This document shows, piece by piece, positions 1 through 64,000 of a stretch of 64,000 nt of DNA. Within the stretch, counting starts at the first letter, position 1. Every line of letters begins with the position of its first letter. Origin of the DNA: Streptomyces sp. NBC_00490 (GTDB taxonomy: Bacteria > Actinomycetota > Actinomycetes > Streptomycetales > Streptomycetaceae); assembly GCF_036013645.1 (NCBI RefSeq), contig NZ_CP107870.1, forward strand, positions 124,001 to 188,000. Direction: 5' to 3'. The notes below the pieces were generated by a model that saw nothing but the letters and a program-made list of their open reading frames with translations, ran no database searches and was not told the origin of the DNA. Made by a program: the position numbers and the translations under genes.

Positions 1-924
1 CTCGACGATGCGGGACAGCTGTGCCAGGTCGACCTCGTAGGACTGCGAGCCCACCGCGCCGAGGACCACGGAGGCCAGCGCGCAGCCCAGTCGGGCCGCG
101 GGTTCGAGCGGTACGCCGTGGCTGACGGCGGCGAGGAATCCGGCGCGGAAGGCGTCGCCGACGCCGGTCGGGTCGGCCGTGTCGGTGTCGGGGATGGCGG
201 GGACGTCGAGCGGGGGCTGTCCGGCGCTTTCGATGCGCACCCCCTTCTCGCCCAGGGTGGTGACCCAGGTGCCGACGACCGCGAGGATCTCGCTGCGGCT
301 CCAGCCGGTGCGCTCCTTGAGCAGTGCGGCCTCGTACTCGTTGGTGAACAGCCAGGCGGCGCCGTCCACCAGGTCGCGGACCTGGTCGCCGTCCAGGCGG
401 GCCAGTTGCTGCGAGGGGTCGGCCGCGAAGGGCAGGCCGAGGGTGCGGCAGTCGGCGGTGTGGCGGAGCATCGCCGCCGGGTCGTTGGGTGAGACCAGGA
501 CGAGGCCGGGGCGGTCGGGGCCGGTGACGAGGGCGCGCAGGTCGATGTCGTGGGCCTCGGTCATGGCGCCCGCGTAGAACGCGGCGATCTGGTTGGCGTC
601 GTCGTCGGTGATGCACATGAAGCGGGCGGTCTGCCGTTCGGCGGAGATGTGCACTCCCCCGGTGTCGACGCCGTGCTCCTTCAGCCACACCGCGTACTCG
701 GCGAAGTCGGTGCCGACCGCCCCGACCAGGAGGGGAGACAGGTCGAAGCCGCCGAGCCCGTAGGCGATGTTGGCGGCGACGCCGCCGCGGCGCACCTCGA
801 GACGGTCGACGAGGAAGGAGAGCGAGATGTGGGCCAGCTGCTCGGGGAGCAGCTGGTCCGTGAACCGTCCGGGGAAGACCATCAGATGGTCGGTGGCAAT
901 GGATCCTGTCACCGCGATGCGCAC
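1..924 (-). CDS. PfkB-family kinase, adenosine/sugar kinase type (partial at left edge)
   Basis: This is a ribokinase/PfkB-fold kinase that would phosphorylate a sugar or nucleoside with ATP in the cytoplasm. It reads from a GTG (VRIAVTGSIATDH) for 308 codons off the left edge, so at most a short C-terminus is missing. Visible motifs are the glycine-rich substrate segment RRGGVAANIAYGLGG (residues 45-59) and the PfkB signature DPTGVGDAF (251-259), with Asp257 as presumed catalytic base. It lies 88 bp downstream of metK on the same strand and is probably co-transcribed with it. PfkB adenosine kinases occur with metK in SAM-recycling sets, where they remove adenosine released from S-adenosylhomocysteine. 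That role is inferred from position; a sugar kinase is the alternative. Confidence 0.85.
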   Translation of the reverse strand, partial: MRIAVTGSIATDHLMVFPGRFTDQLLPEQLAHISLSFLVDRLEVRRGGVAANIAYGLGGFDLSPLLVGAVGTDFAEYAVWLKEHGVDTGGVHISAERQTARFMCITDDDANQIAAFYAGAMTEAHDIDLRALVTGPDRPGLVLVSPNDPAAMLRHTADCRTLGLPFAADPSQQLARLDGDQVRDLVDGAAWLFTNEYEAALLKERTGWSRSEILAVVGTWVTTLGEKGVRIESAGQPPLDVPAIPDTDTADPTGVGDAFRAGFLAAVSHGVPLEPAARLGCALASVVLGAVGSQSYEVDLAQLSRIVE

Positions 925-1012
925 GGGAACTCCTTCGGTCGCTTCGGTCGCTGATCGCCGGTGTGGCACGGCGTCGGCCGCGACCGTCGGGCCCGGCCGT
1001 CAGGTGTCGGGC

Positions 1013-2221
<1,209 letters not shown>

Positions 2222-2400
2222 GGCTCTCCTGATGGTTGCGGCCCACAGCACGAAGGGCGTCAGAGACTGGGCGAGGTCACCCGTGACACAGCCCAAGATG
2301 TACGACCTCGAACGAGGAGCACTCGAAGAGCGGCGGAACCCCAGCGGAGAGGGCCGCCGCGACGGCGGTTCGGCCGTCTCGCCCGTGGTACGTCGGTGCC

Positions 2401-2427
2401 GTGGCCCCGGATCCGCTGCGGGGCCAC
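2401..2427 (-). terminator. Hairpin terminator after the condensation-like gene
   Basis: A perfect 9-bp stem (GTGGCCCCG / CGGGGCCAC) with a 9-nt loop begins 4 bp past the stop codon of the minus-strand condensation-like gene. It has no T-run, which is common in Streptomyces. It would separate that gene from metK, which starts 180 bp further on. Confidence 0.6.
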
Positions 2428-2431
2428 GGCT

Positions 2432-5400
2432 TCAGGCGTCCGCTGCGGTGGCGTCCGCGAGGGCTCGGGCGAGATCGCGGGCCCGTTCCTCCTCGTCCGC
2501 GCTCGCGCCGGCGAGCACCACGCGGGGCGGGGGGCCGCCGTCCGCGCCGATCCGCCGGGCGAGGTCGCAGGCGAGGGCACCGGCACCGGAGAAGCCGCCG
2601 AGCAGCAGCCGGCCGGTGCCGCGCGCGGCCAGGGCGGGCCGGGCGCGGTCGGCGTCGCCGGTGAGCACCAGCAGTTCCTGGGGGCCCGCATAGGTGTGGG
2701 CGAGCAGGTCGTAGCAGGCCGCGGGGGCGCCCGGCGGCGGGACCAGACAGATGGTGCCCGCCTGCTCCTGTCCCGCCGTGCGCAGGGTGAGCAGCGGCTC
2801 GTCGCCCCCCTCCCCCGAGACCTCGGCCATCTGCGGTACGGCCCGGCCCTCCAGCAGCTTCACGGCGGCCGCGACGGTGGTGGACTCGCCTGCCCACAAG
2901 GGGAGTTCGCGCAGCAGCAGGGCGCTTTGCATCAGCAGTTCGGCTGCCGCCTCGTCGTCGAGGACATCACGGTCGTGGACCCCTGTCAGGACCAGTCCGC
3001 CCGCGCTGTCGTGGTGGGCGAGCAGTCCGATGGGCAGGACCGAGCGGGCGGGTACGGTGCCCTGGAACTCGGCCCGGATGCCCTGTGCGGCGAGTTCGCC
3101 CTCCAGCCCTTCCACCGGGTGCGGCGGATCCTCGAAGACGATGACGGTGGCGGCGGGGTCGGTGTCCGCGCCGCTCTGGCCCGGGGTCCGGATCCAGTCG
3201 GCCGGCACCCATTCGTAGGCGGCCATGTCCAGGGCGTGGTCGCGCAGTTGCCGCATCAGGTTCGGCAGGGTCCCGGCCGGGTCCACCTCGACGGACATCG
3301 GCAGCGCGTTGCGCAGCGGTCCCAGCATCCGGGCGACGCCGTCGAGGGGGATGCCACGGCCCGGGGCGGTGACCGCGAAACAGACGGGGGCCGGTCCCGC
3401 GGCGCCGGAGGCACGGTGGATGAGCATCGCCCAGACGGCCTGGAGCACGCTGCTCTCGGCGATGCCCCACATGCCGGCCCAGCGCGCGAGACGGATGGTT
3501 TCTGCAGAGTCGAGGCGCAGCCGGGAGCGGCCCACCCCGGTCAGACCGGTGGCCCCGCCGGGCCGGGCCGGCCGGGAGGCCGCGTCGGCGGGCGGTACGG
3601 AACGCCCCCAGAACCCCCGTACCGGCTCCAGGTCCTGGGCGGCGATCCAGGCGGTGTAGTCCCGCAGGTCGGGCCGGCGTTCGCCGCCGGGCAGGGAGCC
3701 GCCCGCGAGATAGGCCCGGTGGAACTCGCGCAGCATGATGTGCGCGCTCCAGGTGTCGAGCAGGGCCCGGTGATAGGTGAGCACGATCCGGGTGGGTGAG
3801 CCGGCGCCCTCGAGGGGGCTGCCCTCCGACCCCAGCAGGGTCAGGCGCAGCGGTCCGGGGCAGCGCAGGTCGAAGCCGCGCAGCCGGTCGCGCTCCAGCA
3901 GGGCGGACAGCTCGGTGTCTTCGCCGCGCCGGACCCGGACGGTGATCTCCGGAGTGACCCGGCTGTGCACCATGAGCTGCGGTTCGGGGCCGCCGGTGAA
4001 GGCGGTGCGCAGCACCGTCTCGCAGTCGAAGACCGACTGCCATGCGGAGGTGAAGCGTTCGACGTCGAGCGGGCCGTGCCAGACCCACACGAGCTGCTCG
4101 ACGTGCCGGCCGGTGCCGGGCTGTGCGTCACTGGCCTTGTACAGCGCCGACTGCTGAGGGGTGGCCCGGAAGACGGACGGGATGGGGGCGGTGGCCGCGC
4201 CGGCCAGTTCCCCGAGCACCTCGCGCAGCAGGTCGGCGAGGGCGGCCACGGAGGTGTCGGTGATGCCTTGGGCCGGGTCGGGCACCCAGTCGAGGCCGAG
4301 GCGCAGGCTGCCGCCGACGGTCTGGACGCGCACGTCGAGACGGTGCGTGGGCCGGCTGGGCGCGCTGCCGGGCACGGGCCGGGCGGAGCCGGGCAGCAGC
4401 TCGTCCGGGCCGTGCAGGGTCAGACAGGCCGGGGCGGGCGTCAGTTCGCGCAGAGCGTCGCGCAGCAGCGGGTCGGGACTCCACTCCCGGCAGGCCCCGA
4501 ATCCGGCGCCGCCCGCGGCCTGCCCGGCGCCCGCCGCCAACGGGCCTGCCACAGCGGCCAGTTGCCCGAGAGGGTCCAGGCCGGGGTCGAGGGTGAGATG
4601 GACCGGGTGCACATCGGTGAGCCGGCCCACGTGGCGCCGTAGGCCCGGATGGCCCGCCCTGGGGTCGCTGCGCACGTCGAAGCCGACCTCGTCGACGCGC
4701 TGCCAGCGGGCCAGGGCAAGGGCGAAGGCGCCGGTCAGCACCTGCCCGGCGGTCAGCGCGAGACGTCGGGCCAGGCCCTTGGTGATCCGCTCGGTCAGGT
4801 CCTCGTCCACGGCGATGTCGATGTGCCGTTCCTGTCGCGGCCCGCTGCCCCACCCCGTCGCCGGGGCGGTGTCGGTGGTGTCGCCGGACCGGGGCACCGC
4901 GGCGGAGCTGCGCGCGCCGAGCGTGCGGGCCCGTCGGTCGGCGACGAGGGCCCAGTGGCGGACCTCGTCGGGGTCGCCGGCCAGTTCCCGCAGTTCGCCG
5001 GCCCAGTCGGTCAGCGGGTCGGGCACGCGCCGCGGGCGTACGGGGACCCGGGCCGTGGCCGTCCCGAGGGCGGCGGTCAGGTCGTCCAGCAGGATCCGCC
5101 AGGACGCGGCGTCCACGGCGAGCTGATGGACGATCACGGCGAGCCGGTCGGCGCGCGCTCCTGCCGTACGGCGGTCCCGGGCGAGCAGGGCCCGCAGCTG
5201 GACGCCGGTGTCCGCGTCGAGGGTGCGGCCGATCGAGGCGACGTCCGCGGCGAAGCCGGCCTCGTCGGTGAACTCCCCTTCCGTCAACGGGTCCTGGCCG
5301 TCCGAGGCCGCCGCCGGCCCGGTCAGCCGGCCGCCCGTCGTGTCGAGGCGGGAGCGCAGTGAGGGGTGGGCGGCCAGGACGCTGCGCAGCGCCGCCCGCA

Positions 5401-5797
5401 CCGTGCCCGCGTCCAGCGAGGCGGCGGGCTCGATGAACACCGCCTCATAGCGGTGCCGTGCGGGACGGGTGAGGACCGCGCACTGGGCGGGCACCAGCGG
5501 TCGGTCGACCACGAGCGGCTCGGTGAGGAGATCGGCGATACGGCCCACCACGGACGCCGCGATCGCGCCGTCCCGCTGGATGAAGCGGAGCGTGTGATGG
5601 TCGGGGCCGTGCCGCAGCAGCCGGTGCTGCCACCCTGGCCGGCCCGGGTCACCGGAGGCGAGCTCGCCCAGGACGTCTTCCAGTACGGCGGGGTCCAGCG
5701 GACCGCGCAGTTCGAGGTCCCACGGGGCCGTGTGCGGAGGGGGCCCGGGGTCGACGACCACGGAGATCGCCGCGTCGGAGGAACGGGAAACAGTCAT
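2432..5797 (-). CDS. Tandem condensation-like protein with truncated thioesterase tail
   Basis: The 1121-residue protein is built from NRPS-type parts but has no adenylation or carrier domain. Residues about 100-540 resemble a condensation/epimerization domain with HQLAVDAASW (224-233). Residues about 545-985 are a second one with YHRALLDTWS (675-684). In both, the second (catalytic) His of HHxxxDG is replaced, by Gln225 and Arg677. Residues 1013-1121 resemble the start of a thioesterase (LVPPPGAPAACYDLL, GGFSGAG) but stop before the triad Asp and His. The ATG at 5797 is the best start although its ribosome site is weak; the frame is open to 6067. It is the last gene of the local minus-strand group. 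It may be a catalytically altered acyl/amide-forming or scaffolding protein; the function is not established. Confidence 0.75.
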   Translation of the reverse strand: MTVSRSSDAAISVVVDPGPPPHTAPWDLELRGPLDPAVLEDVLGELASGDPGRPGWQHRLLRHGPDHHTLRFIQRDGAIAASVVGRIADLLTEPLVVDRPLVPAQCAVLTRPARHRYEAVFIEPAASLDAGTVRAALRSVLAAHPSLRSRLDTTGGRLTGPAAASDGQDPLTEGEFTDEAGFAADVASIGRTLDADTGVQLRALLARDRRTAGARADRLAVIVHQLAVDAASWRILLDDLTAALGTATARVPVRPRRVPDPLTDWAGELRELAGDPDEVRHWALVADRRARTLGARSSAAVPRSGDTTDTAPATGWGSGPRQERHIDIAVDEDLTERITKGLARRLALTAGQVLTGAFALALARWQRVDEVGFDVRSDPRAGHPGLRRHVGRLTDVHPVHLTLDPGLDPLGQLAAVAGPLAAGAGQAAGGAGFGACREWSPDPLLRDALRELTPAPACLTLHGPDELLPGSARPVPGSAPSRPTHRLDVRVQTVGGSLRLGLDWVPDPAQGITDTSVAALADLLREVLGELAGAATAPIPSVFRATPQQSALYKASDAQPGTGRHVEQLVWVWHGPLDVERFTSAWQSVFDCETVLRTAFTGGPEPQLMVHSRVTPEITVRVRRGEDTELSALLERDRLRGFDLRCPGPLRLTLLGSEGSPLEGAGSPTRIVLTYHRALLDTWSAHIMLREFHRAYLAGGSLPGGERRPDLRDYTAWIAAQDLEPVRGFWGRSVPPADAASRPARPGGATGLTGVGRSRLRLDSAETIRLARWAGMWGIAESSVLQAVWAMLIHRASGAAGPAPVCFAVTAPGRGIPLDGVARMLGPLRNALPMSVEVDPAGTLPNLMRQLRDHALDMAAYEWVPADWIRTPGQSGADTDPAATVIVFEDPPHPVEGLEGELAAQGIRAEFQGTVPARSVLPIGLLAHHDSAGGLVLTGVHDRDVLDDEAAAELLMQSALLLRELPLWAGESTTVAAAVKLLEGRAVPQMAEVSGEGGDEPLLTLRTAGQEQAGTICLVPPPGAPAACYDLLAHTYAGPQELLVLTGDADRARPALAARGTGRLLLGGFSGAGALACDLARRIGADGGPPPRVVLAGASADEEERARDLARALADATAADA

Positions 5798-6306
5798 GCG
5801 TGTCCGGGGACGTGCGGTCCGCTGCGACCGGCGCGGTCCCCTCCCTCCTCTCCTCTGTAGGCGCTGGTTGAGCTGCGACGCCCGGCCCCTGCGGGGATCG
5901 TGCCGCTGGTCCGATGGGCAAGGTGCCCAGTCCGGCCCTGAAGGCGTGGTGGACGGTACGCGCCCGGTTGCGCCGTACTGGGCCGTGGCGAAGACAGGGG
6001 AGCGCCTGAGGACGGGTGGTCGACAGTGCGGACGGCCCGCGCGCGGGCCCGGTGGGGCCCAGGCCAAAAGGGTGGCTGCGGCGCAGGCGACGGGAGGCGG
6101 GGCACACGGGGACGTTGCCGCGCTGCCTCACTTCCATGACGCCTCCTGGTCAGCAGATATCCACCACACTCCGACTCTGCACGCTAACGGCAGCACCAGG
6201 TCCCCGTCCGATTTCCCAAGCGGGTGTGCAGCGGTGCCCAAGCCCGCCAGGGGCCATCCATGAGCGGCCCGTCCGCCTGCCTCGTCCGCCCCGGACGGTG
6301 CCGCCG
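5798..6306. other. Intergenic, 509 bp, no gene recognised
   Basis: This lies between the aromatase/cyclase stop and the condensation-like gene start, both minus strand. Open frames here have Arg/Pro-rich chance composition and no ribosome site. No SARP-type repeat or ARE was seen. It presumably holds the promoter or leader of the condensation-like gene. Confidence 0.5.
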
Positions 6307-7260
6307 TCACAGCATGCGGACGGCGGTCTCCGCATGCTGCTTGGCATGGGCAAGCAGTACCCGGCTGTTGCGGCCGATCGCCTCGCGCACATGCCGGCGG
6401 GCGTGTTCCAGGTTCGCGTGCTCGCCCAGTTCGGCGGCGATGTTCTCCTCGCGCAGGACGACGGTGTGCTGCGCGATGACGGTCACGCCCCGCTCCTCGG
6501 GGACGACGGACCATTCGCCGGTGTGCGCCTGAAGCAGGGCGGGGGTCGTGGTCTGCTTGTGGATGATGCGCTCGGCGTGCGGGAAGCAGATCCGCACCGA
6601 GTCGGTGGTGTGGGTGCCGTACTCGGTCAGCGTCTCCATGGTCACGCGCTGCACGCCGGGCTCGTCCTCGGTGAGGTCGACCCGGGTGACGTGCGGCACC
6701 ATGTCCGGCCAGTCCCCGGCCCGGTACAGGAAGTCGTAGACCAGTTCGGCCGGGCCGTTGACGTGTACCGACTCCTCGAAGGTCAGGACCAGTTCGTCCA
6801 GGCGCTCCCAGCGCTCGGCGACCGCCTTCAGGCCGGCGAGCTGGCTGCGGCTGTGCCCGTCGGCGGCCCGCTCGGCCCAGGCCAGGTCGGCGGGCAGGTC
6901 GTCGACGACACTGAAGTCGTACAGCAGCTCGAGCTCACTGCTGTGCGGTCCTTCGGGGCGCACGTTCACGATGCCGCCCAGCGCGCTCAACGGAGACGCG
7001 GGCAGCTCCTGGCGGAACTCCACCCGGCGGTTCACCGGGTCCAGGTGCCGCCATGAGGTCCATGACTTCAGCTGGCCGTCCATGAAACACCAGGTGCGCA
7101 GCCGCTCCCGTTCGCCGTCGAACTCCAGGCGTTCCACATGAACGCTGGGGGAGAAATAGAGCGGCCAGTTCACCGCGTCGGCGAAGAGGGCGTAGACCAC
7201 ACCGGCGGGTGCGGACACATGGACCTTGTGCGTCGTTTTCTCCGCAAGCTCAACAGACAT
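6307..7260 (-). CDS. Two-domain SRPBCC polyketide aromatase/cyclase
   Basis: The 317-residue protein has two START/SRPBCC (polyketide cyclase) halves, roughly residues 8-150 and 160-310. Each opens with the typical VxxxAPAGVVYALFAD or VNGPAELVYDFLYRAGDWP pattern and ends in a long amphipathic helix. Such didomain proteins (ActVII/ZhuI-like) bind poly-beta-ketone chains and set the first-ring cyclization and aromatization in type II PKS pathways. The ATG start has GGAGAGG 9 bp upstream. The gene lies 193 bp downstream of the thioesterase gene on the same strand. No ketosynthase/CLF pair is in the window, so its substrate enzyme must be encoded elsewhere. Confidence 0.88.
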   Translation of the reverse strand: MSVELAEKTTHKVHVSAPAGVVYALFADAVNWPLYFSPSVHVERLEFDGERERLRTWCFMDGQLKSWTSWRHLDPVNRRVEFRQELPASPLSALGGIVNVRPEGPHSSELELLYDFSVVDDLPADLAWAERAADGHSRSQLAGLKAVAERWERLDELVLTFEESVHVNGPAELVYDFLYRAGDWPDMVPHVTRVDLTEDEPGVQRVTMETLTEYGTHTTDSVRICFPHAERIIHKQTTTPALLQAHTGEWSVVPEERGVTVIAQHTVVLREENIAAELGEHANLEHARRHVREAIGRNSRVLLAHAKQHAETAVRML

Positions 7261-7453
7261 CTGAACACCTCTCCTACATTGCGCCGACGGCTACGCGAAC
7301 AGAATTCAGACGGTCGGATGAAAACCGCTGAAGAACGAGCGGAAAGCAGATCGAATAACGCTGGTCCCGTCAGCCGTCGACTACCGCGTCGCACAAGGAT
7401 TCAGGGGCGTGGGGGCACTCGCGTGCCCGCACCGGGTGAGCGAGGGTGCGGAT

Positions 7454-8203
7454 TCATCCGACGGGCACGCTCTCCCGGGCGAGGCGGCCGGTGACGCGGC
7501 CGGCCCGGCCCAGGAGTCTGGGCAGTTCACGGCCTCGTCCGAAGAAGTGGTGGCCGGGGACGGTACGCAGCCAGGTGGGCCCTTGGGTCCACTGCCGCCA
7601 GCCGTCGGCGATCGTGGGCGGCGCCAGCGGGTTCTCCCGCGACGCGACCACGAGTACGGGGGTGGTGAGCGGCCCCGCGGCCGAGGGCTTGCGGGCCGCC
7701 TCCTCCAGGGCCTGGGCGAGTTCCAGGTCGGCGCGGAGCACCGGCAGCATGGCCCGCAGCCAGATCCCTTCGTCGCTCTGCGCCGGCACGGCGCCCTTGC
7801 CGCCCAGGACATGCAGCAGTTCGGCGTCCGTCGCCCCACGGGCGTCCGGCAGTTCGGAGGGGGTGTCGGGTGGCGGGCAGGCGCCGACGGCGAGAAGTGC
7901 GGGGCCGGGCAGACCGGCCTCGTGCAGGGCGCGCGTCACGGTGAAGGCGACCATGGCACCGAGACCGTGCCCGTAGAGGACGTACGGCTCGGGGTGCGGG
8001 TCGGCGAACAAGGGCAGCACATCGGCGAGCAGCGCCTCATGGGTGGTCACCCGCGGTTCGGAGCGCCGCCGTTCGCCGCCCGGCAGGGGGACCGGGAGCA
8101 CCTCGACCCCGGGGCCGGTGCTGGCGGCCCAGTGATCGAAGACCGAGAGGCCCCCCTCGGAGTGCGCGAAACAGTGCAGTCGCACCGACGGTCCGTCCGA
8201 CAT
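7454..8203 (-). CDS. Type II thioesterase-like protein lacking the catalytic serine
   Basis: The 249-residue alpha/beta-hydrolase fold protein has the length and layout of editing (type II) thioesterases. It carries an N-terminal CFAHSEGG in place of FPHAGGS, a nucleophile elbow YGHGLGAM (77-84) and the C-terminal catalytic-His motif GHHFF. The elbow codon at residue 80 is GGT (Gly), where family members have Ser, so ordinary hydrolysis is doubtful. The start at 8203 is fixed by GAGAGGAGG just upstream. A SARP-type repeat box lies about 65 bp upstream, so it is probably activated by one of the neighbouring SARPs. It could be non-catalytic or use another nucleophile. Confidence 0.85.
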   Translation of the reverse strand: MSDGPSVRLHCFAHSEGGLSVFDHWAASTGPGVEVLPVPLPGGERRRSEPRVTTHEALLADVLPLFADPHPEPYVLYGHGLGAMVAFTVTRALHEAGLPGPALLAVGACPPPDTPSELPDARGATDAELLHVLGGKGAVPAQSDEGIWLRAMLPVLRADLELAQALEEAARKPSAAGPLTTPVLVVASRENPLAPPTIADGWRQWTQGPTWLRTVPGHHFFGRGRELPRLLGRAGRVTGRLARESVPVG

Positions 8204-8267
8204 GGCATCCTCCTCTCCCGCCGCCCCTGGACACACGGGGGCGGGGTTCGAGAATCGCCGGACGACC

Positions 8268-8289
8268 TCAAAGACCGCTTGAGAGCGGG
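8268..8289 (-). promoter_or_regulatory. SARP-type direct-repeat box upstream of the thioesterase gene
   Basis: Two heptamers, TCAAAGA and TTGAGAG, start exactly 11 bp apart and are each followed by a C/G-rich tetramer. A weaker third match (TTCGAGA) lies about 21 bp further upstream. SARP activators are known to bind TCAAG/TCGAG-like heptamers on this 11-bp helical period near -35 regions. The box is about 65 bp from the thioesterase start codon. Confidence 0.55.
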
Positions 8290-8615
8290 CGGAGGATTGC
8301 TTCCACCGGCTCGGCCGTACGGCCGAAGGGTGTGATCATGGAGAAGACTTCCCGTGCGGTGAGTTCGCGGAGCGGTCCGCCAGACGCGTTGCCGCAACCG
8401 CGTACGGTCCAGCGAACTCGGGCCCGCCCGCTGCACTCCCCACACCGCGTCGAGGCCGCGTTCCACCCGGCCACGGCCGATCCGACGGCCCGCCGATCCG
8501 ACGGCGGGGCCTCTTCCGGCACCACCCGGCACCGCGGGGTCAGGCGCGGTCCCGGGACGGGACAGTGGTGGAAAACGACCTCTGAGTACGACTCGAGCCC
8601 CCGCTCCGGCCGGCC

Positions 8616-9437
8616 TCAGGCGGCGTAGAGATCGAAGGTCGAGCTGCGCCGGATACCGGCGGACACGTCCAGTTGCGGGTCGACGGCCAGCATCGCCTGG
8701 TGCAGCCGCTGCACCTGCGGTGAAGGCTCGACGCCCAGCTCCTCGATGAGCCGGATGCGCAGCTTGCGGTAGACGGACAGGGCCGATGCCTGCCGCCCCG
8801 ACCGGTACAGCGCCACCATGGCCTGCGAGTGCAGACCCTCGTGCTGCGGGTAGCGCGCCGTCAGTTCGGCGAGCTCCGCGATGAGTTCGGAGTGCCTGCC
8901 GAGCCGCAGATCGGCGTCGATACGCCGCTCGACGGTGCCGAGTCGGCTCTCCTCCAGGCGCATGACCTCGATGCCGAGAATCGGCCCGACCCGTACGTCG
9001 ACCAGTGCGGGACCGCGCCACAGTTCCAGCGCCTTGCGGAAACAATTGGCCGAAGTCTCGTCGTCCCCGGACTCGAACGCCGCCCGCCCTTCGGTGACCA
9101 TGCGTTCGTACTCGTGGACGTCGACGCTCTCGGGCGATATCTGCAGCAGATACCCCCCGTGCCGGGTGGCCAGCACCTCCTTGGCCGCGCCGGGGACATC
9201 GGGTCCCATCGCGGTGCCCAGGCGCCGGCGCAGCTGCAGGATGTAGGTCTGCAGGGTGGTGAGCGCGCTCTGCGGTGGTTCGGTCCCCCATATCTCTTCC
9301 ATGAGCATGGGGACAGGCATCACCCGTCCGGGGTAGAGAGCGAGCAGGGAAAGAATCTGCCGCGGCTTACCGGCCGTCGGGACAATCGACCCCCCGTTGA
9401 CCTCGGCACTCAACGGACCCAGAACTTGAATCTTCAC
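8616..9437 (-). CDS. SARP-family transcriptional activator (small form)
   Basis: The 273-residue SARP has an OmpR-type winged-helix DNA-binding domain at residues 1-95 (MKIQVLGPLSAEVNGG; ALTTLQTYILQLRRRLG) and a bacterial transcriptional activation (BTAD) domain at about 100-245. It ends there, without ATPase or TPR parts. SARPs switch on antibiotic genes by binding 11-bp-spaced heptamers and recruiting RNA polymerase. The start is GTG, with GGAGG 9 bp upstream. A three-repeat SARP box sits 92 bp upstream of its own start, which suggests autoregulation or control by the SARP 0.5 kb away. It shares its architecture with that neighbour but is clearly divergent. Confidence 0.95.
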   Translation of the reverse strand: MKIQVLGPLSAEVNGGSIVPTAGKPRQILSLLALYPGRVMPVPMLMEEIWGTEPPQSALTTLQTYILQLRRRLGTAMGPDVPGAAKEVLATRHGGYLLQISPESVDVHEYERMVTEGRAAFESGDDETSANCFRKALELWRGPALVDVRVGPILGIEVMRLEESRLGTVERRIDADLRLGRHSELIAELAELTARYPQHEGLHSQAMVALYRSGRQASALSVYRKLRIRLIEELGVEPSPQVQRLHQAMLAVDPQLDVSAGIRRSSTFDLYAA

Positions 9438-9994
9438 TGCTTTCCTCCGTACCTCGTCGAGTTCCTCTCGTGGCTGAATTCCGTCACCGTCAGCACACTA
9501 GCCGGATTCGCGCCACACCCGACTTTCCTCAACCGGAGCTTGAGGGTGTTTCAACTGAAGGCCACGGTCCGGAAATTGATCCACTCAAGGGCATGTAAAC
9601 GACGACTGGAAGTAGGCGTGCCCGCATTATCACGGAACGGTCCGCCGGGTTACCTTTTCCATTGAATTCCGTTGCCGAGAACCCGAATTGCGGAACGCAC
9701 GGCACCGTTTCGACGAAGGGGCCGTTTCGGCCCGATGCCGCCCCTCCCCCGGCATGGGGCCGCAGGCGTTCGGGCGAGGAAGCCGCGTCTCAGCGGCACG
9801 GGGACGTCCGCGCGCGGACGAGAGGTGCGACGGACCCGGTGGGCGTCACGGGCGTCAGGAGAACATGCGTCGCGGCATCAGCCGGACAAGGGGGCAGGCC
9901 TGGCCCGGCGTTCGGGCCCGCACATGCCGCTTCCCAAGGCGTCGGCGAACCGGACGGACCGGCCGCGCGAAGACCCTGGGAAGAGGGATGGCAC
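9438..9994. other. Intergenic, 557 bp, promoter region of the first SARP
   Basis: This separates two SARP genes on the minus strand. Apart from the SARP-type box at 9529-9561 nothing is recognised. The open frames here lack ribosome sites and plausible composition, although the stretch is long enough to have held another small gene. Confidence 0.5.
9529..9561 (-). promoter_or_regulatory. Three-repeat SARP-type box upstream of the first SARP
   Basis: Three heptamers, TCAACCG, TTGAGGG and TCAACTG, start at 9529, 9540 and 9551, exactly 11 bp apart. The spacing and TCAA/TTGA cores match SARP binding sites. The box lies 92 bp upstream of the GTG of the minus-strand SARP. Confidence 0.6.
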
Positions 9995-10840
9995 TCAACT
10001 CGTGGGAACGAGACGCTCCTTGCCGGTCTTGGGCGCCGGCACCGTGGTCTCGGGGTTGGCCGTGAGGATGGACCGCTGCAGGCGCCGCAGCCCTGCCGAC
10101 GGCTCCAGGCCGAGGTCCCGGACCAGCGTGGCGCGGAGCCGCTGGTAGACCTCCAGGGCCTCTCCGCGCCGCCCGGAGCGGTACAGCGCGAGCATGAACT
10201 GGCCGTGCAGGCTCTCATGAGTGCGGTAACGATTCACCAGAACGGTCAGCTCGGCCAGCAGCTCACGGTGACGTCCCAGTCGCAGATCGGCCTCGATGCG
10301 CTGGTCCAGCGCACACAGCCGGCTCTCCTCAAGACGCTTGATCTCCATGTCCAACTGCGCCCCGGCCTGGACGTCCGCGAAGGCGGTCCCCGACCACAGC
10401 ATCAGCGCTTCCCGCAACTGCCGCGCGGCACCGGGGAAGTCACCCGCGTCCATGGCCCGGTATCCCACGCCCGCAAGGCGCTCGAAGGTGCGCACGTCGC
10501 TCTCGCCGTCACCGCTGACCAGCATGTAGCCACTGGGCATCGTCACCAGCACGTCCTTGGCGGTACGCCGCCTGCTCTCCCCCTCCATGCCGTCCTGCTC
10601 GTCCTTCTCCACGGCCACGGCGATGAGTTCACGCAGCTGGAGGACGTATGTCTGCAAGGTGGTGCGGGCGCTGCGCGGCGGCGTGGTGCCCCACAGTTCC
10701 TCGATCAGTGCGGAGACGGGCACCACCCGGTCGGCGTGCAGCGCCAGCAGTGCCAGCACCTGCCGCGGCTTGGGAGCCGTCGGGGTGATGGAGATTCCGT
10801 TCTCCTGTACGGCCAATGCGCCGAGTACCTCGATGTCCAC
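9995..10840 (-). CDS. SARP-family transcriptional activator (small form)
   Basis: The 281-residue SARP has a winged helix at residues 1-100 (MDIEVLGALAVQENGIS; ARTTLQTYVLQLRELI) and a BTAD domain at about 115-255. A short hydrophilic insertion (EKDEQDGMEGESRRR) follows the wing. The GTG start is supported by GGGGAGA 9 bp upstream. Its promoter region carries two adjacent ARE-like palindromes (10923-10972). This suggests repression by one of the ScbR-type receptors encoded nearby and release by a butyrolactone signal, as known for SARPs directly under ArpA/ScbR-family control. It is a likely pathway-specific switch for the accessory polyketide genes on either side. Confidence 0.95.
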   Translation of the reverse strand: MDIEVLGALAVQENGISITPTAPKPRQVLALLALHADRVVPVSALIEELWGTTPPRSARTTLQTYVLQLRELIAVAVEKDEQDGMEGESRRRTAKDVLVTMPSGYMLVSGDGESDVRTFERLAGVGYRAMDAGDFPGAARQLREALMLWSGTAFADVQAGAQLDMEIKRLEESRLCALDQRIEADLRLGRHRELLAELTVLVNRYRTHESLHGQFMLALYRSGRRGEALEVYQRLRATLVRDLGLEPSAGLRRLQRSILTANPETTVPAPKTGKERLVPTS

Positions 10841-10922
10841 GCGATCTCCCCTGTCTTATGCCCGAGTGCTCCGGTCGGTTCGCGGCCGTCAACAGATGTC
10901 GGTCCGGCGCCATGGCAAGACT

Positions 10923-10945
10923 AAAAACAGCACGAGCGGTCTGTC
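10923..10945. promoter_or_regulatory. ARE-like operator 1a upstream of the second SARP
   Basis: AAAAACAG(CACGAG)CGGTCTGT resembles the autoregulatory element bound by butyrolactone receptors: an A-rich/CC half followed by CGGTyTGT. It lies about 83 bp upstream of the SARP start codon. Confidence 0.5.
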
Positions 10946-10972
10946 AATACCAAACCGCATATCCTGTATTTT
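10946..10972. promoter_or_regulatory. ARE-like operator 1b upstream of the second SARP
   Basis: AATACCAAACCGCATATCCT followed by GTATTTT is an imperfect palindrome with the ATACnAAACCG half-site typical of AREs. It directly abuts operator 1a, so the SARP promoter has a double site. Confidence 0.5.
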
Positions 10973-11096
10973 CTTAGCGGAGACGTAGGGGTAACAGGCC
11001 TCTGACCAGCATCTATTCGAGATCTCCAGCGGGAACCAAGGGGGCCTCAAGTCGGCCTCCAGGGAACAACCGCGAGGTGGAGGCAGAAATCGATCT

Positions 11097-11122
11097 TAAA
11101 ACAGACCTTGCGGTCTGCTAAG
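11097..11122. promoter_or_regulatory. ARE-like operator 2
   Basis: TAAAACAGACC-TTGC-GGTCTGCTAAG has strong dyad symmetry (CAGACC/GGTCTG) and ARE character. It lies just past the stop of the TetR receptor gene and 257 bp upstream of the second SARP, so it could act on the SARP promoter or on read-through from the receptor gene. Confidence 0.55.
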
Positions 11123-11130
11123 GCTCGAGG

Positions 11131-11784
11131 TCAGCCCGAGGTGCGCTCCGCCGAGGGGACGACGGCAGTCGGCCGCGAGCCGGAGCTCACCAGCCGGTCC
11201 AGGTCCTGCCGGCCGGCGAGCCGCGGCAGGATCACCTCCCAGAAGCGGGTGACGTTCTGCCGCGACAGCCAGGAGGTGTCATCGCCGCCCAGGACCTCGA
11301 AGCCGACGGTCGCGGCGACGATGACGCGGGCGCTGTCCGACCAGGACACGCCTTCTGCCAGAGCACCGTTGCGATCGGCCCGGCGGAGGCTGTCCTCGAC
11401 CCAGTGCCGCCACTGCGTGCGAAGGGAGGGCTCCCCCCGGCGGGTGGTGTCGCCCGCGAGTTCGAAGCCGCCGCGGACGACGGTGTCGTGGGTGAGACTG
11501 CGTGTCAGCTCGTGGGTGGCGTCCACCACCGCCTGGAGCGATTCCCCCTGCCAGGCCCGCGCCGCCTCGGTGATCAGGCGGACGGCCTTGGCGGCCTCCG
11601 CCTCCACCGCGTCGGCGAGCATGCCCTTGTTGGCGAAGTGGAAGTGCAGCGCGCCGTTGCTGACACCGGCGCGCTTGCTGATGGTGCTCAACGACGCGGT
11701 GACAAAGCCCTCCTCGGCGAACACCTCGGCCGCGGCCTGGATCAGTGCCTGCCGGGTGCGGGCCGCTCGCTCCTGTTTGACCAT
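11131..11784 (-). CDS. TetR-family butyrolactone receptor homologue (ScbR/ArpA type)
   Basis: The 217-residue TetR repressor begins MVKQERAARTRQALIQAAAE. Its recognition segment (TISKRAGVSNGALHFHFANK, residues 45-64) is of the kind found in ArpA/ScbR receptors, which bind ARE palindromes and let go when a gamma-butyrolactone-type ligand fills the C-terminal pocket. The ATG at 11784 is fixed by AGGAGA upstream. The gene is third in line after accE and the carboxylase beta gene. Its own 3' end adjoins ARE 2 and the SARP promoter. A second receptor homologue lies at 16.8 kb; one may be a true receptor and the other a pseudo-receptor. Confidence 0.9.
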   Translation of the reverse strand: MVKQERAARTRQALIQAAAEVFAEEGFVTASLSTISKRAGVSNGALHFHFANKGMLADAVEAEAAKAVRLITEAARAWQGESLQAVVDATHELTRSLTHDTVVRGGFELAGDTTRRGEPSLRTQWRHWVEDSLRRADRNGALAEGVSWSDSARVIVAATVGFEVLGGDDTSWLSRQNVTRFWEVILPRLAGRQDLDRLVSSGSRPTAVVPSAERTSG

Positions 11785-11857
11785 GTGCTGTCTCCTGAGA
11801 ACAGGGACGTCGAAGGCCGGCACCGCACCGACATCCCAAGTCCCTCGGAACGTACTG

Positions 11858-13447
11858 CTACTGCGGGGGGTTGCCGTGTTTGCGCGACGGCAGGTCTGCG
11901 TGTTTCCTTCGGAGCATGGCCAGGGAGCGGATGAGGACCTCGCGGGTCCGGGCCGGATCGATCACGTCGTCCACCAGGCCGCGCTCGGCGGCGTAGTACG
12001 GGTGCATGAGCTCGGCCTTGTACTCCTTGACCATCTTCTGCCGCATGGCCTCGGGGTCCTCAGCCTCGGCGATCTGCCGGCGGAAGATGACGTTGGCGGC
12101 GCCCTCGGCGCCCATCACGGCGATCTCGTTCGTCGGCCACGCGTAGGTCAGGTCGGCGCCGATGGACTGGGAGTCCATGACGATGTACGCGCCGCCGTAG
12201 GCCTTGCGCAGGACCAGCGAGACCCGCGGCACGGTCGCGTTGCAGTAGGCGTACAGCAGCTTCGCGCCGTGCCGGATGATCCCGCCGTGCTCCTGGTCGA
12301 CGCCTGGGAGGAACCCGGGGACGTCCAGGAAGGTCATGATCGGGATGTTGAACGCGTCGCACATCTGCACAAAGCGCGCGGCCTTCTCGCTGGCTTCGAT
12401 GTCCAGTACGCCGGCCAGGGTCTGAGGCTGGTTCGCGACAAACCCTACGGTCTGTCCGTCGAGTCGGGCCAGTGCGCAGATGATGTTCCGCGCCCAGCCC
12501 TCGTGGACCTCGAGGTATTCGCCGTCGTCGACGACCTCCTCGATGACCTTGGCCATGTCGTAGGGACGGTTGCCGTCGGCGGGCACCAGGTCGAGGAGCG
12601 CGTCCGAGCGCCGGTCGATGTAGTCGCCGCCGCGCACCCTCGGCGGGGCTTCCCGGTTGTTCTGCGGCAGCAACGACAGGAGGTAGCGCACCTCGGCGAT
12701 GCAGGTCTCCTCGTCGTCGTACGCGAAGTGACACACACCCGACGTCTCGGCGTGCACGTCCGCGCCGCCCAGCCCGTTCTGCGAAATCTCCTCGCCCGTC
12801 ACGGCCTTGACCACGTCCGGGCCGGTGATGAACATCTGCGAGGTCTCACGGACCATGAAGACGAAGTCGGTCAGGGCGGGGCTGTAGGCCGCACCGCCCG
12901 CGCACGGTCCCAGCATCACGCTGATCTGCGGGATGACACCGGACGCCTTCGTGTTGCGCTGGAAGATGCCGCCGTAACCGGCGAGCGCCGACACACCCTC
13001 CTGAATACGGGCTCCGGCGCCGTCGTTCAGCGACACCAGCGGAGCTCCCGTAGCGATGGCCATGTCCATGATCTTGTGGATCTTCGTGGCGTGGGCCTCG
13101 CCCAGCGCACCGCCGAAGATCCGGAAGTCGTGCGCGTACACGAAGACGGTACGGCCCTCGACGGTGCCCCAGCCGGTGACCACACCGTCCGTGTACGGCT
13201 TTTTCACCTCCAGGCCGAAACCGCTTGCCCGATGCCGACGCAGCTGCTCGACCTCCTGGAACGAACCTGGATCCAGCAGCAGTTCGATGCGCTCCCGTGC
13301 GGTCAGCTTGCCCTTGGCGTGCTGCGCCTCGGTCGCCTGCTGACTGGGGCCGGCCAGCGCCTGTTCGCGGATGCTGTCCAGTTCCGCCACGCGCCCGCGT
13401 ATATCGACGGGCCCTGGTTCCGTCGAGGCCCGGCTCGTCATAGCCAT
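11858..13447 (-). CDS. pccB: Acyl-CoA carboxylase beta (carboxyltransferase) subunit
   Basis: The 529-residue carboxyltransferase belongs to acetyl/propionyl-CoA carboxylase and transfers CO2 from biotin to acyl-CoA to make malonyl- or methylmalonyl-CoA. Crotonase-fold signatures are clear: DGAGARIQEGVSALAGYGGI, GPCAGGAAYSPALTDF and, in the second half, PGFLPGVDQEHGGIIRHGAK and KAYGGAYIVM. Length is normal and no key loop is missing. The start MAMTSRAST follows AGGAAGG. With accE just upstream it forms a precursor-supply pair; the biotinylated alpha subunit must come from elsewhere. An ARE lies in the 123-bp gap before it and a SARP box lies before accE, so both signals appear to control extender-unit supply. 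Confidence 0.96.
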   Translation of the reverse strand: MAMTSRASTEPGPVDIRGRVAELDSIREQALAGPSQQATEAQHAKGKLTARERIELLLDPGSFQEVEQLRRHRASGFGLEVKKPYTDGVVTGWGTVEGRTVFVYAHDFRIFGGALGEAHATKIHKIMDMAIATGAPLVSLNDGAGARIQEGVSALAGYGGIFQRNTKASGVIPQISVMLGPCAGGAAYSPALTDFVFMVRETSQMFITGPDVVKAVTGEEISQNGLGGADVHAETSGVCHFAYDDEETCIAEVRYLLSLLPQNNREAPPRVRGGDYIDRRSDALLDLVPADGNRPYDMAKVIEEVVDDGEYLEVHEGWARNIICALARLDGQTVGFVANQPQTLAGVLDIEASEKAARFVQMCDAFNIPIMTFLDVPGFLPGVDQEHGGIIRHGAKLLYAYCNATVPRVSLVLRKAYGGAYIVMDSQSIGADLTYAWPTNEIAVMGAEGAANVIFRRQIAEAEDPEAMRQKMVKEYKAELMHPYYAAERGLVDDVIDPARTREVLIRSLAMLRRKHADLPSRKHGNPPQ

Positions 13448-13506
13448 GTCAGGTGCCTTCCTGGGACAAGGCCGAGGAGGTCCTGCCCCGGGTCCGTGAA
13501 GCCATC

Positions 13507-13534
13507 ATAACAAACCGCACAAGCGGTCTCTAAT
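13507..13534. promoter_or_regulatory. ARE-like operator 3 upstream of the carboxylase beta gene
   Basis: ATAACAAACCGC-ACAA-GCGGTCTCTAAT is one of the best ARE matches in the window: AACAAACCGC paired with GCGGTyT. It lies 60 bp upstream of the carboxylase start and downstream of accE, so receptor binding could block an internal promoter. Confidence 0.65.
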
Positions 13535-13570
13535 TGAGCGATGAAGAAAATATGGAGGTCTCTGCCGCCG

Positions 13571-13759
13571 TCAGCGCCAGCTTTCGGGTGCCGTGTAGGC
13601 CGGCGGTTCGCGCCACTGTCGGGCGCCCGCCTCGGGTGGCTCTTCGCTTGAACGCCGTGCGGATGCACGCAAGGCGAACACCACCGCGGCAAGCGCGGCC
13701 AGTTCGGCACCGCTGGGGTTGCCGCGCTCCACTCGGAGCAATGCCTGTCCACTCACCAT
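13571..13759 (-). CDS. accE: Acyl-CoA carboxylase epsilon subunit
   Basis: The 62-residue protein carries the hallmark of actinobacterial AccE/PccE: an N-terminal LLRVERGNPSGAELAALAAV and a C-terminal W-rich tail ending in APESWR. Epsilon subunits bind and stimulate the carboxyltransferase beta subunit. The ATG at 13759 has GAGGGGA about 8 bp upstream. The frame is open much further but only this part looks like protein. It precedes the beta gene by 123 bp on the same strand, as is usual for such pairs. A three-repeat SARP box lies 51 bp upstream, so it is probably the first gene of the carboxylase operon. Confidence 0.85.
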   Translation of the reverse strand: MVSGQALLRVERGNPSGAELAALAAVVFALRASARRSSEEPPEAGARQWREPPAYTAPESWR

Positions 13760-13809
13760 CCGACCGTTTCCCCTCTTCTCGGGCTCTTGGACACCATCGA
13801 GCAGGCCCC

Positions 13810-13842
13810 TCAAGGACCGCTTTGAGGCCGCTTGAGAACCTG
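13810..13842 (-). promoter_or_regulatory. Three-repeat SARP-type box upstream of accE
   Basis: Heptamers TCAAGGA, TTTGAGG and TTGAGAA start at 13810, 13821 and 13832, a strict 11-bp period, with CCGC separating them. This is the cleanest of the four SARP-type boxes. It lies 51 bp upstream of the minus-strand accE start. Confidence 0.65.
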
Positions 13843-14040
13843 TGGCCCAGAGGGCATCTCCGGCGCCGCGCGACGGTGAAATCCTCACCTCGGGCGACGA
13901 CTCACTCCCTCCCACCGACAGCTGCCGAGCCTGCAAAGACCCACGCCGGAGCGGATATGGAGCGGGAGTCGGATCTGCCTCAAGAGGGTTGGAACAGGAT
14001 GCTCCATTTATGGCAGGCCAGGAGCCTTTCGTTCCGCTAG

Positions 14041-14063
14041 AAATTAAACCGGTTGGTATGTAT
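14041..14063. promoter_or_regulatory. ARE-like operator 4 upstream of afsA
   Basis: AAATTAAACCGGTTGGTATG followed by TAT contains the GGTnGGTATGTAT half known from receptor operators, facing an A-rich/ACC half. It sits 60 bp upstream of the AfsA-family start codon, so synthesis of the signal is probably feedback-controlled by a receptor. Confidence 0.6.
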
Positions 14064-14123
14064 CTTTGTCGGCCCGGGGAGAGCGAACTCCTCGTCATCA
14101 GGCCTAGCGGCTCAGGGGGAACT

Positions 14124-15122
14124 ATGTCTGCGATCACGTTCCGCATAGACCGCACCACACCAAGCACGGCTCGCTCCGAGGACCGCCCTGCGGTATCCAC
14201 CGGAACCAGCAGTGCCGACCGCTACGCGTCGCTCACCACCACGGTGCCCAAGGAACTCGTTCATCGCGCCAGCGTCGCAGAGGTCATGCTCACCGATTGG
14301 AAGCGCCTGGCCGACGACCACTTCGCGCTCACCGCGCAATGGCCGCGCCGGCACGGCTTCTTCCTCACCACGGACGACTGCCACGACCCGCTCATCGTCG
14401 CCGAAACGATTAGGCAGGCAGGAATCCTCATCGGGCACGCGGAGTACGACGTCCCCCTCGACTACTCCTTCCTCATGTGGGATCTCGCCATCGAGGTCAG
14501 GCCCCAGCAGATCTTCGTCGGCACCGCCCCGGCCTCGCTCGACATAGAAGTCACCTGCAAGGACATCAAACGACGTCGCGGCGACCTGTCCGGGTGCCGT
14601 TACGAGGTGCTGATCCTGCGCAACGGACAGGTGGCTGCCACGGGCAGTGCCCGCTTCACCTGTGTTTCCCCCACGGTGTACCGGCGACTGCGCACTCCCC
14701 GAGCGGAGTCAGGCATCCGGTGCCCGATCCCTCTCACAGCTCCACTGGCACCTCAGAACGTCGGCCGTCTGTCCCCCACGGACGTGGTCCTCTCGCCTCA
14801 TGGCCTAACGGACCAGTGGCAGCTGAGGGTCGACACCCGGCATCCCGTCCTCTTCGACCACCCCGTCGACCATGCTCCTGGCATGCTGCTGCTCGAAGCC
14901 GCACGCCAGGCCACGACCGCACACCTGGGGCGCGCCTGCCTTCCCCTCAGTGTCACCGGGGAGTTCATTCGGTACAGCGAGCTGGACGCAGCCTGCACAA
15001 TCAGCGCCCGCTCGGTGCCCGATCCCGACCGCCCGCACGAAGAACGCGTCCTCATCACCGGCGAGCAGGAAGACGAGCTCATCTTCCGGGCCATCGTGAC
15101 GGTGGCATCATCCACCGTCTGA
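14124..15122 (+). CDS. AfsA-family butyrolactone biosynthesis enzyme
   Basis: AfsA-type proteins join a beta-ketoacyl chain to dihydroxyacetone phosphate, the first committed step to A-factor-like signals. The 332 residues contain two AfsA hotdog repeats. The first is around LTTTVPKELVHRASVAEVML (about 36-55) with the conserved HDPLIVAETIRQAGILIGHA. The second is near the C-terminus with VDHAPGMLLLEAARQAT. The ATG is chosen by the GGGGGA at -8. An ARE lies 60 bp upstream, a strong terminator 18 bp downstream, and an SDR remnant follows, so this is the signal-synthesis gene of the locus. It differs from the two AfsA-like proteins at 35 and 38.5 kb, which lack the VHRASVAEV start. Confidence 0.92.
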   Translation: MSAITFRIDRTTPSTARSEDRPAVSTGTSSADRYASLTTTVPKELVHRASVAEVMLTDWKRLADDHFALTAQWPRRHGFFLTTDDCHDPLIVAETIRQAGILIGHAEYDVPLDYSFLMWDLAIEVRPQQIFVGTAPASLDIEVTCKDIKRRRGDLSGCRYEVLILRNGQVAATGSARFTCVSPTVYRRLRTPRAESGIRCPIPLTAPLAPQNVGRLSPTDVVLSPHGLTDQWQLRVDTRHPVLFDHPVDHAPGMLLLEAARQATTAHLGRACLPLSVTGEFIRYSELDAACTISARSVPDPDRPHEERVLITGEQEDELIFRAIVTVASSTV

Positions 15123-15140
15123 TCCGGCCCCGGGCGCTGC

Positions 15141-15166
15141 GCACCGCTTCGGAGCCGAAGCGGTGC
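15141..15166 (+). terminator. Hairpin terminator after afsA
   Basis: A perfect 12-bp stem (GCACCGCTTCGG / CCGAAGCGGTGC) with a 2-nt gap lies 18 bp past the AfsA-gene stop. It would also stop any transcript entering from the minus-strand SDR remnant. Confidence 0.75.
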
Positions 15167-15177
15167 GATGCCGCCGG

Positions 15178-15668
15178 CTACAGGAACGAACCGCCGGACG
15201 CATCAACGCACTGTCCCGTGCCCCAGCGGTAGTCGTCCGCGGCAAGGAATGCCACGACATCGGCGATGTCGCCGCGGTCGCCCATCCGACCGAACACCGA
15301 GAACGCCGCGTGACCCAAGTTCCTTGGCGAGCGCCTGGGGCAAGGCCTCAAGTGCGGCCGGCCATCAGCTGGTCGAAATCCTGCGGTCGCACCTCGGCGA
15401 CCCGTCCCGGAACGTTGAAGCCCGCGCAGTTCACCAGAAGGTTCAGCCTCAGGGGCTAGCCCTGTTCCTTCAGACCGCAGTCCAGCCGGTCATAGCAGGT
15501 CTCGACGCCACAGGGCTCCCCCAGCTGGGCACTCACCGCGAAGGCGCGGCCGCCGTCCGGGGCGAGACTCCGCGCGATGCCCGACCGATCCCTCGCCCAC
15601 GGACGCATACGCGCGTTCGACAAATACCAGGCCGCAGTCTCGCCCGCCCCTTGGCGAAGGCAAACCAC
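15178..15668 (-). pseudogene. Decayed short-chain dehydrogenase/reductase
   Basis: Minus-strand translation in pieces rebuilds a classical SDR. One piece reads RSGIARSLAPDGGRAFAVS, then an in-frame TAG at 15456-15458. Next comes LNLLVNCAGFNVPGRVAEV...DFDQLMAG and a TGA (15348-15350). A jump and frameshift lead to EALPQALAKELGSRG, and then FGRMGDRGDIADVVAFLAAD...GGSFL ends at 15178. The block with the catalytic Tyr and Lys is deleted and the N-terminal cofactor loop is degraded, so no function remains. Position beside AfsA suggests it was the ketoreductase of the butyrolactone pathway (as ScbB-like SDRs are), but a housekeeping SDR origin cannot be excluded. Confidence 0.85.
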
Positions 15669-15676
15669 TAAGTAGC

Positions 15677-15706
15677 TATAAAAAACCGCTCCTCCGGTTT
15701 ATTATG
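15677..15706. promoter_or_regulatory. ARE-like operator 5 upstream of the HAD gene
   Basis: TATAAAAAACCGC-TCCT-CCGGTTTATTATG is a good dyad (AAAACCG/CGGTTTAT) in the only A+T-rich patch here. It is 75 bp upstream of the HAD start and is likely a receptor-controlled promoter. Confidence 0.65.
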
Positions 15707-15780
15707 GATCCAGTGCCTGCTCCAATCTTTCAGCAGCATGGCCGCGACCGTTCGGTGCGGCCCGATCCGGAGGCAGTCTC

Positions 15781-16491
15781 ATGGCTCCTGTAGCCCTACG
15801 GCATCTGCGTCTCATTGCGGTCAACATCGACGGAGTGCTACTGAACGACACATTCAGCCCCGTGATCCACCGCTTCGTCGTCAAGAACGGCGGCGTCTAC
15901 ACAGCCGAACTGGAGCGTGCCGTGTTCTCGCAGCCCCGACTCAGAGCCGCCGCCGCCATCGGCGTCGCGGGCTCCCCCCAGGAGGTGGCAGAGGCGTACT
16001 TCCGCGAGCGGGAGCTGTATCTGCAGGAACATCCGATACACCCACTCGACGGTGCCAAGCGGCTACTGGGGCGGCTCCACCGTCTTGGAGTGCCGCTGAT
16101 CTGTTACGGAGGATTGGAACGACCGCATTTCGACCGCCATCTGGCCAGGTACGCCCACTACTTCGATCAGCCTCAGTACGTGTGCACCAACGATTTTCGT
16201 CCCGGGGTCCGCGAGATCGCCACGGACATGTTCGGTCTCCGCTGCGACCAGGTGCTGTTCATCGACGACGTGGCACGCGTCGCTGAGACGGCACAGACTC
16301 TGGGGGCGGCTTTCATCGGGCACCCGAGCTCTTACGAGCACAGCTTCCAGGAGCAGTTGATGCGTAAGGCCGGCGTACGACACCTGGTTCGGTCACTCGA
16401 CGAGATAGACGAGTCCCTGCTGTCCACCCTTGATTCCGAAGCTGCCGACGGCCTCGTGTGGCGGGACAGTCGAGTGAGGGTGCCTGCCTGA
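15781..16491 (+). CDS. HAD-superfamily protein of the butyrolactone locus
   Basis: The 236-residue HAD-fold protein has motif III (VLFIDDVARVAETA) and an FRPGVREIA segment. The motif I loop, however, reads VNIDGVLLND, so the usual nucleophilic Asp is Asn15 while the second Asp (17) is kept. A normal HAD phosphatase needs that nucleophile, so the protein may be inactive as a phosphatase or act differently. HAD proteins accompany AfsA/receptor genes in several signalling loci, where a phosphate must be removed from the AfsA product; that link is inferred here. The gene has its own ARE upstream and stands between AfsA and the second receptor, all on the plus strand. The ATG start is the first in frame after the ARE. 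Confidence 0.8.
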   Translation: MAPVALRHLRLIAVNIDGVLLNDTFSPVIHRFVVKNGGVYTAELERAVFSQPRLRAAAAIGVAGSPQEVAEAYFRERELYLQEHPIHPLDGAKRLLGRLHRLGVPLICYGGLERPHFDRHLARYAHYFDQPQYVCTNDFRPGVREIATDMFGLRCDQVLFIDDVARVAETAQTLGAAFIGHPSSYEHSFQEQLMRKAGVRHLVRSLDEIDESLLSTLDSEAADGLVWRDSRVRVPA

Positions 16492-16797
16492 GGGCTCCTA
16501 CGGGGAGAAAATCCGACTCCAATGGCTGTTTTCAGCCGTCTGCGCACAACCGTTGCGAGTACTGGATTCGGCTACGCTAAGTGAAATGTTGGCGCTTCAA
16601 GCACCCGCACAAGGCCCTGACCAGCAACATCTCCGCCTTGGGCCTCCCATATGACCAGTTTTGACGCGTGGAGGGAATGCGAAAGTTCGCCTTGCTCAGT
16701 ACTGGGCGAGGCGAACTGGCCGTAAGCTACCTACTAAGCGGTTTCTTTCGAAGCTCGCTGCGGGGGTAAGAGGACGGCTAGCTGAAGGAGAGGTCTA
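16492..16797. other. Intergenic, 306 bp, receptor promoter region
   Basis: It contains a hairpin (GTTCGCCT...AGGCGAAC, 16685-16716) that may end HAD transcription, and ARE 6 just before the receptor gene. A 27-codon frame from the GTG at 16581 (VKCWRFKHPHKALTSNISAL, then GLPYDQF) has no clear ribosome site. It may be a protein remnant or chance. Confidence 0.5.
16726..16750. promoter_or_regulatory. ARE-like operator 6 upstream of the second TetR receptor
   Basis: GCTACCTACTAAGCGGTTTC followed by TTTCG has the CGGTTT half and an ACCTACTA half, flanked by AGCT on both sides. It lies 48 bp upstream of the receptor GTG, which points to autorepression. Confidence 0.55.
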
Positions 16798-17448
16798 GTG
16801 GTACAGCAAGAACGTGCGATCCAGACTCGTCGTGTGATCCTGGAAGCAGCTGCGCAGGTGTTCGCAGACCATGGGTATGTCGCTGCGACGATCGCCGACA
16901 TCCTCAAGACCGCGGGGGTAACCAAGGGCGCACTGTACTTCCACTTCGACTCGAAGGAACTCCTGGCCAAGGGGGTTCTGGAACTCCAGACGGAACTACC
17001 TCTTCCGCCCCAGGAGATCAAGCTGCAGGAAGTGGCGGACATCGCCATGACTGTCGCCCACCGCCTGCCCATGGACGCTGTCCTGCGGGCGGGGGCTCGG
17101 CTCTCCTCGGATCCCACCGGGCGACAACACTACGGCACCGCCTGGACATCGTGGATCGAAGTGCTGACCGACCTCTTGGCCAAGGCCCAGCAGTGCGGCG
17201 AGGTTCTGCCCCATGTGGAACCGCGCGAAATCGCAGAGCTGATCGTCAGCACATTCCACGGGGTGCAGCTCTACTCACAGCTGGAAAACAACCTGACGGA
17301 CGTGGAGTACCGGGTCTCGGTCCTGCTGAACCACCTCATGCCCTCCATCGCAGCCCCTGCAGTGCTGCTGCGCCTGGACGTGACCCCGGACCGCGGAGCC
17401 CGGGTGTTCAACGAGGCAAACCACATGCAAGCCACAGAGGTGGCCTAG
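16798..17448 (+). CDS. TetR-family butyrolactone receptor homologue (ScbR type)
   Basis: The 216-residue repressor starts VVQQERAIQTRRVILEAAAQ. Its helix-turn-helix TIADILKTAGVTKGALYFHF (about 37-56) is near-canonical for butyrolactone receptors (the GVTKGALYFHF core). The C-terminal domain (residues 70-200) would bind the signal. GTG is preferred because GGAGAGG stands 6 bp upstream. It lies in line with AfsA and HAD on the plus strand and has an ARE in its promoter. Of the two receptors in the window this one is closer to typical true receptors; the 11.1-kb homologue carries GVSNGALHFHF instead. The pair could compete for the seven AREs. Confidence 0.92.
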   Translation: MVQQERAIQTRRVILEAAAQVFADHGYVAATIADILKTAGVTKGALYFHFDSKELLAKGVLELQTELPLPPQEIKLQEVADIAMTVAHRLPMDAVLRAGARLSSDPTGRQHYGTAWTSWIEVLTDLLAKAQQCGEVLPHVEPREIAELIVSTFHGVQLYSQLENNLTDVEYRVSVLLNHLMPSIAAPAVLLRLDVTPDRGARVFNEANHMQATEVA

Positions 17449-17492
17449 CCACTCGTCCTCCCGACACCCCCGTCGTACAGGCACAGCCCACG

Positions 17493-17517
17493 GCCGTGGC
17501 GCCAAGAGCGCCACGGC
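17493..17517 (+). terminator. Hairpin terminator after the receptor gene
   Basis: A perfect 10-bp stem (GCCGTGGCGC / GCGCCACGGC) with a CAAGA loop begins 44 bp past the receptor stop. It marks the boundary between the signalling locus and the replication module, which begins with a minus-strand gene. Confidence 0.7.
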
Positions 17518-17674
17518 AACCTTGCTTGCGGCGGTGCTGTGGGGCCCTGTCGGCAGTTGTCACGCAGGGCCTTCGACTGCTCCAGGAAACACCCCACAGC
17601 GTGAAGCGGCAGGCCGCAGAGGCCAACTGCCAACTCGTGGTCCGCAATTAGGCCCCTGAAACCCTTCGGACGCC

Positions 17675-18076
17675 CTACAGCGGCAGCGTGATCCCCAGCT
17701 CCCGCATCGCCGAAGACGGCGGCCCGCCCTCTGACCGCTCGGTCTTGCACCCCTTGCTGCCGGGCGCCAGCGTGCGCGGGTCCACCGCCTCGGCAGGCGC
17801 GCCGGTCGCGTAGAGACCTTCGGGGTCGGTGTCCCGGTCGTGCGGAAGCAGCCAGAACACCCGGCGCCGGAAAGTACCCGAGGAACGGGACGGCTTGGCC
17901 CCGGGACCCAGCAGTGCGTAGCCGACCATGCGGCCGTCGCGGTGGTAGGGGGGCTTGCCACGGCGCGTCGTCAGCCGGTCCAGGCTCTGACGCACGTAGT
18001 CGAGCGTGTCGATGTCCTCGAGCCAGACGAAGTCGTCCTCATGAACGAGCTCGTCCTCAGCAATGAGGGCGCTCAT
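17675..18076 (-). CDS. Conserved protein of replication cassette A, unknown function
   Basis: This 133-residue acidic protein belongs to no family I recognise. It is clearly paralogous to the 127-residue protein ending cassette B. Both share VWLEDxDxLDYVRQxLD, KPPYxRDGRMVGYALL, RRRVFxLLPHDRDT and GxPxEAVDPRT, and diverge after about residue 105. Its ATG overlaps the primase stop by 4 bp (ATGA), so it is translationally coupled as the third gene of prim-pol, primase, small protein. Conservation in both cassettes suggests a replication accessory or regulatory role, for example helicase loading or copy control, but nothing in the sequence proves this. Confidence 0.8.
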   Translation of the reverse strand: MSALIAEDELVHEDDFVWLEDIDTLDYVRQSLDRLTTRRGKPPYHRDGRMVGYALLGPGAKPSRSSGTFRRRVFWLLPHDRDTDPEGLYATGAPAEAVDPRTLAPGSKGCKTERSEGGPPSSAMRELGITLPL

Positions 18077-19572
18077 GCTGTCTCCTCGTCGGCGACCACT
18101 CCGATGCCCGGGTAGTACTTGCGCTGGTTGGACAGGATCATCTCCTTGGGCGACGCCAGTCCCACCACTTCTCGCACTCGTGCCGCGAAGGCCCGGGACG
18201 AGATCGCTGGGGCACCCTCATTCTGACACCAGGTCTTATAAACCGCGTAGAGCTGTGCCTGTTCCGCCCTCAGCGCCGGTGCGACCCGGCAGGACTCGGA
18301 GAGGAATCGCCCGGTATGGTCCTCGGTCTCCGCGTACGCCGTGGTGGCGATCCGCACCCGTTCGGGCCCGGTGAGGTTCTTCTCGCCGCTCAGGTAGCGA
18401 CGGGCCCCCAGGATCAGCCAGTTGAGGATTCCGGGACCCTCCTCGGTGACGAGGATGTCGGCCAGGTTGTCGATCTTCCGGTCGTCGGGCACGACCCGCT
18501 CGAACGGGATCAGCCGCATCCGCCGCCAGAACGCGAAGCCACCGGTGCCCACTTCGGGCCGGTGATTGCCCAGCAGCCAGAGTTTGTGGGTGGGTTCGAA
18601 GCTGAAGAAGTCCTGCCTCATGCGGCGCGCCTTGATCCGGTCGCCGCCCGTCAGCAGCTTCACCCGGGCCTCGTCGAACCGGTCCCCCGGCTTGACCTCG
18701 CTGCACACGATGACCCGGCGGCCGTGCAGCTCCGCCAGGTCGGTGGGGTGCCCCTCGTAGGGCCGGGCCATCAGGAAGCCGGGCGGGGCCGCGTCGGCGT
18801 AGTCCCCCACCAGCTTCATCAGGACGTCCAGCAGCACCGACTTGCCGTTCTTGCCGGACCCGAACAGGAACGGCATGACCTGCCCGCCGACGTCCCCGGT
18901 GATGGAGTACCCCAGCAGCAGATGCAGGAAGTCGATCATCTCCGCGCCCTCGGTCCCGTCGCCGAAGGTGTCGACGAGGAACCGGTCCCAGCGCGGGGTG
19001 GGCATCGGCTGGGGGGCCGCGGTGGTGGAGCGGGAGTGGAAGTCCTTGTCGGGGTCGGGCGTACGGATCAGTCCGGTGCGCAGGTCGACGATGCCGGCTG
19101 GGGTGCACAGCGCGTACGGGTCGGCGTCCAGCCGGGCCGCGTTGAGCACCATGCCGGGCGCGGACCGGGCCTGCGCGAGCATGGCGTTCATGCCGCTGGT
19201 GCTGAGCGCACGACGGCGGTGCTGCTGCAGCGCGGTGGAGGTGAACACGCCTCGCGGGTCGTTGCTCGCCAGGGACTCCGCGAGGTCTCCCGCGGCCCAC
19301 ATGACGGTGTCGTCCTCGTCGATCTGCCACCGGGTGCTGTCCCAGCGGAACCAGCCGAGGCCGGGCACATGCCGGTAGTCGTTGGAGTAGAGCTTGACGA
19401 ACAGTTTGGCGTTGCCCCGGTCGCTGAGGGTGTCGGGCAGCAGTCCGTCGGCCGTGGCCTCTCCCTGCGCGGGGGCGTCCTCGGAGCGGCGGGCATGCGG
19501 TACGGGCTGGGCGAGGATCTGCGCGGCGACGGCCTGGGCGTCGAAGAGTGTGTCGTCCTGGCGGGACGTCAT
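18073..19572 (-). CDS. D5/P4-type plasmid primase-helicase, cassette A
   Basis: The 499-residue SF3-type helicase is of the phage/plasmid primase P4 family. The D5_N region is at about 60-215 and the Walker A is FGSGKNGKS (237-245). The helicase core continues through RVIVCSEVKP and KLLTGGDRIKARRMRQDFFSF to KLWLLGNHRPEV. A C-terminal winged-helix (poxvirus D5-like) region follows. It would unwind the origin as a hexamer. ATGA overlaps join it to the upstream prim-pol and the downstream small protein. By eye about 60% of residues match the cassette B helicase, with the weakest similarity in the first 50 residues. It is the likely replication initiator partner of the AGCGAC iterons upstream of the cassette. 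Confidence 0.93.
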   Translation of the reverse strand: MTSRQDDTLFDAQAVAAQILAQPVPHARRSEDAPAQGEATADGLLPDTLSDRGNAKLFVKLYSNDYRHVPGLGWFRWDSTRWQIDEDDTVMWAAGDLAESLASNDPRGVFTSTALQQHRRRALSTSGMNAMLAQARSAPGMVLNAARLDADPYALCTPAGIVDLRTGLIRTPDPDKDFHSRSTTAAPQPMPTPRWDRFLVDTFGDGTEGAEMIDFLHLLLGYSITGDVGGQVMPFLFGSGKNGKSVLLDVLMKLVGDYADAAPPGFLMARPYEGHPTDLAELHGRRVIVCSEVKPGDRFDEARVKLLTGGDRIKARRMRQDFFSFEPTHKLWLLGNHRPEVGTGGFAFWRRMRLIPFERVVPDDRKIDNLADILVTEEGPGILNWLILGARRYLSGEKNLTGPERVRIATTAYAETEDHTGRFLSESCRVAPALRAEQAQLYAVYKTWCQNEGAPAISSRAFAARVREVVGLASPKEMILSNQRKYYPGIGVVADEETA

Positions 19573-20666
19573 GCGCGTCCTCCTGGGGACAGCGGGCGCG
19601 TACGGCCGGCGTTCAGACCGCTACGGATGATGGCCGTGTAACGGCGCTCCTGCCCCGGCCTGGCATGCTCGGCGGCCTCGCTGAGGACCCGCTCTGCCTC
19701 CGTCGCCTCCAGCTGTCCCCCGGCCACGAGCCCTCCTGCGGTATATGCGGCACGGTTCAACTTCTCGGAGAACGCGGCGCCTTCGGCTACGGCGGCACAG
19801 GCGGCCACCTCTTCGAGTAGTGCGCCCAGCACCCGGCTCACCGCTCCGCGGCCGCCGCCCGCGGCCAGGACGGCCTGCCGGGCCCGCGGTGGGACCGGCC
19901 TCGGCGCGGGCACGTACGCGGGCGGCAGGTGTCCGGTGCGCTCCAGCTCGCGGGCCAGCCAGTCGGGCAGTGGTGCGGGCTCCCGTACCTCTCCCACCAC
20001 TTCGTACACACCGGCTTCGGTCACGGTGCCGGGGGCGACGATGTACCCGCCGTGCGCCCGTACGTCGACCTGCCAGGCGAGCGCGCGGCCACCGGATCCC
20101 GTGGAGCACTGCCAGCGACGCCCGCCATGCGCCCGGTACCAGACGTGCAGCCCGCCCGAGGGGGTGCGCACGCGAAGGGTCGTCTCGTCGTCGGCGGGGC
20201 TGTCGAAGCCGCGCAGGGCGGCCAGCAGACCGATCGTGTGGAAGCCGTTGGCGAGCCCGGTCAGGTCGATCCCCTCGGAGATGGTGATGCCGGGTAACAG
20301 CCGGTCCCGTCCGGGGAGTTCGCGCTCATGAGCATCGATGTCGACGACCAGCAGGTTGGCGGGTCCACAGGCGATCCCGACACCGAAGCCCGGGTGGGCG
20401 CCCCACCACTGCTCGATGCGGGCGAAGTCGAGGGTGGCGGCGTGAAAGCCATGACACCAGCGACCGGCCGCCGGACAGCCGCAGCCCTTGTGATGGTGCC
20501 CGGGCAGCCGGCAGGTCTCGCAGTTGCCCGCAGGCGTCTTGCGTCCCGGTGCCAGCGGATGGACGGGCCAGCCTCGGCTGGCACACCACCGGGCCGTCGC
20601 CAACGGGCCTGCCACCGGAGCGGACGACCGTGAGTAGCTACGTGAGTTGTGCAGCTCAGAGGCCAT
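19569..20666 (-). CDS. Bifunctional primase/polymerase (prim-pol), cassette A
   Basis: The 365-residue archaeo-eukaryotic-type primase/polymerase has RWCASRGWPVHPLAPGRKTP at about 27-46, a Cys/His cluster (CETC...GHHHKGCGC) that may bind zinc, the metal-binding DID of LLVVDIDAHE and later RVRTPSGGLHVWY. The C-terminal third (FSEKLNRAAYTAGGLVAGGQ) is shared with the cassette B protein. The start at 20666 (MASELHNSRS) is preferred for its GGTGGGGG site; the frame is open a little further. It would lay primers or start synthesis at the plasmid origin. It is first gene of cassette A and reads away from the AGCGAC iteron field, which begins 15 bp upstream of its start. Confidence 0.9.
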   Translation of the reverse strand: MASELHNSRSYSRSSAPVAGPLATARWCASRGWPVHPLAPGRKTPAGNCETCRLPGHHHKGCGCPAAGRWCHGFHAATLDFARIEQWWGAHPGFGVGIACGPANLLVVDIDAHERELPGRDRLLPGITISEGIDLTGLANGFHTIGLLAALRGFDSPADDETTLRVRTPSGGLHVWYRAHGGRRWQCSTGSGGRALAWQVDVRAHGGYIVAPGTVTEAGVYEVVGEVREPAPLPDWLARELERTGHLPPAYVPAPRPVPPRARQAVLAAGGGRGAVSRVLGALLEEVAACAAVAEGAAFSEKLNRAAYTAGGLVAGGQLEATEAERVLSEAAEHARPGQERRYTAIIRSGLNAGRTRPLSPGGRA

Positions 20667-21197
20667 TCGCACCCCCCACCAGCGACCGAAGCGACTGAGC
20701 GACCGGCACAGCATAGCTAAGGAGGTGGGGCCCGAACGTCCCTTGGGAAAACAGATATTCGAGCCAGTTCAGTGGCCAGCGACTCACGTGGTTTCGGTAG
20801 CTGCTCAGCCGTCCGAGCGAAGCCGCAGGTCAGAGAAGTAAGAGTGATCAAACAGCGACTGAAGCGACTCAAGCTCGCTATATATGACGCCAACGCGCAC
20901 GCACACGCACACACACGAATGTCTCCATATACCCAGACCTTCGGTCGCTTCAGTCGCTGTTCAACCGGGGAGAAGCCTCTGACCTGGCCTTTTCCAGCAG
21001 CGACCGAAAGCTACCGAAGGGGCACTCGGTAGCTTCTCTTCAGTCGCTCCCCCGTAGGCCCTATTCGGCCACAGCGACTCAAGCCCCCTCCCCTCCCCCA
21101 CCCAAGTCCCAGAGCGACTCAAGCGACTGTGAAGCGAGAACGCCCTCCCGGCCGGGAAGCGGCTACCAGGCTCCACACGGCTGAGTCGCTTGGGTCG
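20667..21197. repeat. Iteron field A (AGCGACyC/G-AAG), candidate origin of replication
   Basis: At least eight clusters of the repeat AGCGACTSAAG or AGCGACCGAAG occur in both orientations at about 20681, 20854, 20943, 20998, 21039, 21073, 21112 and 21184. Some are tandem with a 9-10 bp step (AGCGACTGAAGCGACTCAAG at 20854). The field also holds an A+T-rich patch (CTCGCTATATATGACG near 20874), an alternating purine-pyrimidine CGCGCACGCACACGCACAC tract (from 20894) and a GCTACCGA/GGTAGC dyad. It contains no gene. Placement directly upstream of the prim-pol/primase cassette fits an iteron-type origin. Confidence 0.75.
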
Positions 21198-21214
21198 CTA
21201 TTACGACGTAATAG
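21198..21214. repeat. 17-bp palindrome copy 1, candidate ParB site
   Basis: CTATTACGACGTAATAG, an 8-bp perfect dyad around a single central base. It lies between iteron field A and the HTH gene. Confidence 0.6.
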
Positions 21215-21378
21215 CCGCGCCCCCGCTCCCCTCCTCTCCCCTCCCCTCCCCTCCCCCACCCCCGGGGTTGAGGAACTTCGCCCCTGGCCTGCCCCATACT
21301 GATCTCCCGTAATGACATCGCGCCCCACCCCTGTCCGGGCAGCGGGCCATGAGAACCGGAGCCGAGGGAGGAGACGGG

Positions 21379-21951
21379 ATGCCGGATCGCACCCATGAGT
21401 TCGGCAAGTACGGTGCCCGAGGCGTCAAGGGGTACGAAGCAGTCGCCCACCGGCTGGATGCCCTCGCCGGCTACATCGCCACCCCGGTCACCGCCCGGCG
21501 TGGTCTGCTGGCCCGCCTGCACTACCTGACCCGCAGCGAGCACGCCCTGGCGGCCGCACGCTCCGCAGGCCTGACGGTCACCGACCGCACCCTCAAGGCG
21601 TGGCTGGACGGCAGACGCAGTCCGTCGAAGAAGAACCTCGAACGCATCGAGACGGCGTACCGAACCGTCCGCCGTCACAACGTGGCCCGCTATCTCCTGG
21701 CCCGCCTCAACCGCGAAGGCCGCGGCACCCGCGTCGAGATCCACCCGCTCAACCAGTCCCAGGTCTCCCGCCCGCGTCAGCGCGTCGTGGAGTTCCGCAC
21801 CCTCAACATCCGGCACTGGGACCGCATCGTCGAAGCCTGGGCCAACGACAACATCCAGGCCCTCGACGACGCCTGGATCGACCAGATCGTCGACCTCGGC
21901 TCCCAGTGGGGCCAGTACGAGTACGTCACCAACGTGGGCTTCGCAGCCTGA
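21379..21951 (+). CDS. HTH DNA-binding protein of the replication module
   Basis: I do not recognise the family. The 190-residue protein has a central helix-turn-helix-like stretch (SAGLTVTDRTLKAWLDGRRS, about 58-77) followed by a basic helix (KKNLERIETAYRTVRRHNVA). Its C-terminal half is conserved-looking and Trp-rich (RTLNIRHWDRIVEAWANDNI). The size and HTH-plus-C-domain plan recall Tpg-type terminal proteins or plasmid regulators, but no decisive motif is visible. The ATG at 21379 is chosen because GGAGGAG precedes it; an ATG 30 bp upstream is possible. It is alone on the plus strand between iteron field A and convergent parB. Palindrome copies flank it at both ends. Confidence 0.75.
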   Translation: MPDRTHEFGKYGARGVKGYEAVAHRLDALAGYIATPVTARRGLLARLHYLTRSEHALAAARSAGLTVTDRTLKAWLDGRRSPSKKNLERIETAYRTVRRHNVARYLLARLNREGRGTRVEIHPLNQSQVSRPRQRVVEFRTLNIRHWDRIVEAWANDNIQALDDAWIDQIVDLGSQWGQYEYVTNVGFAA

Positions 21952-21952
21952 G

Positions 21953-21969
21953 CTATTACGTCGTAATAG
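21953..21969. repeat. 17-bp palindrome copy 2, candidate ParB site
   Basis: CTATTACGTCGTAATAG, central base T, extended to GAGC...GCTC. It begins right after the HTH-gene stop and can also form a terminator-like hairpin. Confidence 0.6.
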
Positions 21970-21978
21970 CTCGGCCCC

Positions 21979-21995
21979 CTATTACGACGTAATAG
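21979..21995. repeat. 17-bp palindrome copy 3, candidate ParB site
   Basis: CTATTACGACGTAATAG with flanking GCCCC/GGGGC makes a 27-bp dyad between the convergent HTH gene and parB. It is only 26 bp from copy 2. Confidence 0.6.
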
Positions 21996-22016
21996 GGGGC
22001 CGACTCATCAGACAGC

Positions 22017-23117
22017 TCAGACAGCCTGGCCGTCACTCTCCACCAGATCGGCTCGCTGCTCTTGATGCTCGTTGAGGATCCGCAGCATCTTGTCGAACTC
22101 GGTGTCGCTCATCTTCCGGATGAGGTGCATCGCGAGGAAGGCACCATCGTCGTAGGGAAGCTTCGGCGGCATCCGCAGATCGGCCTCAGCAGTCTCAGCA
22201 GTCTCAGCGGCCTCGACTGGTGAGACTTCCTGAGCCGCCTTGCTCGCCGAGGACGAGGCGTTGCCGCGAGGCTCAGGGACCGTCTCCGCACGCTGCACCG
22301 GTGCTTCGACAGCCAGCGCCTTCTCCTGGCGGGCACCATCCTCTATTACGCCGTAATAGCCCTCGACCCCATCCTCCGGCTTCTGCGCCCGGCGCTCCTG
22401 CTTCAGGACCTCCTTGCGGACCCGCTCGGCCTTCAGCTCCTCCAGTACCTCTTCCTGCTGCTCGGCCGGCTTGTTGCCGACGGCCCGCAGCAGATCGATG
22501 GGCTCCTGACCGACCCGCTGCTGGAGTTCGGGCGTCAGGTTGAGCAGAGCGAGCCTCTGCGACACCCATCCCTGCGAACGGTGCAGCCGCTTCGCCAGGG
22601 CCGTCTGGCTCCCGTGGATCACAAGCAGCCGTTGCAGCGCGCGGGCCTCGTCGAGCTCCTCGAGGTCCTGCCGGTGGATGTTGGCGACCAGCGCCGACTC
22701 CAGGAGCTCTTCGGAGGTGGCGCCCTGCTCGTCACTGACCATCACCTTGACGGAGCCCAGACCCGCCTCACGGGCGGCCGCGAGGCGGCTGCTGCCGTCG
22801 ATGACGACATAGGTCGTCTCCGGCTCCAGAGCGGCCTCGTGCGCAGGGTTGGCCTTCACATAGGCGTCGCGGTTCATGACCGTGATCGCCTGCTTCTGTC
22901 CGTGCGTCTTCAGGCTCCCTGCCAGATCGGTCAGGTCGCCGAGGCTGGAGCGCGGGTTGTCCGGGTTGAGGCTCACACGGTCGGTGGGCAGTTCCGAGGG
23001 CGGGGCGACCCCTTCGGTCGGCACCCCGGTCGCCGCGGCCACGGCCTGCCGGCGCGCGCTGATGCCTCGGGTGGCCCCGCCGAAGCGGCCGGCGCCCAGC
23101 TGATCGGCCTTGCTCAT
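22017..23117 (-). CDS. parB: ParB-family partition protein
   Basis: The 366-residue ParB/Spo0J-like protein has an N-terminal ParB/Srx-fold domain with VSLNPDNPRS (about 49-58), YVVIDGSSRLAAAREAG (the CTPase/sulfiredoxin-like core) and ESALVANIHRQDLEELDEA. A HTH region follows (SQTALAKRLHRSQGWVSQRL, about 171-190). The C-terminal third is a charged, low-complexity linker (VEAAETAETAEA) and a short end domain for dimerization. Its ATG overlaps the parA stop by 4 bp, so the two are coupled. A palindrome copy lies inside the coding region as GYYGVIE. It segregates the replicon by loading on centromere sites; the CTATTACGNCGTAATAG family is the best candidate. Confidence 0.92.
   Translation of the reverse strand: MSKADQLGAGRFGGATRGISARRQAVAAATGVPTEGVAPPSELPTDRVSLNPDNPRSSLGDLTDLAGSLKTHGQKQAITVMNRDAYVKANPAHEAALEPETTYVVIDGSSRLAAAREAGLGSVKVMVSDEQGATSEELLESALVANIHRQDLEELDEARALQRLLVIHGSQTALAKRLHRSQGWVSQRLALLNLTPELQQRVGQEPIDLLRAVGNKPAEQQEEVLEELKAERVRKEVLKQERRAQKPEDGVEGYYGVIEDGARQEKALAVEAPVQRAETVPEPRGNASSSASKAAQEVSPVEAAETAETAEADLRMPPKLPYDDGAFLAMHLIRKMSDTEFDKMLRILNEHQEQRADLVESDGQAV
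22343..22359. repeat. 17-bp palindrome copy 4 inside parB
   Basis: CTATTACGCCGTAATAG, central base C. It is kept as a perfect dyad within the parB reading frame, which argues that it is selected for DNA binding. Confidence 0.6.
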
Positions 23118-24349
23118 GAGATCTCCCGCGCGAGGGCCCGCATACCGACCGCCTGCTGGGACTTGGGGGCGTAGGACAGCAGCGGCTGCTTCACCCGCAC
23201 AGCCTCCTTCTGCTCCTTGAGGTCCCCGATGAGTCCGACGACCTTCGGATCCTTTATGTCGACCCACCCTTGGAGGGAGGAGGTGGCGATGTATCCGCGT
23301 CGGGAGTCGTAGAGGTTGACGACGATCCCGAGGTAGTCGATGTCGATCTGCAGGTCGCCGCGCAGGTCGTCGATCTGAGTGGTGAGCAGCTCGTAGGCGT
23401 CGGCGGAACTGTCCTCGGCCTGGACGACGATGAGCGCGCCTGACTGGCCGGGCTTCTCGCCGTCGCGTCGCCTGCCGTAGTAGGCCGCGGCGTCCATGCT
23501 GAGCCCGAGGCTGGGCGGGCAGTCGACGAGGATGACGTCGTAGTGCGCCTCCAGGGGGGCCAGGGCCCGCTCCAGGGCGGCTTCCCGGGCCCGGACGGCT
23601 GACAGGCGTACGTCGAGGAGGAAGGCGTCGTTGCACGCGGGCAGCAGGTGCAGGCGGCCGGCGAAGTGTTCGTCGTCGACGGAGATGATGAGGTCGCGCA
23701 GGTCTCCCTTGGGGTCGCCCGCCATGTGGTTGGTGAGGCTGTCGCCGTTCATCGGCAGGGGAGTGCCACCCAGTTGGTTGGTGAGGTGGCACTGTGGGTC
23801 GAAGTCGACGAGCAGGACCCGCAGTCCGAGCCCGGGCAGGTCCTCGGTGTCGAGCGGGCTGTCGAGCGCGTCGCTGGCGGCCGCGAGCTGCTTGGCGATA
23901 CGGACGGGGTAGAGGCGGCTGGGATTCTCCGCGAGCGCCTCACCGGTGCCGGCGGTGATGGCCGTCTTGCCGACGCCGCCCTTCTGGTTGCAGACGACGA
24001 TCCGGCGGGTGATGGCCGGCCTCTCGACGTCCGGTGCGGGATGCGTGTCCAGCCACAACTGCACGGACTGGGCCAGACCCTGGATGAGAGAGACTCGACG
24101 GTCGCTCGCGATCCGCTTGAACTCGTCCCACTGTCCTTCCGGCAGGAAGGTGGAGAACGAGTCGGCGCCGGAGGTGTCGACCCCGGCTGTCGCCGATGCG
24201 AGGTTGCACCAGTCCTGGATGCCCTGCTCTACGGCGGCCTGGATCTCGATGCCCTTCTGGGCCGCTCTGACCTTGAGGTCCTGCCGGAGCCATCCCGGCA
24301 GCTTGGAGACGACCTTTTCACGGTCGTTCGGGGAGGCTGGAGAAGTCAT
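23114..24349 (-). CDS. parA: ParA-family partition ATPase
   Basis: This is a 411-residue type Ia-like ParA. An N-terminal extension of about 110 residues, rich in short helices (possible DNA-binding/autoregulatory domain: WLRQDLKVRAAQKGIEIQAA), precedes the deviant Walker A NQKGGVGKTA (121-130). Then come the A' motif (VLLVDFDPQCHLTNQL), Walker B (DVILVDCPPSLGLS) and a late GIVVNLYDSRRGY segment. It powers segregation of ParB-bound DNA over the nucleoid. It is first gene of the parAB operon. A 7-bp inverted repeat (CTAACGC...GCGTTAG) starts 13 bp upstream of its ATG and is a plausible autorepression operator. Confidence 0.94.
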   Translation of the reverse strand: MTSPASPNDREKVVSKLPGWLRQDLKVRAAQKGIEIQAAVEQGIQDWCNLASATAGVDTSGADSFSTFLPEGQWDEFKRIASDRRVSLIQGLAQSVQLWLDTHPAPDVERPAITRRIVVCNQKGGVGKTAITAGTGEALAENPSRLYPVRIAKQLAAASDALDSPLDTEDLPGLGLRVLLVDFDPQCHLTNQLGGTPLPMNGDSLTNHMAGDPKGDLRDLIISVDDEHFAGRLHLLPACNDAFLLDVRLSAVRAREAALERALAPLEAHYDVILVDCPPSLGLSMDAAAYYGRRRDGEKPGQSGALIVVQAEDSSADAYELLTTQIDDLRGDLQIDIDYLGIVVNLYDSRRGYIATSSLQGWVDIKDPKVVGLIGDLKEQKEAVRVKQPLLSYAPKSQQAVGMRALAREIS

Positions 24350-24361
24350 GGGGTCACCTTA

Positions 24362-24398
24362 CTAACGCAGGTGATCAAAAACGCGAACGACGCGTTAG
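24362..24398. promoter_or_regulatory. Inverted repeat upstream of parA, putative operator
   Basis: CTAACGC and GCGTTAG face each other across 23 bp, 13 bp upstream of the parA ATG. ParA proteins with N-terminal extensions often repress their own operon, so this is the obvious site. Confidence 0.45.
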
Positions 24399-24410
24399 CT
24401 AGGCCAGGTT

Positions 24411-24427
24411 TTATTACGACGTAATAG
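24411..24427. repeat. 17-bp palindrome copy 5, candidate ParB site
   Basis: TTATTACGACGTAATAG, one end mismatched relative to the consensus. It lies between the parA promoter and iteron field B. Confidence 0.55.
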
Positions 24428-24429
24428 AG

Positions 24430-25005
24430 CGAGGGACCGAGCAGAGGGACGGAGAGGGCCTGAGGGACTGTTCGGTCCCTGGGCTTCAGTCCCTGGTATC
24501 TGTGCAGGTCAGAGCGTTTTGGGGGGTCAGATCAGGGACCGTAGGGACTCAACTTCCTAATTATGAGCTGGAGTAGAGCTTTTTTCGTACGCGCGTGCGC
24601 ATCTGTCTCTACATGTGCTAGTTCAGCTCATAATTAGAGAGTTGAGTCCCTACAGTCCCTGTTGAAGAGGGGGAAAACGCGCTGACCTGCGGTTTTGTGC
24701 AGGGACTGAAGGAAGGGACGGTCCCTCCAGGGACTCTAGGTTCAGTCCCTGGAGGCTCTCTCGAGGGTTCAGTCCCTCCAGCCACTCTCAAGTGACCCAA
24801 AACGGCACCGACCGATGGGGGAGTGGCACCCCGCCGGAGGCCGAAGGGACTCAAGGGACCGAAGGAACTGATAGAACGCCACGCGGTGGGAGTTGCCTCA
24901 CTCCCAGTTGACATGCCTCTACACTCTTCCCGAAACACAGTCCCTTCGGTCCCTGATAGAACATCACCCACACCCGTGGCCTGGTGTTTTCTCAGGGACT
25001 GAGCC
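24430..25005. repeat. Iteron field B (AGGGACyC/G-AAG), candidate second origin
   Basis: About fifteen repeats of AGGGACTSAAG, AGGGACCGAAG or their complements (CAGTCCCT, CGGTCCCT) fill 24430-25005. They are the same pattern as field A with C changed to G at the third position. The centre holds a 27-bp imperfect inverted repeat (arms 24544-24570 and 24624-24650, containing CTAATTATGAGCTG and CAGCTCATAATTAG). The 53-bp spacer includes TTTTTT and an alternating GTACGCGCGTGCGC tract. No gene is present. It lies directly upstream of the plus-strand cassette B and overlaps the earliest possible start of its prim-pol. Confidence 0.75.
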
Positions 25006-25043
25006 ATAGAACCGAACCACGAGACCCGACAAGGACGATCAGC

Positions 25044-26120
25044 GTGCCGCGCCCCGGTGACATCCGCCTGCCTGCCGCCCCGGCCAGGTCCGCGACACCG
25101 CATGCCGTCGCCCGCTGGTGCGCCGCTCAGGGCTGGCCGGTCCATCCGCTGGCTCCCGGCCGCAAGACCCCGGCCGCCAACTGCCCCGAGTGCAGGGACC
25201 GAAGCCACGACCCGAAGACATGCCCCTGCCTGCCCGCAGGACGCCCCTGCCACGGCTTCCACGCCGCCACCACCAACACGCGGTACATCGACGCCTGGTG
25301 GGGGAGCAGCCCCTCCGCAGGCGTAGGCGTCGCCTGCGGTCCGGCCGAGCTCGTCGTCCTCGACGTGGACGCCCACAGCGCCCAGGTCCCCGACCGTGGC
25401 CGCCTCCTGCCGGGCATCCCCATCCCCGATGCCGTGAACCTCACCGGCCTCGCCTCGGGCTTCGACACCCTTGCCCTTCTCGCGGCCTTCCGGGGCCAGC
25501 CCGACCCGACCCACGACGAGACGACCCTGCGCGTGCGCACCCCCTCAGGGGGCCTGCACATCTGGTACCGCAACCCGCACCCGGCAACCCGGCTGCGCTG
25601 CTCGACCGGCTCCAGCCCCAAGGTCGCGCTGGCCTGGCAGGTCGATGTGAGGGCCGAGGGCGGGTACATCATCGCCCCCACCACCCGCACCGCCCAGGGC
25701 ACTTACGCGCCCGAGGGCACCGCACGCCTGCCCGCACCACTGCCCGGCTGGCTGCACGCCGAACTCGTCCGCACCGGTCACGTCATCGCCCCACCGGTCC
25801 CCAGGCAGCCTGTCGTACGGACCCGTCGTACCCGCAGACCCGCCGCGGCCCACCGTGTCCTCACACCGCTTGTCGACGAGATCGCCCAGTGCGCGACCGC
25901 GTCCGAAGGAACCGGGTTCACGGAGAAGCTCAACCGAGCCGCCTACACCGCAGGAGGCCTCGTGGCAGCCGGCCACCTGGAGGAGACCGCAGTCCGCGAC
26001 CAACTCCGCGCCACGGCCGCCGAGGCCAGGCCCTGGCAGACCGCCCGCAACGAAAAGATCATCGACGACGGCCTTGCCGCTGGGGCCGCCCACCCGTTCC
26101 GTCTCGAAGGACGTTCATGA
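25044..26120 (+). CDS. Bifunctional primase/polymerase (prim-pol), cassette B
   Basis: The 358-residue AEP-type primase/polymerase is paralogous to the cassette A protein. It shares ARWCAAQGWPVHPLAPGRKT near the N-terminus and a Cys-rich element (CPECRDRSHDPKTCPC, likely zinc-binding). The metal-site DVD lies in VVLDVDAHSA, followed by RVRTPSGGLHIWYR and FTEKLNRAAYTAGGLVAAGH. The GTG at 25044 is chosen for AAGGACG upstream; an in-frame GTG at 24984 lies inside the iterons and would add 20 residues. It is coupled to the next gene by ATGA. It probably primes replication from iteron field B. Confidence 0.9.
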   Translation: MPRPGDIRLPAAPARSATPHAVARWCAAQGWPVHPLAPGRKTPAANCPECRDRSHDPKTCPCLPAGRPCHGFHAATTNTRYIDAWWGSSPSAGVGVACGPAELVVLDVDAHSAQVPDRGRLLPGIPIPDAVNLTGLASGFDTLALLAAFRGQPDPTHDETTLRVRTPSGGLHIWYRNPHPATRLRCSTGSSPKVALAWQVDVRAEGGYIIAPTTRTAQGTYAPEGTARLPAPLPGWLHAELVRTGHVIAPPVPRQPVVRTRRTRRPAAAHRVLTPLVDEIAQCATASEGTGFTEKLNRAAYTAGGLVAAGHLEETAVRDQLRATAAEARPWQTARNEKIIDDGLAAGAAHPFRLEGRS

Positions 26121-27652
26121 GCAGCGCCGAGAGCATGCCGCGGTTCGACGCACAGGCCGCGGCTCAGCAGATGCTCGACCTCCAGGCGGCCGAGCAGCCA
26201 CCCGCACTGCTCCCCGCGCAGGCCTCCGGAGTCCCCGGCAGCCTGCCCTTCGCATCCCTGCAGTCCGGCATGCTGCCCCCGCACCTCAGCGACCGCGGCA
26301 ACGCCCGCCTCTTCGTCCAGCTCTACCGCGACCAGTTCCGCCACGTTGAAGGCCTCGGCTGGTTCTCCTGGGACGGCTACCGCTGGAAGCGCACCGGCGG
26401 TGAGAAGGCCGCCCTGTGGGCAGCGGGGGAGATGGCCGAGGACATGCCCGAAACCGACCCCCGCGGGGTCTTCAGCAACCGGGAACTGTCCTCGCACAAG
26501 AGGAAGACGCTCTCCACCACGGGCATGAAGGCCCTGCTCACCCAGGCCAAGGCGTCCCCGGACCTCTCCGTCGACCCCGACACTCTCGACGGCGACCCCT
26601 ACGCCCTGTGCACCCCCGGCGGAGTCGTCGATCTGCACACCGGCCACCTCCGCAAAGCGGACCCCACCCTGGACTTCCACTCCCGCGCCACCAGCGTCGC
26701 CCCCCAGCCGATGGAGACCCCGCGCTGGCACCGCTTCCTCGCCGACACCTTCGGCGACGACGCGGAGGGCCAGGAGATGATCAACTTCTTCCACCTGCTG
26801 CTCGGCTACTCCATCACCGGCGATGTCGGCGCCCAGGTGCTGCCGTTCCTCCACGGAGAGGGCAAGAACGGCAAGAGCGTCCTGCTCGACACGATGATCC
26901 AGATCCTCGGCGACTACGCCGACGCGGCCCCGCCCGGCTTCCTCATGGACCGCGGTGCGTTCTCCGAGCACTCCACCGAGCTCACCGAACTGCACGGCCG
27001 CCGCCTGATCGTGTGCAGCGAGCTCAAGCCCAACGACAAGTTCGACGAGGCCAGAGTCCGCCTCCTGACCGGCGGCGACAAGATCAAAGCCCGCCGCATG
27101 CGGCAGGACTACTTCTCCTTCACCCCCACCCACCACCTCTGGCTGCTGGGCAACCACCGCCCCGAGGTCTCCACCGGCGGCTACGCCTTCTGGCGCCGCA
27201 TCCGGCTGCTGCCCTTCACCCGCACCGTTCCCGCCGCCCGCCGGATCGACAACCTCGCCTTCGAACTCGTACGGGACGAGGGCCCCGGCATCCTTCACTG
27301 GCTCATCGAAGGCGCCCGGCGCTACCTCATCACCAGGGACCCCCTGGAGGGCCCCGACCGGGTGCGGATCGCCACCACCGCCTACGCCAACACCGAAGAC
27401 CACATCGGCCGCTTCCTCAACGAATGCTGCACCCGTGCCGTCGACAACGGCAGCGAACTGCGCGTCGAGCAGGGCCTGTTGTTCGCGGAGTACAGCTCCT
27501 GGTGCAATGCAGGCGAAGGCATCCGCCCCGCCTCGCCCCGCGCCTTCGCCACCCGAGTCCGGCAGGAAGTCGGCCTCGCCTCACCCACCGACATGATCAA
27601 GTCCAACGGCCGCAAGTACTACCCGGGCATCGCCCTCCTGGGGACCGAATGA
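26117..27652 (+). CDS. D5/P4-type plasmid primase-helicase, cassette B
   Basis: The 511-residue SF3 helicase has Walker A HGEGKNGKS (about 250-258), RLIVCSELKPNDKFDEARVR, LLTGGDKIKARRMRQDYFSF and HLWLLGNHRPEVS, then a C-terminal winged-helix region ending in KYYPGIALLG. The cassette A homologue likewise ends KYYPGIGVV. The start MSSAESMPRF overlaps the prim-pol stop. The first 50 residues differ strongly from cassette A, while the rest is roughly 60% identical by eye, so the N-terminus is a good candidate for origin or partner specificity. Confidence 0.93.
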   Translation: MSSAESMPRFDAQAAAQQMLDLQAAEQPPALLPAQASGVPGSLPFASLQSGMLPPHLSDRGNARLFVQLYRDQFRHVEGLGWFSWDGYRWKRTGGEKAALWAAGEMAEDMPETDPRGVFSNRELSSHKRKTLSTTGMKALLTQAKASPDLSVDPDTLDGDPYALCTPGGVVDLHTGHLRKADPTLDFHSRATSVAPQPMETPRWHRFLADTFGDDAEGQEMINFFHLLLGYSITGDVGAQVLPFLHGEGKNGKSVLLDTMIQILGDYADAAPPGFLMDRGAFSEHSTELTELHGRRLIVCSELKPNDKFDEARVRLLTGGDKIKARRMRQDYFSFTPTHHLWLLGNHRPEVSTGGYAFWRRIRLLPFTRTVPAARRIDNLAFELVRDEGPGILHWLIEGARRYLITRDPLEGPDRVRIATTAYANTEDHIGRFLNECCTRAVDNGSELRVEQGLLFAEYSSWCNAGEGIRPASPRAFATRVRQEVGLASPTDMIKSNGRKYYPGIALLGTE

Positions 27653-27812
27653 CGCACCGCACACCACCCCCGACAACCCCCCACGCTCTATATCTCGCCC
27701 AGCGGCCGAACTACGATGTCCCTCTGGCCCCGCTAGCGGCGGCCTCCAGAACACGCACGAACCAGTCCGGCCCCCGCATTGCGCACAGGCCGGCGAAGGA
27801 AGGGCTGCGGCC

Positions 27813-28196
27813 ATGAGCTCGCTGTTGACCGAGAGCGACCTCACCCACGAGGCGGACGTGGTGTGGCTGGAGGACCCAGACAACCTCGACTACGTCCGCC
27901 AGGCCCTGGACAAGACCAAGCGCCGCAACAACAAGCCTCCCTACGCCCGGGACGGCCGGATGGTCGGCTACGCCCTCCTCGATGACGAGGCCGAACCCGA
28001 CCCCGACAGCGGGCTCTACAAGCGGCGGGTCTTCTTCCTCCTCCCGCACGACCGGGACACCCTGCCCGACGGCCTCTACCGCGAGGGAGCCCCCGGCGAG
28101 GCCGTGGACCCCCGCACGATCGAACCCAGGAAGCCCGGCGCGAAGACCCCTCGCTCGCAACGGGGACCGGCCGCCATAGCGTCCGTGACGCCGTAA
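27813..28196 (+). CDS. Conserved protein of replication cassette B, unknown function
   Basis: This 127-residue homologue of the cassette A small protein has the same blocks in the same order (VVWLEDPDNLDYVRQALD, KPPYARDGRMVGYALL, RRVFFLLPHDRDT, AVDPRTIEP). Unlike its counterpart it is separated from the primase by 160 bp instead of overlapping it. GAAGGAAGGG lies upstream of the ATG. Gene order is otherwise mirror-symmetric with cassette A, which supports a shared replication function of unknown kind. Confidence 0.8.
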   Translation: MSSLLTESDLTHEADVVWLEDPDNLDYVRQALDKTKRRNNKPPYARDGRMVGYALLDDEAEPDPDSGLYKRRVFFLLPHDRDTLPDGLYREGAPGEAVDPRTIEPRKPGAKTPRSQRGPAAIASVTP

Positions 28197-28256
28197 TCAG
28201 CGGTCGCAAATCACCCAAAAGGTATTCAAACATACTGAACTCCCCACCCTGGCAAG

Positions 28257-28273
28257 CTATTACGTCGTAATAG
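28257..28273. repeat. 17-bp palindrome copy 6, candidate ParB site
   Basis: CTATTACGTCGTAATAG, downstream of cassette B at the right boundary of the replication module. Confidence 0.6.
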
Positions 28274-28321
28274 CCGAGGGCTCGGAGCGCAGCGCCGGGC
28301 GAACTCTCCCCGCCCGAACGC

Positions 28322-28338
28322 CTATTACGACGTAATAG
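28322..28338. repeat. 17-bp palindrome copy 7, candidate ParB site
   Basis: CTATTACGACGTAATAG, 65 bp after copy 6. The 303-bp gap after cassette B holds only these two palindromes; nothing else was recognised between them and the small ORF at 28.5 kb. Confidence 0.6.
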
Positions 28339-28499
28339 CCGGGGGCGAACCTCCCGCCGGAACCCGCCTCCTCCGCCGTGCTCTCGAGAGGACGTACAGA
28401 GCGGGTCCTGGGCAGATTGAAGTTTCGGGGGCACCCCGGTTCGCGGGTGTTAGATGAACTTCGTACCCGACTTCCCTCACGCCGAAAGGTGGGCACGCG

Positions 28500-28598
28500 A
28501 TGACCGCAAAGGCTGCTGTTGACATGGTCACCTCGACGTCGGTCGTAGCGGACGGAGGCAGCACCGTGCTCTCTTTCACGGATGAGAAGTGGCAGTAG
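28500..28598 (+). CDS. Possible 32-residue peptide gene
   Basis: A short frame starts MTAKAAVDMVTSTSVVADGG and ends STVLSFTDEKWQ. GAAAGGTGG stands about 7 bp upstream of the ATG. It contains a double glycine at residues 19-20 followed by a 12-residue tail rich in Ser/Thr and ending in Trp-Gln. That layout would suit a leader/core peptide, but no modifying enzyme or exporter of that kind is next to it. Its stop overlaps the start of the following 84-codon frame by 17 bp, suggesting coupled translation. I do not recognise a family; it could be chance. Confidence 0.35.
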   Translation: MTAKAAVDMVTSTSVVADGGSTVLSFTDEKWQ

Positions 28599-28836
28599 GG
28601 ACCGCCTGACTCCGAAACGCCGAGGCCACAGCCCGCCGTTGGAGGAGTCGGCCCACGACACGACCGACGCCGTACGGGACATCCCGTACGGCGTCCTGCG
28701 TTGGCTGCTCACCGCGGCGACGGGGGAGCGGTACCCCACCCGCGCCTACCGCAGACTCGGCAGCTCCCGGCGCGGCGAACTCCCCTGGGACCTGCGGGGC
28801 GACCTCACCCCGGCACCGGCACCGGCACCCGCCTGA
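28582..28836 (+). CDS. Small protein of unknown function, coupled to the peptide ORF
   Basis: The 84-residue frame has a basic N-terminus and a middle part with good Streptomyces codon bias (VRDIPYGVLRWLLTAATGER, about 32-51). It ends in a Pro-Ala repeat. It has no ribosome site of its own, so translation would depend on the preceding peptide ORF. Its last 91 bp overlap the 3' end of the convergent AfsR-like gene. One of the two C-termini may therefore be extended by chance, since the repeat reads as PAPAPAPA in one direction and GAGAGAG in the other. No known domain. Confidence 0.4.
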   Translation: MRSGSRDRLTPKRRGHSPPLEESAHDTTDAVRDIPYGVLRWLLTAATGERYPTRAYRRLGSSRRGELPWDLRGDLTPAPAPAPA

Positions 28837-31547
28837 ACCCTGGGCTCACGCCTTCCCCGCCAGACGCCGGGCCGGACCTCTGTCCAGGCCGGGTGGACCG
28901 CCCCGTCCCGCAGGCGGCCCAGCCAGCGGCGTGCGTAGGTCTCCAGGCGGCGGTCGCCCAGGGTGCCGGCGAGGGCGAGACACTCTCGGAAGTGACTCTC
29001 GGCCGCGGAAGGGCCCTCGTCGGCCAGCGTGTGCAGACCGAGCACCCGGTGGGCCTCGAAGCAGCCGCGGGTGTCGGCGGGCGTCCGGAGCAGGGTCGGC
29101 GTGACGAGACCGGCCGCGACGGTGCCGGCTCCTTCGCCCAGGTGCACATCGGCGAGCCCGGCCAGGGCACGGCTGCGTTCGGTGCTGACGGCGTCCGGGC
29201 TGGCCAGTACCTGCTCGTACAGTTCGCGTGCCTCGTCGGGCCGTTGGCGCTGCCAGGCCAGGTCGCCCAGTGAGCGCAGCAGACGCGCCCGAGCCGCCTC
29301 GTCCGTCAGCTGTCCGGCGGCGTCCAGGGCCAGGGTATGGGTGTGTCCCCAGACGTCCCAGGCGGCCAGTGCCTCCAGGAAGGCGGTCATGGCGTCGGCC
29401 AGCCGCACGGTCTGCGCCCACAGGCCCGCGTCGTGGACCCGGTCGAGCAGAGCGACCAGATCCTGCCGCCGCCGTGCGAACCAGTCCAGAGGATGCAGAC
29501 CCTCCACGCGGGCCGTGTGCTGCGCGGTCTCGACCTGGTCGGCCGCCGCTTCGCTGAGCCGGGTGAGGGCGGCCCGCACCAGGGCCGGCTGTTCCTCGCC
29601 GAAGGCCTCGCCGGCCACCAGCCGTTGCAGTTCGGGGAAACGGTGAGCGCTGCCGTCGGGGGAGGAGACCACCAGGCCTGCTGTGACCAGCGATTGCACG
29701 GAGAGCCGGGCGGTCTTCTCGGGTACGCCCAGAGCGACAGCCGCTGCGGTGGTGGTGAACGGTCCCGAGGGCAGAAGGCTCAGCAACCGGGCCGCCTGGC
29801 GTGCTTCCTCGGGTGCCGCTGCGTACGCGGCGTACAGCGACCGTCCGTACTCCTCGTCGAGCGCGCGCAGCGCGGCCGGGCGGCTCTCGGCGGCCGTCAG
29901 CCGGGTCGCGATGTCGGCGGGGGAGTGGTGCGGGTGGAATGTCAGATGCTGGGCCACGACGCGCAGTGCCCCCGGGAACCGACCGCACTGATCGGCCAGC
30001 CGGTCCCAGACGTCCCTCGTGTCGCTCTCTCCCGGCGCGGTCCCCGGCTCGTCCGTGGCGTCGCCGTGCCCCTCGTCGGCGTATCCGTCGTATTCGTTGT
30101 GCCCGGCGTTCCCGAGCCGGTCGCCGGAGCTGTTCTCGGAGAGTGTGTCGAGGCCGGGGTACGGGGCGGTTCGGCGGCTGTACGACGTCAGCAGCAGCTC
30201 GCGGGCATCAGCCGGCGACAGCTCCCCGATCGGCAGGACAGGGCCGTCGAGGCCGGTCAGTACGGGGCGGCAGGTGACCAGGGCCGTGCAGCCCGCCGGC
30301 AGCGGCAGCAGCGGGTTCAGCTGGCCGGCGTCGACCGCGTCGTCCAGGACCAGCAGCAGGCGGCGTCCCTCGGTCAGCCGGTGCACGGTGTCGCGCAGGG
30401 CGGCCACAGAGCGCGGCTGCTGGCCGACGGCGCCGAGGGCGCGCAGCACCGCGTGCAGGACCCGCGCTCCGGGCAGTGGATGCCCCGTCTCGTCGCGCAG
30501 CCCGACCAGGACCCGCCCGTCGGGGAACAGCTCCGCCACACGGTGCGCCGCGCTCACGGCGAGCGCGGTCTTGCCCATGCCCGCCGGGCCGGTCACCTGG
30601 ACGCAGCCGCCGGGCCGGTCGCGCAGCCACCTGGTGAGCTGCTCCAGTTGGTTGCTCCGGCCAGTGAACAACGGGTCGGCGGACGGGAACCGAGCGGGCT
30701 TCAGAGGTGCGGTGCGGGCCGGATCGGCGATGGCCGCGGCGGGCTGCCGATCGGCGATGAGCCGCTGCTGTGCCGCGGGCTCGAGCAGCGCCGGGTCGCC
30801 GGTCAGGATACGGCTGTGCAACTGCTGGAGCCGCCGGCCCGGCTCGATGGCCAGTTCCCGCACCAGCGTGCGCCGCAACTCGCCGAAGGTGCGCAGCGCG
30901 TCCGCCTGCCTGCCGGTGCGGTACAGCGCCACCATCAGGTGCGCGTGGAAGTCCTCGTGCAGGGGCAGCTCGGTGGTCAACGCCTGGAGTTCGCCGAGGA
31001 CTTCCTGGTGCCGTCCCAGCTGGAGTTCGGCGCGCACCCGCTGTTCGAGAGCGGCGAGGCGGGCCTCGGTGAGCCGGACGGACATGCTCTTCAGCAGGCT
31101 GCCGTGCGGAGTGTCCGACAGCAGCGGCCCGCGCCACAGGGCGAGCGCCTGCCGCTGGAGATCGGCGGCGGTCGCGTGGTCGCCCTCCGTGAGCGCCTCG
31201 CGGCCCTGGCGGTGCAGGTCCTCGAAGACGGCCAGGTCCAATTGGCCGGCGTCCACGCGCAGCAGATAGCCGGGAGCGCGGGTGAGCAGGGCATCGCGGC
31301 CCAGATCCGGCTGCACGTCCTGGAGCAGCTTGCGCAGCTGGGAGATGTACACCTGGAGCGTGGTCATCGCGGTACGCGGCGGTTGTTCGCTCCACAGCTC
31401 GTCGATCAACGCGTCGACGGAGACGACCTCGTTGGGACGCACCAGCAGCGTCGAGAGGACCACCCGCACCTTGGCGGCGCGCGGTGTCACCGTCCGGGCG
31501 TCGGCCGCGGTGGTCACCTCCAGAGGTCCCAGCACCTTGAATCGCAT
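28746..31547 (-). CDS. AfsR-like large SARP regulator with NB-ARC and TPR domains
   Basis: The 933-residue regulator has a winged-helix SARP domain at 1-95 (MRFKVLGPLEVTTAADARTV), BTAD at about 100-245 and an NB-ARC/AAA-type ATPase from about 290. The ATPase has Walker A GPAGMGKT (320-327) and RRLLLVLDDAVDAGQL as Walker B. C-terminal helical TPR-like repeats run from about 650. Such proteins integrate ATP-dependent signalling with activation of biosynthetic genes. An unusual acidic/polar insert (LGNAGHNEYDGYADEGHGDA within the ATPase) has no counterpart that I know. It is divergent from the acyl-CoA dehydrogenase gene and probably governs the right-hand cluster. The last 40 residues (Gly-Ala/Arg-rich) may be read-through. 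Confidence 0.93.
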   Translation of the reverse strand: MRFKVLGPLEVTTAADARTVTPRAAKVRVVLSTLLVRPNEVVSVDALIDELWSEQPPRTAMTTLQVYISQLRKLLQDVQPDLGRDALLTRAPGYLLRVDAGQLDLAVFEDLHRQGREALTEGDHATAADLQRQALALWRGPLLSDTPHGSLLKSMSVRLTEARLAALEQRVRAELQLGRHQEVLGELQALTTELPLHEDFHAHLMVALYRTGRQADALRTFGELRRTLVRELAIEPGRRLQQLHSRILTGDPALLEPAAQQRLIADRQPAAAIADPARTAPLKPARFPSADPLFTGRSNQLEQLTRWLRDRPGGCVQVTGPAGMGKTALAVSAAHRVAELFPDGRVLVGLRDETGHPLPGARVLHAVLRALGAVGQQPRSVAALRDTVHRLTEGRRLLLVLDDAVDAGQLNPLLPLPAGCTALVTCRPVLTGLDGPVLPIGELSPADARELLLTSYSRRTAPYPGLDTLSENSSGDRLGNAGHNEYDGYADEGHGDATDEPGTAPGESDTRDVWDRLADQCGRFPGALRVVAQHLTFHPHHSPADIATRLTAAESRPAALRALDEEYGRSLYAAYAAAPEEARQAARLLSLLPSGPFTTTAAAVALGVPEKTARLSVQSLVTAGLVVSSPDGSAHRFPELQRLVAGEAFGEEQPALVRAALTRLSEAAADQVETAQHTARVEGLHPLDWFARRRQDLVALLDRVHDAGLWAQTVRLADAMTAFLEALAAWDVWGHTHTLALDAAGQLTDEAARARLLRSLGDLAWQRQRPDEARELYEQVLASPDAVSTERSRALAGLADVHLGEGAGTVAAGLVTPTLLRTPADTRGCFEAHRVLGLHTLADEGPSAAESHFRECLALAGTLGDRRLETYARRWLGRLRDGAVHPAWTEVRPGVWRGRREPRVQAGAGAGAGVRSPRRSQGSSPRRELPSLR

Positions 31548-31834
31548 ACGAGAACCCCCGCTCTCTGCCGTCGGTACGGGACGTGCCGGACCCTTGGCCG
31601 TGCGATCAGCCGCTCAAGGGCATGAGGCATGTGCACTGTAGGGACAAGGCATCCCCGGTGACTCGGACAGGCACACCCCAGTCTTCCGGATCGAGGGCCT
31701 TTTCCTGCGGAAACGGCTATGAGGGTGCGGTGTTCACAAGCGTCTCTTTAGCCGGTCTCGACACGATCCGGACTGAGAGCGCAGCGCCGTGCGGCGCGGC
31801 GTGCGGTGCCGGGGCGCATCCGAGGGGGGTCGAC

Positions 31835-33616
31835 TTGAGTTCGCTGTCCACGATCACAGGGCCGGTCCGCCGCTCGCAGGGCGGGGCGCCGGCTCAGGCT
31901 GCGACGGCGCGCGAGCGGGTGCGGCGGATCGAGGCGCTGCTGGGCGATCCGGCCGAGGACGCCAACCCCTCGGGTTACCGGACGCTGCTCGACGCCGACC
32001 GGGCCGCGGTGATCTGCGATCCGGCTGAGGCGGTGCTGGACTCCTTCGGGATGAACGAGGAGTTCGTGCCCACCGCCCTGGGTGGCCGCTTCGACTCGCC
32101 CGAGACGCTGCTCCAGGTGATGCGGGCGGTCTTCCGCCGTGACGTCGGCCTCGGCATGGGGTACGGCATGACCAGCTTCGTGGCCGCCAACTATGTGTGG
32201 ATGCGGGGGACCGCCGTCCAGCGGCGGACCTTGGCCGGGCAGCTGCTGAACGGCTCCAAGGCGGCCATCGCCCAGCACGAGACCGCCCACACCAACGACT
32301 TCGTGCGCAGCCAGGTACGTGGCACTCCCGGGCCCGGGGGACTGTCGGTGACCGGGGGCAAGCCCGTCGTCAACAACCTTCAACGGGCCGACACGCTCGT
32401 CCTGGTGCTGCGTACCGCCGAGGGACACGACAGCGGCTGTCTGTCGGCGCTGATGCTGAACCCGGACGAGCTGCCGCCCGGTCGTTTCGAGGTCACCCGC
32501 CGGCCGAGCGCCGATGTGGTGGGACTGCGGGGCTACTTCAGCACCGGGGCCCGTTTCACCGACTGCCCGGTGCCCGAAACCGCCCTGCTCGGACCGGTGG
32601 GCAGCGGGGTGGCCACCTCGCTGCTCTCCTTCCAGATGAGCCGCACGCTGGTGGCGTCCTTGGCGGCCGCCGCCGTCGACACCGGTCTGCGCACCGCCCT
32701 CCTCGCCGGCCGCGGCCAGAACCCAGGACCCGGGGCCGACAAGGCTCCGGACCCGCACAGTACGGCGGCGACGCTCGCCCGCGCGTTCATCGACCTCCTG
32801 CTCTACGACAGCCTGGCGGTGGTCGCCACCCGCGCGCTGCACCTGCGGCCCGCCGAGACCAGCCTGTACTCGGCGGCCGTCAGGTCGCTGCTGCCGAAGG
32901 TCCTCAGGGACACCCTCCACGACCTGGCCGGCGTGCTCGGCTCGCAGATCTACACCCGCGAGGGCCCGGTCGGTGTCTTCCAGAAACATCTGCGCGACCT
33001 GCCGATCGTCAGCCTCGGGCACGCGGGCACCGCAGCCTGCCAGGCCACGATCATGCCGCAACTGCCGCGGCTGGCCCGCCGCTCGTGGTTCGTGGACGAG
33101 GAGGCACCGGCGGCGATGTTCCGGCCGGGTGCTCCCTTACCGCCGTTCGCCTACGACAGGCTCGCGCTGACCGACGGACGCGACAGCCTGAGCGCCTCCT
33201 TGCCGGCCGCCGTGGCCGGGCTGCCCGCCGCCGATCCGGTACAGCGCGTCCTGCGCACCCTGGGCGAGCGGATGGTCGACGAACTACGGGACCTGCGCCG
33301 CCGCGTGCTCGCGCTGGAGGCGCCCGGCCCGCAGGGCACCGTCAGCCCGGCGTGGTTCGCGCTCACCGACCGGTACGTCCTGGTCCTGGCCGCGGCCGCG
33401 GTGCTGGGGGTGTGGCGCCACAGCGACGCGCTCAGCGACCCGTTCCTGGCCGATCCCGCCTGGGCGGCGGCGGCGCTGCACCGCATCGCCGGGCGCCTGG
33501 GCATCAGGGACGTCGACCTGCCCGAGGAGTGCCTTTCCCGGGTCCACCGGGAGGTGCTGACCAGGTTCCGTGATCCGCACGGCTTCGACCTCTACAACAT
33601 GCCGCTGGCCGGCTGA
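31835..33616 (+). CDS. Acyl-CoA dehydrogenase/oxidase-like flavoprotein
   Basis: The 593-residue protein has acyl-CoA dehydrogenase-superfamily features. The N-terminal helical domain ends in LGMGYGMTSFVAANYVWMRG, and the middle beta domain has ETAHTNDFVRSQ and LSVTGGKPVVNN. A long C-terminal helical domain follows. Length suits the oxidase-like subgroup rather than standard 380-residue dehydrogenases. It could desaturate or oxidize an acyl-CoA or acyl-ACP intermediate; the substrate is unknown. TTG is proposed as start because GAGGGGGG lies 6 bp upstream, while upstream in-frame residues look like non-coding DNA. The PPTase gene follows after 54 bp, so the two are likely co-transcribed. Confidence 0.82.
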   Translation: MSSLSTITGPVRRSQGGAPAQAATARERVRRIEALLGDPAEDANPSGYRTLLDADRAAVICDPAEAVLDSFGMNEEFVPTALGGRFDSPETLLQVMRAVFRRDVGLGMGYGMTSFVAANYVWMRGTAVQRRTLAGQLLNGSKAAIAQHETAHTNDFVRSQVRGTPGPGGLSVTGGKPVVNNLQRADTLVLVLRTAEGHDSGCLSALMLNPDELPPGRFEVTRRPSADVVGLRGYFSTGARFTDCPVPETALLGPVGSGVATSLLSFQMSRTLVASLAAAAVDTGLRTALLAGRGQNPGPGADKAPDPHSTAATLARAFIDLLLYDSLAVVATRALHLRPAETSLYSAAVRSLLPKVLRDTLHDLAGVLGSQIYTREGPVGVFQKHLRDLPIVSLGHAGTAACQATIMPQLPRLARRSWFVDEEAPAAMFRPGAPLPPFAYDRLALTDGRDSLSASLPAAVAGLPAADPVQRVLRTLGERMVDELRDLRRRVLALEAPGPQGTVSPAWFALTDRYVLVLAAAAVLGVWRHSDALSDPFLADPAWAAAALHRIAGRLGIRDVDLPEECLSRVHREVLTRFRDPHGFDLYNMPLAG

Positions 33617-33670
33617 CGGCCTGCCCGGACAGGCGGTGTCACGAGCCGGGCGGAAGTGAGGAGTTGACCG

Positions 33671-34597
33671 ATGAACCTGGCCACGCCCTGGTGCGCCGCG
33701 GTCCGCGAGAGCGGCGCCGCGGCGGACTGCGCGCGCCCTGGAACAGGCCCGGCCGGCCCTTCGGCGCATCCGTTGCCGAGCGAGCCGATCGCCGTGACGT
33801 CCGACGGCGCCGACTGGTCGCTGCTCCGTGCCGACCTGCGCCGCCACGGCACCGCGCTGGTGCACGGCGGCCTCGCCGACTGGCGCCTGGAGCCCGGCGA
33901 GGAGAGCCTGCTGCGCGAGGTGCTGGGCCGTGACCTGCCGCGCTATCTCTCGCTCGGAGACGGGGAACTGCGCGCCCGCTACGCCGCCTCGCGCCGGCTG
34001 CTCAAGGGCGCGGCGGCCGCCGCGCTCGGGGTCGGCTCCGCCGACCTGGAGCTGACGTACGGGCCGACGGGCCGTCCTTCGCTGCGCGGCTTCGACCAGA
34101 TCGACATCAGCCTCAGCCACACCGGCGACCGGCTGCTGGTCGGCCTGACCACCAGGGGGCTGATCGGGGTGGATGTCGAGCCTGCCGCCCGGCAGCTGTA
34201 CCGCGAAAGTCTGAAGCGGCGCATCTGCACACCGCAGGAGAGCAGGGACCTGGAGCGGCTGCCGCAGGAGGACCGCAACGTCGGCCTGGTGCGGCTGTGG
34301 ACGCTGAAGGAGGCCTACAGCAAGGCGATCGGGCAGGGCATGGCGTTCCGTTTCACGGAGTTCGGCTTCGGCCCCGAAACGATGCCGGTACGGGTCCACC
34401 GGCCGGACGGCAGCGCGGGCACCGGCGCCCAGTGGTCTTTTCGTACCTACGCCGTCGACGCGGGCGGAGCCGCCTTCGTGATGAGCGCGGCCGTGCACGA
34501 CACCGGGCTGGGCCGCACCCTGGACACCGATGTCGCCACGATGCTCGACGCGGAGACGGTCACGGCCATCACCGGGGCGCTGGCCGCGGTCGGCTGA
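33671..34597 (+). CDS. Sfp-type 4'-phosphopantetheinyl transferase
   Basis: This enzyme transfers phosphopantetheine from CoA to a serine of carrier proteins. The 308 residues contain GPTGRPSLRGFDQIDISLSH (about 131-150), the Mg-binding GVDVEP (166-171) and WTLKEAYSKAIG (210-221), all expected for the Sfp class. An extra 40-residue Pro/Ala-rich N-terminus precedes the fold. GAGGAG lies upstream of the ATG. The stand-alone ACP at 62.9 kb in the same window is an obvious substrate. Presence in the cluster implies several carrier domains to be activated, probably including ones outside this window. Confidence 0.93.
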   Translation: MNLATPWCAAVRESGAAADCARPGTGPAGPSAHPLPSEPIAVTSDGADWSLLRADLRRHGTALVHGGLADWRLEPGEESLLREVLGRDLPRYLSLGDGELRARYAASRRLLKGAAAAALGVGSADLELTYGPTGRPSLRGFDQIDISLSHTGDRLLVGLTTRGLIGVDVEPAARQLYRESLKRRICTPQESRDLERLPQEDRNVGLVRLWTLKEAYSKAIGQGMAFRFTEFGFGPETMPVRVHRPDGSAGTGAQWSFRTYAVDAGGAAFVMSAAVHDTGLGRTLDTDVATMLDAETVTAITGALAAVG

Positions 34598-34617
34598 CGG
34601 GGTGGGGGAGTGGCCGC

Positions 34618-35616
34618 TCACAGGTCCTCGACCACCGTGACGACCGCCTCCAGCACGGCCCGTCCCCCCTGGGCCAGGGTCAGGGTGACGGGGCTGAGTC
34701 TGCGGCCCTCGGCGTCCCGTCCGCACAGCCCGACCACCGCCGCGCACCGCATCGCCACGTCCGGCTCCGCGTACCCGCGGAAGTGGACCTTCAGCGAGCC
34801 CAAGGTGCACCGGTCGGTGGCCAGTTGGTGCATGCGCCCGGCGGCGAGCAATGCGGTCTGGCGCAACGCCTCGAGCTGGACGAGGGCCGGCACATGGCCC
34901 TCGGCCGCGCCGTCGGGCAGCGGCCAGCTGTCGGGGATGCGCACGGTGGCCGACAGTCGGCCGTGCGTGAGGTCGAAGGGGCCGTGCACCAGGACGGTTT
35001 CCGGGTGGCTGCGCCCCACCTCGGCGGGGTCGGCCGGCTGGCCGGCGGCGGACTCGCCGGTGGGCGCGGTCAGTGCGGTCGCGAGGCTGAGCACGCGGTG
35101 GTTGCGGTGCACCACCGGCGGCAGGAACACCACGTCGGCGCTGCCCGAGCCGCACGGCACGTCATCGATGCTCAGCACGGTGCTGAACCGAAGGGAGCGC
35201 GGCACCCCGTCGATGACCTTGTCGGGACGCACCCGCAGCTCGCTGGTGAGCAGCGCGGGGCGTTCGCGGGCGTCCGCGGTGGCGCGCCAGGCGGAGATGT
35301 CCCGGGTGGCGACGGCGACCCGGTAGAAGACGGCGGTGCGGTTGGCGGGCACCGAGAAGTGGGTCTGCCCGATGAACTCGCCGGTTTCCCGGACCATCTC
35401 GACGGCCGTCTGCAGGTCGTGGAAGCGGTGGGGGCCGGCGGCGACGAGCGGGTGGCCGGTGGTGAGCTCCCCGGTCAGCACGAACTCCTGGCGGTGGTCC
35501 GCGGTCGCGTCGGACAGGCCGAACGGCTCCCAGGAGCGCTGGCGGTGGACCAGGCTGCGGGTGCCGCCGCCGGGTGCCGGCGGGTCGGCCAGCGCGGAGT
35601 GACTCATGCCGTCCAT
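34618..35616 (-). CDS. AfsA-like hotdog protein (second copy)
   Basis: The 332-residue AfsA-domain protein has two hotdog-like halves. The first carries HPLVAAGPHRFHDLQTAVEM and GEFIGQTHFSVPANRTAVFY; the second carries VPALVQLEALRQTALLAAGR. It is the last gene of a minus-strand group (AfsA-like, HypE-like, LuxR, this gene) and only 21 bp from the convergent PPTase. It resembles the copy at 38.1-39.1 kb more than the canonical AfsA at 14.1 kb. It may therefore make a different signal or act as a pathway dehydratase/acyltransferase-like enzyme. The start at 35616 is preferred over an ATG three codons later because AAGGCGG precedes it. Confidence 0.85.
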   Translation of the reverse strand: MDGMSHSALADPPAPGGGTRSLVHRQRSWEPFGLSDATADHRQEFVLTGELTTGHPLVAAGPHRFHDLQTAVEMVRETGEFIGQTHFSVPANRTAVFYRVAVATRDISAWRATADARERPALLTSELRVRPDKVIDGVPRSLRFSTVLSIDDVPCGSGSADVVFLPPVVHRNHRVLSLATALTAPTGESAAGQPADPAEVGRSHPETVLVHGPFDLTHGRLSATVRIPDSWPLPDGAAEGHVPALVQLEALRQTALLAAGRMHQLATDRCTLGSLKVHFRGYAEPDVAMRCAAVVGLCGRDAEGRRLSPVTLTLAQGGRAVLEAVVTVVEDL

Positions 35617-35816
35617 GCCGTCACCGCCTTTTGTCGCGTTGCGCCGCGATCCGGCCCCGGAAGTGGGCCCTGAGGCCGGACCGCGGCCTTATGCCGCCTG
35701 TTTCAGGGTGGCGGTGACGCGGGGTGGGCACCAGTGCGGACCGGCGGCAGCAAGCTGCGCGGCAGCAACTTCCGCGCCGGGAGCCGCCGTTGGAGCCCTC
35801 GCGGGCGGCCCTCCGG

Positions 35817-36854
35817 TCAGGGCGGCGGCGCGGGGGCGGAGCCGGGGAACAGGCCGGAGATCACCGCGTTCACCCCGGCCTGGAAGCGGCTGGTGGCGTC
35901 CAGCTCCTCCATGATCTCCGAGATGTGGCGGCGGCAGGTGCGCACCGACATGCCGAGCCTGCGGGCCACCATCTCGTCCTTGTAGCCCTGGGCCATCAGC
36001 TTGACGATGGCCCACTTCACATCGTCGGAGATGTCGGTGTGCTCCTCGGCGTCGGGCTCGAACGGGGTGGCCTGCAACCACAGATGGTCGTAGAGCTTGC
36101 ACAGGAACGCGACCAGGGTCGGTTCGCGCACCACGATGGCTCCCGGTGGGCGCCCCTCGACGCCCTGTTCGGGCAGGAACACGATCTCCCGGTCGTAGAT
36201 GATCATGCGGTCGACCAGTTGGTCCGTGGTGCGTACCTCGGCGCCGAGCGCGGTGACATCGCGTATGTACGCGGTGTTGGCGAGGTCTCCGCGCACGGTG
36301 TGCTGGTAGATGTGCTGGACCCGGATGCCACGGGCGAGGCGCTCGGCGGTGATGCTGCGTGCGCTCTCCAGCAGGTGGTTGGGGCGCGGGCCGCCGGGCT
36401 GGACGGTGAGGACCTCGGTGCGGCAGCGGTCCCCGCAGTCCTTCAGGAGGGCTTCGACGACGAGGTAGTCGCTGATGATGTCGAAGGACTCCATCGGGTT
36501 GCGCTGCCGGCGGCTCTCGAAGTAGGCCGGCAGCAGGGCGAGCAGGCCGTCGCGGGTCCGCGAGACGGACTGCTGCAGTTCGCGGATCTGCTCCTCGGCG
36601 GGCCCGACCAGGTTCGCGGCCGCCGCGTCGGGGCTCACCGGCACGAGGACGTCGGGTGAGCCGGGCATCGGACGCAACAGGCACAGGCGCACCAGCTGTT
36701 GACCGATGGTGTCCGCCTGCTCGAGCGGGATGCCGACCGCCTGTGCGATGTGCTCGGGCGCGTAGCGACCGGCGTGGACGGCTTCCCGGTACGCCGCTAT
36801 CCCCCTTTCGTCCAGCTCATCGAAAGCGGCGTCAGAAAGGGATATTTCCGGCAT
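35817..36854 (-). CDS. LuxR-family transcriptional regulator with TrmB-like N-terminus
   Basis: The 345-residue regulator has an N-terminal winged-helix-like segment (about 5-60, DELDERGIAAYREAVHAGRY), a central sensor-like region without a recognised ligand pocket, and a C-terminal LuxR HTH (WAIVKLMAQGYKDEMVARRL, GMSVRTCRRHISEIMEELDA) at about 278-325. It has no phospho-acceptor receiver, so control is not two-component in type. It sits between the HypE-like and AfsA-like genes on the same strand, 81 bp from the former, and is probably part of that operon. That position makes it a candidate cluster regulator or the receptor for a signal made by the adjacent AfsA-like proteins. Confidence 0.88.
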   Translation of the reverse strand: MPEISLSDAAFDELDERGIAAYREAVHAGRYAPEHIAQAVGIPLEQADTIGQQLVRLCLLRPMPGSPDVLVPVSPDAAAANLVGPAEEQIRELQQSVSRTRDGLLALLPAYFESRRQRNPMESFDIISDYLVVEALLKDCGDRCRTEVLTVQPGGPRPNHLLESARSITAERLARGIRVQHIYQHTVRGDLANTAYIRDVTALGAEVRTTDQLVDRMIIYDREIVFLPEQGVEGRPPGAIVVREPTLVAFLCKLYDHLWLQATPFEPDAEEHTDISDDVKWAIVKLMAQGYKDEMVARRLGMSVRTCRRHISEIMEELDATSRFQAGVNAVISGLFPGSAPAPPP

Positions 36855-36935
36855 CCTGCGTTTACCCCCCGCGGAATGGAAATCAGTCGCCAGGCAACCT
36901 TACGGGCCCGGGAACCGGTCCCGGGCCTGCTCGGG

Positions 36936-37964
36936 TCAGGCCAGCCGGGCGGGCGGCTCGGGCGCGGACCCGAGGGGGATCGTGTGTCCGTCGGCGAGTG
37001 CCAGCTCGACCCGGTGGCGGCCGGGCGGCGTCACCTCGCCGACGACGGCGGCATCACGGCCGTACGGGTGGGCGCGCAGCGCGGCCAGGACGTCGTCCGA
37101 GGCCTCGGCGGCGACGACGAGACACACACAACTCGCGGTCGCCGCGTGCACGGGGTCGACGCCGAGCTCGTCGAGGGCCACACGCACCTCGTAGTGCACC
37201 GGCAGCGCCACCTCCTCGACGCGCAGGCCCAGGCCCGTACCGGCCGCGTACGCGTGCAGGGCGCCGACCAGCCCGGCCCGGCCCACGACGCGCACCGCGC
37301 GCAACGCACCGCCGGCTCCCGTGCCGCGCACCTGCTCCAGCAGCCCGGCAAGCGGTACGCACTCGGCGGAGACCACACCCTCGTGCCCGAGCCCTGCCCG
37401 GGCCGACAACAGATGGGCGCCGAAACCGCCGAGCGGGGCGCTGACCAGGAGGCGGTCGCCCGCCCGTGGCGGTGTCTCCTGCCCGGCACCGGCCGGCAGG
37501 ACTCCCAGTCCGGCGGTGTGCAGATAGATCTGGTCGGCCTCACCCGCACGCACCACACGGGCGTCCACGTCGAGGACCACCACCCCGGCCGCCTCGGCGA
37601 TGTCGCGGACCGAGTCGGCCACGCGGCGCACCTGACGCAGCGGCAGGCCCGCCTCGACCACCGCCGACACCGACAGACCGAGGGGACGCGCGCCCGCGGC
37701 CGCCAGTTCGTTGACCGCGCCGCACGCCGCGACCTGGCCTATGTCGCCGTCGCCGTAGAACGGCGGATCGGTCACGTACGTCCCCGACAGCAGCAGGGGC
37801 CGGCCCTCACCCAGCGGCGGGCACGGTCCGCGTGCGCCGTCGAGCGCGTCCCGCAGGAACGCCCGCAGCCCGCCGCCGGCCCTGCCGTCGAGGTCGTCCG
37901 GCAGCGCTACGTGCCCGGCCAGGGCCAGGGCGGACCCGGGGGAGAAGGCAGTACCGGCAGTCAT
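36936..37964 (-). CDS. HypE-like AIR-synthase-family protein
   Basis: The 342-residue protein follows the HypE/PurM fold from end to end: DPPFYGDGDIGQVAACGAVN (compare HypE DPLFFPGGNIG), the GARPLGLSVSAVVEAGLPL region, RAGDRLLVSAPLGGFGAHLL and, late, HPYGRDAAVVGEV. HypE dehydrates a carbamoyl-cysteine at its own C-terminal Cys to make the cyanide ligand of NiFe-hydrogenase. Here the C-terminus ends PPARLA with no Cys. The ATP/Mg site is altered: SGTYV replaces the expected TDSYV, and RVVGRAG replaces RDATRGG (comparison from memory of E. coli HypE). No hydrogenase or other hyp gene is near. The function is therefore probably repurposed within the cluster. Confidence 0.82.
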   Translation of the reverse strand: MTAGTAFSPGSALALAGHVALPDDLDGRAGGGLRAFLRDALDGARGPCPPLGEGRPLLLSGTYVTDPPFYGDGDIGQVAACGAVNELAAAGARPLGLSVSAVVEAGLPLRQVRRVADSVRDIAEAAGVVVLDVDARVVRAGEADQIYLHTAGLGVLPAGAGQETPPRAGDRLLVSAPLGGFGAHLLSARAGLGHEGVVSAECVPLAGLLEQVRGTGAGGALRAVRVVGRAGLVGALHAYAAGTGLGLRVEEVALPVHYEVRVALDELGVDPVHAATASCVCLVVAAEASDDVLAALRAHPYGRDAAVVGEVTPPGRHRVELALADGHTIPLGSAPEPPARLA

Positions 37965-38115
37965 GAGGGCTTGGCACCTCTTCGTACGGTCGGCGGACAG
38001 GGGCGGGCCGGGGCCCGGGGTGCGGGGCCGAGCCGCAGGCGGGCGGCCGGACGGTAGCCGTCGGGCCCGTGGTCGCCGCCCGCGCCACCGTGCGCGGCGC
38101 GGCGCGGAAACCGGC

Positions 38116-39072
38116 TCACCCGGCCTCCGCCGTCACCGCCTCCGCCTGCGCGGTGGTCCGTCCTGCCTGGCGCAGGGTGAGCAGGACCCGGGTCAGGCGG
38201 CGGCCCAGGGCATCGATCCCGCCGGGCGCGCTGCGGGCGGTGCAGGTGAGGGGCAGGTCCAGTTCGGCGTGGCCGCGCAGGTGGACCGACAGCCACGTCA
38301 GGGCCGTCGCGCACGGCGCGGCCCCGTCGGAGGCGACGGCCAGCAACGTGCTCTGGCGCAGGGCCTCCACGAGCAGCAGGCCGGGTACCGAGTCGGTGGC
38401 CTCCGTGAAGAAGACCGGGTGGGACGGGTCCACCAGGACGGTCGTGGTGAGCGTCGACGCCTGACGCACCGGCTCCGAGACGACCACGTTGTCCGGGGTG
38501 CACCGGCCGACCAGCGAGGGGGCGGCGGGCCGGGTGCCGGGGCGTGGACCGCCGGCGTCGGGCGTGCGGACCAGGGCCCCGAGGCGACTGGTGGCGCGGT
38601 GGTTGCGGGCCACCGTCGGGGTGACGAAGACGAGTTCGGCCGAGCCGGTGCAGGCTTCGGCGCCCTCCAGCCGCAACGTCCCGCCCAGCCGCAGGCTGCG
38701 CGGCACACCGGCCACCGTCCGGGTCGGCTCGGCCCGCATCTCCAGAGCCAGCCGGGCGCCCTCGGCGCAGTCCTGCCAGACGGCGGGATCGGACACGCGC
38801 AGTGCGAACCGGTAGAACAGCGCGGGCCGTTCGACCGGCACCCCGAAGTGACGGTGCCCGACGTGCAGGCCGGCCCGGCGGACCAGCTCCACGAAGACCA
38901 GGGGGTCGTGCAGGCCCGGGGTGTCGTTGAACAGCGGGTGCCCGAGCGGCATGTCGTCGCGCAGGACGAAGCGCTGTTCACCGGCCGGGGCGCTGTGCGG
39001 GTGCTCGCTGTGGACCAGGCGCCGGGCGACAGCGGTGGTGTCCAGAGCGCCGAGGACTGCGTGCTGGGACAT
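38116..39072 (-). CDS. AfsA-like hotdog protein (third copy)
   Basis: The 318-residue AfsA-domain protein has HPLFNDTPGLHDPLVFVELV and HVGHRHFGVPVERPALFYRF in the first half. SVPGLLLVEALRQSTLLAVA lies in the second. It is paralogous to the copy at 34.6-35.6 kb (shared layout and ALFYRxAxRxxDxxxW segment). It is the first gene of the minus-strand four-gene group; GAGGAG precedes the ATG. True AfsA proteins condense a ketoacyl chain with dihydroxyacetone phosphate. Whether these two divergent copies do so, or work on a cluster intermediate, is open. Confidence 0.85.
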   Translation of the reverse strand: MSQHAVLGALDTTAVARRLVHSEHPHSAPAGEQRFVLRDDMPLGHPLFNDTPGLHDPLVFVELVRRAGLHVGHRHFGVPVERPALFYRFALRVSDPAVWQDCAEGARLALEMRAEPTRTVAGVPRSLRLGGTLRLEGAEACTGSAELVFVTPTVARNHRATSRLGALVRTPDAGGPRPGTRPAAPSLVGRCTPDNVVVSEPVRQASTLTTTVLVDPSHPVFFTEATDSVPGLLLVEALRQSTLLAVASDGAAPCATALTWLSVHLRGHAELDLPLTCTARSAPGGIDALGRRLTRVLLTLRQAGRTTAQAEAVTAEAG

Positions 39073-39478
39073 GGTCGGCTCCTCGGTAAGGGCGGGCCGA
39101 TGGTGCCCGGCGTCACGGGTCCGGTGGTGCTTCGGGAGGCGGGCGGCCCACCGGACTGCGCACCAGCCTCGCCACTTCGCGGGCCCGGGCCAAGTAGATG
39201 GCGATGGCAGCAAGTTGCGTCGCAGGCATTCCTTGTCCCTGCCGCTGCCGGCGGGGCCCGCCCCACGTCCCGCCGCCCGGGGCTTTCCCCGACCGGTGAA
39301 ACGGCCGCTCGCTCGCGGCTTTAGCCATACGCAGGTCGCGCTGCCCAGACTCACCGGCGCAGGGTCCGTTCCCTGCACCACGGTTCTGCACCCCTCAACC
39401 CGAGCGGCGCACCACTCAGGCGTCCCTGCCCATCGTCAGGAAGGTCATGTTCATGATCGAGCCTTTGGACGTACGCCC
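39073..39478. other. Divergent promoter region, 406 bp
   Basis: This separates the minus-strand AfsA-like group from the plus-strand aminotransferase operon. It contains a 38-codon minus-strand frame (39113-39229, starting MPATQLAAIAIYLARAREVA) with only a weak ribosome site, and a GGCTTTAGCC decamer that also occurs in the SARP-type box before the ACP gene. No ARE or clear 11-bp repeat was found. Confidence 0.4.
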
Positions 39479-39482
39479 GTGA
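39447..39482 (+). CDS. Possible 11-codon leader peptide
   Basis: ATG at 39447 (AGGAAGG 3-9 bp upstream) reads MFMIEPLDVRP and stops at a TGA overlapping the GTG of the next frame. It may be an upstream leader that controls translation of the operon, or chance. Confidence 0.25.
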   Translation: MFMIEPLDVRP

Positions 39483-39745
39483 GCGTCACCGTCCGGGCAC
39501 CGGCCAAGGCCGACCTCCCTCTCGCCATGCGCCCGCAGCGGGGGAGCGGCCCTCGCCTCCCCCTGCGCAGCGACCGGCCGAGCCCGGTCCTTTGGGACAT
39601 GGCCGACGGCAGTGCGGACGCCGCTGCCCTCCCGCGGTCGTCCCGTCGGACGGTGCACACCGCCCAGGCCCCGGCACCGGGCGTGACCGTGCCGATGGAC
39701 ACCGCGCACCGCGGCGGTCCCTCTATCCGTGAAGGAGCAGCGTGA
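39479..39745 (+). CDS. Possible 88-residue protein coupled to the aminotransferase gene
   Basis: The frame begins VSVTVRAPAKADLPLAMRPQ and ends HRGGPSIREGAA. It starts at a GTG overlapping the stop of an 11-codon leader, and its own TGA overlaps the GTG of the first DegT gene. That chain of GTGA junctions resembles real coupling elsewhere in this operon. The composition is polar and lacks any recognised domain, and no paralogue is seen. It could be the untranslated leader of the operon. Confidence 0.3.
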   Translation: MSVTVRAPAKADLPLAMRPQRGSGPRLPLRSDRPSPVLWDMADGSADAAALPRSSRRTVHTAQAPAPGVTVPMDTAHRGGPSIREGAA

Positions 39746-40941
39746 ACAGTGTGGCGACGCCGGCCCCGGCCGGCGCACAGACCGCGGCCGGGGTGCCGTT
39801 CTTCTCCCAGGCGGCCACCTTCGAACGGCTGTGGCCGCAGATCGCGGCCCACACCTCGGACGTGCTGGAACGCGGCAAGTACTCGCACGGCCGCAAGGTC
39901 CTGGAACTGGAACGCGCGATCGCCGAGTACACCGGGGCCCGGCACGCCATCGCCGTGAACAACGGCACCGACGCCCTGGTGCTCCTGCTGCGGGCGGCCG
40001 GCGTGCAGCGCGGCGACGAGGTGGTGGTGCCCGCCTTCACCTTCGCGGCGACCGCCACATCGGTGGCCCTGGCCGGAGCCACGCCGGTCTTCGCCGACGT
40101 CGACCCGGTGACGTACGCGATGGACCCGGCGTCCTTCGCCCGTGCGGTGACCGAGCGCACGAAGGCCGTCATGCCGGCCCATCTGTTCACCCAGCTCGCC
40201 GACATGGACGCGATCGGCGAGATCGCCGCCGCGCACGGCGTGACCGTCCTGGAGGACAGCGCCGAGTCGATCGGCATGCGCTGGAACGGCAAGCACGCCG
40301 GCCTCCTCGGGCGCGGTGGCGTCCTGTCGTTCTTCCCCACCAAGACCCTCGGCGCCATCGGCGACGCGGGCATGATCCTCACCGACGACGAGGAAGTCGC
40401 CGAGCGGGCCGGGATCCTGCGCCACCACGGTCGTATGGGCAAGACCATCGACCACATCGCCGGCATCTCCAACCTGTCCGGCGCCTCCGGCACCAACTCC
40501 AAGATGGACGACATCCAGGCGGCCGTCCTCCTGGCGAAACTGACGGACCTGGACCGCGACATCGCCCGCCGCGCCCAGCTCGCCGAGGCCTACACCGAGC
40601 GCCTCAAGGACATCCCGGGCGTCCTGCGCGTGCCCACCGTCGTGGAGCGCGCGGTCCCCACCACCCCGGTCTTCTACGTCTACGAGATCGAGGTCGAGCG
40701 GCGCGACGAACTCGTCGCCCACCTGACCGCGCGCGGCATCGGCACCGAGACGTACTACCCGATCCCGCTGCACGTACAGCCCTGCTTCGCCGAACTCGGC
40801 TACAGCGAGGGCGACTTCCCGGTCGCGGAGGCCGCCTGCCGCAACGCCGTGGCGCTGCCGTTCTATCCGGACCTGACCGAGGCACAGCTCGACCTCGTCG
40901 CCGACGCCGTCCGGGATTTCTTCCAGGGGAGCCAGCTGTGA
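39742..40941 (+). CDS. DegT/DnrJ/EryC1/StrS aminotransferase 1
   Basis: The 399-residue PLP enzyme is of the sugar-aminotransferase class and converts a keto group, typically of an NDP-sugar or a cyclitol, to an amine with Glu or Gln as donor. PLP-site features are NNGTDALVLLL (about 73-83), VLEDSAES (169-176) and the Schiff-base Lys201 in FFPTKTLGAIGDAGM. The GTG is supported by AAGGAG and overlaps the stop of a possible upstream ORF. The second aminotransferase follows with a 4-bp overlap. Together with the dehydrogenase at 45.6 kb the genes suggest an amino-sugar or amino-uronate moiety; the substrate is inferred. Confidence 0.92.
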   Translation: MNSVATPAPAGAQTAAGVPFFSQAATFERLWPQIAAHTSDVLERGKYSHGRKVLELERAIAEYTGARHAIAVNNGTDALVLLLRAAGVQRGDEVVVPAFTFAATATSVALAGATPVFADVDPVTYAMDPASFARAVTERTKAVMPAHLFTQLADMDAIGEIAAAHGVTVLEDSAESIGMRWNGKHAGLLGRGGVLSFFPTKTLGAIGDAGMILTDDEEVAERAGILRHHGRMGKTIDHIAGISNLSGASGTNSKMDDIQAAVLLAKLTDLDRDIARRAQLAEAYTERLKDIPGVLRVPTVVERAVPTTPVFYVYEIEVERRDELVAHLTARGIGTETYYPIPLHVQPCFAELGYSEGDFPVAEAACRNAVALPFYPDLTEAQLDLVADAVRDFFQGSQL

Positions 40942-42056
40942 GGACACTGCCCTTCTTCCCGCCCGACCTCTTCGAGGCGGACCGCGACGCGTTGCTCAAG
41001 GCGATGTTCGACGTGGGCACCGACCCCGAGCAGCGCTTCATCCTCGGCCGCCGCACCGCCGAGTTCGAGCAGGAGATCAAGAAGGCCACCGGCGCCCACG
41101 ACGTCGTGGCGTGCGGCAGCGGCACCGGCGGCCTGGAACTGGCCGTCGGCGCCCTGGACATCGGGCCCGGCGACGAGGTCATCGTCCCCGCGTTCTGCTG
41201 CCAGCCGGTCGCATCGTCCGTCATCAACGCGGGCGCCACACCCGTCTTCGCCGACGTCGACCCGTGGACGATGGTCATCGACCCCGACTCGGTGGAGTCC
41301 CTCATCACCGAGCGCACCCGCGCGGTGCTGCCGGCCCACCTGTTCAACATCATGGCGGACATGCCGCGGATCAACGAGATCGCGCGGCACCACGACATCG
41401 CGGTGATCGAGGACGCGGCCGTCGTCCAGGGCGCGGAACTCGACGGGGTCCCGGCCGGCCGCTGGGGCACCCTCGGCGTCTTCTCCTTCTTCCAGGTCAA
41501 GGCGTTCGGCACGGCCGGCGAGGGCGGCGTCGTCCTCACCGACGACCCCGAACTGGCCCGCGCCGTGCGGATGCTGCGCAACCACGGTCAGGACGGCGTG
41601 AACCGCTTCCTGCACCACCGCGTCGGCCGCAACAGCCGCTTCGACGAGGTCATCGCGGCCTTCCAGATGCACCGGCTGCCCACCCTCGCCGACCGCCTGG
41701 AACGCCGCGCCACCATCGCGGACTACTACACCGAGCGGTTCGCCCCGCTGGCCGAGCGAGGCGTCAAAGCGCCGCCCGCCGGCCGCAACGGCCGCTGCTT
41801 CTACGTCTATTCGATCCAGGTGTCCCGCCGCGAGGACCTTCGCGCCTACCTGACCGAGCACGGCATCGGCTCGCACGTCTACTACCCCACGCCGCTGCCG
41901 CTGCAGCCCGCCTTCAACGCCTGGGCCCCCGAGGGTGCCGACTGGCCGAACGCGCGCTGGGCCAGCCGGTCGAACCTGGCCATCCCGATCTGGCCGCACC
42001 TGACCGACGCCGACGTCGAGCGCATCGCCGACACCATCTGCGACTTCTTCGCCTAA
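40938..42056 (+). CDS. DegT/DnrJ/EryC1/StrS aminotransferase 2
   Basis: The 372-residue homologue of the preceding gene has Lys188 in FFQVKAFGTAGEGGVVL as PLP lysine, VIEDAAVVQG in place of EDSAES, and a Cys-rich IVPAFCCQPVASSVINAG loop over the cofactor. It is only moderately similar to aminotransferase 1, so the two probably act on different positions or one is specialised. It starts VRTLPFFPPDLF at a GTG overlapping the upstream stop (GTGA), and the two are likely made in equal amounts. It precedes the methyltransferase gene by 21 bp. Confidence 0.92.
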   Translation: MRTLPFFPPDLFEADRDALLKAMFDVGTDPEQRFILGRRTAEFEQEIKKATGAHDVVACGSGTGGLELAVGALDIGPGDEVIVPAFCCQPVASSVINAGATPVFADVDPWTMVIDPDSVESLITERTRAVLPAHLFNIMADMPRINEIARHHDIAVIEDAAVVQGAELDGVPAGRWGTLGVFSFFQVKAFGTAGEGGVVLTDDPELARAVRMLRNHGQDGVNRFLHHRVGRNSRFDEVIAAFQMHRLPTLADRLERRATIADYYTERFAPLAERGVKAPPAGRNGRCFYVYSIQVSRREDLRAYLTEHGIGSHVYYPTPLPLQPAFNAWAPEGADWPNARWASRSNLAIPIWPHLTDADVERIADTICDFFA

Positions 42057-42077
42057 GGACCCGGAGGGCCACCTGTC

Positions 42078-42896
42078 ATGACGACAACCGTCCAGAGCGC
42101 CGACGCCTCACAGGAGTACGTCTTCGACTCCTCGTGGGACAAGGAGACCGAGCGGCTGATCACCAACGAGGCCATCTGGGACCCGGGCACCTTCGAGCGC
42201 TTCGAGAAACTCGGCGTGAGCGAGGGCTGGCATGTCCTGGAGGTCGGCGCCGGCTCCGGCGCGGCCGCCCGCCGCCTCGCCCAGCTGGTCGGACCCACCG
42301 GCCGGGCGGTCGCCGCCGACCTGAAGACCGTGCGCCTGCTCGAGGACCAGAAAAAGGGCACCCTCGACGTCTGGGAGATCGACATCCGCGAGGACGAACT
42401 CCCCGAGAACTCCTTCGACCTGGTGCACGCGCGGATGCTGGTGCAGCACCTGCCCGGCCGCCAGGCCGTCATCGACAAGTTCGTGCGCGCCCTGCGCCCC
42501 GGCGGCCTGCTGTTCCTGGAGGACACCGACTCCTCCACCCTGTTCCGCTCCGCGTCCGGCGAGGACTTCCTCCAGGACGTACGCGCTGCCGGCTACGGAC
42601 TGATGCGCGAAGCCGGCCACGACCCGCGCGGCGGCCACGTCGACCTGGAACTGGCGCTCGCCTCCGGCCTCGAGGACGTCACCGCCGAGGGCCGCGTGGT
42701 CATGGTGCGCGGTGGCTCCGAACAGGCCCGCCACTACCAGCTGTGGCTGGAGTTCATGGCCCCCCAGATCGTCGCCGCCGGCCTGGTCACCCAGGAACGC
42801 ATCACCGAGGCGATCACCGAGATGGGCGACCCGTCCCACAACTGGCTCAGCCAGGTCCAGATATCCACCGTCGGCCGCAAGCCCCGCACGGCCTGA
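42078..42896 (+). CDS. SAM-dependent class I methyltransferase
   Basis: The 272-residue methyltransferase has motif I LEVGAGSGAAARRLA (54-68), an acidic strand-2 end (VAADLKTV), the post-I RMLVQHLPGRQAVIDKFVRA and LRPGGLLFLEDTDSS. It would methylate an O, N or C atom of the cluster's product. Class I small-molecule methyltransferases with this layout do not reveal the acceptor. It lies inside the operon between the aminotransferases and the prenyltransferase. The SAM-supply pair at the left edge could serve it. Confidence 0.93.
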   Translation: MTTTVQSADASQEYVFDSSWDKETERLITNEAIWDPGTFERFEKLGVSEGWHVLEVGAGSGAAARRLAQLVGPTGRAVAADLKTVRLLEDQKKGTLDVWEIDIREDELPENSFDLVHARMLVQHLPGRQAVIDKFVRALRPGGLLFLEDTDSSTLFRSASGEDFLQDVRAAGYGLMREAGHDPRGGHVDLELALASGLEDVTAEGRVVMVRGGSEQARHYQLWLEFMAPQIVAAGLVTQERITEAITEMGDPSHNWLSQVQISTVGRKPRTA

Positions 42897-42932
42897 CGGC
42901 CACTCAAGACGACGAAGAGAGGAGGAGCGGAC

Positions 42933-43871
42933 ATGAGCCAGGCCATCGCGGTCAAGCCGACCGGGCGGCTGCGCGCCTACGCGCGGCTGGCGAAGCTGTC
43001 GTTCTTCGACTACTACCTGGCCGCGCCGGTCGTATGGGCGCTGCTGCCCTCCGATCTGCGAAACGACCCGAAGGTGCTCTGGACGCTGGTCGTCACCACG
43101 CTCGGCTGGGTGGCGATGACCGCGGCGACGGTCGCCTTCGACGACGTGCACGGCTTCAGGGACGGCAGCGACGACGTCAACTACGACCCGAAAGCCGCGC
43201 TGCGCAACCGTGAGCGCAAGCCGCTGCTCAACGGTGACCTGACGGAACACCAGGCGCTGCGGTTCGGATATCTGGCCCTGCTGGCCAGCCTGCTCTGGAT
43301 GGGCGTCGCGGTGGCCATCGCCCCGCACACCCCGGCCTGGGTGCTCCTGCTGATCCCGTTCCAGGTGGCGATCAGCGTCCAGTACTCGCACGGAATGCGG
43401 CTCAGCTACCGCGGCGGTCAGGAACTGGTGCTGCTGCTGAGCCCCGGCCTGATGGCGCTGATCCCCTACGGCCTGGTCGACGGCCACTTCACCGGCGTCA
43501 TCGCGCTGGAGACGTATCTGATCGGCGTCTGGTCGCTGCTGGTGTCGGTGTACTCCAACGTCAACGACCGCGAAGGCGACCGTGCGGCCGGCCGCAAGAA
43601 CCTCGCCACCGTGCTGACGCCGTCCGCCTACTCCGTGGCCATCGCCCTGATCTCGCTGACCGAGACCGCGGCGCTGCTGATCGCCTGGGCGGCCGACGCC
43701 GTCCCCGGCTGGTTCCTGCTGTGCATGGTCCCGGTCCTGGTGATGCGGGCCCGGCAACTGCGAGCGGGCCTGGGCCAGAACAACGCGCTGCTGGCCCGCA
43801 AGCTCGGCGTCGACACCCACCGACTCGGGGTGGCGGCACTGCTGATCGCCAACCTGCTCGTCATCCGCTGA
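42933..43871 (+). CDS. UbiA-family membrane prenyltransferase
   Basis: The 312-residue integral membrane protein has about nine hydrophobic segments. The two Mg-diphosphate motifs of the UbiA family are present in variant form. The first is FDDVHGFRDG (69-78, Asp70/71/77 instead of NDxxD); the second is NDREGDRAAGRK (211-222, Asp212/216). UbiA enzymes move a prenyl group from prenyl diphosphate to an aromatic or polar acceptor at the membrane. The YSHGMRLSYRGGQELVLL loop is typical of bacterial members. Its location among acyl ligase and sugar genes suggests lipid-like tailoring. No prenyl diphosphate synthase is in the window. GAGAGGAGG precedes the ATG. Confidence 0.9.
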   Translation: MSQAIAVKPTGRLRAYARLAKLSFFDYYLAAPVVWALLPSDLRNDPKVLWTLVVTTLGWVAMTAATVAFDDVHGFRDGSDDVNYDPKAALRNRERKPLLNGDLTEHQALRFGYLALLASLLWMGVAVAIAPHTPAWVLLLIPFQVAISVQYSHGMRLSYRGGQELVLLLSPGLMALIPYGLVDGHFTGVIALETYLIGVWSLLVSVYSNVNDREGDRAAGRKNLATVLTPSAYSVAIALISLTETAALLIAWAADAVPGWFLLCMVPVLVMRARQLRAGLGQNNALLARKLGVDTHRLGVAALLIANLLVIR

Positions 43872-43896
43872 ACCCCCAGGAAGGCAAGGCAGAGCA

Positions 43897-45516
43897 ATGA
43901 AGAAGACCCCACGCCCCAAGAACCTGGGTGCGTTGTTCGAGTACTACGCCGACGCGAACACGCCCACCTGGCACCTGGACCGGCCCTACGACATCGCCCC
44001 CGAGGGCGGCCGGGAGTACGACGTCGCCGCACTGGCCCGGCTGGTCGCCGACATGTCGGGACGCCTGCACGCGGCCGGTCTGCGCCGCGGCGACCACCTG
44101 GCCATCATCAAGGAGAACCACCACGACGTGGTGCTGCTCGCCGCGGCCGCCGCCCGGATCGGCGCGCTGCCCGCGATGATCTCCTCCTCCAACGCCCCCG
44201 ACGTGCACGCCAAGATCATGGAGCGGTTCCAGCCGAAGGTGCTCATCGCCTCCGGCTCGGTGCTCGGCGCGGCGGCCACCCAGGGCGTACGGCTGACCGG
44301 CCCGGGCTGCCAGGTCATCGCCATCGACGGCGACCCCGCGCTCGCCGACGGCGGGATCAGCCTCGCCTCGCTCGCCGGCGCCGAGATCCCGCCGATGAAC
44401 CTGCGCCCGGACCACGAGCCGATGATCTGCACCCACACCTCCGGCACCACCGGTGTGCCGAAGCTGGTCGTGCACTCCCCGAACACCCTCCTCGGCGTGC
44501 TCACCAAGCTGGAGACGATGCCGCTGCCGGGCCTGTCCATCCGGCCCGACGACGTCTTCGCGTCCTGCATCGCCTTCGTCCACGGCCGCGCCATCACCTG
44601 GACCTTCGCCCAGCTGGCCCGTCCGCCGAAGAAGGTCGTCATCCTCGGCGGCAACGAGCCGGACCTGGTCGCCGAGATGCTCAGCGAGCACCGGCCGACC
44701 GTGCTGGAGGCCTGCCCGAACATCTTCCAGCGCTGGGAGCACCTCACCGAGACGCACCGCCCCGCGTTCAGCCGGGTCCGGTTCTTCGTCAACACCTTCG
44801 ACGCGATCCACCCGCCCACCGTGCGGGCGTTCATGGACGCCTCCGACCAGCGCCGCCCGGTGTGGGGACAGGTGTGGGGGCAGAGCGAGACGGGACCGGT
44901 CGCCATGGCCGTCTACTCCCGCAAGCAGATCCGCAAGAACGAGGGCGCGCTCGACCCGGTCACCAACGTCGTCGGCCGCCCGATCCCCTTCATCACCCAG
45001 GTCAAGATCGTCGACCCCGACACCCGCAAGCGGGTCAAGGCCGGCGAGGCCGGCGTGGTCCTCGTCAAGACCAAGGGACGCTGCCTCACCTACCTCGGTG
45101 AGGACGACCGCGCCCAGGAGAAGGACTGGGACGGCTGGTGGAACACCGGCGACCTCGGGGTGAAGTCGCGCACCGGTGCACTGCGCCTCCAGGACCGCGA
45201 GGTCGACCTGATCCCCGGCACCAGCTCCATCGCCCTGGAGTCGATCCTGCTGGAGCGCATCCGGCGGGCCACCGAGGTGATCGTCCTGGGCGACCCCGAG
45301 GGCGGCAGGCCGGTCCCGGTGCTCAGCCTGTCCGAGGGCGAGCTGAGCGAGGAGGAGTGGCAGCAGGCCACCCGCGACCTGCCTGAGCTGGCCCCGCCGC
45401 ACGTCATCGCGTGGGAGGACTTCCCGCGCACCGGCACCTGGAAGGTGCGCCGCTTCAACCTGCGCCAGCAGGTGCTCGACTCCCAGGCCACCTTCGGCAC
45501 CGGCCGCTGGACCTGA
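43897..45516 (+). CDS. Acyl-AMP ligase / acyl-CoA synthetase 1
   Basis: The 539-residue ANL-superfamily adenylating enzyme has the P-loop THTSGTTGVPK (179-189), WGQSETGP (A5), DGWWNTGDLG (A7) and the C-terminal lysine motif TGTWKVRRFN (A10), all intact. It would activate a carboxylate as acyl-AMP and pass it to CoA or a carrier protein. It starts MKKTPRPKNLGALFEYYADA and ends GTGRWT. It is paralogous, over its whole length, to the ligase at 52.9 kb. The unusual shared N-terminus (WHLDRPYDIAPEGG) suggests a cluster-specific subfamily. It lies 25 bp downstream of the UbiA gene in the operon. Confidence 0.92.
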   Translation: MKKTPRPKNLGALFEYYADANTPTWHLDRPYDIAPEGGREYDVAALARLVADMSGRLHAAGLRRGDHLAIIKENHHDVVLLAAAAARIGALPAMISSSNAPDVHAKIMERFQPKVLIASGSVLGAAATQGVRLTGPGCQVIAIDGDPALADGGISLASLAGAEIPPMNLRPDHEPMICTHTSGTTGVPKLVVHSPNTLLGVLTKLETMPLPGLSIRPDDVFASCIAFVHGRAITWTFAQLARPPKKVVILGGNEPDLVAEMLSEHRPTVLEACPNIFQRWEHLTETHRPAFSRVRFFVNTFDAIHPPTVRAFMDASDQRRPVWGQVWGQSETGPVAMAVYSRKQIRKNEGALDPVTNVVGRPIPFITQVKIVDPDTRKRVKAGEAGVVLVKTKGRCLTYLGEDDRAQEKDWDGWWNTGDLGVKSRTGALRLQDREVDLIPGTSSIALESILLERIRRATEVIVLGDPEGGRPVPVLSLSEGELSEEEWQQATRDLPELAPPHVIAWEDFPRTGTWKVRRFNLRQQVLDSQATFGTGRWT

Positions 45517-45561
45517 GCCGACGACCGCCACCACACGACTTCATCAGAAACGGACGGGTCG

Positions 45562-46830
45562 ATGCCAAAGATCGTCATCATGGGCCAGGGGTACGTCGGC
45601 CTGCCGCTCGCGGTACGCGCCGTGGAGGCCGGCGAGGACACCACGGTCGTCGGTTTCGACGTCGACGAGGACCGCGTCAAGCGGCTTGCCGCGGGCGAGT
45701 CCTTCGTCGAGGACGTCGCGCCGCAGCGGCTGTCGGCCGCACTGGCCACCGGGCGCTATCTGCCCACCACCGAGGAACGCGCGGTCGGCGGCTTCGACGT
45801 GGCCGTCATCAGCGTGCCGACGCCGCTGCGCGAGGGCGTCCCCGACCTCAGGGCCATCGAATCGGCCGCCCGGATCCTGGGCCGGTTCCTGCGCCAGGGC
45901 TCCACGGTCGTCCTGGAGTCCACCACCTACCCCGGAACCACCGAGGAACTGGTCGCCCCGATCCTGGAGGAGTACTCCGGACTGACCGTGGGCGTCGACT
46001 TCCACCTGGGTTACAGCCCGGAGCGGATCGACCCGGGCAACCGGGTGTGGACCCTGGAGACCACCCCCAAGGTCGTCTCCGGTGTCGACGAGGCCTCGCT
46101 CGAAGCCGTCGATGCCTTCTACCGCACGGTCGTCGACACGACCGTGCCGGTGAAGTCGCCGAAGGTGGCGGAGCTGACCAAGCTGGTCGAGAACACCTTC
46201 CGGCACGTCAACATCGCTCTGGTCAACGAACTCGCCGTCTACGCACGCGAGTTGGGCATCGACGTGTGGGAAGCGGTGGACGCCGCCTCCTCCAAGCCGT
46301 TCGGCTTCATGCGCTTCACGCCCGGCCCCGGCGTCGGCGGGCACTGCCTGCCCGTGGACCCGGTCTACCTGTCCTGGCGGGTCAACCGGGCCCTCGGCCA
46401 CCGCTTCCGCTTCGTCGAGCTCGCCAACGACGTCAACGACCACATGCCCGCCTACGTCGTCCAGCGGCTGCTGACCGCGTTCAACGAGCGCGGCCGCGCC
46501 CTGTCCGGCTCCCGCGTGCTGGTGCTCGGTCTGGCCTACAAGCCGGACACCGGCGACGCCCGTGAGTCGCCCGCCGTCCGGGTCGTGGACGGGCTGCTGC
46601 GGCTGGGCGCCGAAGTGCGGGCCGTCGACCCGCACGTCGTGGAGAGCTCCCCGGTCGACCCGCGGGTCATCCGCACCGAACTGGACGAGCAGGAACTCGC
46701 CGCGGCCGACGCGGTCGTCCTGCTGACCGACCACAGCGCCTTCGACCTCGACCTCATCACCCAGCACGCCCGGTTCATCCTGGACACCCGCCACCGGCTG
46801 CCCGCCGGACCGACGGTGGAGTACCTGTGA
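45562..46830 (+). CDS. UDP-glucose/GDP-mannose-type nucleotide-sugar dehydrogenase
   Basis: The 422-residue NAD-dependent dehydrogenase oxidizes the C6 alcohol of a nucleotide sugar to a carboxylate in two steps. It has the Rossmann motif GQGYVGLPLA (8-17), ELTKLVENTFRHVNIALVNE with Lys207, and the catalytic Cys262 in GPGVGGHCLPVDP. VLGLAYKPDTGDARESPA lies in the C-terminal domain. The overall pattern is closest to WecC/VipA-like enzymes that make amino-uronic acids, so with the two DegT enzymes an amino-uronate is plausible. Its stop overlaps the next gene's GTG. Confidence 0.93.
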   Translation: MPKIVIMGQGYVGLPLAVRAVEAGEDTTVVGFDVDEDRVKRLAAGESFVEDVAPQRLSAALATGRYLPTTEERAVGGFDVAVISVPTPLREGVPDLRAIESAARILGRFLRQGSTVVLESTTYPGTTEELVAPILEEYSGLTVGVDFHLGYSPERIDPGNRVWTLETTPKVVSGVDEASLEAVDAFYRTVVDTTVPVKSPKVAELTKLVENTFRHVNIALVNELAVYARELGIDVWEAVDAASSKPFGFMRFTPGPGVGGHCLPVDPVYLSWRVNRALGHRFRFVELANDVNDHMPAYVVQRLLTAFNERGRALSGSRVLVLGLAYKPDTGDARESPAVRVVDGLLRLGAEVRAVDPHVVESSPVDPRVIRTELDEQELAAADAVVLLTDHSAFDLDLITQHARFILDTRHRLPAGPTVEYL

Positions 46831-47795
46831 CCAGCGCCGCCCGGCACGTCCTGGTCACCGGCGCGAGCGGGTACATCGGCGGCGCCGTCGCCCATGCCCT
46901 GCTGGCCGCCGGGCACCGGGTGACGGGCCTGGTGCGCGACCCGTCCCGGGCGGCCGCGCTGGCCGCCGCCGGGGCCGACCTGCGCACCGGCGACATGCTG
47001 CGCCCCCAGACGTACGTACCGCTCGTCCAGGACGCCGACGCGGTCGTGCACGCCGCGCAGCTGCGCTTCACCGGCCGGCTCACCAAGGCCCGCATCCGGC
47101 GCATCCGCCAGGCCGACGCGGTCATGGCGGGGGCCCTGGCCGACGCCTGCCGCACCCACGGCCGACGGCTGCTGTACGCGAGCGGTGCCTGGGTCTACGG
47201 CGACCACGGCGAGCGGTGGATCGACGAGTCGCTGCCGCACCGCCCCGCCCCGCTCGGGGTGTGGCACGCCGCGGCGACGGCCCGGCTGCGCGCCATGGCG
47301 GCCGACGGCCTGGACTCGGTGGTGCTGCACGCCGGATTCGTCTACGGACCGGGCGGCAACTTCCGGGCCGCCTTCGCCGACCAGGCGAGCCGGAGCGGGC
47401 GCATCCGTCACCCCGGCGACGGCTCCAACCACTGGAGCTGCGTCCACCTCGACGACCTGGCGGCCGCCTATGTGGCCGCCCTGGAACGGGCACCGGCCGG
47501 CGCCGAGTACAACATCGCCGACGACGAGCCGCTGCCGCTGGCGCAGTTCGCCCGCGAGGCCGCCCGCGCACTGGGCGCCGACCTGGCCGCACCGGTGCCC
47601 CGGGCGGTGGCCGCGCTCGCCCTCGGCCGCCCCGTCACCACCTCGCTGACCACCTCCTACCGGCTGAGCAACGCCCTGGCACGGGACGAACTGGGCTGGC
47701 GCCCGGCGTATCCGACCGTCGCCGACGGCCTGCCCTCGGCCGTGGCCGCCCTGCGCGGCACCCCCACCCCGACCCCCACCTCAACCCCGAGCTGA
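46827..47795 (+). CDS. NAD-dependent epimerase/dehydratase-like (extended SDR) with altered active site
   Basis: The 322-residue extended-SDR protein has the cofactor motif VTGASGYIGGAV (10-21), DLRTGDM and the late GFVYGPGGNFRAAF. The usual catalytic YxxxK is missing: the region after YASGAWVYGDHGER reads GVWHAAATARL, with Trp146 and Ala150 where Tyr and Lys are expected. It may bind a nucleotide sugar without ordinary epimerase chemistry, or use another proton donor (Tyr124 is nearby). GTGA overlap couples it to the dehydrogenase. It ends in a Pro-Thr-rich tail (TPTPTPTSTPS). Confidence 0.85.
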   Translation: MTSAARHVLVTGASGYIGGAVAHALLAAGHRVTGLVRDPSRAAALAAAGADLRTGDMLRPQTYVPLVQDADAVVHAAQLRFTGRLTKARIRRIRQADAVMAGALADACRTHGRRLLYASGAWVYGDHGERWIDESLPHRPAPLGVWHAAATARLRAMAADGLDSVVLHAGFVYGPGGNFRAAFADQASRSGRIRHPGDGSNHWSCVHLDDLAAAYVAALERAPAGAEYNIADDEPLPLAQFAREAARALGADLAAPVPRAVAALALGRPVTTSLTTSYRLSNALARDELGWRPAYPTVADGLPSAVAALRGTPTPTPTSTPS

Positions 47796-47914
47796 CACAC
47801 CCGTACCTGACCGCCGGTCACCGGCACCGCCGCCCCACCGCGTCCCGCGGACCTGCCCCGGGACACGACGGCACCGCACCAGCATTCCCACAACGCACGA
47901 GAGAGGGCGCACAC

Positions 47915-49492
47915 ATGAGCGTCAACCCAGGTGCCCGAGGCGGGCACGGCGGTGACGGCCACGCCGTCGTGATCGGGTCGAGCCTCGCCGGAATGGCCGC
48001 AGCGGGGGCCCTGTCCCCGCACATGCGGAAAGTCACGATCATCGAACGTGACCGGCTGACCGTGGAACCTCGCTGGCGGCGAGGCGTGGCCCAGGCACGG
48101 CACGCCCACAACCTGATGGCCGCCGGCCACCAGGGCCTGGAGCAGCTCTTCCCCGGCATCACCGACGAACTCCTCACGGCCGGCATGGTCCGCGTCCGGA
48201 TGCCCGAGGACATGCTGCTGCTCGCCCCCGGCGGCTGGATGTCACGCTTCGAGACCGACCTCGCGATGCTGACCGGCACCCGCGACGTCATCGACGCGGT
48301 GGTGCGCCAACGCCTGCGCTCGGACCCGAAGGTGGAGTTCGTCGAGGAGCACGAGGCCCTCGGACTCCAGAACGGACGCGGCGACACCGTCACCGGCGTG
48401 TGGGTGCGCGGCAGGGACGGCGAGACGCGCACCGGCTGGGGCGAGAAGTACCTCATCGACGCGGACTTCGTCGTCGACGCCACCGGCCGCAAGTCCAAAG
48501 CCCCGCAATGGCTGGAGGACCTCGGCTACGAGCGCCCGCGCGAGTGCGTCGTCGACGCGAAGACCGCGTACGCCACCTCCATCTACGAGCCTCCTGCCGG
48601 CCATGCCGCCGACTGGTCCTGCATGCTGCTGATGGCCTCGGCCGACGTCCCCCGCCAGGGCATCCTCAACCCGATCGAGGGCGGGCGCTGGATGGTGTCG
48701 GTCTCCGCCAGCGGCGGAGACCGCCCGCCCACCGACCACGAAGGGCTGCTGCGCGCCGCGGGCACCCTGCGTGACCCGGTGCTGCGAGACGTCATCGAGT
48801 CCGCCACCCCGCTCGAGCCGGTCCACGGCTCGGGCCGCACCGAGAACCGCTGGCGGCACTACGAGAAGCTGAGCCGCTGGCCCGACGGATTCCTCGTCAT
48901 CGGCGACGCGTTCGGCGGCTTCAACCCCTCCTACGGGCAGGGCATGTCCGTCGCCGTCCAGTGCGCCCAGGTGCTGAGCGAACGACTCGCCGCGCACGGC
49001 ACGCACATCGGACTGGCCGGCCGCCTGCGCAAGGCCTTCGCCCGCACCATGACACCCCCATGGCAGCTGGCCACCGGCATGGACTTCTCCTATCCCTGGG
49101 TCTACGAGGTCACCCGCCCCGACGCGGTGACGCGGATCGGCAAGCGCTACGTGGACCGCCTCACCGCCGCCGCGGTCACCGACCAGCACGCGGCCCTGCT
49201 GATGCTCCAGCACACCCAGCTCCTCGCCTCACCGGCCGCCATGTTCCGGCCGCGGGTGATCGCCGCCGCCCTGCGCGGCCCCAGCGGCCCCGGCCCGGCC
49301 GGACCGCCCAGCAACACCCATGGCATCGGCGCGCGGCACTCCCACGCCGCGGACCTCTCCGTCACGAGCATCGCGGACCTCACCGCCCGACGGAGCCCGA
49401 GACCTGCCGCGCCCGCACCCGAACAGGTGCCGTCCACGACCGCATCCAGCGCCCCCGGCAGGCCCCTGCACAACACGAGGAGAACCCCATGA
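47915..49492 (+). CDS. FAD-dependent epoxidase/monooxygenase (MonCI/Lsd18 type)
   Basis: The 525-residue flavoprotein closely follows the epoxidases of polyether pathways. The FAD motif is VVIGSSLAGMAAAGAL (18-33), then RRGVAQARHAHNLMAAGHQG, VDATGRKSKAPQWLEDLGY, NPIEGGRWMVSV and the late VIGDAFGGFNPSYGQGMSVA. Those enzymes epoxidize isolated alkenes, so an olefin in a polyketide or prenyl chain is a likely substrate. The C-terminal 60 residues are Pro/Arg-rich and probably disordered. It is coupled (ATGA) to the alpha/beta hydrolase that follows, as expected for an epoxide-forming and epoxide- or ester-processing pair. Confidence 0.9.
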   Translation: MSVNPGARGGHGGDGHAVVIGSSLAGMAAAGALSPHMRKVTIIERDRLTVEPRWRRGVAQARHAHNLMAAGHQGLEQLFPGITDELLTAGMVRVRMPEDMLLLAPGGWMSRFETDLAMLTGTRDVIDAVVRQRLRSDPKVEFVEEHEALGLQNGRGDTVTGVWVRGRDGETRTGWGEKYLIDADFVVDATGRKSKAPQWLEDLGYERPRECVVDAKTAYATSIYEPPAGHAADWSCMLLMASADVPRQGILNPIEGGRWMVSVSASGGDRPPTDHEGLLRAAGTLRDPVLRDVIESATPLEPVHGSGRTENRWRHYEKLSRWPDGFLVIGDAFGGFNPSYGQGMSVAVQCAQVLSERLAAHGTHIGLAGRLRKAFARTMTPPWQLATGMDFSYPWVYEVTRPDAVTRIGKRYVDRLTAAAVTDQHAALLMLQHTQLLASPAAMFRPRVIAAALRGPSGPGPAGPPSNTHGIGARHSHAADLSVTSIADLTARRSPRPAAPAPEQVPSTTASSAPGRPLHNTRRTP

Positions 49493-50493
49493 CCGTCGTC
49501 CCGGCGCCGCTGCCCGAGGCGGACACCCCGCCCTGCGTCGGCGAGGACCTCACCGTCCGCGTGCCCGTGGACGGCACCGACCGGCACATCGCCGGCCGGC
49601 TCCTGGTCCCCGAACAGGGGGCGGACACGGTCCAGGTCCTCATTCCCGGCCTCACCTACGACCGCCGCTACTGGACCCTGCCCGGCGCCTACGACTACAG
49701 CGCCCACATGCTGCGCGCCGGATACGCCGTGCTGCTGCTCGACCGCCTCGGCACCGGAGCCTCCAGCAGACCCCACGGGGACGACGTGAACCTGGACTCC
49801 CACGCGGAGAGCATCCACCAGGCGATCGCACTGCTGCGCTCGGGCACCCCGGCAGGCCACCGCTTCTCCCGTGTGGTGAGCGTCGGCCATTCCTACGGAT
49901 CGGGCATCGCCCTCGTCGAGGCGGCCCGGTACGCGGACGTGGACGGCCTGGTCATCACCGGCATGCTGCACACCACGACCGACTTCTACGAAAAGGTCGA
50001 CAAGGTCCACGACTTCTTCCACCCGGCGAACCAGGACCCCCTGCTCGCCGGTATCGGCGCGCCCGCCGAGTACCTGACACAGCGTCCCGGACGCCGCGCC
50101 AGGATGCTCGAGTTTGCGGGCGGCATCGATCCGGAACTGTCCGCGCACAACGAACTGATCAAGTCCACCGCCACCTGGGGCGAGGGCAATTCCCTGCCCG
50201 AGACCTACCGGCCCGAGCACTCGCGGGCCGTCAAGGTGCCCGTCCTGGTGGTGGTCGGGGAACACGACGCGCTCTTCAGCAGCTCGGACGTGGGCTTCGC
50301 GGCCCGCTCCGAGGCCGTGCACGCCTTCGAGCGGGACTACTACGCGCCCGAGGCCCAGCTGGAGACCCACGTGGTCCCCGGCGTCGGCCACTCGCTGAAC
50401 GTGCACCGCGGCGCCGCCGAGTTCTACGACCTGGCACGCGACTGGTTCGACCGCAGATTTGCGGCCGTACGCGGACCCTCCCGGCCGGCGTGA
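49489..50493 (+). CDS. Alpha/beta-fold hydrolase
   Basis: The 334-residue alpha/beta hydrolase has an intact triad: Ser135 in VGHSYGSG, Asp260 in VVGEHDALF and His301 in PGVGHSLNVH. LIPGLTYDRRYW supplies the oxyanion-loop region and DRLGTGASSRP the usual following turn. No signal peptide, so it is cytoplasmic. Because the nucleophile is Ser rather than Asp it is an esterase/lactonase type and not a classical epoxide hydrolase. Translational coupling to the epoxidase suggests that both act on the same intermediate. The MMPL transporter gene follows after 34 bp. Confidence 0.9.
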   Translation: MTVVPAPLPEADTPPCVGEDLTVRVPVDGTDRHIAGRLLVPEQGADTVQVLIPGLTYDRRYWTLPGAYDYSAHMLRAGYAVLLLDRLGTGASSRPHGDDVNLDSHAESIHQAIALLRSGTPAGHRFSRVVSVGHSYGSGIALVEAARYADVDGLVITGMLHTTTDFYEKVDKVHDFFHPANQDPLLAGIGAPAEYLTQRPGRRARMLEFAGGIDPELSAHNELIKSTATWGEGNSLPETYRPEHSRAVKVPVLVVVGEHDALFSSSDVGFAARSEAVHAFERDYYAPEAQLETHVVPGVGHSLNVHRGAAEFYDLARDWFDRRFAAVRGPSRPA

Positions 50494-50527
50494 AGCCGAA
50501 GCCCTCACCCACACCATAGGAGGAACG

Positions 50528-52786
50528 ATGTTCGACAGGCTTTCACGCCTGGTGCTGCGCTCACCGCGCAAGGTGGTTCTCTTCACCTTGCTGCTGGTGT
50601 TCCTCGCCGGAGCCGCAGGCGGCGGCCTGCAAGACCGGCTCACCTCGGGCGGCTACGAGGCCACCGGCACCGAGTCCCGTGCTGCGGCAGAGGAGTTGGA
50701 GAAGACCTTCAAGCACGGCGAACCGAACCTGCTGCTGCTGGTCGAGGACAAGCGGGGCGTCGACGACGCCTCCGTCGCCGCGGCCGGCCGTGACCTGACA
50801 CAGAAGCTGGCCAAGGAGTCCGACATCACCGATGTCGTCTCCTACTGGACCACCGGCAGTAAGGCGCTGCGCAGCAAGGACGGCGACAAGGCCATCGTGC
50901 TCGGCCGGATCGACGGCGACTTCGACGACCAGATCGACTGGGCGAAGAAGATCGACGAGAAGTACTCCGGTACCGTCGACGGCCTCGAGGTCAAGACCGG
51001 TGGCTCGGCCATGATGTGGCACGAGAACATCGAGACCTCCAGCAAGGACGCCTCCAAGGCCGAGGGCATGGTCTTCCCGCTGCTCCTCATCGTGCTGGTC
51101 GTCATCTTCGGCAGCGCCCTGGTCGCGCTGCTGCCGGTGGCCGTCGCGTTCGGCGCGATGCTGGCGTCGATGGGTGCGCTGTTCACCATCACCTTCTTCA
51201 ACGACACCTCCAGCGTCGTCGTCAACACCACGACGTTCCTCGGTATCGGTCTGGGCATCGACTACTGCCTGCTGTTCGTGACCCGCTACCGCGAGGAACT
51301 GCGCCAGGGCCGGGACATCAACACCGCGATCACCACGACCCTGCGCACCGCCGGCCGCACCATCCTGTTCTCCGCGCTCACCGTGGCCGTCGCGTTCGTC
51401 GGCCTGCTCGTCCTGCCGTTCACGATGCTGCGCTCGCTCGCGATCGGCTGCATGACCACCGCACTGGTCGCCGCCGCGGTCACTCTCATCCTGGCCCCGG
51501 CGGTGCTGCGCTGGATCGGCCCGCGCGTCGACAAGTGGAGCCTGTTCAAGCGCAAGCAGAACCCGGCCAACGACGGCGGCGGCTTCTGGCACCGCACGTC
51601 CACCGCCGTGATGCGCCGTCCGGTGCGGGTCGCCGTGCTGATCCTCGCCGTCGTCATCACCCTCGGCCTGCCGTCCATGGACATGAAGCTGCGGCTGCCC
51701 GACGAGGCGGTCCTGCCCGCCGACGCCAAGTCCGCCCAGGTCGCCCAGGTGCTGAAGAAGGACTTCGACACCCGCGAGCAGCAGGCCCTGACCGTGGTCG
51801 CGGCCAACGCCGGCGACCCGAGCACGAAGACCGACACCATCGACGCCTACGCCAAGGACCTCTCGAAGGTCGCCGACGTCAGCCGCGTCGACGCCCTGAC
51901 CGGCTCCTACGTCGACGGTGCCAAGGTCGCCGAGGCGACCGAGGCCAACACCCGCTTCGGGGTGACTGCGGGCACCTACCTGTCCGTGGTGCCGTCGGTC
52001 GACGCCTACGGCTCGCAGGGCGAGAAGCTCGTCGAGGCGGTGCGTGACACCAAGGCGCCGTTCGACATCAAGGTCGGTGGCCCGGCGGCGGTCAGCGTCG
52101 ACACCTTCGACACGCTGCGCGAGAACCTGCCGCTGTCCGGGGCGATCCTGTTCATCGGCATGTTCCTGCTGCTGTTCCTGCTCACCGGCAGCATCCTGCT
52201 GCCGCTGCAGTCGATCCTGCTGACCGTGCTCAGCCTCACCGCCACCTTCGGCGCCCTGGTCTTCATCTTCCAGGAAGGCCACATGGCAAGCCTGTTCGGT
52301 GACTTCATCATCACCGGCAGCATCACCTGGACCGTGCCGATCATGTGCTTCGGTCTGGCCTTCGCCCTGTCGATGGACTACCAGGTGTTCATGCTGTCGC
52401 GGATCAAGGAGGAGTACGACCGTACCGGCGACAACGAACTGGCCGTCGCCAACGGTCTGGAGCGGGTCGGCAAGGTCGTCACCTACGCGGCCGTGCTGCT
52501 CTCGCTGGTCTTCCTGGTCCTCATCACCTCCGGCATCAGCTACATGAAGGCGATCGGCCTCGGTATGGCACTGGCGATCCTCATGGACGCCACCCTGATC
52601 CGCGGCGGTCTCCTGCCGGCCCTGATGAAGCTGTTCGGCAGCGCCAACTGGTGGGCGCCAGGCCCGCTGCGGAAGTTCCACGCCCGCTACGGCCTCAGTG
52701 AGGCCGAAACGGAGCCGGCACCGCCGATCCCCGGCGGGCGCACCGGAAGCGACACCGACACTCCGGTCCCCAGCCAGCCGCACTGA
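50528..52786 (+). CDS. MMPL-family RND transporter
   Basis: The 752-residue exporter has the MMPL plan: one N-terminal membrane segment, a periplasmic-side loop (residues about 35-180), six helices starting at VFPLLLIVLVVIFGSALVAL, a second loop, and a further helix then six more. GIGLGIDYCLLFVTRYREEL and FALSMDYQVFMLSRIKEEYD are the two proton-relay/MMPL signatures, both with Asp-Tyr. Such proteins move lipids or hydrophobic secondary metabolites outward by proton antiport. Its place inside the operon makes it the likely product exporter. GGAGGA lies just before the ATG; a strong terminator follows the gene. Confidence 0.95.
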   Translation: MFDRLSRLVLRSPRKVVLFTLLLVFLAGAAGGGLQDRLTSGGYEATGTESRAAAEELEKTFKHGEPNLLLLVEDKRGVDDASVAAAGRDLTQKLAKESDITDVVSYWTTGSKALRSKDGDKAIVLGRIDGDFDDQIDWAKKIDEKYSGTVDGLEVKTGGSAMMWHENIETSSKDASKAEGMVFPLLLIVLVVIFGSALVALLPVAVAFGAMLASMGALFTITFFNDTSSVVVNTTTFLGIGLGIDYCLLFVTRYREELRQGRDINTAITTTLRTAGRTILFSALTVAVAFVGLLVLPFTMLRSLAIGCMTTALVAAAVTLILAPAVLRWIGPRVDKWSLFKRKQNPANDGGGFWHRTSTAVMRRPVRVAVLILAVVITLGLPSMDMKLRLPDEAVLPADAKSAQVAQVLKKDFDTREQQALTVVAANAGDPSTKTDTIDAYAKDLSKVADVSRVDALTGSYVDGAKVAEATEANTRFGVTAGTYLSVVPSVDAYGSQGEKLVEAVRDTKAPFDIKVGGPAAVSVDTFDTLRENLPLSGAILFIGMFLLLFLLTGSILLPLQSILLTVLSLTATFGALVFIFQEGHMASLFGDFIITGSITWTVPIMCFGLAFALSMDYQVFMLSRIKEEYDRTGDNELAVANGLERVGKVVTYAAVLLSLVFLVLITSGISYMKAIGLGMALAILMDATLIRGGLLPALMKLFGSANWWAPGPLRKFHARYGLSEAETEPAPPIPGGRTGSDTDTPVPSQPH

Positions 52787-52795
52787 CGCCGCACC

Positions 52796-52845
52796 GGCCG
52801 CCGCCGGCCCGACCCCGCACACAGCGGGGCGGGCCGGCGGCGGCC
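52796..52845 (+). terminator. Strong hairpin terminator after the MMPL gene
   Basis: A very long G+C stem (GGCCGCCGCCGGCCCG... paired with ...CGGGCCGGCGGCGGCC) starts 10 bp past the MMPL stop. It probably divides the long operon, leaving the second acyl ligase to partial read-through or its own promoter. Confidence 0.75.
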
Positions 52846-52893
52846 CCGGCTCCAGGCGTCCCCGAGAGGTCCTACGACGGAAGAGAACGGCCG

Positions 52894-54507
52894 ATGCCCA
52901 AGACCAAGCGCCCCAAGAACATAGGGGCCCACTTCGACCACTTCGCCGGGAAGCCGGGGCCCATCTGGCACCTGGACCGGCCCTTCGACATCGCCCCCGA
53001 CGCGGGCCGCGCCTACGACTCCACGTCCCTGGCGCACCTGGTGCAGGACATGTCGGGACGCCTGTACGCGGCGGGACTGCGCCGCGGCGACCGGCTGGCG
53101 ATCATCAAGCACAACCACATGGACGTCGTCCTGCTGGCCGCGGCCGCCGCCCGGATCGGCGGCCTGCCCGCCATGATCACCTCGACCTTTGCGCCGGACA
53201 CCCTCGGCAAGATGATGGAGCGTCTGGAACCGAAGGTGATCGTCGCCTCCGACGACGTGCTGGCGGCCGCCCACGAACAGGGCGTCCAGCTGGCCGGACC
53301 CGGCACCCGGGTGCTCGCCGTCGAGGGCGAGCTGCTGTCCGGCGACGCCACCCGCCTCGCCGACCTCGCCGGCAGCGACATCCCCGCGCCGGACCTGCGC
53401 CCGGACTCCGAGCCGATGCTGCTCACCCACACCTCCGGCACCACGGGCATCCCGAAGTTCGTGATGCACTCGGCGGACACCATCGGCGTGTACGGGGTGA
53501 TGGAGACCATCCGCATCCCGTTCCTGTCCACGCGCCCCGACGACACCGTCGCCTCCTGCATAGCCTTCGTGCACTCGCGCGCCGTGACGTGGGTGATGGC
53601 CCAGTCGGTGCTGATCCCCTCCAAGGTCGTGGTGCTCGGTGGCTCCGACCCGGACGTGGTCGTGGAGACGCTCGGGCGCAACCGCCCCACCACACTGGAG
53701 GCCTGCCCCAACATCTTCCAGCGCTGGGAGCACCTGCCGAAGGCGCACCCGGAGCTCTTCAGCGACGTACGGATGTTCGTCTCCACCTTCGACGCCATCC
53801 ACCCCAGCACGATCCGCACCTTCATGGAGACCAGCCGCCGGCGCCGCCCGGTGTGGGCGCAGAGCTGGGGGCAGAGCGAGATCGGTCCCGCCACGCTGGC
53901 GCAGTACCCCAAGCGCAAGGTGATGCGGAAACGATCCGACGACCACGGGACGTTCACCCGGAACGTGGGCCGGCCGGTCCCCTTCGTCACCAAGATCAAG
54001 GTGGTCGACCCGGAGACCCGCCGCCCGGTCTCACGCGGCAAGAGCGGCCTGGTCCTGATCAACGGCAAGGGCCGCTGCCTGGGCTACCTCGGCGAGCCCG
54101 AGCGCTACAACGAGAAGGTCTGGGACGGCTGGTGGAACACCGGTGACATCGGCGTCCACCGCTGGGACGGCACCGTGGACATCCTTGACCGAGAGGTCGA
54201 CGTCATACCCGGCACCAGCGGCATCGAGCTGGAGAGCCTGCTGCTGGAACGTCTCGAGGACGCCTCCGAGGTCATTGTGCTCGGCAACCCCAACGGACTG
54301 CCCGTGCCGATCATCTCGACCCACAGCGGCACCCTGGACCGCGACGCGTGGAAGCGTGCCACGGCCGGTCTGATCGCGCTCGACGAGCCCCGGATCATCG
54401 ACTGGGACGACTTCCCGCGCACCGGCACGTGGAAGGTACGCCGGTTCGACCTGCGGGAGAAGGTGCTGCAGAGCAGCGAGACCTTCGGCAGTGGCCGCTG
54501 GACATGA
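52894..54507 (+). CDS. Acyl-AMP ligase / acyl-CoA synthetase 2
   Basis: The 537-residue paralogue of ligase 1 (over half the residues identical by eye, with matching ends PKTKRPKNIGA and FGSGRWT) has the same intact motifs: THTSGTTGIPK (178-188), WGQSEIGP, DGWWNTGDIG and TGTWKVRRFDL. Differences cluster in the pocket region (for example TSTFAPDT versus SSSNAPDV near residue 97), so the two may activate different acids. It is the last plus-strand gene before a double terminator. It follows the MMPL gene by 107 bp with a terminator between, so it may be transcribed separately. Confidence 0.92.
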   Translation: MPKTKRPKNIGAHFDHFAGKPGPIWHLDRPFDIAPDAGRAYDSTSLAHLVQDMSGRLYAAGLRRGDRLAIIKHNHMDVVLLAAAAARIGGLPAMITSTFAPDTLGKMMERLEPKVIVASDDVLAAAHEQGVQLAGPGTRVLAVEGELLSGDATRLADLAGSDIPAPDLRPDSEPMLLTHTSGTTGIPKFVMHSADTIGVYGVMETIRIPFLSTRPDDTVASCIAFVHSRAVTWVMAQSVLIPSKVVVLGGSDPDVVVETLGRNRPTTLEACPNIFQRWEHLPKAHPELFSDVRMFVSTFDAIHPSTIRTFMETSRRRRPVWAQSWGQSEIGPATLAQYPKRKVMRKRSDDHGTFTRNVGRPVPFVTKIKVVDPETRRPVSRGKSGLVLINGKGRCLGYLGEPERYNEKVWDGWWNTGDIGVHRWDGTVDILDREVDVIPGTSGIELESLLLERLEDASEVIVLGNPNGLPVPIISTHSGTLDRDAWKRATAGLIALDEPRIIDWDDFPRTGTWKVRRFDLREKVLQSSETFGSGRWT

Positions 54508-54525
54508 CCCGTAAGAACCCTTGAG

Positions 54526-54551
54526 CCTCGGCCCGGACACCCGGGCCGAGG
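54526..54551. terminator. Hairpin, first of a double terminator
   Basis: CCTCGGCCCGG and CCGGGCCGAGG form an 11-bp stem with a 4-nt loop, 18 bp past the stop of acyl ligase 2. Confidence 0.7.
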
Positions 54552-54553
54552 AC

Positions 54554-54594
54554 GGCAGCGGGCCGGCCCGTATCGAACGGGCCGGCCCGCTGCC
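54554..54594. terminator. Hairpin, second of a double terminator
   Basis: GGCAGCGGGCCGGCCCG and its complement form a 17-bp stem around TATCGAA. It lies 10 bp beyond the stop of the convergent TetR gene, so it can serve both strands. Confidence 0.75.
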
Positions 54595-54604
54595 GTGTCC
54601 GGAC

Positions 54605-55207
54605 TCAGGCCCGCGAGGCGGGCACGCCCAGGCCGGCCAGCGCGTGGTCGGCGAGGGAGGCGGCCAGCTCGGCGGTGAGCGGGCCGGTGCCCAGCAGCAG
54701 CCGGAACCACAGGGAGCCGAAGACCAGGTCGACTGCCGTGTTCAGATCGATGTCGGTACGCAACTGGCCCTGTTCCTGGGCCAGTTCGAAACGGGCTCGG
54801 GCCACCGTCCGGTTGGGCGTGTACACCTTCTTCAGGAAGGCCGCCGCGAGACGTTCGTCCGAGTGGATCTCGGCGATGACGGCCCGCAGGTGCGGACCGA
54901 TGCCGGGATCGGCGAACAGCCGTGCCGTGGCGGCCAGTTGCTGCTCCAGATCCGCCCGGATGTCACCGGTGCGGGGAAACCTCATGTGCGGGGCGACGGC
55001 GTGCAGCAGCGCCTCCATCACGAGCAGGTTCTTGGCGGGCCACCCGGCCCGCACCACCTCCTCGTCCACGCCCGCGCGCCGGGCGGCGTCACCCACGTCG
55101 AACGCCTCGTAGGCACGCTCGCGGCACAGTCCGAGCACCGCGTCGAAGACCCGCTCACGCGTCGTCACATCGCCCGCCACCAGGGCGGATTGCTCCACGC
55201 TTGTCAT
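54605..55207 (-). CDS. TetR-family repressor
   Basis: The 200-residue TetR-like protein starts MTSVEQSALVAGDVTTRERV and has a degenerate-looking HTH (FDVGDAARRAGVDEEVVRAG, about 33-52). A C-terminal domain (LRAVIAEIHSDERLAAAFLK) is of the type seen in exporter regulators. It is not of the butyrolactone-receptor group. The start at 55207 is preferred by homology; the upstream ribosome site is poor and the transcript may be near-leaderless. It is divergent from the P450 gene, and convergent with the ligase 2/MMPL unit, so control of the P450 promoter or the exporter is likely. Confidence 0.85.
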   Translation of the reverse strand: MTSVEQSALVAGDVTTRERVFDAVLGLCRERAYEAFDVGDAARRAGVDEEVVRAGWPAKNLLVMEALLHAVAPHMRFPRTGDIRADLEQQLAATARLFADPGIGPHLRAVIAEIHSDERLAAAFLKKVYTPNRTVARARFELAQEQGQLRTDIDLNTAVDLVFGSLWFRLLLGTGPLTAELAASLADHALAGLGVPASRA

Positions 55208-55425
55208 GTGCAAAAGCGTATTGCGCTGCCCGTCGGGGCCCGAGCCGAGCGCCCTGACAACAACTGGCCATGCAGGAAATGACGGCTCCCCCGCCACCTG
55301 TCCGCTGTGGTTCCGTGAGGCCCACTGGCCGAAAGAGACAGCGAGCCGGCGCGGATCAGCGCGGGCGGAGCCGGATGTCCTGAGCGTTCTGCGACAGGGG
55401 ACAAACAACTCCAAGCGGAGGACAT

Positions 55426-56667
55426 GTGAGCGGCACGACGACGACGCGGGCTGGTGCCGGGGGCATGCTCGGCTTCGACCCCACCGACCCAGGTTTCCAG
55501 CAGGACCCCTACCAGCACTACCGGCGCCTGCGGGAAAGCACCCCCGTCTTCCGCAGCCCGGCGGGCTTCTGGGTGCTCACCCGGCACCGGGAGTGCGACC
55601 TCGTCATGAGGGACGAGCGGTTCGGCTATCCGTCGCCCGCGGCGACGGCCCCGGACACGCCCGACGGGACGGCGCTGCCCGGCGGATTCGCCGACCAGCG
55701 CCACATGCTCATCTTCATGAACCCGCCGGACCACACCCGGATGCGCCGCGTCCTGCGCGACACCTTCGGACCGCGCGTCATGCGCAGCGCCAACGGCTAC
55801 ATCGAGCAGCGGACCGGGCAACTCCTCGACGAGGCCCTGCACAACGGCCCCGAGTTCGACCTCATCACCGCCCTCGCGCACCGGCTGCCGTTCGGAGTCA
55901 TCTGCCACCTGCTCGGGGTGCCGGAGCCCGACCACCTGATGATCGAGAAGTGGGCGCAGGACTACCTGGCCGGCGTGAGCCCCTCGTTCACCGTCTCCCA
56001 GGCCAACCACCAGGCCAGGGACGAGGCACTGACCGGGCTCAACGACTACTTCCTCGCGCTGGCGGCAGAGCGGCGCCGCGCACCGGGAGAGGACGTGCTG
56101 AGCCGCCTCGCGGCCGCGGCCGACCAGGGAGAGATCAGCGAACAGGAGCTCCTGGGCACCTGCATCCTGCTGTTCATCGCCGGACACGGCACGACCACCA
56201 ACCTCATCGGCAACGGTGCCCTCGCCCTGCTGCGACACCCCGACCAGCTGGCCCGGTTCCGCAGCGAGCCGGAACTGGCGGGCAGCGCCGTCGAGGAACT
56301 CCTGCGCTACGACTCGCCCTCCCACCTGTCCATCCGGGTGGCGTTCGAGGACGTCGACCTCGGCGAGGGCAACGTGGTCGGCGCGGGCGAACAGGTCATC
56401 GCCGTCCGGGGCGCCGCCAACCGCGACCCCGACGCCTTCCCGGACCCGGACACCCTCGACCTCGGCCGCACCGACAACCGCCACCTCAGCTTCGCCTCGG
56501 GCATCCACGTCTGCTTCGGCGCGCCCCTGGCCCGCACCCAGGGCAAGGTCGCCCTCGGCACGCTCTTCCGCCGGGCACCCGGGCTGACGCTGGCCGCCGA
56601 CCGGTTCGAGTACAAGCCCAGCCTGCTCTCCCGCGCACTGGAAGCCCTCCCGGTCACCACCGGCTGA
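55426..56667 (+). CDS. Cytochrome P450
   Basis: The 413-residue soluble P450 has the I-helix oxygen-binding motif FIAGHGTTTN, the ExxR motif in AVEELLRYDSP and the haem loop FASGIHVCFG with Cys363 as ligand. FMNPPDHTRMRRVLRDTF is the usual C-helix region. It would hydroxylate or epoxidize the cluster product with electrons from a ferredoxin; the FdxA-type ferredoxin at 63.3 kb is one local candidate. The GTG start has GGAGGA immediately upstream. It forms a short plus-strand unit with the SnoaL-like and Ada-like genes (gaps 35 and 14 bp). Confidence 0.95.
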   Translation: MSGTTTTRAGAGGMLGFDPTDPGFQQDPYQHYRRLRESTPVFRSPAGFWVLTRHRECDLVMRDERFGYPSPAATAPDTPDGTALPGGFADQRHMLIFMNPPDHTRMRRVLRDTFGPRVMRSANGYIEQRTGQLLDEALHNGPEFDLITALAHRLPFGVICHLLGVPEPDHLMIEKWAQDYLAGVSPSFTVSQANHQARDEALTGLNDYFLALAAERRRAPGEDVLSRLAAAADQGEISEQELLGTCILLFIAGHGTTTNLIGNGALALLRHPDQLARFRSEPELAGSAVEELLRYDSPSHLSIRVAFEDVDLGEGNVVGAGEQVIAVRGAANRDPDAFPDPDTLDLGRTDNRHLSFASGIHVCFGAPLARTQGKVALGTLFRRAPGLTLAADRFEYKPSLLSRALEALPVTTG

Positions 56668-56702
56668 GTTCCGCGCACCCACCCTCAACCTTGGAGATTC
56701 GG

Positions 56703-57446
56703 ATGAGTACCAAGAACCTCATCGTGGAAGGCGTGCTGGAGCTGACCGGCGGCGCCGACACCGACGGCGCCCTCGAGAAGTACTACGCGCCCGACTTCAC
56801 CCAGCACAGCCCGCTGTGCTCGGACGGTCCGGCGGGCCTGCGCCAGCTGACCGAGCGGGCCAAGGGCGCCGGCGCCCAGTACGAGCTGCTGCGCTCGATC
56901 GCCGAGGACGACCTGGTGCTGCTGCACGCCCGGGTCACCGGCCTCGCCGAGGTGCCGCTCATCCTGTTCAACCTGTACCGCGCCGGCGACAACAAGATCC
57001 AGGAGCACTGGGAGGCGCTGGGCCCGGAGATCGGCCCGACCGCGTCCGGCCACGACATGGGCGACGGCCCCGCCGAGGTCACCGACCGCGACCGCACCGC
57101 CGCGAACAAGGACCTGGTACGCCGCCTGATCGACGAGGTCTACGTCGGCGGCGACCTGGCCGCGCTCGACGGATACGTCAAGGACGGCGAGCTGACCCGG
57201 CACGCCCCCGGAGTCGCCGACGGTGTCGCCGGCCTGCGCGAGACGCTCGCCGGCGCCGACTACCTCAAGGTCCACCGGGTCCTGGCCGAGGGCAACTTCG
57301 TCTTCACCCACTCCGAAGGCACCCTGAACGGCACACCGCACGCCTTCGGCGACCTGTTCCGCGTCGCGGACGGGAAGATCGTCGAGTACTGGGACATCAG
57401 GACCGAGATCCCCGAGCAACTGCCGCACAGCAACGGCATGTTCTGA
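56703..57446 (+). CDS. Tandem SnoaL-like protein
   Basis: The 247-residue protein contains two SnoaL-like (NTF2-fold) domains, about 1-118 and 130-247. Each has the Y-x-Pro-x-F-x-x-H start (YYAPDFTQHSP in the first, YVKDGELTRHAP in the second) and an FNLYRAGDNKIQEHWE or FRVADGKIVEYWDI end strand. SnoaL folds act as cyclases, hydroxylases or isomerases on polyketides; members of this predicted-ester-cyclase group are common. The first domain keeps an Asp-His pair, while the second has Glu-Leu-Thr-Arg-His. It lies between the P450 and Ada-like genes. Confidence 0.88.
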   Translation: MSTKNLIVEGVLELTGGADTDGALEKYYAPDFTQHSPLCSDGPAGLRQLTERAKGAGAQYELLRSIAEDDLVLLHARVTGLAEVPLILFNLYRAGDNKIQEHWEALGPEIGPTASGHDMGDGPAEVTDRDRTAANKDLVRRLIDEVYVGGDLAALDGYVKDGELTRHAPGVADGVAGLRETLAGADYLKVHRVLAEGNFVFTHSEGTLNGTPHAFGDLFRVADGKIVEYWDIRTEIPEQLPHSNGMF

Positions 57447-57460
57447 GCGGGGGAGAGAAG

Positions 57461-58423
57461 ATGAGGGCGGCGCCGGCACCGACACGGCCGCCGGCGGCCG
57501 CCGACGGTGACCTCCGCGCGTACGAGAGCGACGAACAGCGCTGGCGAGCGGTCCGGGAACGCGACGACGCCGCCGACGGACGGTTCTACTACGCCGTGAC
57601 GACGACCGGGATCTACAACCGGCCCTCGTGCGCGGCACGCCTGGCGCGGCGGGAGAACGTGGAGTTCCACGCGTCGCTCGAGGAACTGCACACCCGAGGC
57701 TACCGGCCCTGCCGCCGCTGCCAGCCGGGCGAGCCCGAGCCGAACCGGCTGCAAGCCGCCATCGTGGCCCGCACCTGCCTGCTGATGAACACCGCGGTGG
57801 CGCCACCGAACCTGGACGACCTGGCGCACAGCGCCGGCTACAGCCGCTTCCACTTCCACCGCATGTTCAAGTCACTGACCGGCCTGACCCCGCACGCCTA
57901 CTGGACGGCGGTCCGGGCACAGCGGGTGCGCGAAGAGCTGATCCGCGCGCGGACCGTCTCCGACGCGATCTACCAGTCGGGCTTCACCACCACGGGCCAG
58001 TTCTACGCCGTCTCCTCGTCGATACTGGGCATGACCCCGCAGGAGTACCGCGCGGGCGGGGCGGGCCTGGAGATCCACTCGGCCATGGGCGCCACCGACG
58101 CGGACCCGGTACTGGTGGCGATGACGGCGACAGGAGTCTGCGCGGTTCTGGAGGGCCCGGAGCACGCGGCCCGCGCGCGGCTGGCGGAACTCTTCCCCTA
58201 TGCGGTGCGCCGTGCCGACGACCGGGGCTTCGAAGCGCGACTCGCCCACGCACTGGCTCACCCCGCGGCCGGGCATCCCGTCGATGCGCTTCTTCCGCGG
58301 GATGTCCGCCGAGTCTGCCGGCATGAGCGGATCCGCCGACTGCTCCGCATCCATCTGGACCCGGCATCCGCCTCCGGTCCCGCCCCGGCCCCCGGCAAGG
58401 AGACGGCGCTGCACGTGAGCTGA
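57461..58423 (+). CDS. Ada-like AraC-family regulator lacking the methyl-acceptor cysteine
   Basis: The 320-residue protein has the order of E. coli Ada. The Zn domain (about 20-95, RFYYAVTTTGIYNRPSCAAR...YRPCRRCQP) is followed by an AraC HTH (about 98-196, LAHSAGYSRFHFHRMFKSLT). A shortened domain like the N-terminal part of O6-alkylguanine transferases completes it (about 200-310). The usual four-Cys set is C57, C84, C87 plus Asn53, where Ada has the methyl-accepting Cys38. No PCHRV active site follows. So it should not repair DNA and may be a repurposed DNA-binding sensor. It is the third gene of the P450 unit and ends in a strong terminator. Confidence 0.85.
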   Translation: MRAAPAPTRPPAAADGDLRAYESDEQRWRAVRERDDAADGRFYYAVTTTGIYNRPSCAARLARRENVEFHASLEELHTRGYRPCRRCQPGEPEPNRLQAAIVARTCLLMNTAVAPPNLDDLAHSAGYSRFHFHRMFKSLTGLTPHAYWTAVRAQRVREELIRARTVSDAIYQSGFTTTGQFYAVSSSILGMTPQEYRAGGAGLEIHSAMGATDADPVLVAMTATGVCAVLEGPEHAARARLAELFPYAVRRADDRGFEARLAHALAHPAAGHPVDALLPRDVRRVCRHERIRRLLRIHLDPASASGPAPAPGKETALHVS

Positions 58424-58441
58424 GCGCCCGCACCACCACAC

Positions 58442-58475
58442 AGCCCGCCCGTGACGTCTGCCGGGCGGGCTTCTT
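58442..58475 (+). terminator. Terminator after the Ada-like gene
   Basis: A 9-bp stem AGCCCGCCC / GGGCGGGCT is followed by TTCTT, the most classical intrinsic terminator in the window. It ends the P450-SnoaL-Ada unit. Confidence 0.8.
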
Positions 58476-58795
58476 CATGCACCGTGGCGTGATCTTTCCT
58501 ACGAGCCGACCACCCAGGTCCGCGGCGGGCACATCAGGATCTCGCCATGCGGCGTCCTTTGTCACATCGCCGTCGCCGAGGCCGTCTTCGGTCTGAATCC
58601 GCAGGCCGCACACGCCGTCGGGCCTGGCCCGTACGACGGTCCGGGAGCCTCCTCGCCGTGTTTGTCAGCCGTTGCGAAAATGCGCCGGGCGGGCGGGAAA
58701 GCCGCCGAGTACGAGCGCAATTTTCTGAGTGCCGGTGGCGTGAACCGATCTATAGCGTGGCCGTATTGACTCATCAGGACAAAGGGGTTGGCTCG
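58476..58795. other. Intergenic, 320 bp, promoter of the secreted oxidase
   Basis: No gene is supported here. The last 100 bp before the oxidase gene are less G+C-rich (TTTTCTGAG, CTATAGCG) and probably hold its promoter, but no -35/-10 pair is convincing. Confidence 0.4.
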
Positions 58796-60478
58796 ATGGC
58801 TCGCCACGCTGAAGGTATCCACAGGCGGAACTTCCTCACCGGGGGCGCGGCTGCCGGAGGAGCCGCCCTCCTGACCGGAACGGCCCTCGCCACACCGTCC
58901 GCAGCGGCTGACCAAGCCGTACCGGCGGCGGGGCCGATCACCACGGTGGCCCCCGGTGACAAGCGGTACAAGGACCTGGTGCAGGGCTGGAACCAGAGAT
59001 GGTCCTCCGCACCCGAGAGGATCTGCCTCGCCGAGACGACCGCGCAGGTCCGCTCCGTCGTCCAGGCGGCCGTGACCGCCGGGAAGCGCCTGACGGTGCG
59101 CAGCGGCGGCCACTGCTTCGAGGACTGGGTGTTCAACCCCGACGTACAGGTCATCCTCGACATGACCAGGATGGACCGGATCTACTTCGACCCCGACAAG
59201 AACGCCGTCTGCGTCGAAGCCGGCGCGCAGGTGCTGAACGTGTACGAGCGCATGTACCGCACCTGGGGCGTCACCATCCCCGCCGGCACCTGCTTCCAGG
59301 TCGGCGTCGGCGGCCATGTCAGCGGCGGCGGCTGGGGCCTGCTCTGCCGCCAGATGGGGCTGATCGTCGACCACCTGTACGGCGTCGAGGTCGTCTGCGT
59401 CGGCGCCGACGGCACGGCGACGGTCAAGGTCGCCACCCGCGAGCCGAACGACCCGAACCGTGACCTGTGGTGGGCCCACACCGGCGGTGGCGGCGGCAAC
59501 TTCGGTGTCGTCACCCGCTTCTGGTTCCGCTCTCCCGGAGCGACCGGCACCAACCCCGCGAAACTGCTTCCGCAGCCGCCGGCCGAGGTGTTCCTGCACG
59601 CCACCGCCTGGCCCTGGGCCGATATGACCAAGGACCGCTTCGCACGGCTGGTCAAGAACTTCGGCGACTGGCACACCAAGAACCTCAAGTCCGGCACCGT
59701 CAACGACAACCTGACCAGCGTGCTGTGGCTGAACCACAAGTCGGCCGGCTACATCGGCCTGGTCACCCAGGTCGACGCGACCGTCCCGGACGCGCAGAAG
59801 ATACTCGACGACTACCTCGGCGCCATCACCGCCGGCCTGGACGTGGCCCAGGAGCCGATGACCACCCCCATGGGCGAGGTGGCGGCCATGCCCGACCTCG
59901 CAGCCCCGCGCCGGATGCCCTGGCTCCAGGCCGCCCGCTACATCGGCACCACCAACCCGACGCTGAACGACCCCACCTTCAGGTCCGACTTCAAGTCCGC
60001 CTACTACCGCAAGACCATGCCGACGGCCCACATCGACGAGTTCTACCGGCACCTGACACGGGACGACCTCGTCAACTCCACCGCCGCGGTGCAGGTGAGC
60101 TCCTTCGGCGGCCAGGTCAACGCGGTCGCCCCGGACGCCACCGCCGCCCCGCACCGCGAAGCCGCGTTCAAGGCGGCCTGGGGACTGTGGTGGAACGACC
60201 CCGCGGCCGAGGACATCTCACTGCGCTGGATCCGCGAGTTCTACCACGGTGTCTTCGCCGCCACGGGCGGTGTCCCCGTCATCAACGACGTGACCGACGG
60301 CGCCTACATCAACTACCCGGACATCGACCTGAGCGACCCGAAGTACAACACCTCCGGCGTGCCCTGGCACGACCTGTACTACAAGTCCGGCTACGCCCGG
60401 CTCCAGAAGGTCAAGCAGGCGTACGACCCGCGCGACTTCTTCCGCCACAGCCAGTCGGTGAAGCTGCCGACCACCTGA
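58796..60478 (+). CDS. Tat-exported berberine-bridge-type FAD oxidase
   Basis: The 560-residue FAD-linked oxidase (PCMH/BBE family) has a twin-arginine signal (HRRNFLTGG at 9-17, then a hydrophobic Ala-rich stretch and a likely AxA cut near 38). His106 in VRSGGHCFEDW and Cys166 in IPAGTCFQVGVGGH sit where bicovalent flavin attachment occurs in this family. GGGWGLLCRQMGLIVDHLYG and the BBE C-terminus (YDPRDFFRHSQSV) complete it. These enzymes oxidize alcohols or sugar C1 positions, or form C-C/C-O bonds with O2 outside the membrane. It stands alone between terminators and is a likely final extracellular tailoring step. Confidence 0.93.
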   Translation: MARHAEGIHRRNFLTGGAAAGGAALLTGTALATPSAAADQAVPAAGPITTVAPGDKRYKDLVQGWNQRWSSAPERICLAETTAQVRSVVQAAVTAGKRLTVRSGGHCFEDWVFNPDVQVILDMTRMDRIYFDPDKNAVCVEAGAQVLNVYERMYRTWGVTIPAGTCFQVGVGGHVSGGGWGLLCRQMGLIVDHLYGVEVVCVGADGTATVKVATREPNDPNRDLWWAHTGGGGGNFGVVTRFWFRSPGATGTNPAKLLPQPPAEVFLHATAWPWADMTKDRFARLVKNFGDWHTKNLKSGTVNDNLTSVLWLNHKSAGYIGLVTQVDATVPDAQKILDDYLGAITAGLDVAQEPMTTPMGEVAAMPDLAAPRRMPWLQAARYIGTTNPTLNDPTFRSDFKSAYYRKTMPTAHIDEFYRHLTRDDLVNSTAAVQVSSFGGQVNAVAPDATAAPHREAAFKAAWGLWWNDPAAEDISLRWIREFYHGVFAATGGVPVINDVTDGAYINYPDIDLSDPKYNTSGVPWHDLYYKSGYARLQKVKQAYDPRDFFRHSQSVKLPTT

Positions 60479-60544
60479 CAGGGCCCGCTCGACCCGCCGC
60501 GCCCTCACCGTCCACCACGGTGAGGGCGCGGCACGGTCATGCCG

Positions 60545-62509
60545 TCACGCCGCCTCGCTCCCGGCCGTCGCACCCGGCAGGGTGTACGCCGGCGCGGACG
60601 CCAGCGACAGCACGGCACGAGCGATCGCGTCGGAGTCGCCCAACGTCACCGAGTTCACCCCGGGCCTGATACCGGCGGCCGTCACCCAGTGCACGGACTC
60701 GGTGGGCACGCCGTACGCGAACCGCCGCGGGTGCGCCCGGCCCGAGGCGTCCACCAGACGGTAGGGCCGCTCGGTGACCGCGAGACCACCCGTCTCGTAC
60801 GTCCGCGTGCCGGGACCCTGGATGCGATAGCGGCTGCACTGGCCGGTCGCCCGCAGATGGAGCAGCAGCGGGTCGGCGGTGCGCCGCAGGTCGATGTCGG
60901 GCAGCCGGGCCTCGATCAGCACCCCGGCCCGCACCTCGGAACCGGGCACCTTCGGCGAGGACGCCACGAACTCCCCTGCCTCCTCGTCCAGTTCCATCCG
61001 CACGTCGGGGCCCACGATGGTGAGGACACCGGCCTCGATCAGCGCGATCATCTCCCGGATGCGGGAGGCGGGCGGCCCGATCGACAGGAACGCGTTGAGC
61101 GGGGTGTACCAGCGGTCGAGGTGGTCGCGGTGCGAGTCCGCGGTCAGACCGTTGTGGTCGATCAGCAGCCGTATCTCGTTGCGCAGATCCCGCAGCGCGT
61201 CCAGCGCCGCCTTCAACGGCCCCGACACATTGCCCTCGAGAGCGTCCGCCACGTCCTGGCCCAGCCGCGTCAGCAGCCACTCCTGCCAGGCGTCCGGACT
61301 GTCGAACCGTGCCCCCTCGTCGGGGCGGGTGACGCGCCCCCAGTCCCAACGGTCGGCGGCGGCCACCCCGTACGCGTCCAGCACCTCGCCCTCGGCGGAG
61401 CTGTCCCACGGCGCGTCCAGCAACTCCTTGCGGAAGGCGTCCACGACCTGTGGCTCCTCGGTGCGGGCCAGCAGCGCGGTGTAGTAGACCGTCTCGGCCT
61501 CCTTGGCGATCAACGGCCAGATGTCGGCCCGGAAGTCCAGGCCGCCGCAGCGCGCGCCCCGCGCCCGCAACTCGGCCACCTTCGCCTCGTCCAGCAGCAG
61601 CGGGTGGTGCCGGCCGTGGGCACCCTTCTCGTTCTCGCCGCGCGCGTGATACGGCACCCCGCGCCGGGAACCGGCGTGCAAGGCGGGCTCACGGCCCGAG
61701 GGCCGATAGACCAGCCGCCCGTCCACCTCCTCGTACACCCCACCGCGCCCCTGGGTGAACAGCGCCATGTAGTCGAAGAAGTTGAGCCCCAGCCCGCGCA
61801 GCAGCACCGGCTCACCCGCTTTGACGAACTCCAGGTCGATGTCGGCCGGATTGACCGGCCGCACATGCCGCAGCCCCAGAGCCTGGGCCTTCTTGTGCAG
61901 CCGGGCCAGCGTGTCGGGGTCCTCCGCCTCCACATGCCCCAGGGACAGCACCACCGCGTCCAGGCCGGTCAGTTCGCGGCCGTTCTCCAGCCGCACGGTC
62001 TGCGTCGCCTCCGGCCCGTCCGCCGCGTCGTCCAGGGCGACGGCGCGAGTGTGGTGGACGACGATGTTGACGTGGAACGGGGCGAGCGCGACCACCCGGT
62101 TGAACACCCACTCCAGGTAGTGGCCGTAGAACGCGCGGGTCGGATACGTGTCGGGGCCCATCCCGCGCGCCTCCGCGTGAAAACCGTCGTCCAGACCGGA
62201 CTCCCCGGGTTCCAGCGACGCCATCAGCTGCGCCCACTCGTACAGGCTCGGTCCGGTCTCCAGCGGGCCCTCCATCTCCACCGACTCGTCGGTGAAGAGA
62301 GTCACCTGGGAGGCGACGGTGTTCATCAGCAGATGCCGGGACTGGCTGCCGCGCCATACACGGCCCGAGCCCGGCCGCTCGGACTCGACCACGTGCACGG
62401 TGAGTCCGGTGTCCGGGGCGAGGGCGGCGTTGGCGCAGACGCGTGCCAGCACCGACAGGCCGCGGGGCCCGGTGCCGATGATGCACATGGTCAGTCGCTG
62501 GTTCCCCAT
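60545..62509 (-). CDS. Large FAD/NAD(P)-binding protein (NAD_binding_9 type)
   Basis: The 654-residue flavoprotein opens with MCIIGTGPRGLSVLARV (about 8-24), the GxGPRG motif of the FAD/NAD(P)-binding family near ornithine/lysine N-hydroxylases. LDAVVLSLGHVEAED is a second nucleotide-binding element, and LLRGLGLNFFDYMALFTQGR is a hallmark of this family. Members occur scattered in Streptomyces clusters without a settled reaction; N- or C-hydroxylation or redox tailoring is possible. AGGAGC precedes the ATG at 62509. It is convergent with the oxidase gene and divergent from the ACP gene. Confidence 0.88.
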   Translation of the reverse strand: MGNQRLTMCIIGTGPRGLSVLARVCANAALAPDTGLTVHVVESERPGSGRVWRGSQSRHLLMNTVASQVTLFTDESVEMEGPLETGPSLYEWAQLMASLEPGESGLDDGFHAEARGMGPDTYPTRAFYGHYLEWVFNRVVALAPFHVNIVVHHTRAVALDDAADGPEATQTVRLENGRELTGLDAVVLSLGHVEAEDPDTLARLHKKAQALGLRHVRPVNPADIDLEFVKAGEPVLLRGLGLNFFDYMALFTQGRGGVYEEVDGRLVYRPSGREPALHAGSRRGVPYHARGENEKGAHGRHHPLLLDEAKVAELRARGARCGGLDFRADIWPLIAKEAETVYYTALLARTEEPQVVDAFRKELLDAPWDSSAEGEVLDAYGVAAADRWDWGRVTRPDEGARFDSPDAWQEWLLTRLGQDVADALEGNVSGPLKAALDALRDLRNEIRLLIDHNGLTADSHRDHLDRWYTPLNAFLSIGPPASRIREMIALIEAGVLTIVGPDVRMELDEEAGEFVASSPKVPGSEVRAGVLIEARLPDIDLRRTADPLLLHLRATGQCSRYRIQGPGTRTYETGGLAVTERPYRLVDASGRAHPRRFAYGVPTESVHWVTAAGIRPGVNSVTLGDSDAIARAVLSLASAPAYTLPGATAGSEAA

Positions 62510-62924
62510 CTGTTGCTCCTGCTCGGCGTAAAAAGGCGTGGAAAGGCATGGATAGGCACGGCAAGGCGTTGACTCACGGGAGAGACGAGGGAGCCGCAAC
62601 GGCCTGTCATGGCACGGCTCCGGTACGAGGGAAGCAAATCCTCTTTGCCGAATTCGGGTCAACGAATGGCTGCCTGAGGCGCCGCGCCGGTGCCGCCAAC
62701 CGATAAAACGTGCCAGTGTTCTGCCGCACCACGAATGCCGTGGCGTCCTATTGCGCGGTCCTGGGCACACGCTCCACCGCGCTTTGCCATACGACTGTCA
62801 TGCCGCCCGGCTCCGGCAGCGGCGGGGCGAGCTTCAAGCCCGGCTTTAGCCCCCTTGCGGACACTGGCCGGACCCCGCCCTTTCAAGGGCCCACACCCTG
62901 GCCGCCATCGCCGAGGAGCACTCC
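62510..62924. other. Divergent promoter region between the FAD/NAD(P) and ACP genes
   Basis: This 415-bp stretch carries no gene that I can support. It contains the SARP-type box at 62832-62864 near the ACP gene and a TTTCAAGGGCCC motif further on. Confidence 0.5.
62832..62864 (+). promoter_or_regulatory. SARP-type repeat box upstream of the ACP gene
   Basis: TTCAAGC, CTTTAGC and TTGCGGA start at 62832, 62843 and 62854, an 11-bp period with CCGG/CCCC spacers. The box ends 61 bp from the ACP start, the same distance range (51-92 bp) as the boxes before accE, the thioesterase gene and the first SARP. The third repeat is weak. Confidence 0.45.
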
Positions 62925-63215
62925 ATGACGACCCGTACCTCCGGGCAGGCCGCACTTGCCGCCGGGCTGCACGGCTGGCTCACCGCTCGTCTCGCGCTCT
63001 ACCTCGACCGTCCCGAGGAATCCCTGGACGACCGCACCCCTCTCGTCACCTACGGCATGGACTCGGTGACGGCACTGAGCCTGTGCGGCGACCTGGAGGA
63101 CGAGCACGGCCTGATCGTCGACCCGAACCTGGTCTGGGACCATCCCACGATCGCCGCCATCGTCGACCATCTGACACCACGTCTGACGACTCAGGGCATG
63201 GACTGGAACCTGTAA
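62925..63215 (+). CDS. Stand-alone acyl carrier protein
   Basis: The 96-residue carrier protein has the phosphopantetheine attachment site YGMDSVTAL with Ser47, followed by the helix II/III pattern (EDEHGLIVDPNLVWDHPTIA). The sequence is closer to PKS/loading-type carriers (LxYxLD start, WDHPTIxAIVDHL end) than to fatty-acid AcpP. The Sfp-type transferase at 33.7 kb and the two acyl-AMP ligases are obvious partners. The ATG has GAGGAG upstream. It has its own SARP-type box and terminator and so seems to be a single-gene unit. Confidence 0.93.
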   Translation: MTTRTSGQAALAAGLHGWLTARLALYLDRPEESLDDRTPLVTYGMDSVTALSLCGDLEDEHGLIVDPNLVWDHPTIAAIVDHLTPRLTTQGMDWNL

Positions 63216-63246
63216 CCACGTCGCCCCGGCCCCGCACAGACCGAAG

Positions 63247-63284
63247 CAGCGCGCGTCCGCCGATACACCGGCGGACGCGCGCTG
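63247..63284. terminator. Bidirectional terminator between ACP and ferredoxin genes
   Basis: A perfect 16-bp stem (CAGCGCGCGTCCGCCG and its complement) with an ATACAC loop lies between two convergent genes, 31 bp from the ACP stop and 14 bp from the ferredoxin stop. Confidence 0.8.
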
Positions 63285-63298
63285 TTCGTCACCACGGC

Positions 63299-63619
63299 TC
63301 AGGCACTGAGGACGGGCGCCTCCTGGACGACCGGGTGGTCGCTGCCCAACGGGCCTATCGCACTCGCCCCGCCCGGCGAGCCGACCGTCTCGAACACCTC
63401 GGCGTTGGCCGGGCCGAACGCACTCCACTGCTCCGGCAGATCGTCCTCGTAGAAGATCGCCTCGACCGGGCAGACCGGCTCGCACGCCCCGCAGTCCACG
63501 CATTCGTCCGGGTGGATGTAGAGCATGCGCGGTCCCTCGTAGATGCAGTCCACGGGGCATTCGTCGATGCAGGCCTTGTCCTTCACCTCGACGCAGGGCT
63601 GAGCGATGACGTACGTCAT
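63299..63619 (-). CDS. fdxA: Seven-iron ferredoxin (FdxA type)
   Basis: The 106-residue ferredoxin is of the FdxA kind. The first cluster is C-x7-C-x3-CP (CVEVKDKACIDECPVDCIYE) and binds a 3Fe-4S plus one ligand of the second. The second, CVDCGACEPVCP, binds 4Fe-4S. The C-terminal 45 residues are an acidic/Gly-rich tail usual in actinobacterial FdxA. It lies 71 bp downstream of a 2-oxoacid:ferredoxin oxidoreductase beta gene on the same strand, so it is probably that enzyme's electron acceptor. It may pass electrons on to the P450. The ATG at 63619 is chosen by homology and GGAG. Confidence 0.94.
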   Translation of the reverse strand: MTYVIAQPCVEVKDKACIDECPVDCIYEGPRMLYIHPDECVDCGACEPVCPVEAIFYEDDLPEQWSAFGPANAEVFETVGSPGGASAIGPLGSDHPVVQEAPVLSA

Positions 63620-63690
63620 GAGGGGGCTCCTCTGAACGGAAAAGGAAAAAGGAAAAGAGGGAACGGGAACGGGGGTGGGGCCGGGTGGGA

Positions 63691-64000
63691 TCACACGCCG
63701 ACGGTCCAGGTGTCGCCGCCGGCCAGCAGGGCGGCCAGGTCGCCCTTGCCGTTCTGTTCGATCGCCGCGTCCAGCTGGTCGGCCATCTGGACGTCGTAGA
63801 CGGGGCGTTCGACGTCGCGGAAGACACCGATCGGGGTGTGGTGGAGGGTGTCGGGGTCGGCGAGGCGGGAGAGGGCGAAGGCGGTGACGGGGGAGGGGGA
63901 GTGGGCGTCGTGGACGAGGATGTCCGCCGCGTTCTCCGGGGTCACGTCGACCACCTCGAGGCCGCCGGTGTTCCGGTCGCGGACCACGCCGCGTGAGCCG
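63691..64000 (-). CDS. korB: 2-oxoacid:ferredoxin oxidoreductase beta subunit, C-terminal end (cut by right edge)
   Basis: The last 102 residues of a KorB-type subunit, open to the window edge. The tail VHDAHSPSPVTAFALSRLAD, followed by TPIGVFRDVERPVYDVQMA and GDLAALLAGGDTWTVG, is characteristic of actinobacterial 2-oxoglutarate:ferredoxin oxidoreductase beta. The thiamine-diphosphate and Fe-S parts lie outside the window. The enzyme oxidizes a 2-oxoacid to acyl-CoA while reducing ferredoxin; the fdxA gene just downstream fits. Whether this is the housekeeping pair or one serving the cluster cannot be decided here. Confidence 0.8.
   Translation of the reverse strand, partial: GSRGVVRDRNTGGLEVVDVTPENAADILVHDAHSPSPVTAFALSRLADPDTLHHTPIGVFRDVERPVYDVQMADQLDAAIEQNGKGDLAALLAGGDTWTVGV

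Follow-up and report, generated by a model that had tools for sequence, protein, structure and literature searches.

Two fields of short repeats that differ at one base stand before two paralogous PrimPol and D5 cassettes in the DNA analysed here, a window of 64,000 nucleotides from Streptomyces sp. NBC_00490 (Table 1). We think it likely that they are two SCP1-like origins on one Streptomyces plasmid, that the D5 helicase is the initiator binding the iterons, that PrimPol is not their reader, and that such origins form three orthogonal specificity classes. Both fields and their cassettes are on one 230,517-base contig, probably a plasmid, and the fields are separated by parB, parA and the gene of a 200-aa protein.

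Table 1. Features of the window, in order of position (counted from its first letter)
Feature	Position	Strand	Remarks
D5-A, D5/P4-family helicase, 499 aa	18073..19572	-	class AGCGAC; PF08706 E 2.7e-36, TIGR01613, tree
PrimPol-A, bifunctional DNA primase/polymerase, 365 aa	19569..20666	-	PF09250 E 3.7e-38
Iteron field A	20681..21199	.	15 AGCGAC units, both orientations, 9-bp tandem pairs
Origin-core candidate, field A	20854..20958	.	facing tandem pairs (n=2) flanking a 75-bp stretch (between inner 6-base cores) with ATATAT and ATATAC blocks
Second facing-pair module, field A	21113..21199	.	middle looks GC-rich
Candidate parS palindrome TATTACGNCGTAATA, seven copies	21198..28338	.	near 21198, 21953, 21979, 22343, 24411, 28257, 28322
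200-aa protein	21349..21951	+	between cassettes, beside field A
ParB	22017..23117	-	domain searches
ParA	23114..24349	-	domain searches
Iteron field B	24432..24999	.	20 AGGGAC units, both orientations
Origin-core candidate, field B	24534..24660	.	facing tandem pairs flanking a 97-bp AT-richer stretch
Second facing-pair module, field B	24845..24954	.	adjoins PrimPol-B
PrimPol-B, 358 aa	25044..26120	+	PF09250 E 1.6e-33
D5-B, D5/P4-family helicase, 511 aa	26117..27652	+	class AGGGAC; PF08706, TIGR01613, predicted C-terminal winged helix
DUF6009 protein	27813..28196	+	domain search

A sequence-only reading of positions 20667 to 25005 had described two iteron families one base apart, in both orientations and each before its own cassette, and exact units and shuffle counts bear this out. 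The AGCGAC units of field A (10 on the plus strand, 5 on the minus) are accompanied by a single AGGGAC at 20738-20743, which lacks the following YS, and the AGGGAC units of field B (11 plus, 9 minus) by no AGCGAC. Allowing one mismatch, AGCGACTSAAG has 17 matches in the window (shuffles: mean 1.92, largest 6) and AGGGACTSAAG has 18 (mean 1.46, largest 7), two lists that overlap because the patterns are one base apart. The core followed by YS reaches 22.0 per kb in field A against 0.25 in the remaining window, and 25.9 per kb in field B against 0.14. The repeat could be refined to a 9-bp unit, AG[C/G]GACYSA, often paired head-to-tail. When the tandem form AGSGACYSAAGSGACYSA was searched in the whole 10.8-Mb genome with at most one mismatch, 10 of its 13 occurrences fell inside the two fields and the other three were single places (C2:38290, C2:124935 and C1:2212314); the genome thus has no comparable repeat density elsewhere; such a density would have spoken against the earlier reading. 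The reversed pattern had no match across the 10.8 Mb. Each field contains two modules of facing pairs, and the 97-bp stretch of the field B core has arms, TAATTATGAGCTG and CAGCTCATAATTA, that are inverted repeats.

The D5-A gene overlaps the stop of PrimPol-A by 4 nt, and we propose its product as the initiator of field A. The two D5 proteins match PF08706 at E 2.7e-36 and 1.3e-36 and reach 279 and 257 bits with TIGR01613 (primase_Cterm), whose cut-off is 108.7; judged by these domains, D5_N and Primase_Cterm, they appear to be D5/P4-family (SF3) helicases.

The fields have many counterparts. A field of at least four units was found in 181 of the 199 distinct D5 helicases read with their upstream DNA: 114 of AGCGAC, 59 of AGGGAC and 8 of a third class, CGGGAC, newly found in this analysis. 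The first two differ at the third base, the last two at the first. Low-scoring or truncated D5 hits, near-identical duplicates and one low-scoring PrimPol piece of 121 were excluded before counting, as were upstream slices of more than 1000 bases (L295 alone). Full fields, those with at least 8 units of one class (n=171), hold 8-25 9-bp units upstream of the operon. None is mixed: counted without a class filter, second-class units number 0 in 124 fields, 1 in 37, 2 in 9 and 3 in 1. With units anchored solely on a neighbouring unit and GAC, base 3 of the main classes is C in 97.8% of 447 units or G in 97.6% of 211, and base 1 of the third class is C in 90% of 20.

Facing 9-bp tandem pairs (n=2) surround an AT-richer core in 166 of the 171 full fields, an arrangement that looks like an origin. 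Core lengths cluster at 61-65, 71-75 and 84-86 in the AGCGAC class (with five fields at 57-58), and at 77-81, 92-99, 106-110 and 120-123 in the AGGGAC class (plus one field each at 69 and 132). The period that fits them best is 11.4 bp across 161 fields; taking the 41 distinct class-length values instead, it is 12.0 (null P 0.0015). Helical phasing is only a lead, because the period was picked after the fact and the relatives are not independent. Among the 18 D5 genes without an assigned field, seven have a PrimPol match. It is strong in L187, L282 and L188; the remaining four score only 75-106 bits, and for these the search may have looked for the field at the wrong position. A search for a fourth class in the field-poor cassettes L187, L282, L286, L324 and L325 turned up no new repeat; together they retain a few AGCGAC-like units. 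Distant actinobacterial D5 genes had no dense field of these units within 1 kb or 3 kb upstream of the D5 part.

Each field stands at a cassette's 5' end, not far from parAB, and the 200-aa protein is encoded beside field A. Instead of origin iterons, the repeats might be operators or centromere-type sites to which a regulator, ParB or the 200-aa protein binds. This protein has homologues on 154 plasmid records, is called a transcriptional regulator in 8 of 12 among the matches listed, and gave no family in family searches. We nevertheless hold such a role to be highly improbable. ParB has other candidate sites in the seven copies of TATTACGNCGTAATA, which has no further exact copy in the genome. 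Homologues of the 200-aa protein, ParA and ParB (E 1e-10) are all absent, within the retrieved stretch, from 105 of 155 full-field loci and, again within that stretch, from 45 of the 73 loci that span at least 14 kb. The origin-like architecture of facing pairs around an AT-richer core also argues for replication.

If these are origins, which protein reads the iterons? The best-tracking partner seems to be D5. Seven of the 171 full fields, with each of the three classes represented, stand directly before a D5 gene without an adjacent PrimPol and are class-pure. Of the columns whose conservation reaches 90% in each of the two main classes, D5 has 247 and PrimPol 124; the classes differ at 19 and 1 of them, respectively. 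That PrimPol reads the iterons, alone or with D5, the latter following through gene co-travel, strikes us as decidedly unlikely. The PrimPol tree does split the main classes no less cleanly than the D5 tree does: over 122 cassettes, each has a branch separating all 92 C cassettes from all 29 G cassettes (27 AGGGAC and 2 CGGGAC). PrimPol also has a cluster of conserved Cys and His, and such a cluster can bind DNA. Yet its predicted model ends in four helices (266-348) without winged-helix strands, and the D5-type protein Cch2 is described, in the available part of its account, as binding iterons through its own C-terminal domain (PMC7581432).

In the tree of 199 D5 proteins, where classes were assigned without intervention by hand and two class changes suffice, D5 clade and iteron letter agree for every one of the 181 assigned cassettes. 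D5-A and D5-B are 62-63% identical and each is nested within its own clade. The earlier suggestion of a duplicated origin whose initiator and iterons changed together therefore holds for the homologous cassettes, their own letters and the link to clade, but not for a recent local duplication on the plasmid: the cassettes sit in two D5 clades common to many relatives, which makes the split old. No recombinants between PrimPol, D5 and field were found, both trees separating the classes without error. With just two class changes, the association of letter and protein could reflect descent alone.

Co-residence bears on this point. Full fields form 31 within-genome pairs in 27 genomes, of which 30 differ in class; the sole same-class pair, against a permutation mean of 11.4, is one cassette present twice. 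Among complete PrimPol+D5 cassettes with five or more units, none of 23 pairs (21 genomes) is same-class. When the threshold for a full field is lowered to six units, 5 of 37 pairs are same-class, still below the shuffle mean of 14.0, and the contrast weakens at lower unit thresholds. Second D5 genes of the same class occur without PrimPol and with 0-7 units; one contig of G868, for example, carries an AGGGAC cassette (9 units) and a D5-only AGGGAC field (7 units). The pairs are not independent, because paired plasmids have common ancestry, and the pattern could stem from ParAB or other causes. Still, the finding of different classes together and the scarcity of full same-class pairs fit an orthogonal pair, and we infer orthogonality of the classes.

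The letters might instead be lineage marks without functional orthogonality, every D5 binding all letters while drift and repeat homogenisation shape the fields. We find this unlikely, despite the small number of changes on the D5 tree and the chance that two-cassette plasmids partly inherit one ancestral arrangement: different-class pairs are spaced 2.8 to 67 kb apart in several orientations, also lie on separate contigs and involve three class combinations, and unit number and core length vary widely whereas the letter stays constant at 97-98%, with no mixed field.

In the mechanism that we favor, with D5 as reader, a D5/P4-family (SF3) helicase would be the initiator at each origin. Its C-terminal winged helix would bind the 9-bp iterons and two D5 oligomers would assemble on the facing tandem pairs; the enclosed AT-richer stretch would open, the helicase would unwind and PrimPol would make primers, presumably in that order. 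Wing residues would select the base, each D5 being restricted to its own class, and different-class origins could therefore co-exist in a plasmid or cell without interference. Same-class origins would interfere, so that two full ones would seldom be kept, and PrimPol, as a non-reader, could be common to several cassettes.

The D5-B model has a predicted C-terminal winged helix at about 449-507 (helices 452-467 and 474-485; strands 494-496, 499-503 and 505-507), with 10-residue pLDDT means of 71-93 over 441-510. For this model, the 50 Foldseek matches listed are chains of AsfvPrimPol or poxvirus E5, with E values from about 1e-10 to 5e-7 and a TM of only about 0.4; model residues 268-360 have pLDDT <50. 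Wing residues 495, 496 and 498 mark the class and are reader candidates: among 14 new plasmid cassettes, the class predicted from them was the field class in 12, and two had no clear field (the count leaves out the minus-strand cassette of L321). The wing is one of several regions with class differences. Between AGCGAC and AGGGAC, none of the 28 strictly conserved columns differs in D5-B 431-511 and 9 of 33 differ in 61-120; between the third class and AGGGAC there are six such sites, one of them in the wing. This mapping of specificity is correlative, because there were only two class changes. We advance tentatively, while leaning slightly against it, a fuller scheme in which a wing code (mostly L,S,Q/S for AGCGAC; K/R,S,G for AGGGAC; K,N,A/D/V for CGGGAC) makes the three classes mutually orthogonal replication incompatibility groups, a plasmid or cell stacking two or three, with PrimPol common to D5-only and complete cassettes.

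Orthogonal classes would supply Streptomyces with compatible replicons that are ready to use, and would give a rule predicting which large plasmids can coexist. They would also account for two origins on some large Streptomyces plasmids, and would be a natural case of an initiator shifting its DNA specificity by one base with a dozen or more sites following.

Several known systems share parts of this organization, as far as the portions of their accounts available here describe them. One account describes central replicons composed of a DNA helicase with its iteron, and states that the additional large Streptomyces replicons under study there encode an SCP1-like replicon (PMC13152386). Our likening to SCP1, compared by description only, is that of a helicase with an iteron; the one-base classes, the third class and the pairing rule are absent from the available part of that account. 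Cch2 and SaPI5 Rep have a D5/Primase_Cterm helicase beside or fused to a primase, with a C-terminal domain that binds iterons (PMC7581432). Likened by domains (the TIGR01613 match) and description, the window's D5 proteins resemble them: an iteron array adjoins the helicase operon, and a C-terminal winged helix is predicted. As that source has it, however, their origin follows the helicase gene on its downstream side, and the iterons of Cch2 are three, of 5 nt each, whereas the Streptomyces full fields lie upstream of the operon and hold 8-25 units of 9 bp. P4 alpha, which binds repeats at its own origin, and pRN1 ORF904 are described as combining primase, helicase and C-terminal winged helix (PMC4234260), but as fused proteins, whereas PrimPol and D5 are separate genes; P4 has a Toprim-type primase, and pRN1 uses a stem-loop instead of iterons. 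In the dual ParABS of SCP1, a single Streptomyces plasmid carries two related systems whose sites, according to the excerpt available, keep them apart through a one-nucleotide difference and a 1-bp difference in length (PMC13245405). There the function is partition and specificity was measured; for the window's replication origins we infer it.

The fetched relatives are annotated as linear in 15 of 16 records, and their genes are named 'bifunctional DNA primase/polymerase' and 'phage/plasmid primase, P4 family'. A gene named DUF6009 follows D5 in 14 of 15 annotated plasmid stretches.

Our results bear out the sequence-only reading that two iteron families one base apart each precede a cassette of their own. 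Field A, before the first cassette, has 15 AGCGAC units; field B, before the second, has 20 of AGGGAC. In each field the units run in either direction and frequently form 9-bp head-to-tail pairs, and matches with at most one mismatch lie far above the shuffle means (17 vs 1.92 for the AGCGAC pattern, 18 vs 1.46 for the AGGGAC pattern). Each field is followed by a primase-polymerase (PrimPol) gene and then, with a 4-nt overlap, by a D5/P4-family helicase gene (D5). Comparable repeat density was also sought elsewhere in the genome (two contigs, 10.8 Mb): 10 of its 13 tandem iteron matches fall inside the two fields, and a backwards-pattern control gave no match genome-wide.

The window covers bases 124,001-188,000 of contig C2, which has 230,517 bases, and the closest relatives of the window are Streptomyces; a dual layout much like this one occurs on a 918-kb linear plasmid of Streptomyces atratus. 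Between the fields lie a gene for a 200-aa protein, parB and parA. Homologues of the 200-aa protein occur on 154 plasmid records, are named 'transcriptional regulator' in 8 of 12 among the matches listed, and are present at 13 of the 155 loci that carry a full field (at least 8 units of one class). Copies of a palindrome surround parAB and both cassettes, with no exact copy outside that interval in the 10.8-Mb genome, and are likely candidates for the parS sites of the plasmid ParB. A DUF6009 gene lies 3' of D5-B, the helicase gene after field B, and such a gene follows D5 in 14 of the 15 plasmid stretches of relatives that carry annotation; this conserved place suggests that its protein has a part in replicon function.

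Positions of features around the two cassettes and of remote iteron-like pairs
Feature	Position	Observation
200-aa protein	window 21349-21951	no Pfam, NCBIfam or PHROG match
Palindrome TATTACGNCGTAATA	window 21198-28338	seven copies around parAB and both cassettes
Iteron-like tandem pair	window 933-952	isolated, remote from the fields
Iteron-like tandem pair	C2:38290	isolated, remote from the fields

Each cassette in the relatives keeps essentially to one letter. We read the DNA upstream of PrimPol at their loci (80 of the 134 confirmed in the genome collection, plus searches of further genomes). Of the 120 regions read, a number of which repeat one another, 87 were richer in AGCGAC, 31 in AGGGAC and 2 in neither, and the minority letter reached at most 2 units in AGCGAC-rich and 3 in AGGGAC-rich regions. 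In the final set of 171 full fields, units of a second class numbered none in 124, one in 37, two in 9 and three in 1. Two trees of 122 cassettes, one of PrimPol and one of D5, each have a branch parting every one of the 92 C-class cassettes from the 29 of the G class (27 AGGGAC and 2 CGGGAC, C and G being the third base; one more cassette had no class). A variant, AGCTAC, is present 129 times in fields of the AGCGAC class vs twice in those of the AGGGAC class.

A third class, CGGGAC, was first noticed as ACGGGAC units in two cassettes. Eight genomes in the set carry two full-length D5 genes of the AGGGAC side, and the second has CGGGAC units in five (G746, G756, G765, G785, G932), lacks a field yet falls inside the CGGGAC clade in G019, is an AGGGAC gene without adjacent PrimPol (D5-only) with 7 units in G868, and has no clear field in G884. 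Several other D5 genes that diverge to a similar degree, each the sole AGGGAC-side D5 of its genome, have AGGGAC units. With a class called at 4 or more units and three times the rest, 199 distinct D5 comprise 114 AGCGAC, 59 AGGGAC, 8 CGGGAC and 18 unassigned. Two class changes suffice on their tree, where the CGGGAC clade (the 8 plus 1 unassigned) is nested in the AGGGAC side with support 1.0 (FastTree).

Two full fields of the same class rarely share a genome in this set. Of 79 genomes with at least one full field, including the window's own, 27 had two or more, giving 31 pairs, one of them same-class; label shuffling gave 11.4 on average and never fewer than 2 in 20,000 shuffles. Many of the genomes had been picked for reading on account of having several D5 matches, and plasmids that are related do not count as independent. 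The outcome varies with the unit threshold: 5 of 37 pairs were same-class at 6 units (shuffle mean 14.0), 6 of 38 at 4 units (14.5) and 8 of 40 at 3 units (15.7, P 0.004). Every same-class pair listed at thresholds 4, 6 and 8 has at least one member without PrimPol, and complete PrimPol and D5 cassettes with 5 or more units gave no same-class pair among 23, in 21 genomes. All three classes occur together in a single genome, G932. The sole same-class pair at 8 units is an identical CGGGAC D5-only cassette on two contigs of G765 (L238 and L297), about 30 kb from an end of each, as if the ends of a chromosome and a plasmid had been swapped.

The sequences point to D5, rather than PrimPol, as the reader of the iterons. 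PrimPol is not adjacent to 28 of the 199 D5 genes, and 7 of these 28 have a full field directly upstream (2 AGCGAC, 1 AGGGAC, 4 CGGGAC), as does one further D5-only gene in Kitasatospora; at locus L251 there is a PrimPol another 1.4 kb upstream. These fields, together with class-fixed differences at 19 of 247 conserved D5 columns vs 1 of 124 in PrimPol (159 cassettes), make D5 the candidate. It would bind through its C-terminal domain, by analogy with published systems: the isolated C-terminal domain of the D5-type helicase Cch2 binds its iterons and SaPI Rep recognises its origin through that domain (PMC7581432), and P4 alpha, called a winged-helix protein in a cited structure paper, binds repeats at its own origin (PMC4234260). 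Five D5-only genes facing an AGCGAC cassette (L179, L202, L265, L266, L267) match without about 30 N-terminal residues, have 0-7 units upstream, and are possibly relics or regulators.

The predicted D5 structure ends in a winged helix whose recognition helix spans 474-485 and whose wing is formed by strands 494-496 and 499-503 (D5-B numbering), with 10-residue pLDDT means of 71-93 there and an unreliable stretch at 268-360. All 59 AGGGAC-class D5 have K or R at 495 and G at 498; at these two positions the 113 of 114 AGCGAC-class D5 listed have L, V, F or T and Q or S, respectively. At 496, S is shared by the listed members of both classes. The nine members of the CGGGAC clade all carry K at 495, N at 496 and one of A, D or V at 498. 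The first two classes also differ at 74-99, and AGGGAC and CGGGAC D5 at 145, 269, 310, 324 and 453 (numbering shifted by 8). Because there were just two class changes, assigning residues to bases is a hypothesis. We read 18 D5 cassettes on 16 plasmid records (H1 and 15 chosen from 60 listed), of which 14 were new after removal of three already seen and one with an invalid upstream slice. The class predicted from the wing equalled that of the field in 12 of 14 (6 AGGGAC, 3 CGGGAC, 3 AGCGAC), and the other two had no clear field; since the wing goes with the clade, this tests their linkage, not the mechanism.

The component parts are known: SCP1-like replicons (PMC13152386) and D5-type initiators with iterons (PMC7581432) are already described, RepA of another Streptomyces system, pWTY27, binds its iteron (PMC3583192), and the two partition systems of SCP1 are kept separate by sites differing in one nucleotide and by 1 bp of length (PMC13245405). 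Since we found no description of the one-base classes, the third class or the pairing pattern in the literature searched, mostly outside subscription journals, these are apparently new within that literature.

Finally, two facing 9-bp tandem pairs enclose a stretch of 58-132 bp in 166 of 171 full fields. Its mean AT content is 0.49 vs 0.36 for whole fields, a contrast favoured by taking the most AT-rich stretch where several qualified. Under a stricter rule, with no unit inside the stretch, 161 fields qualify and the lengths cluster; as a lead, the facing pairs and clustered lengths suggest two initiator assemblies on one helix face, flanking a melting region.
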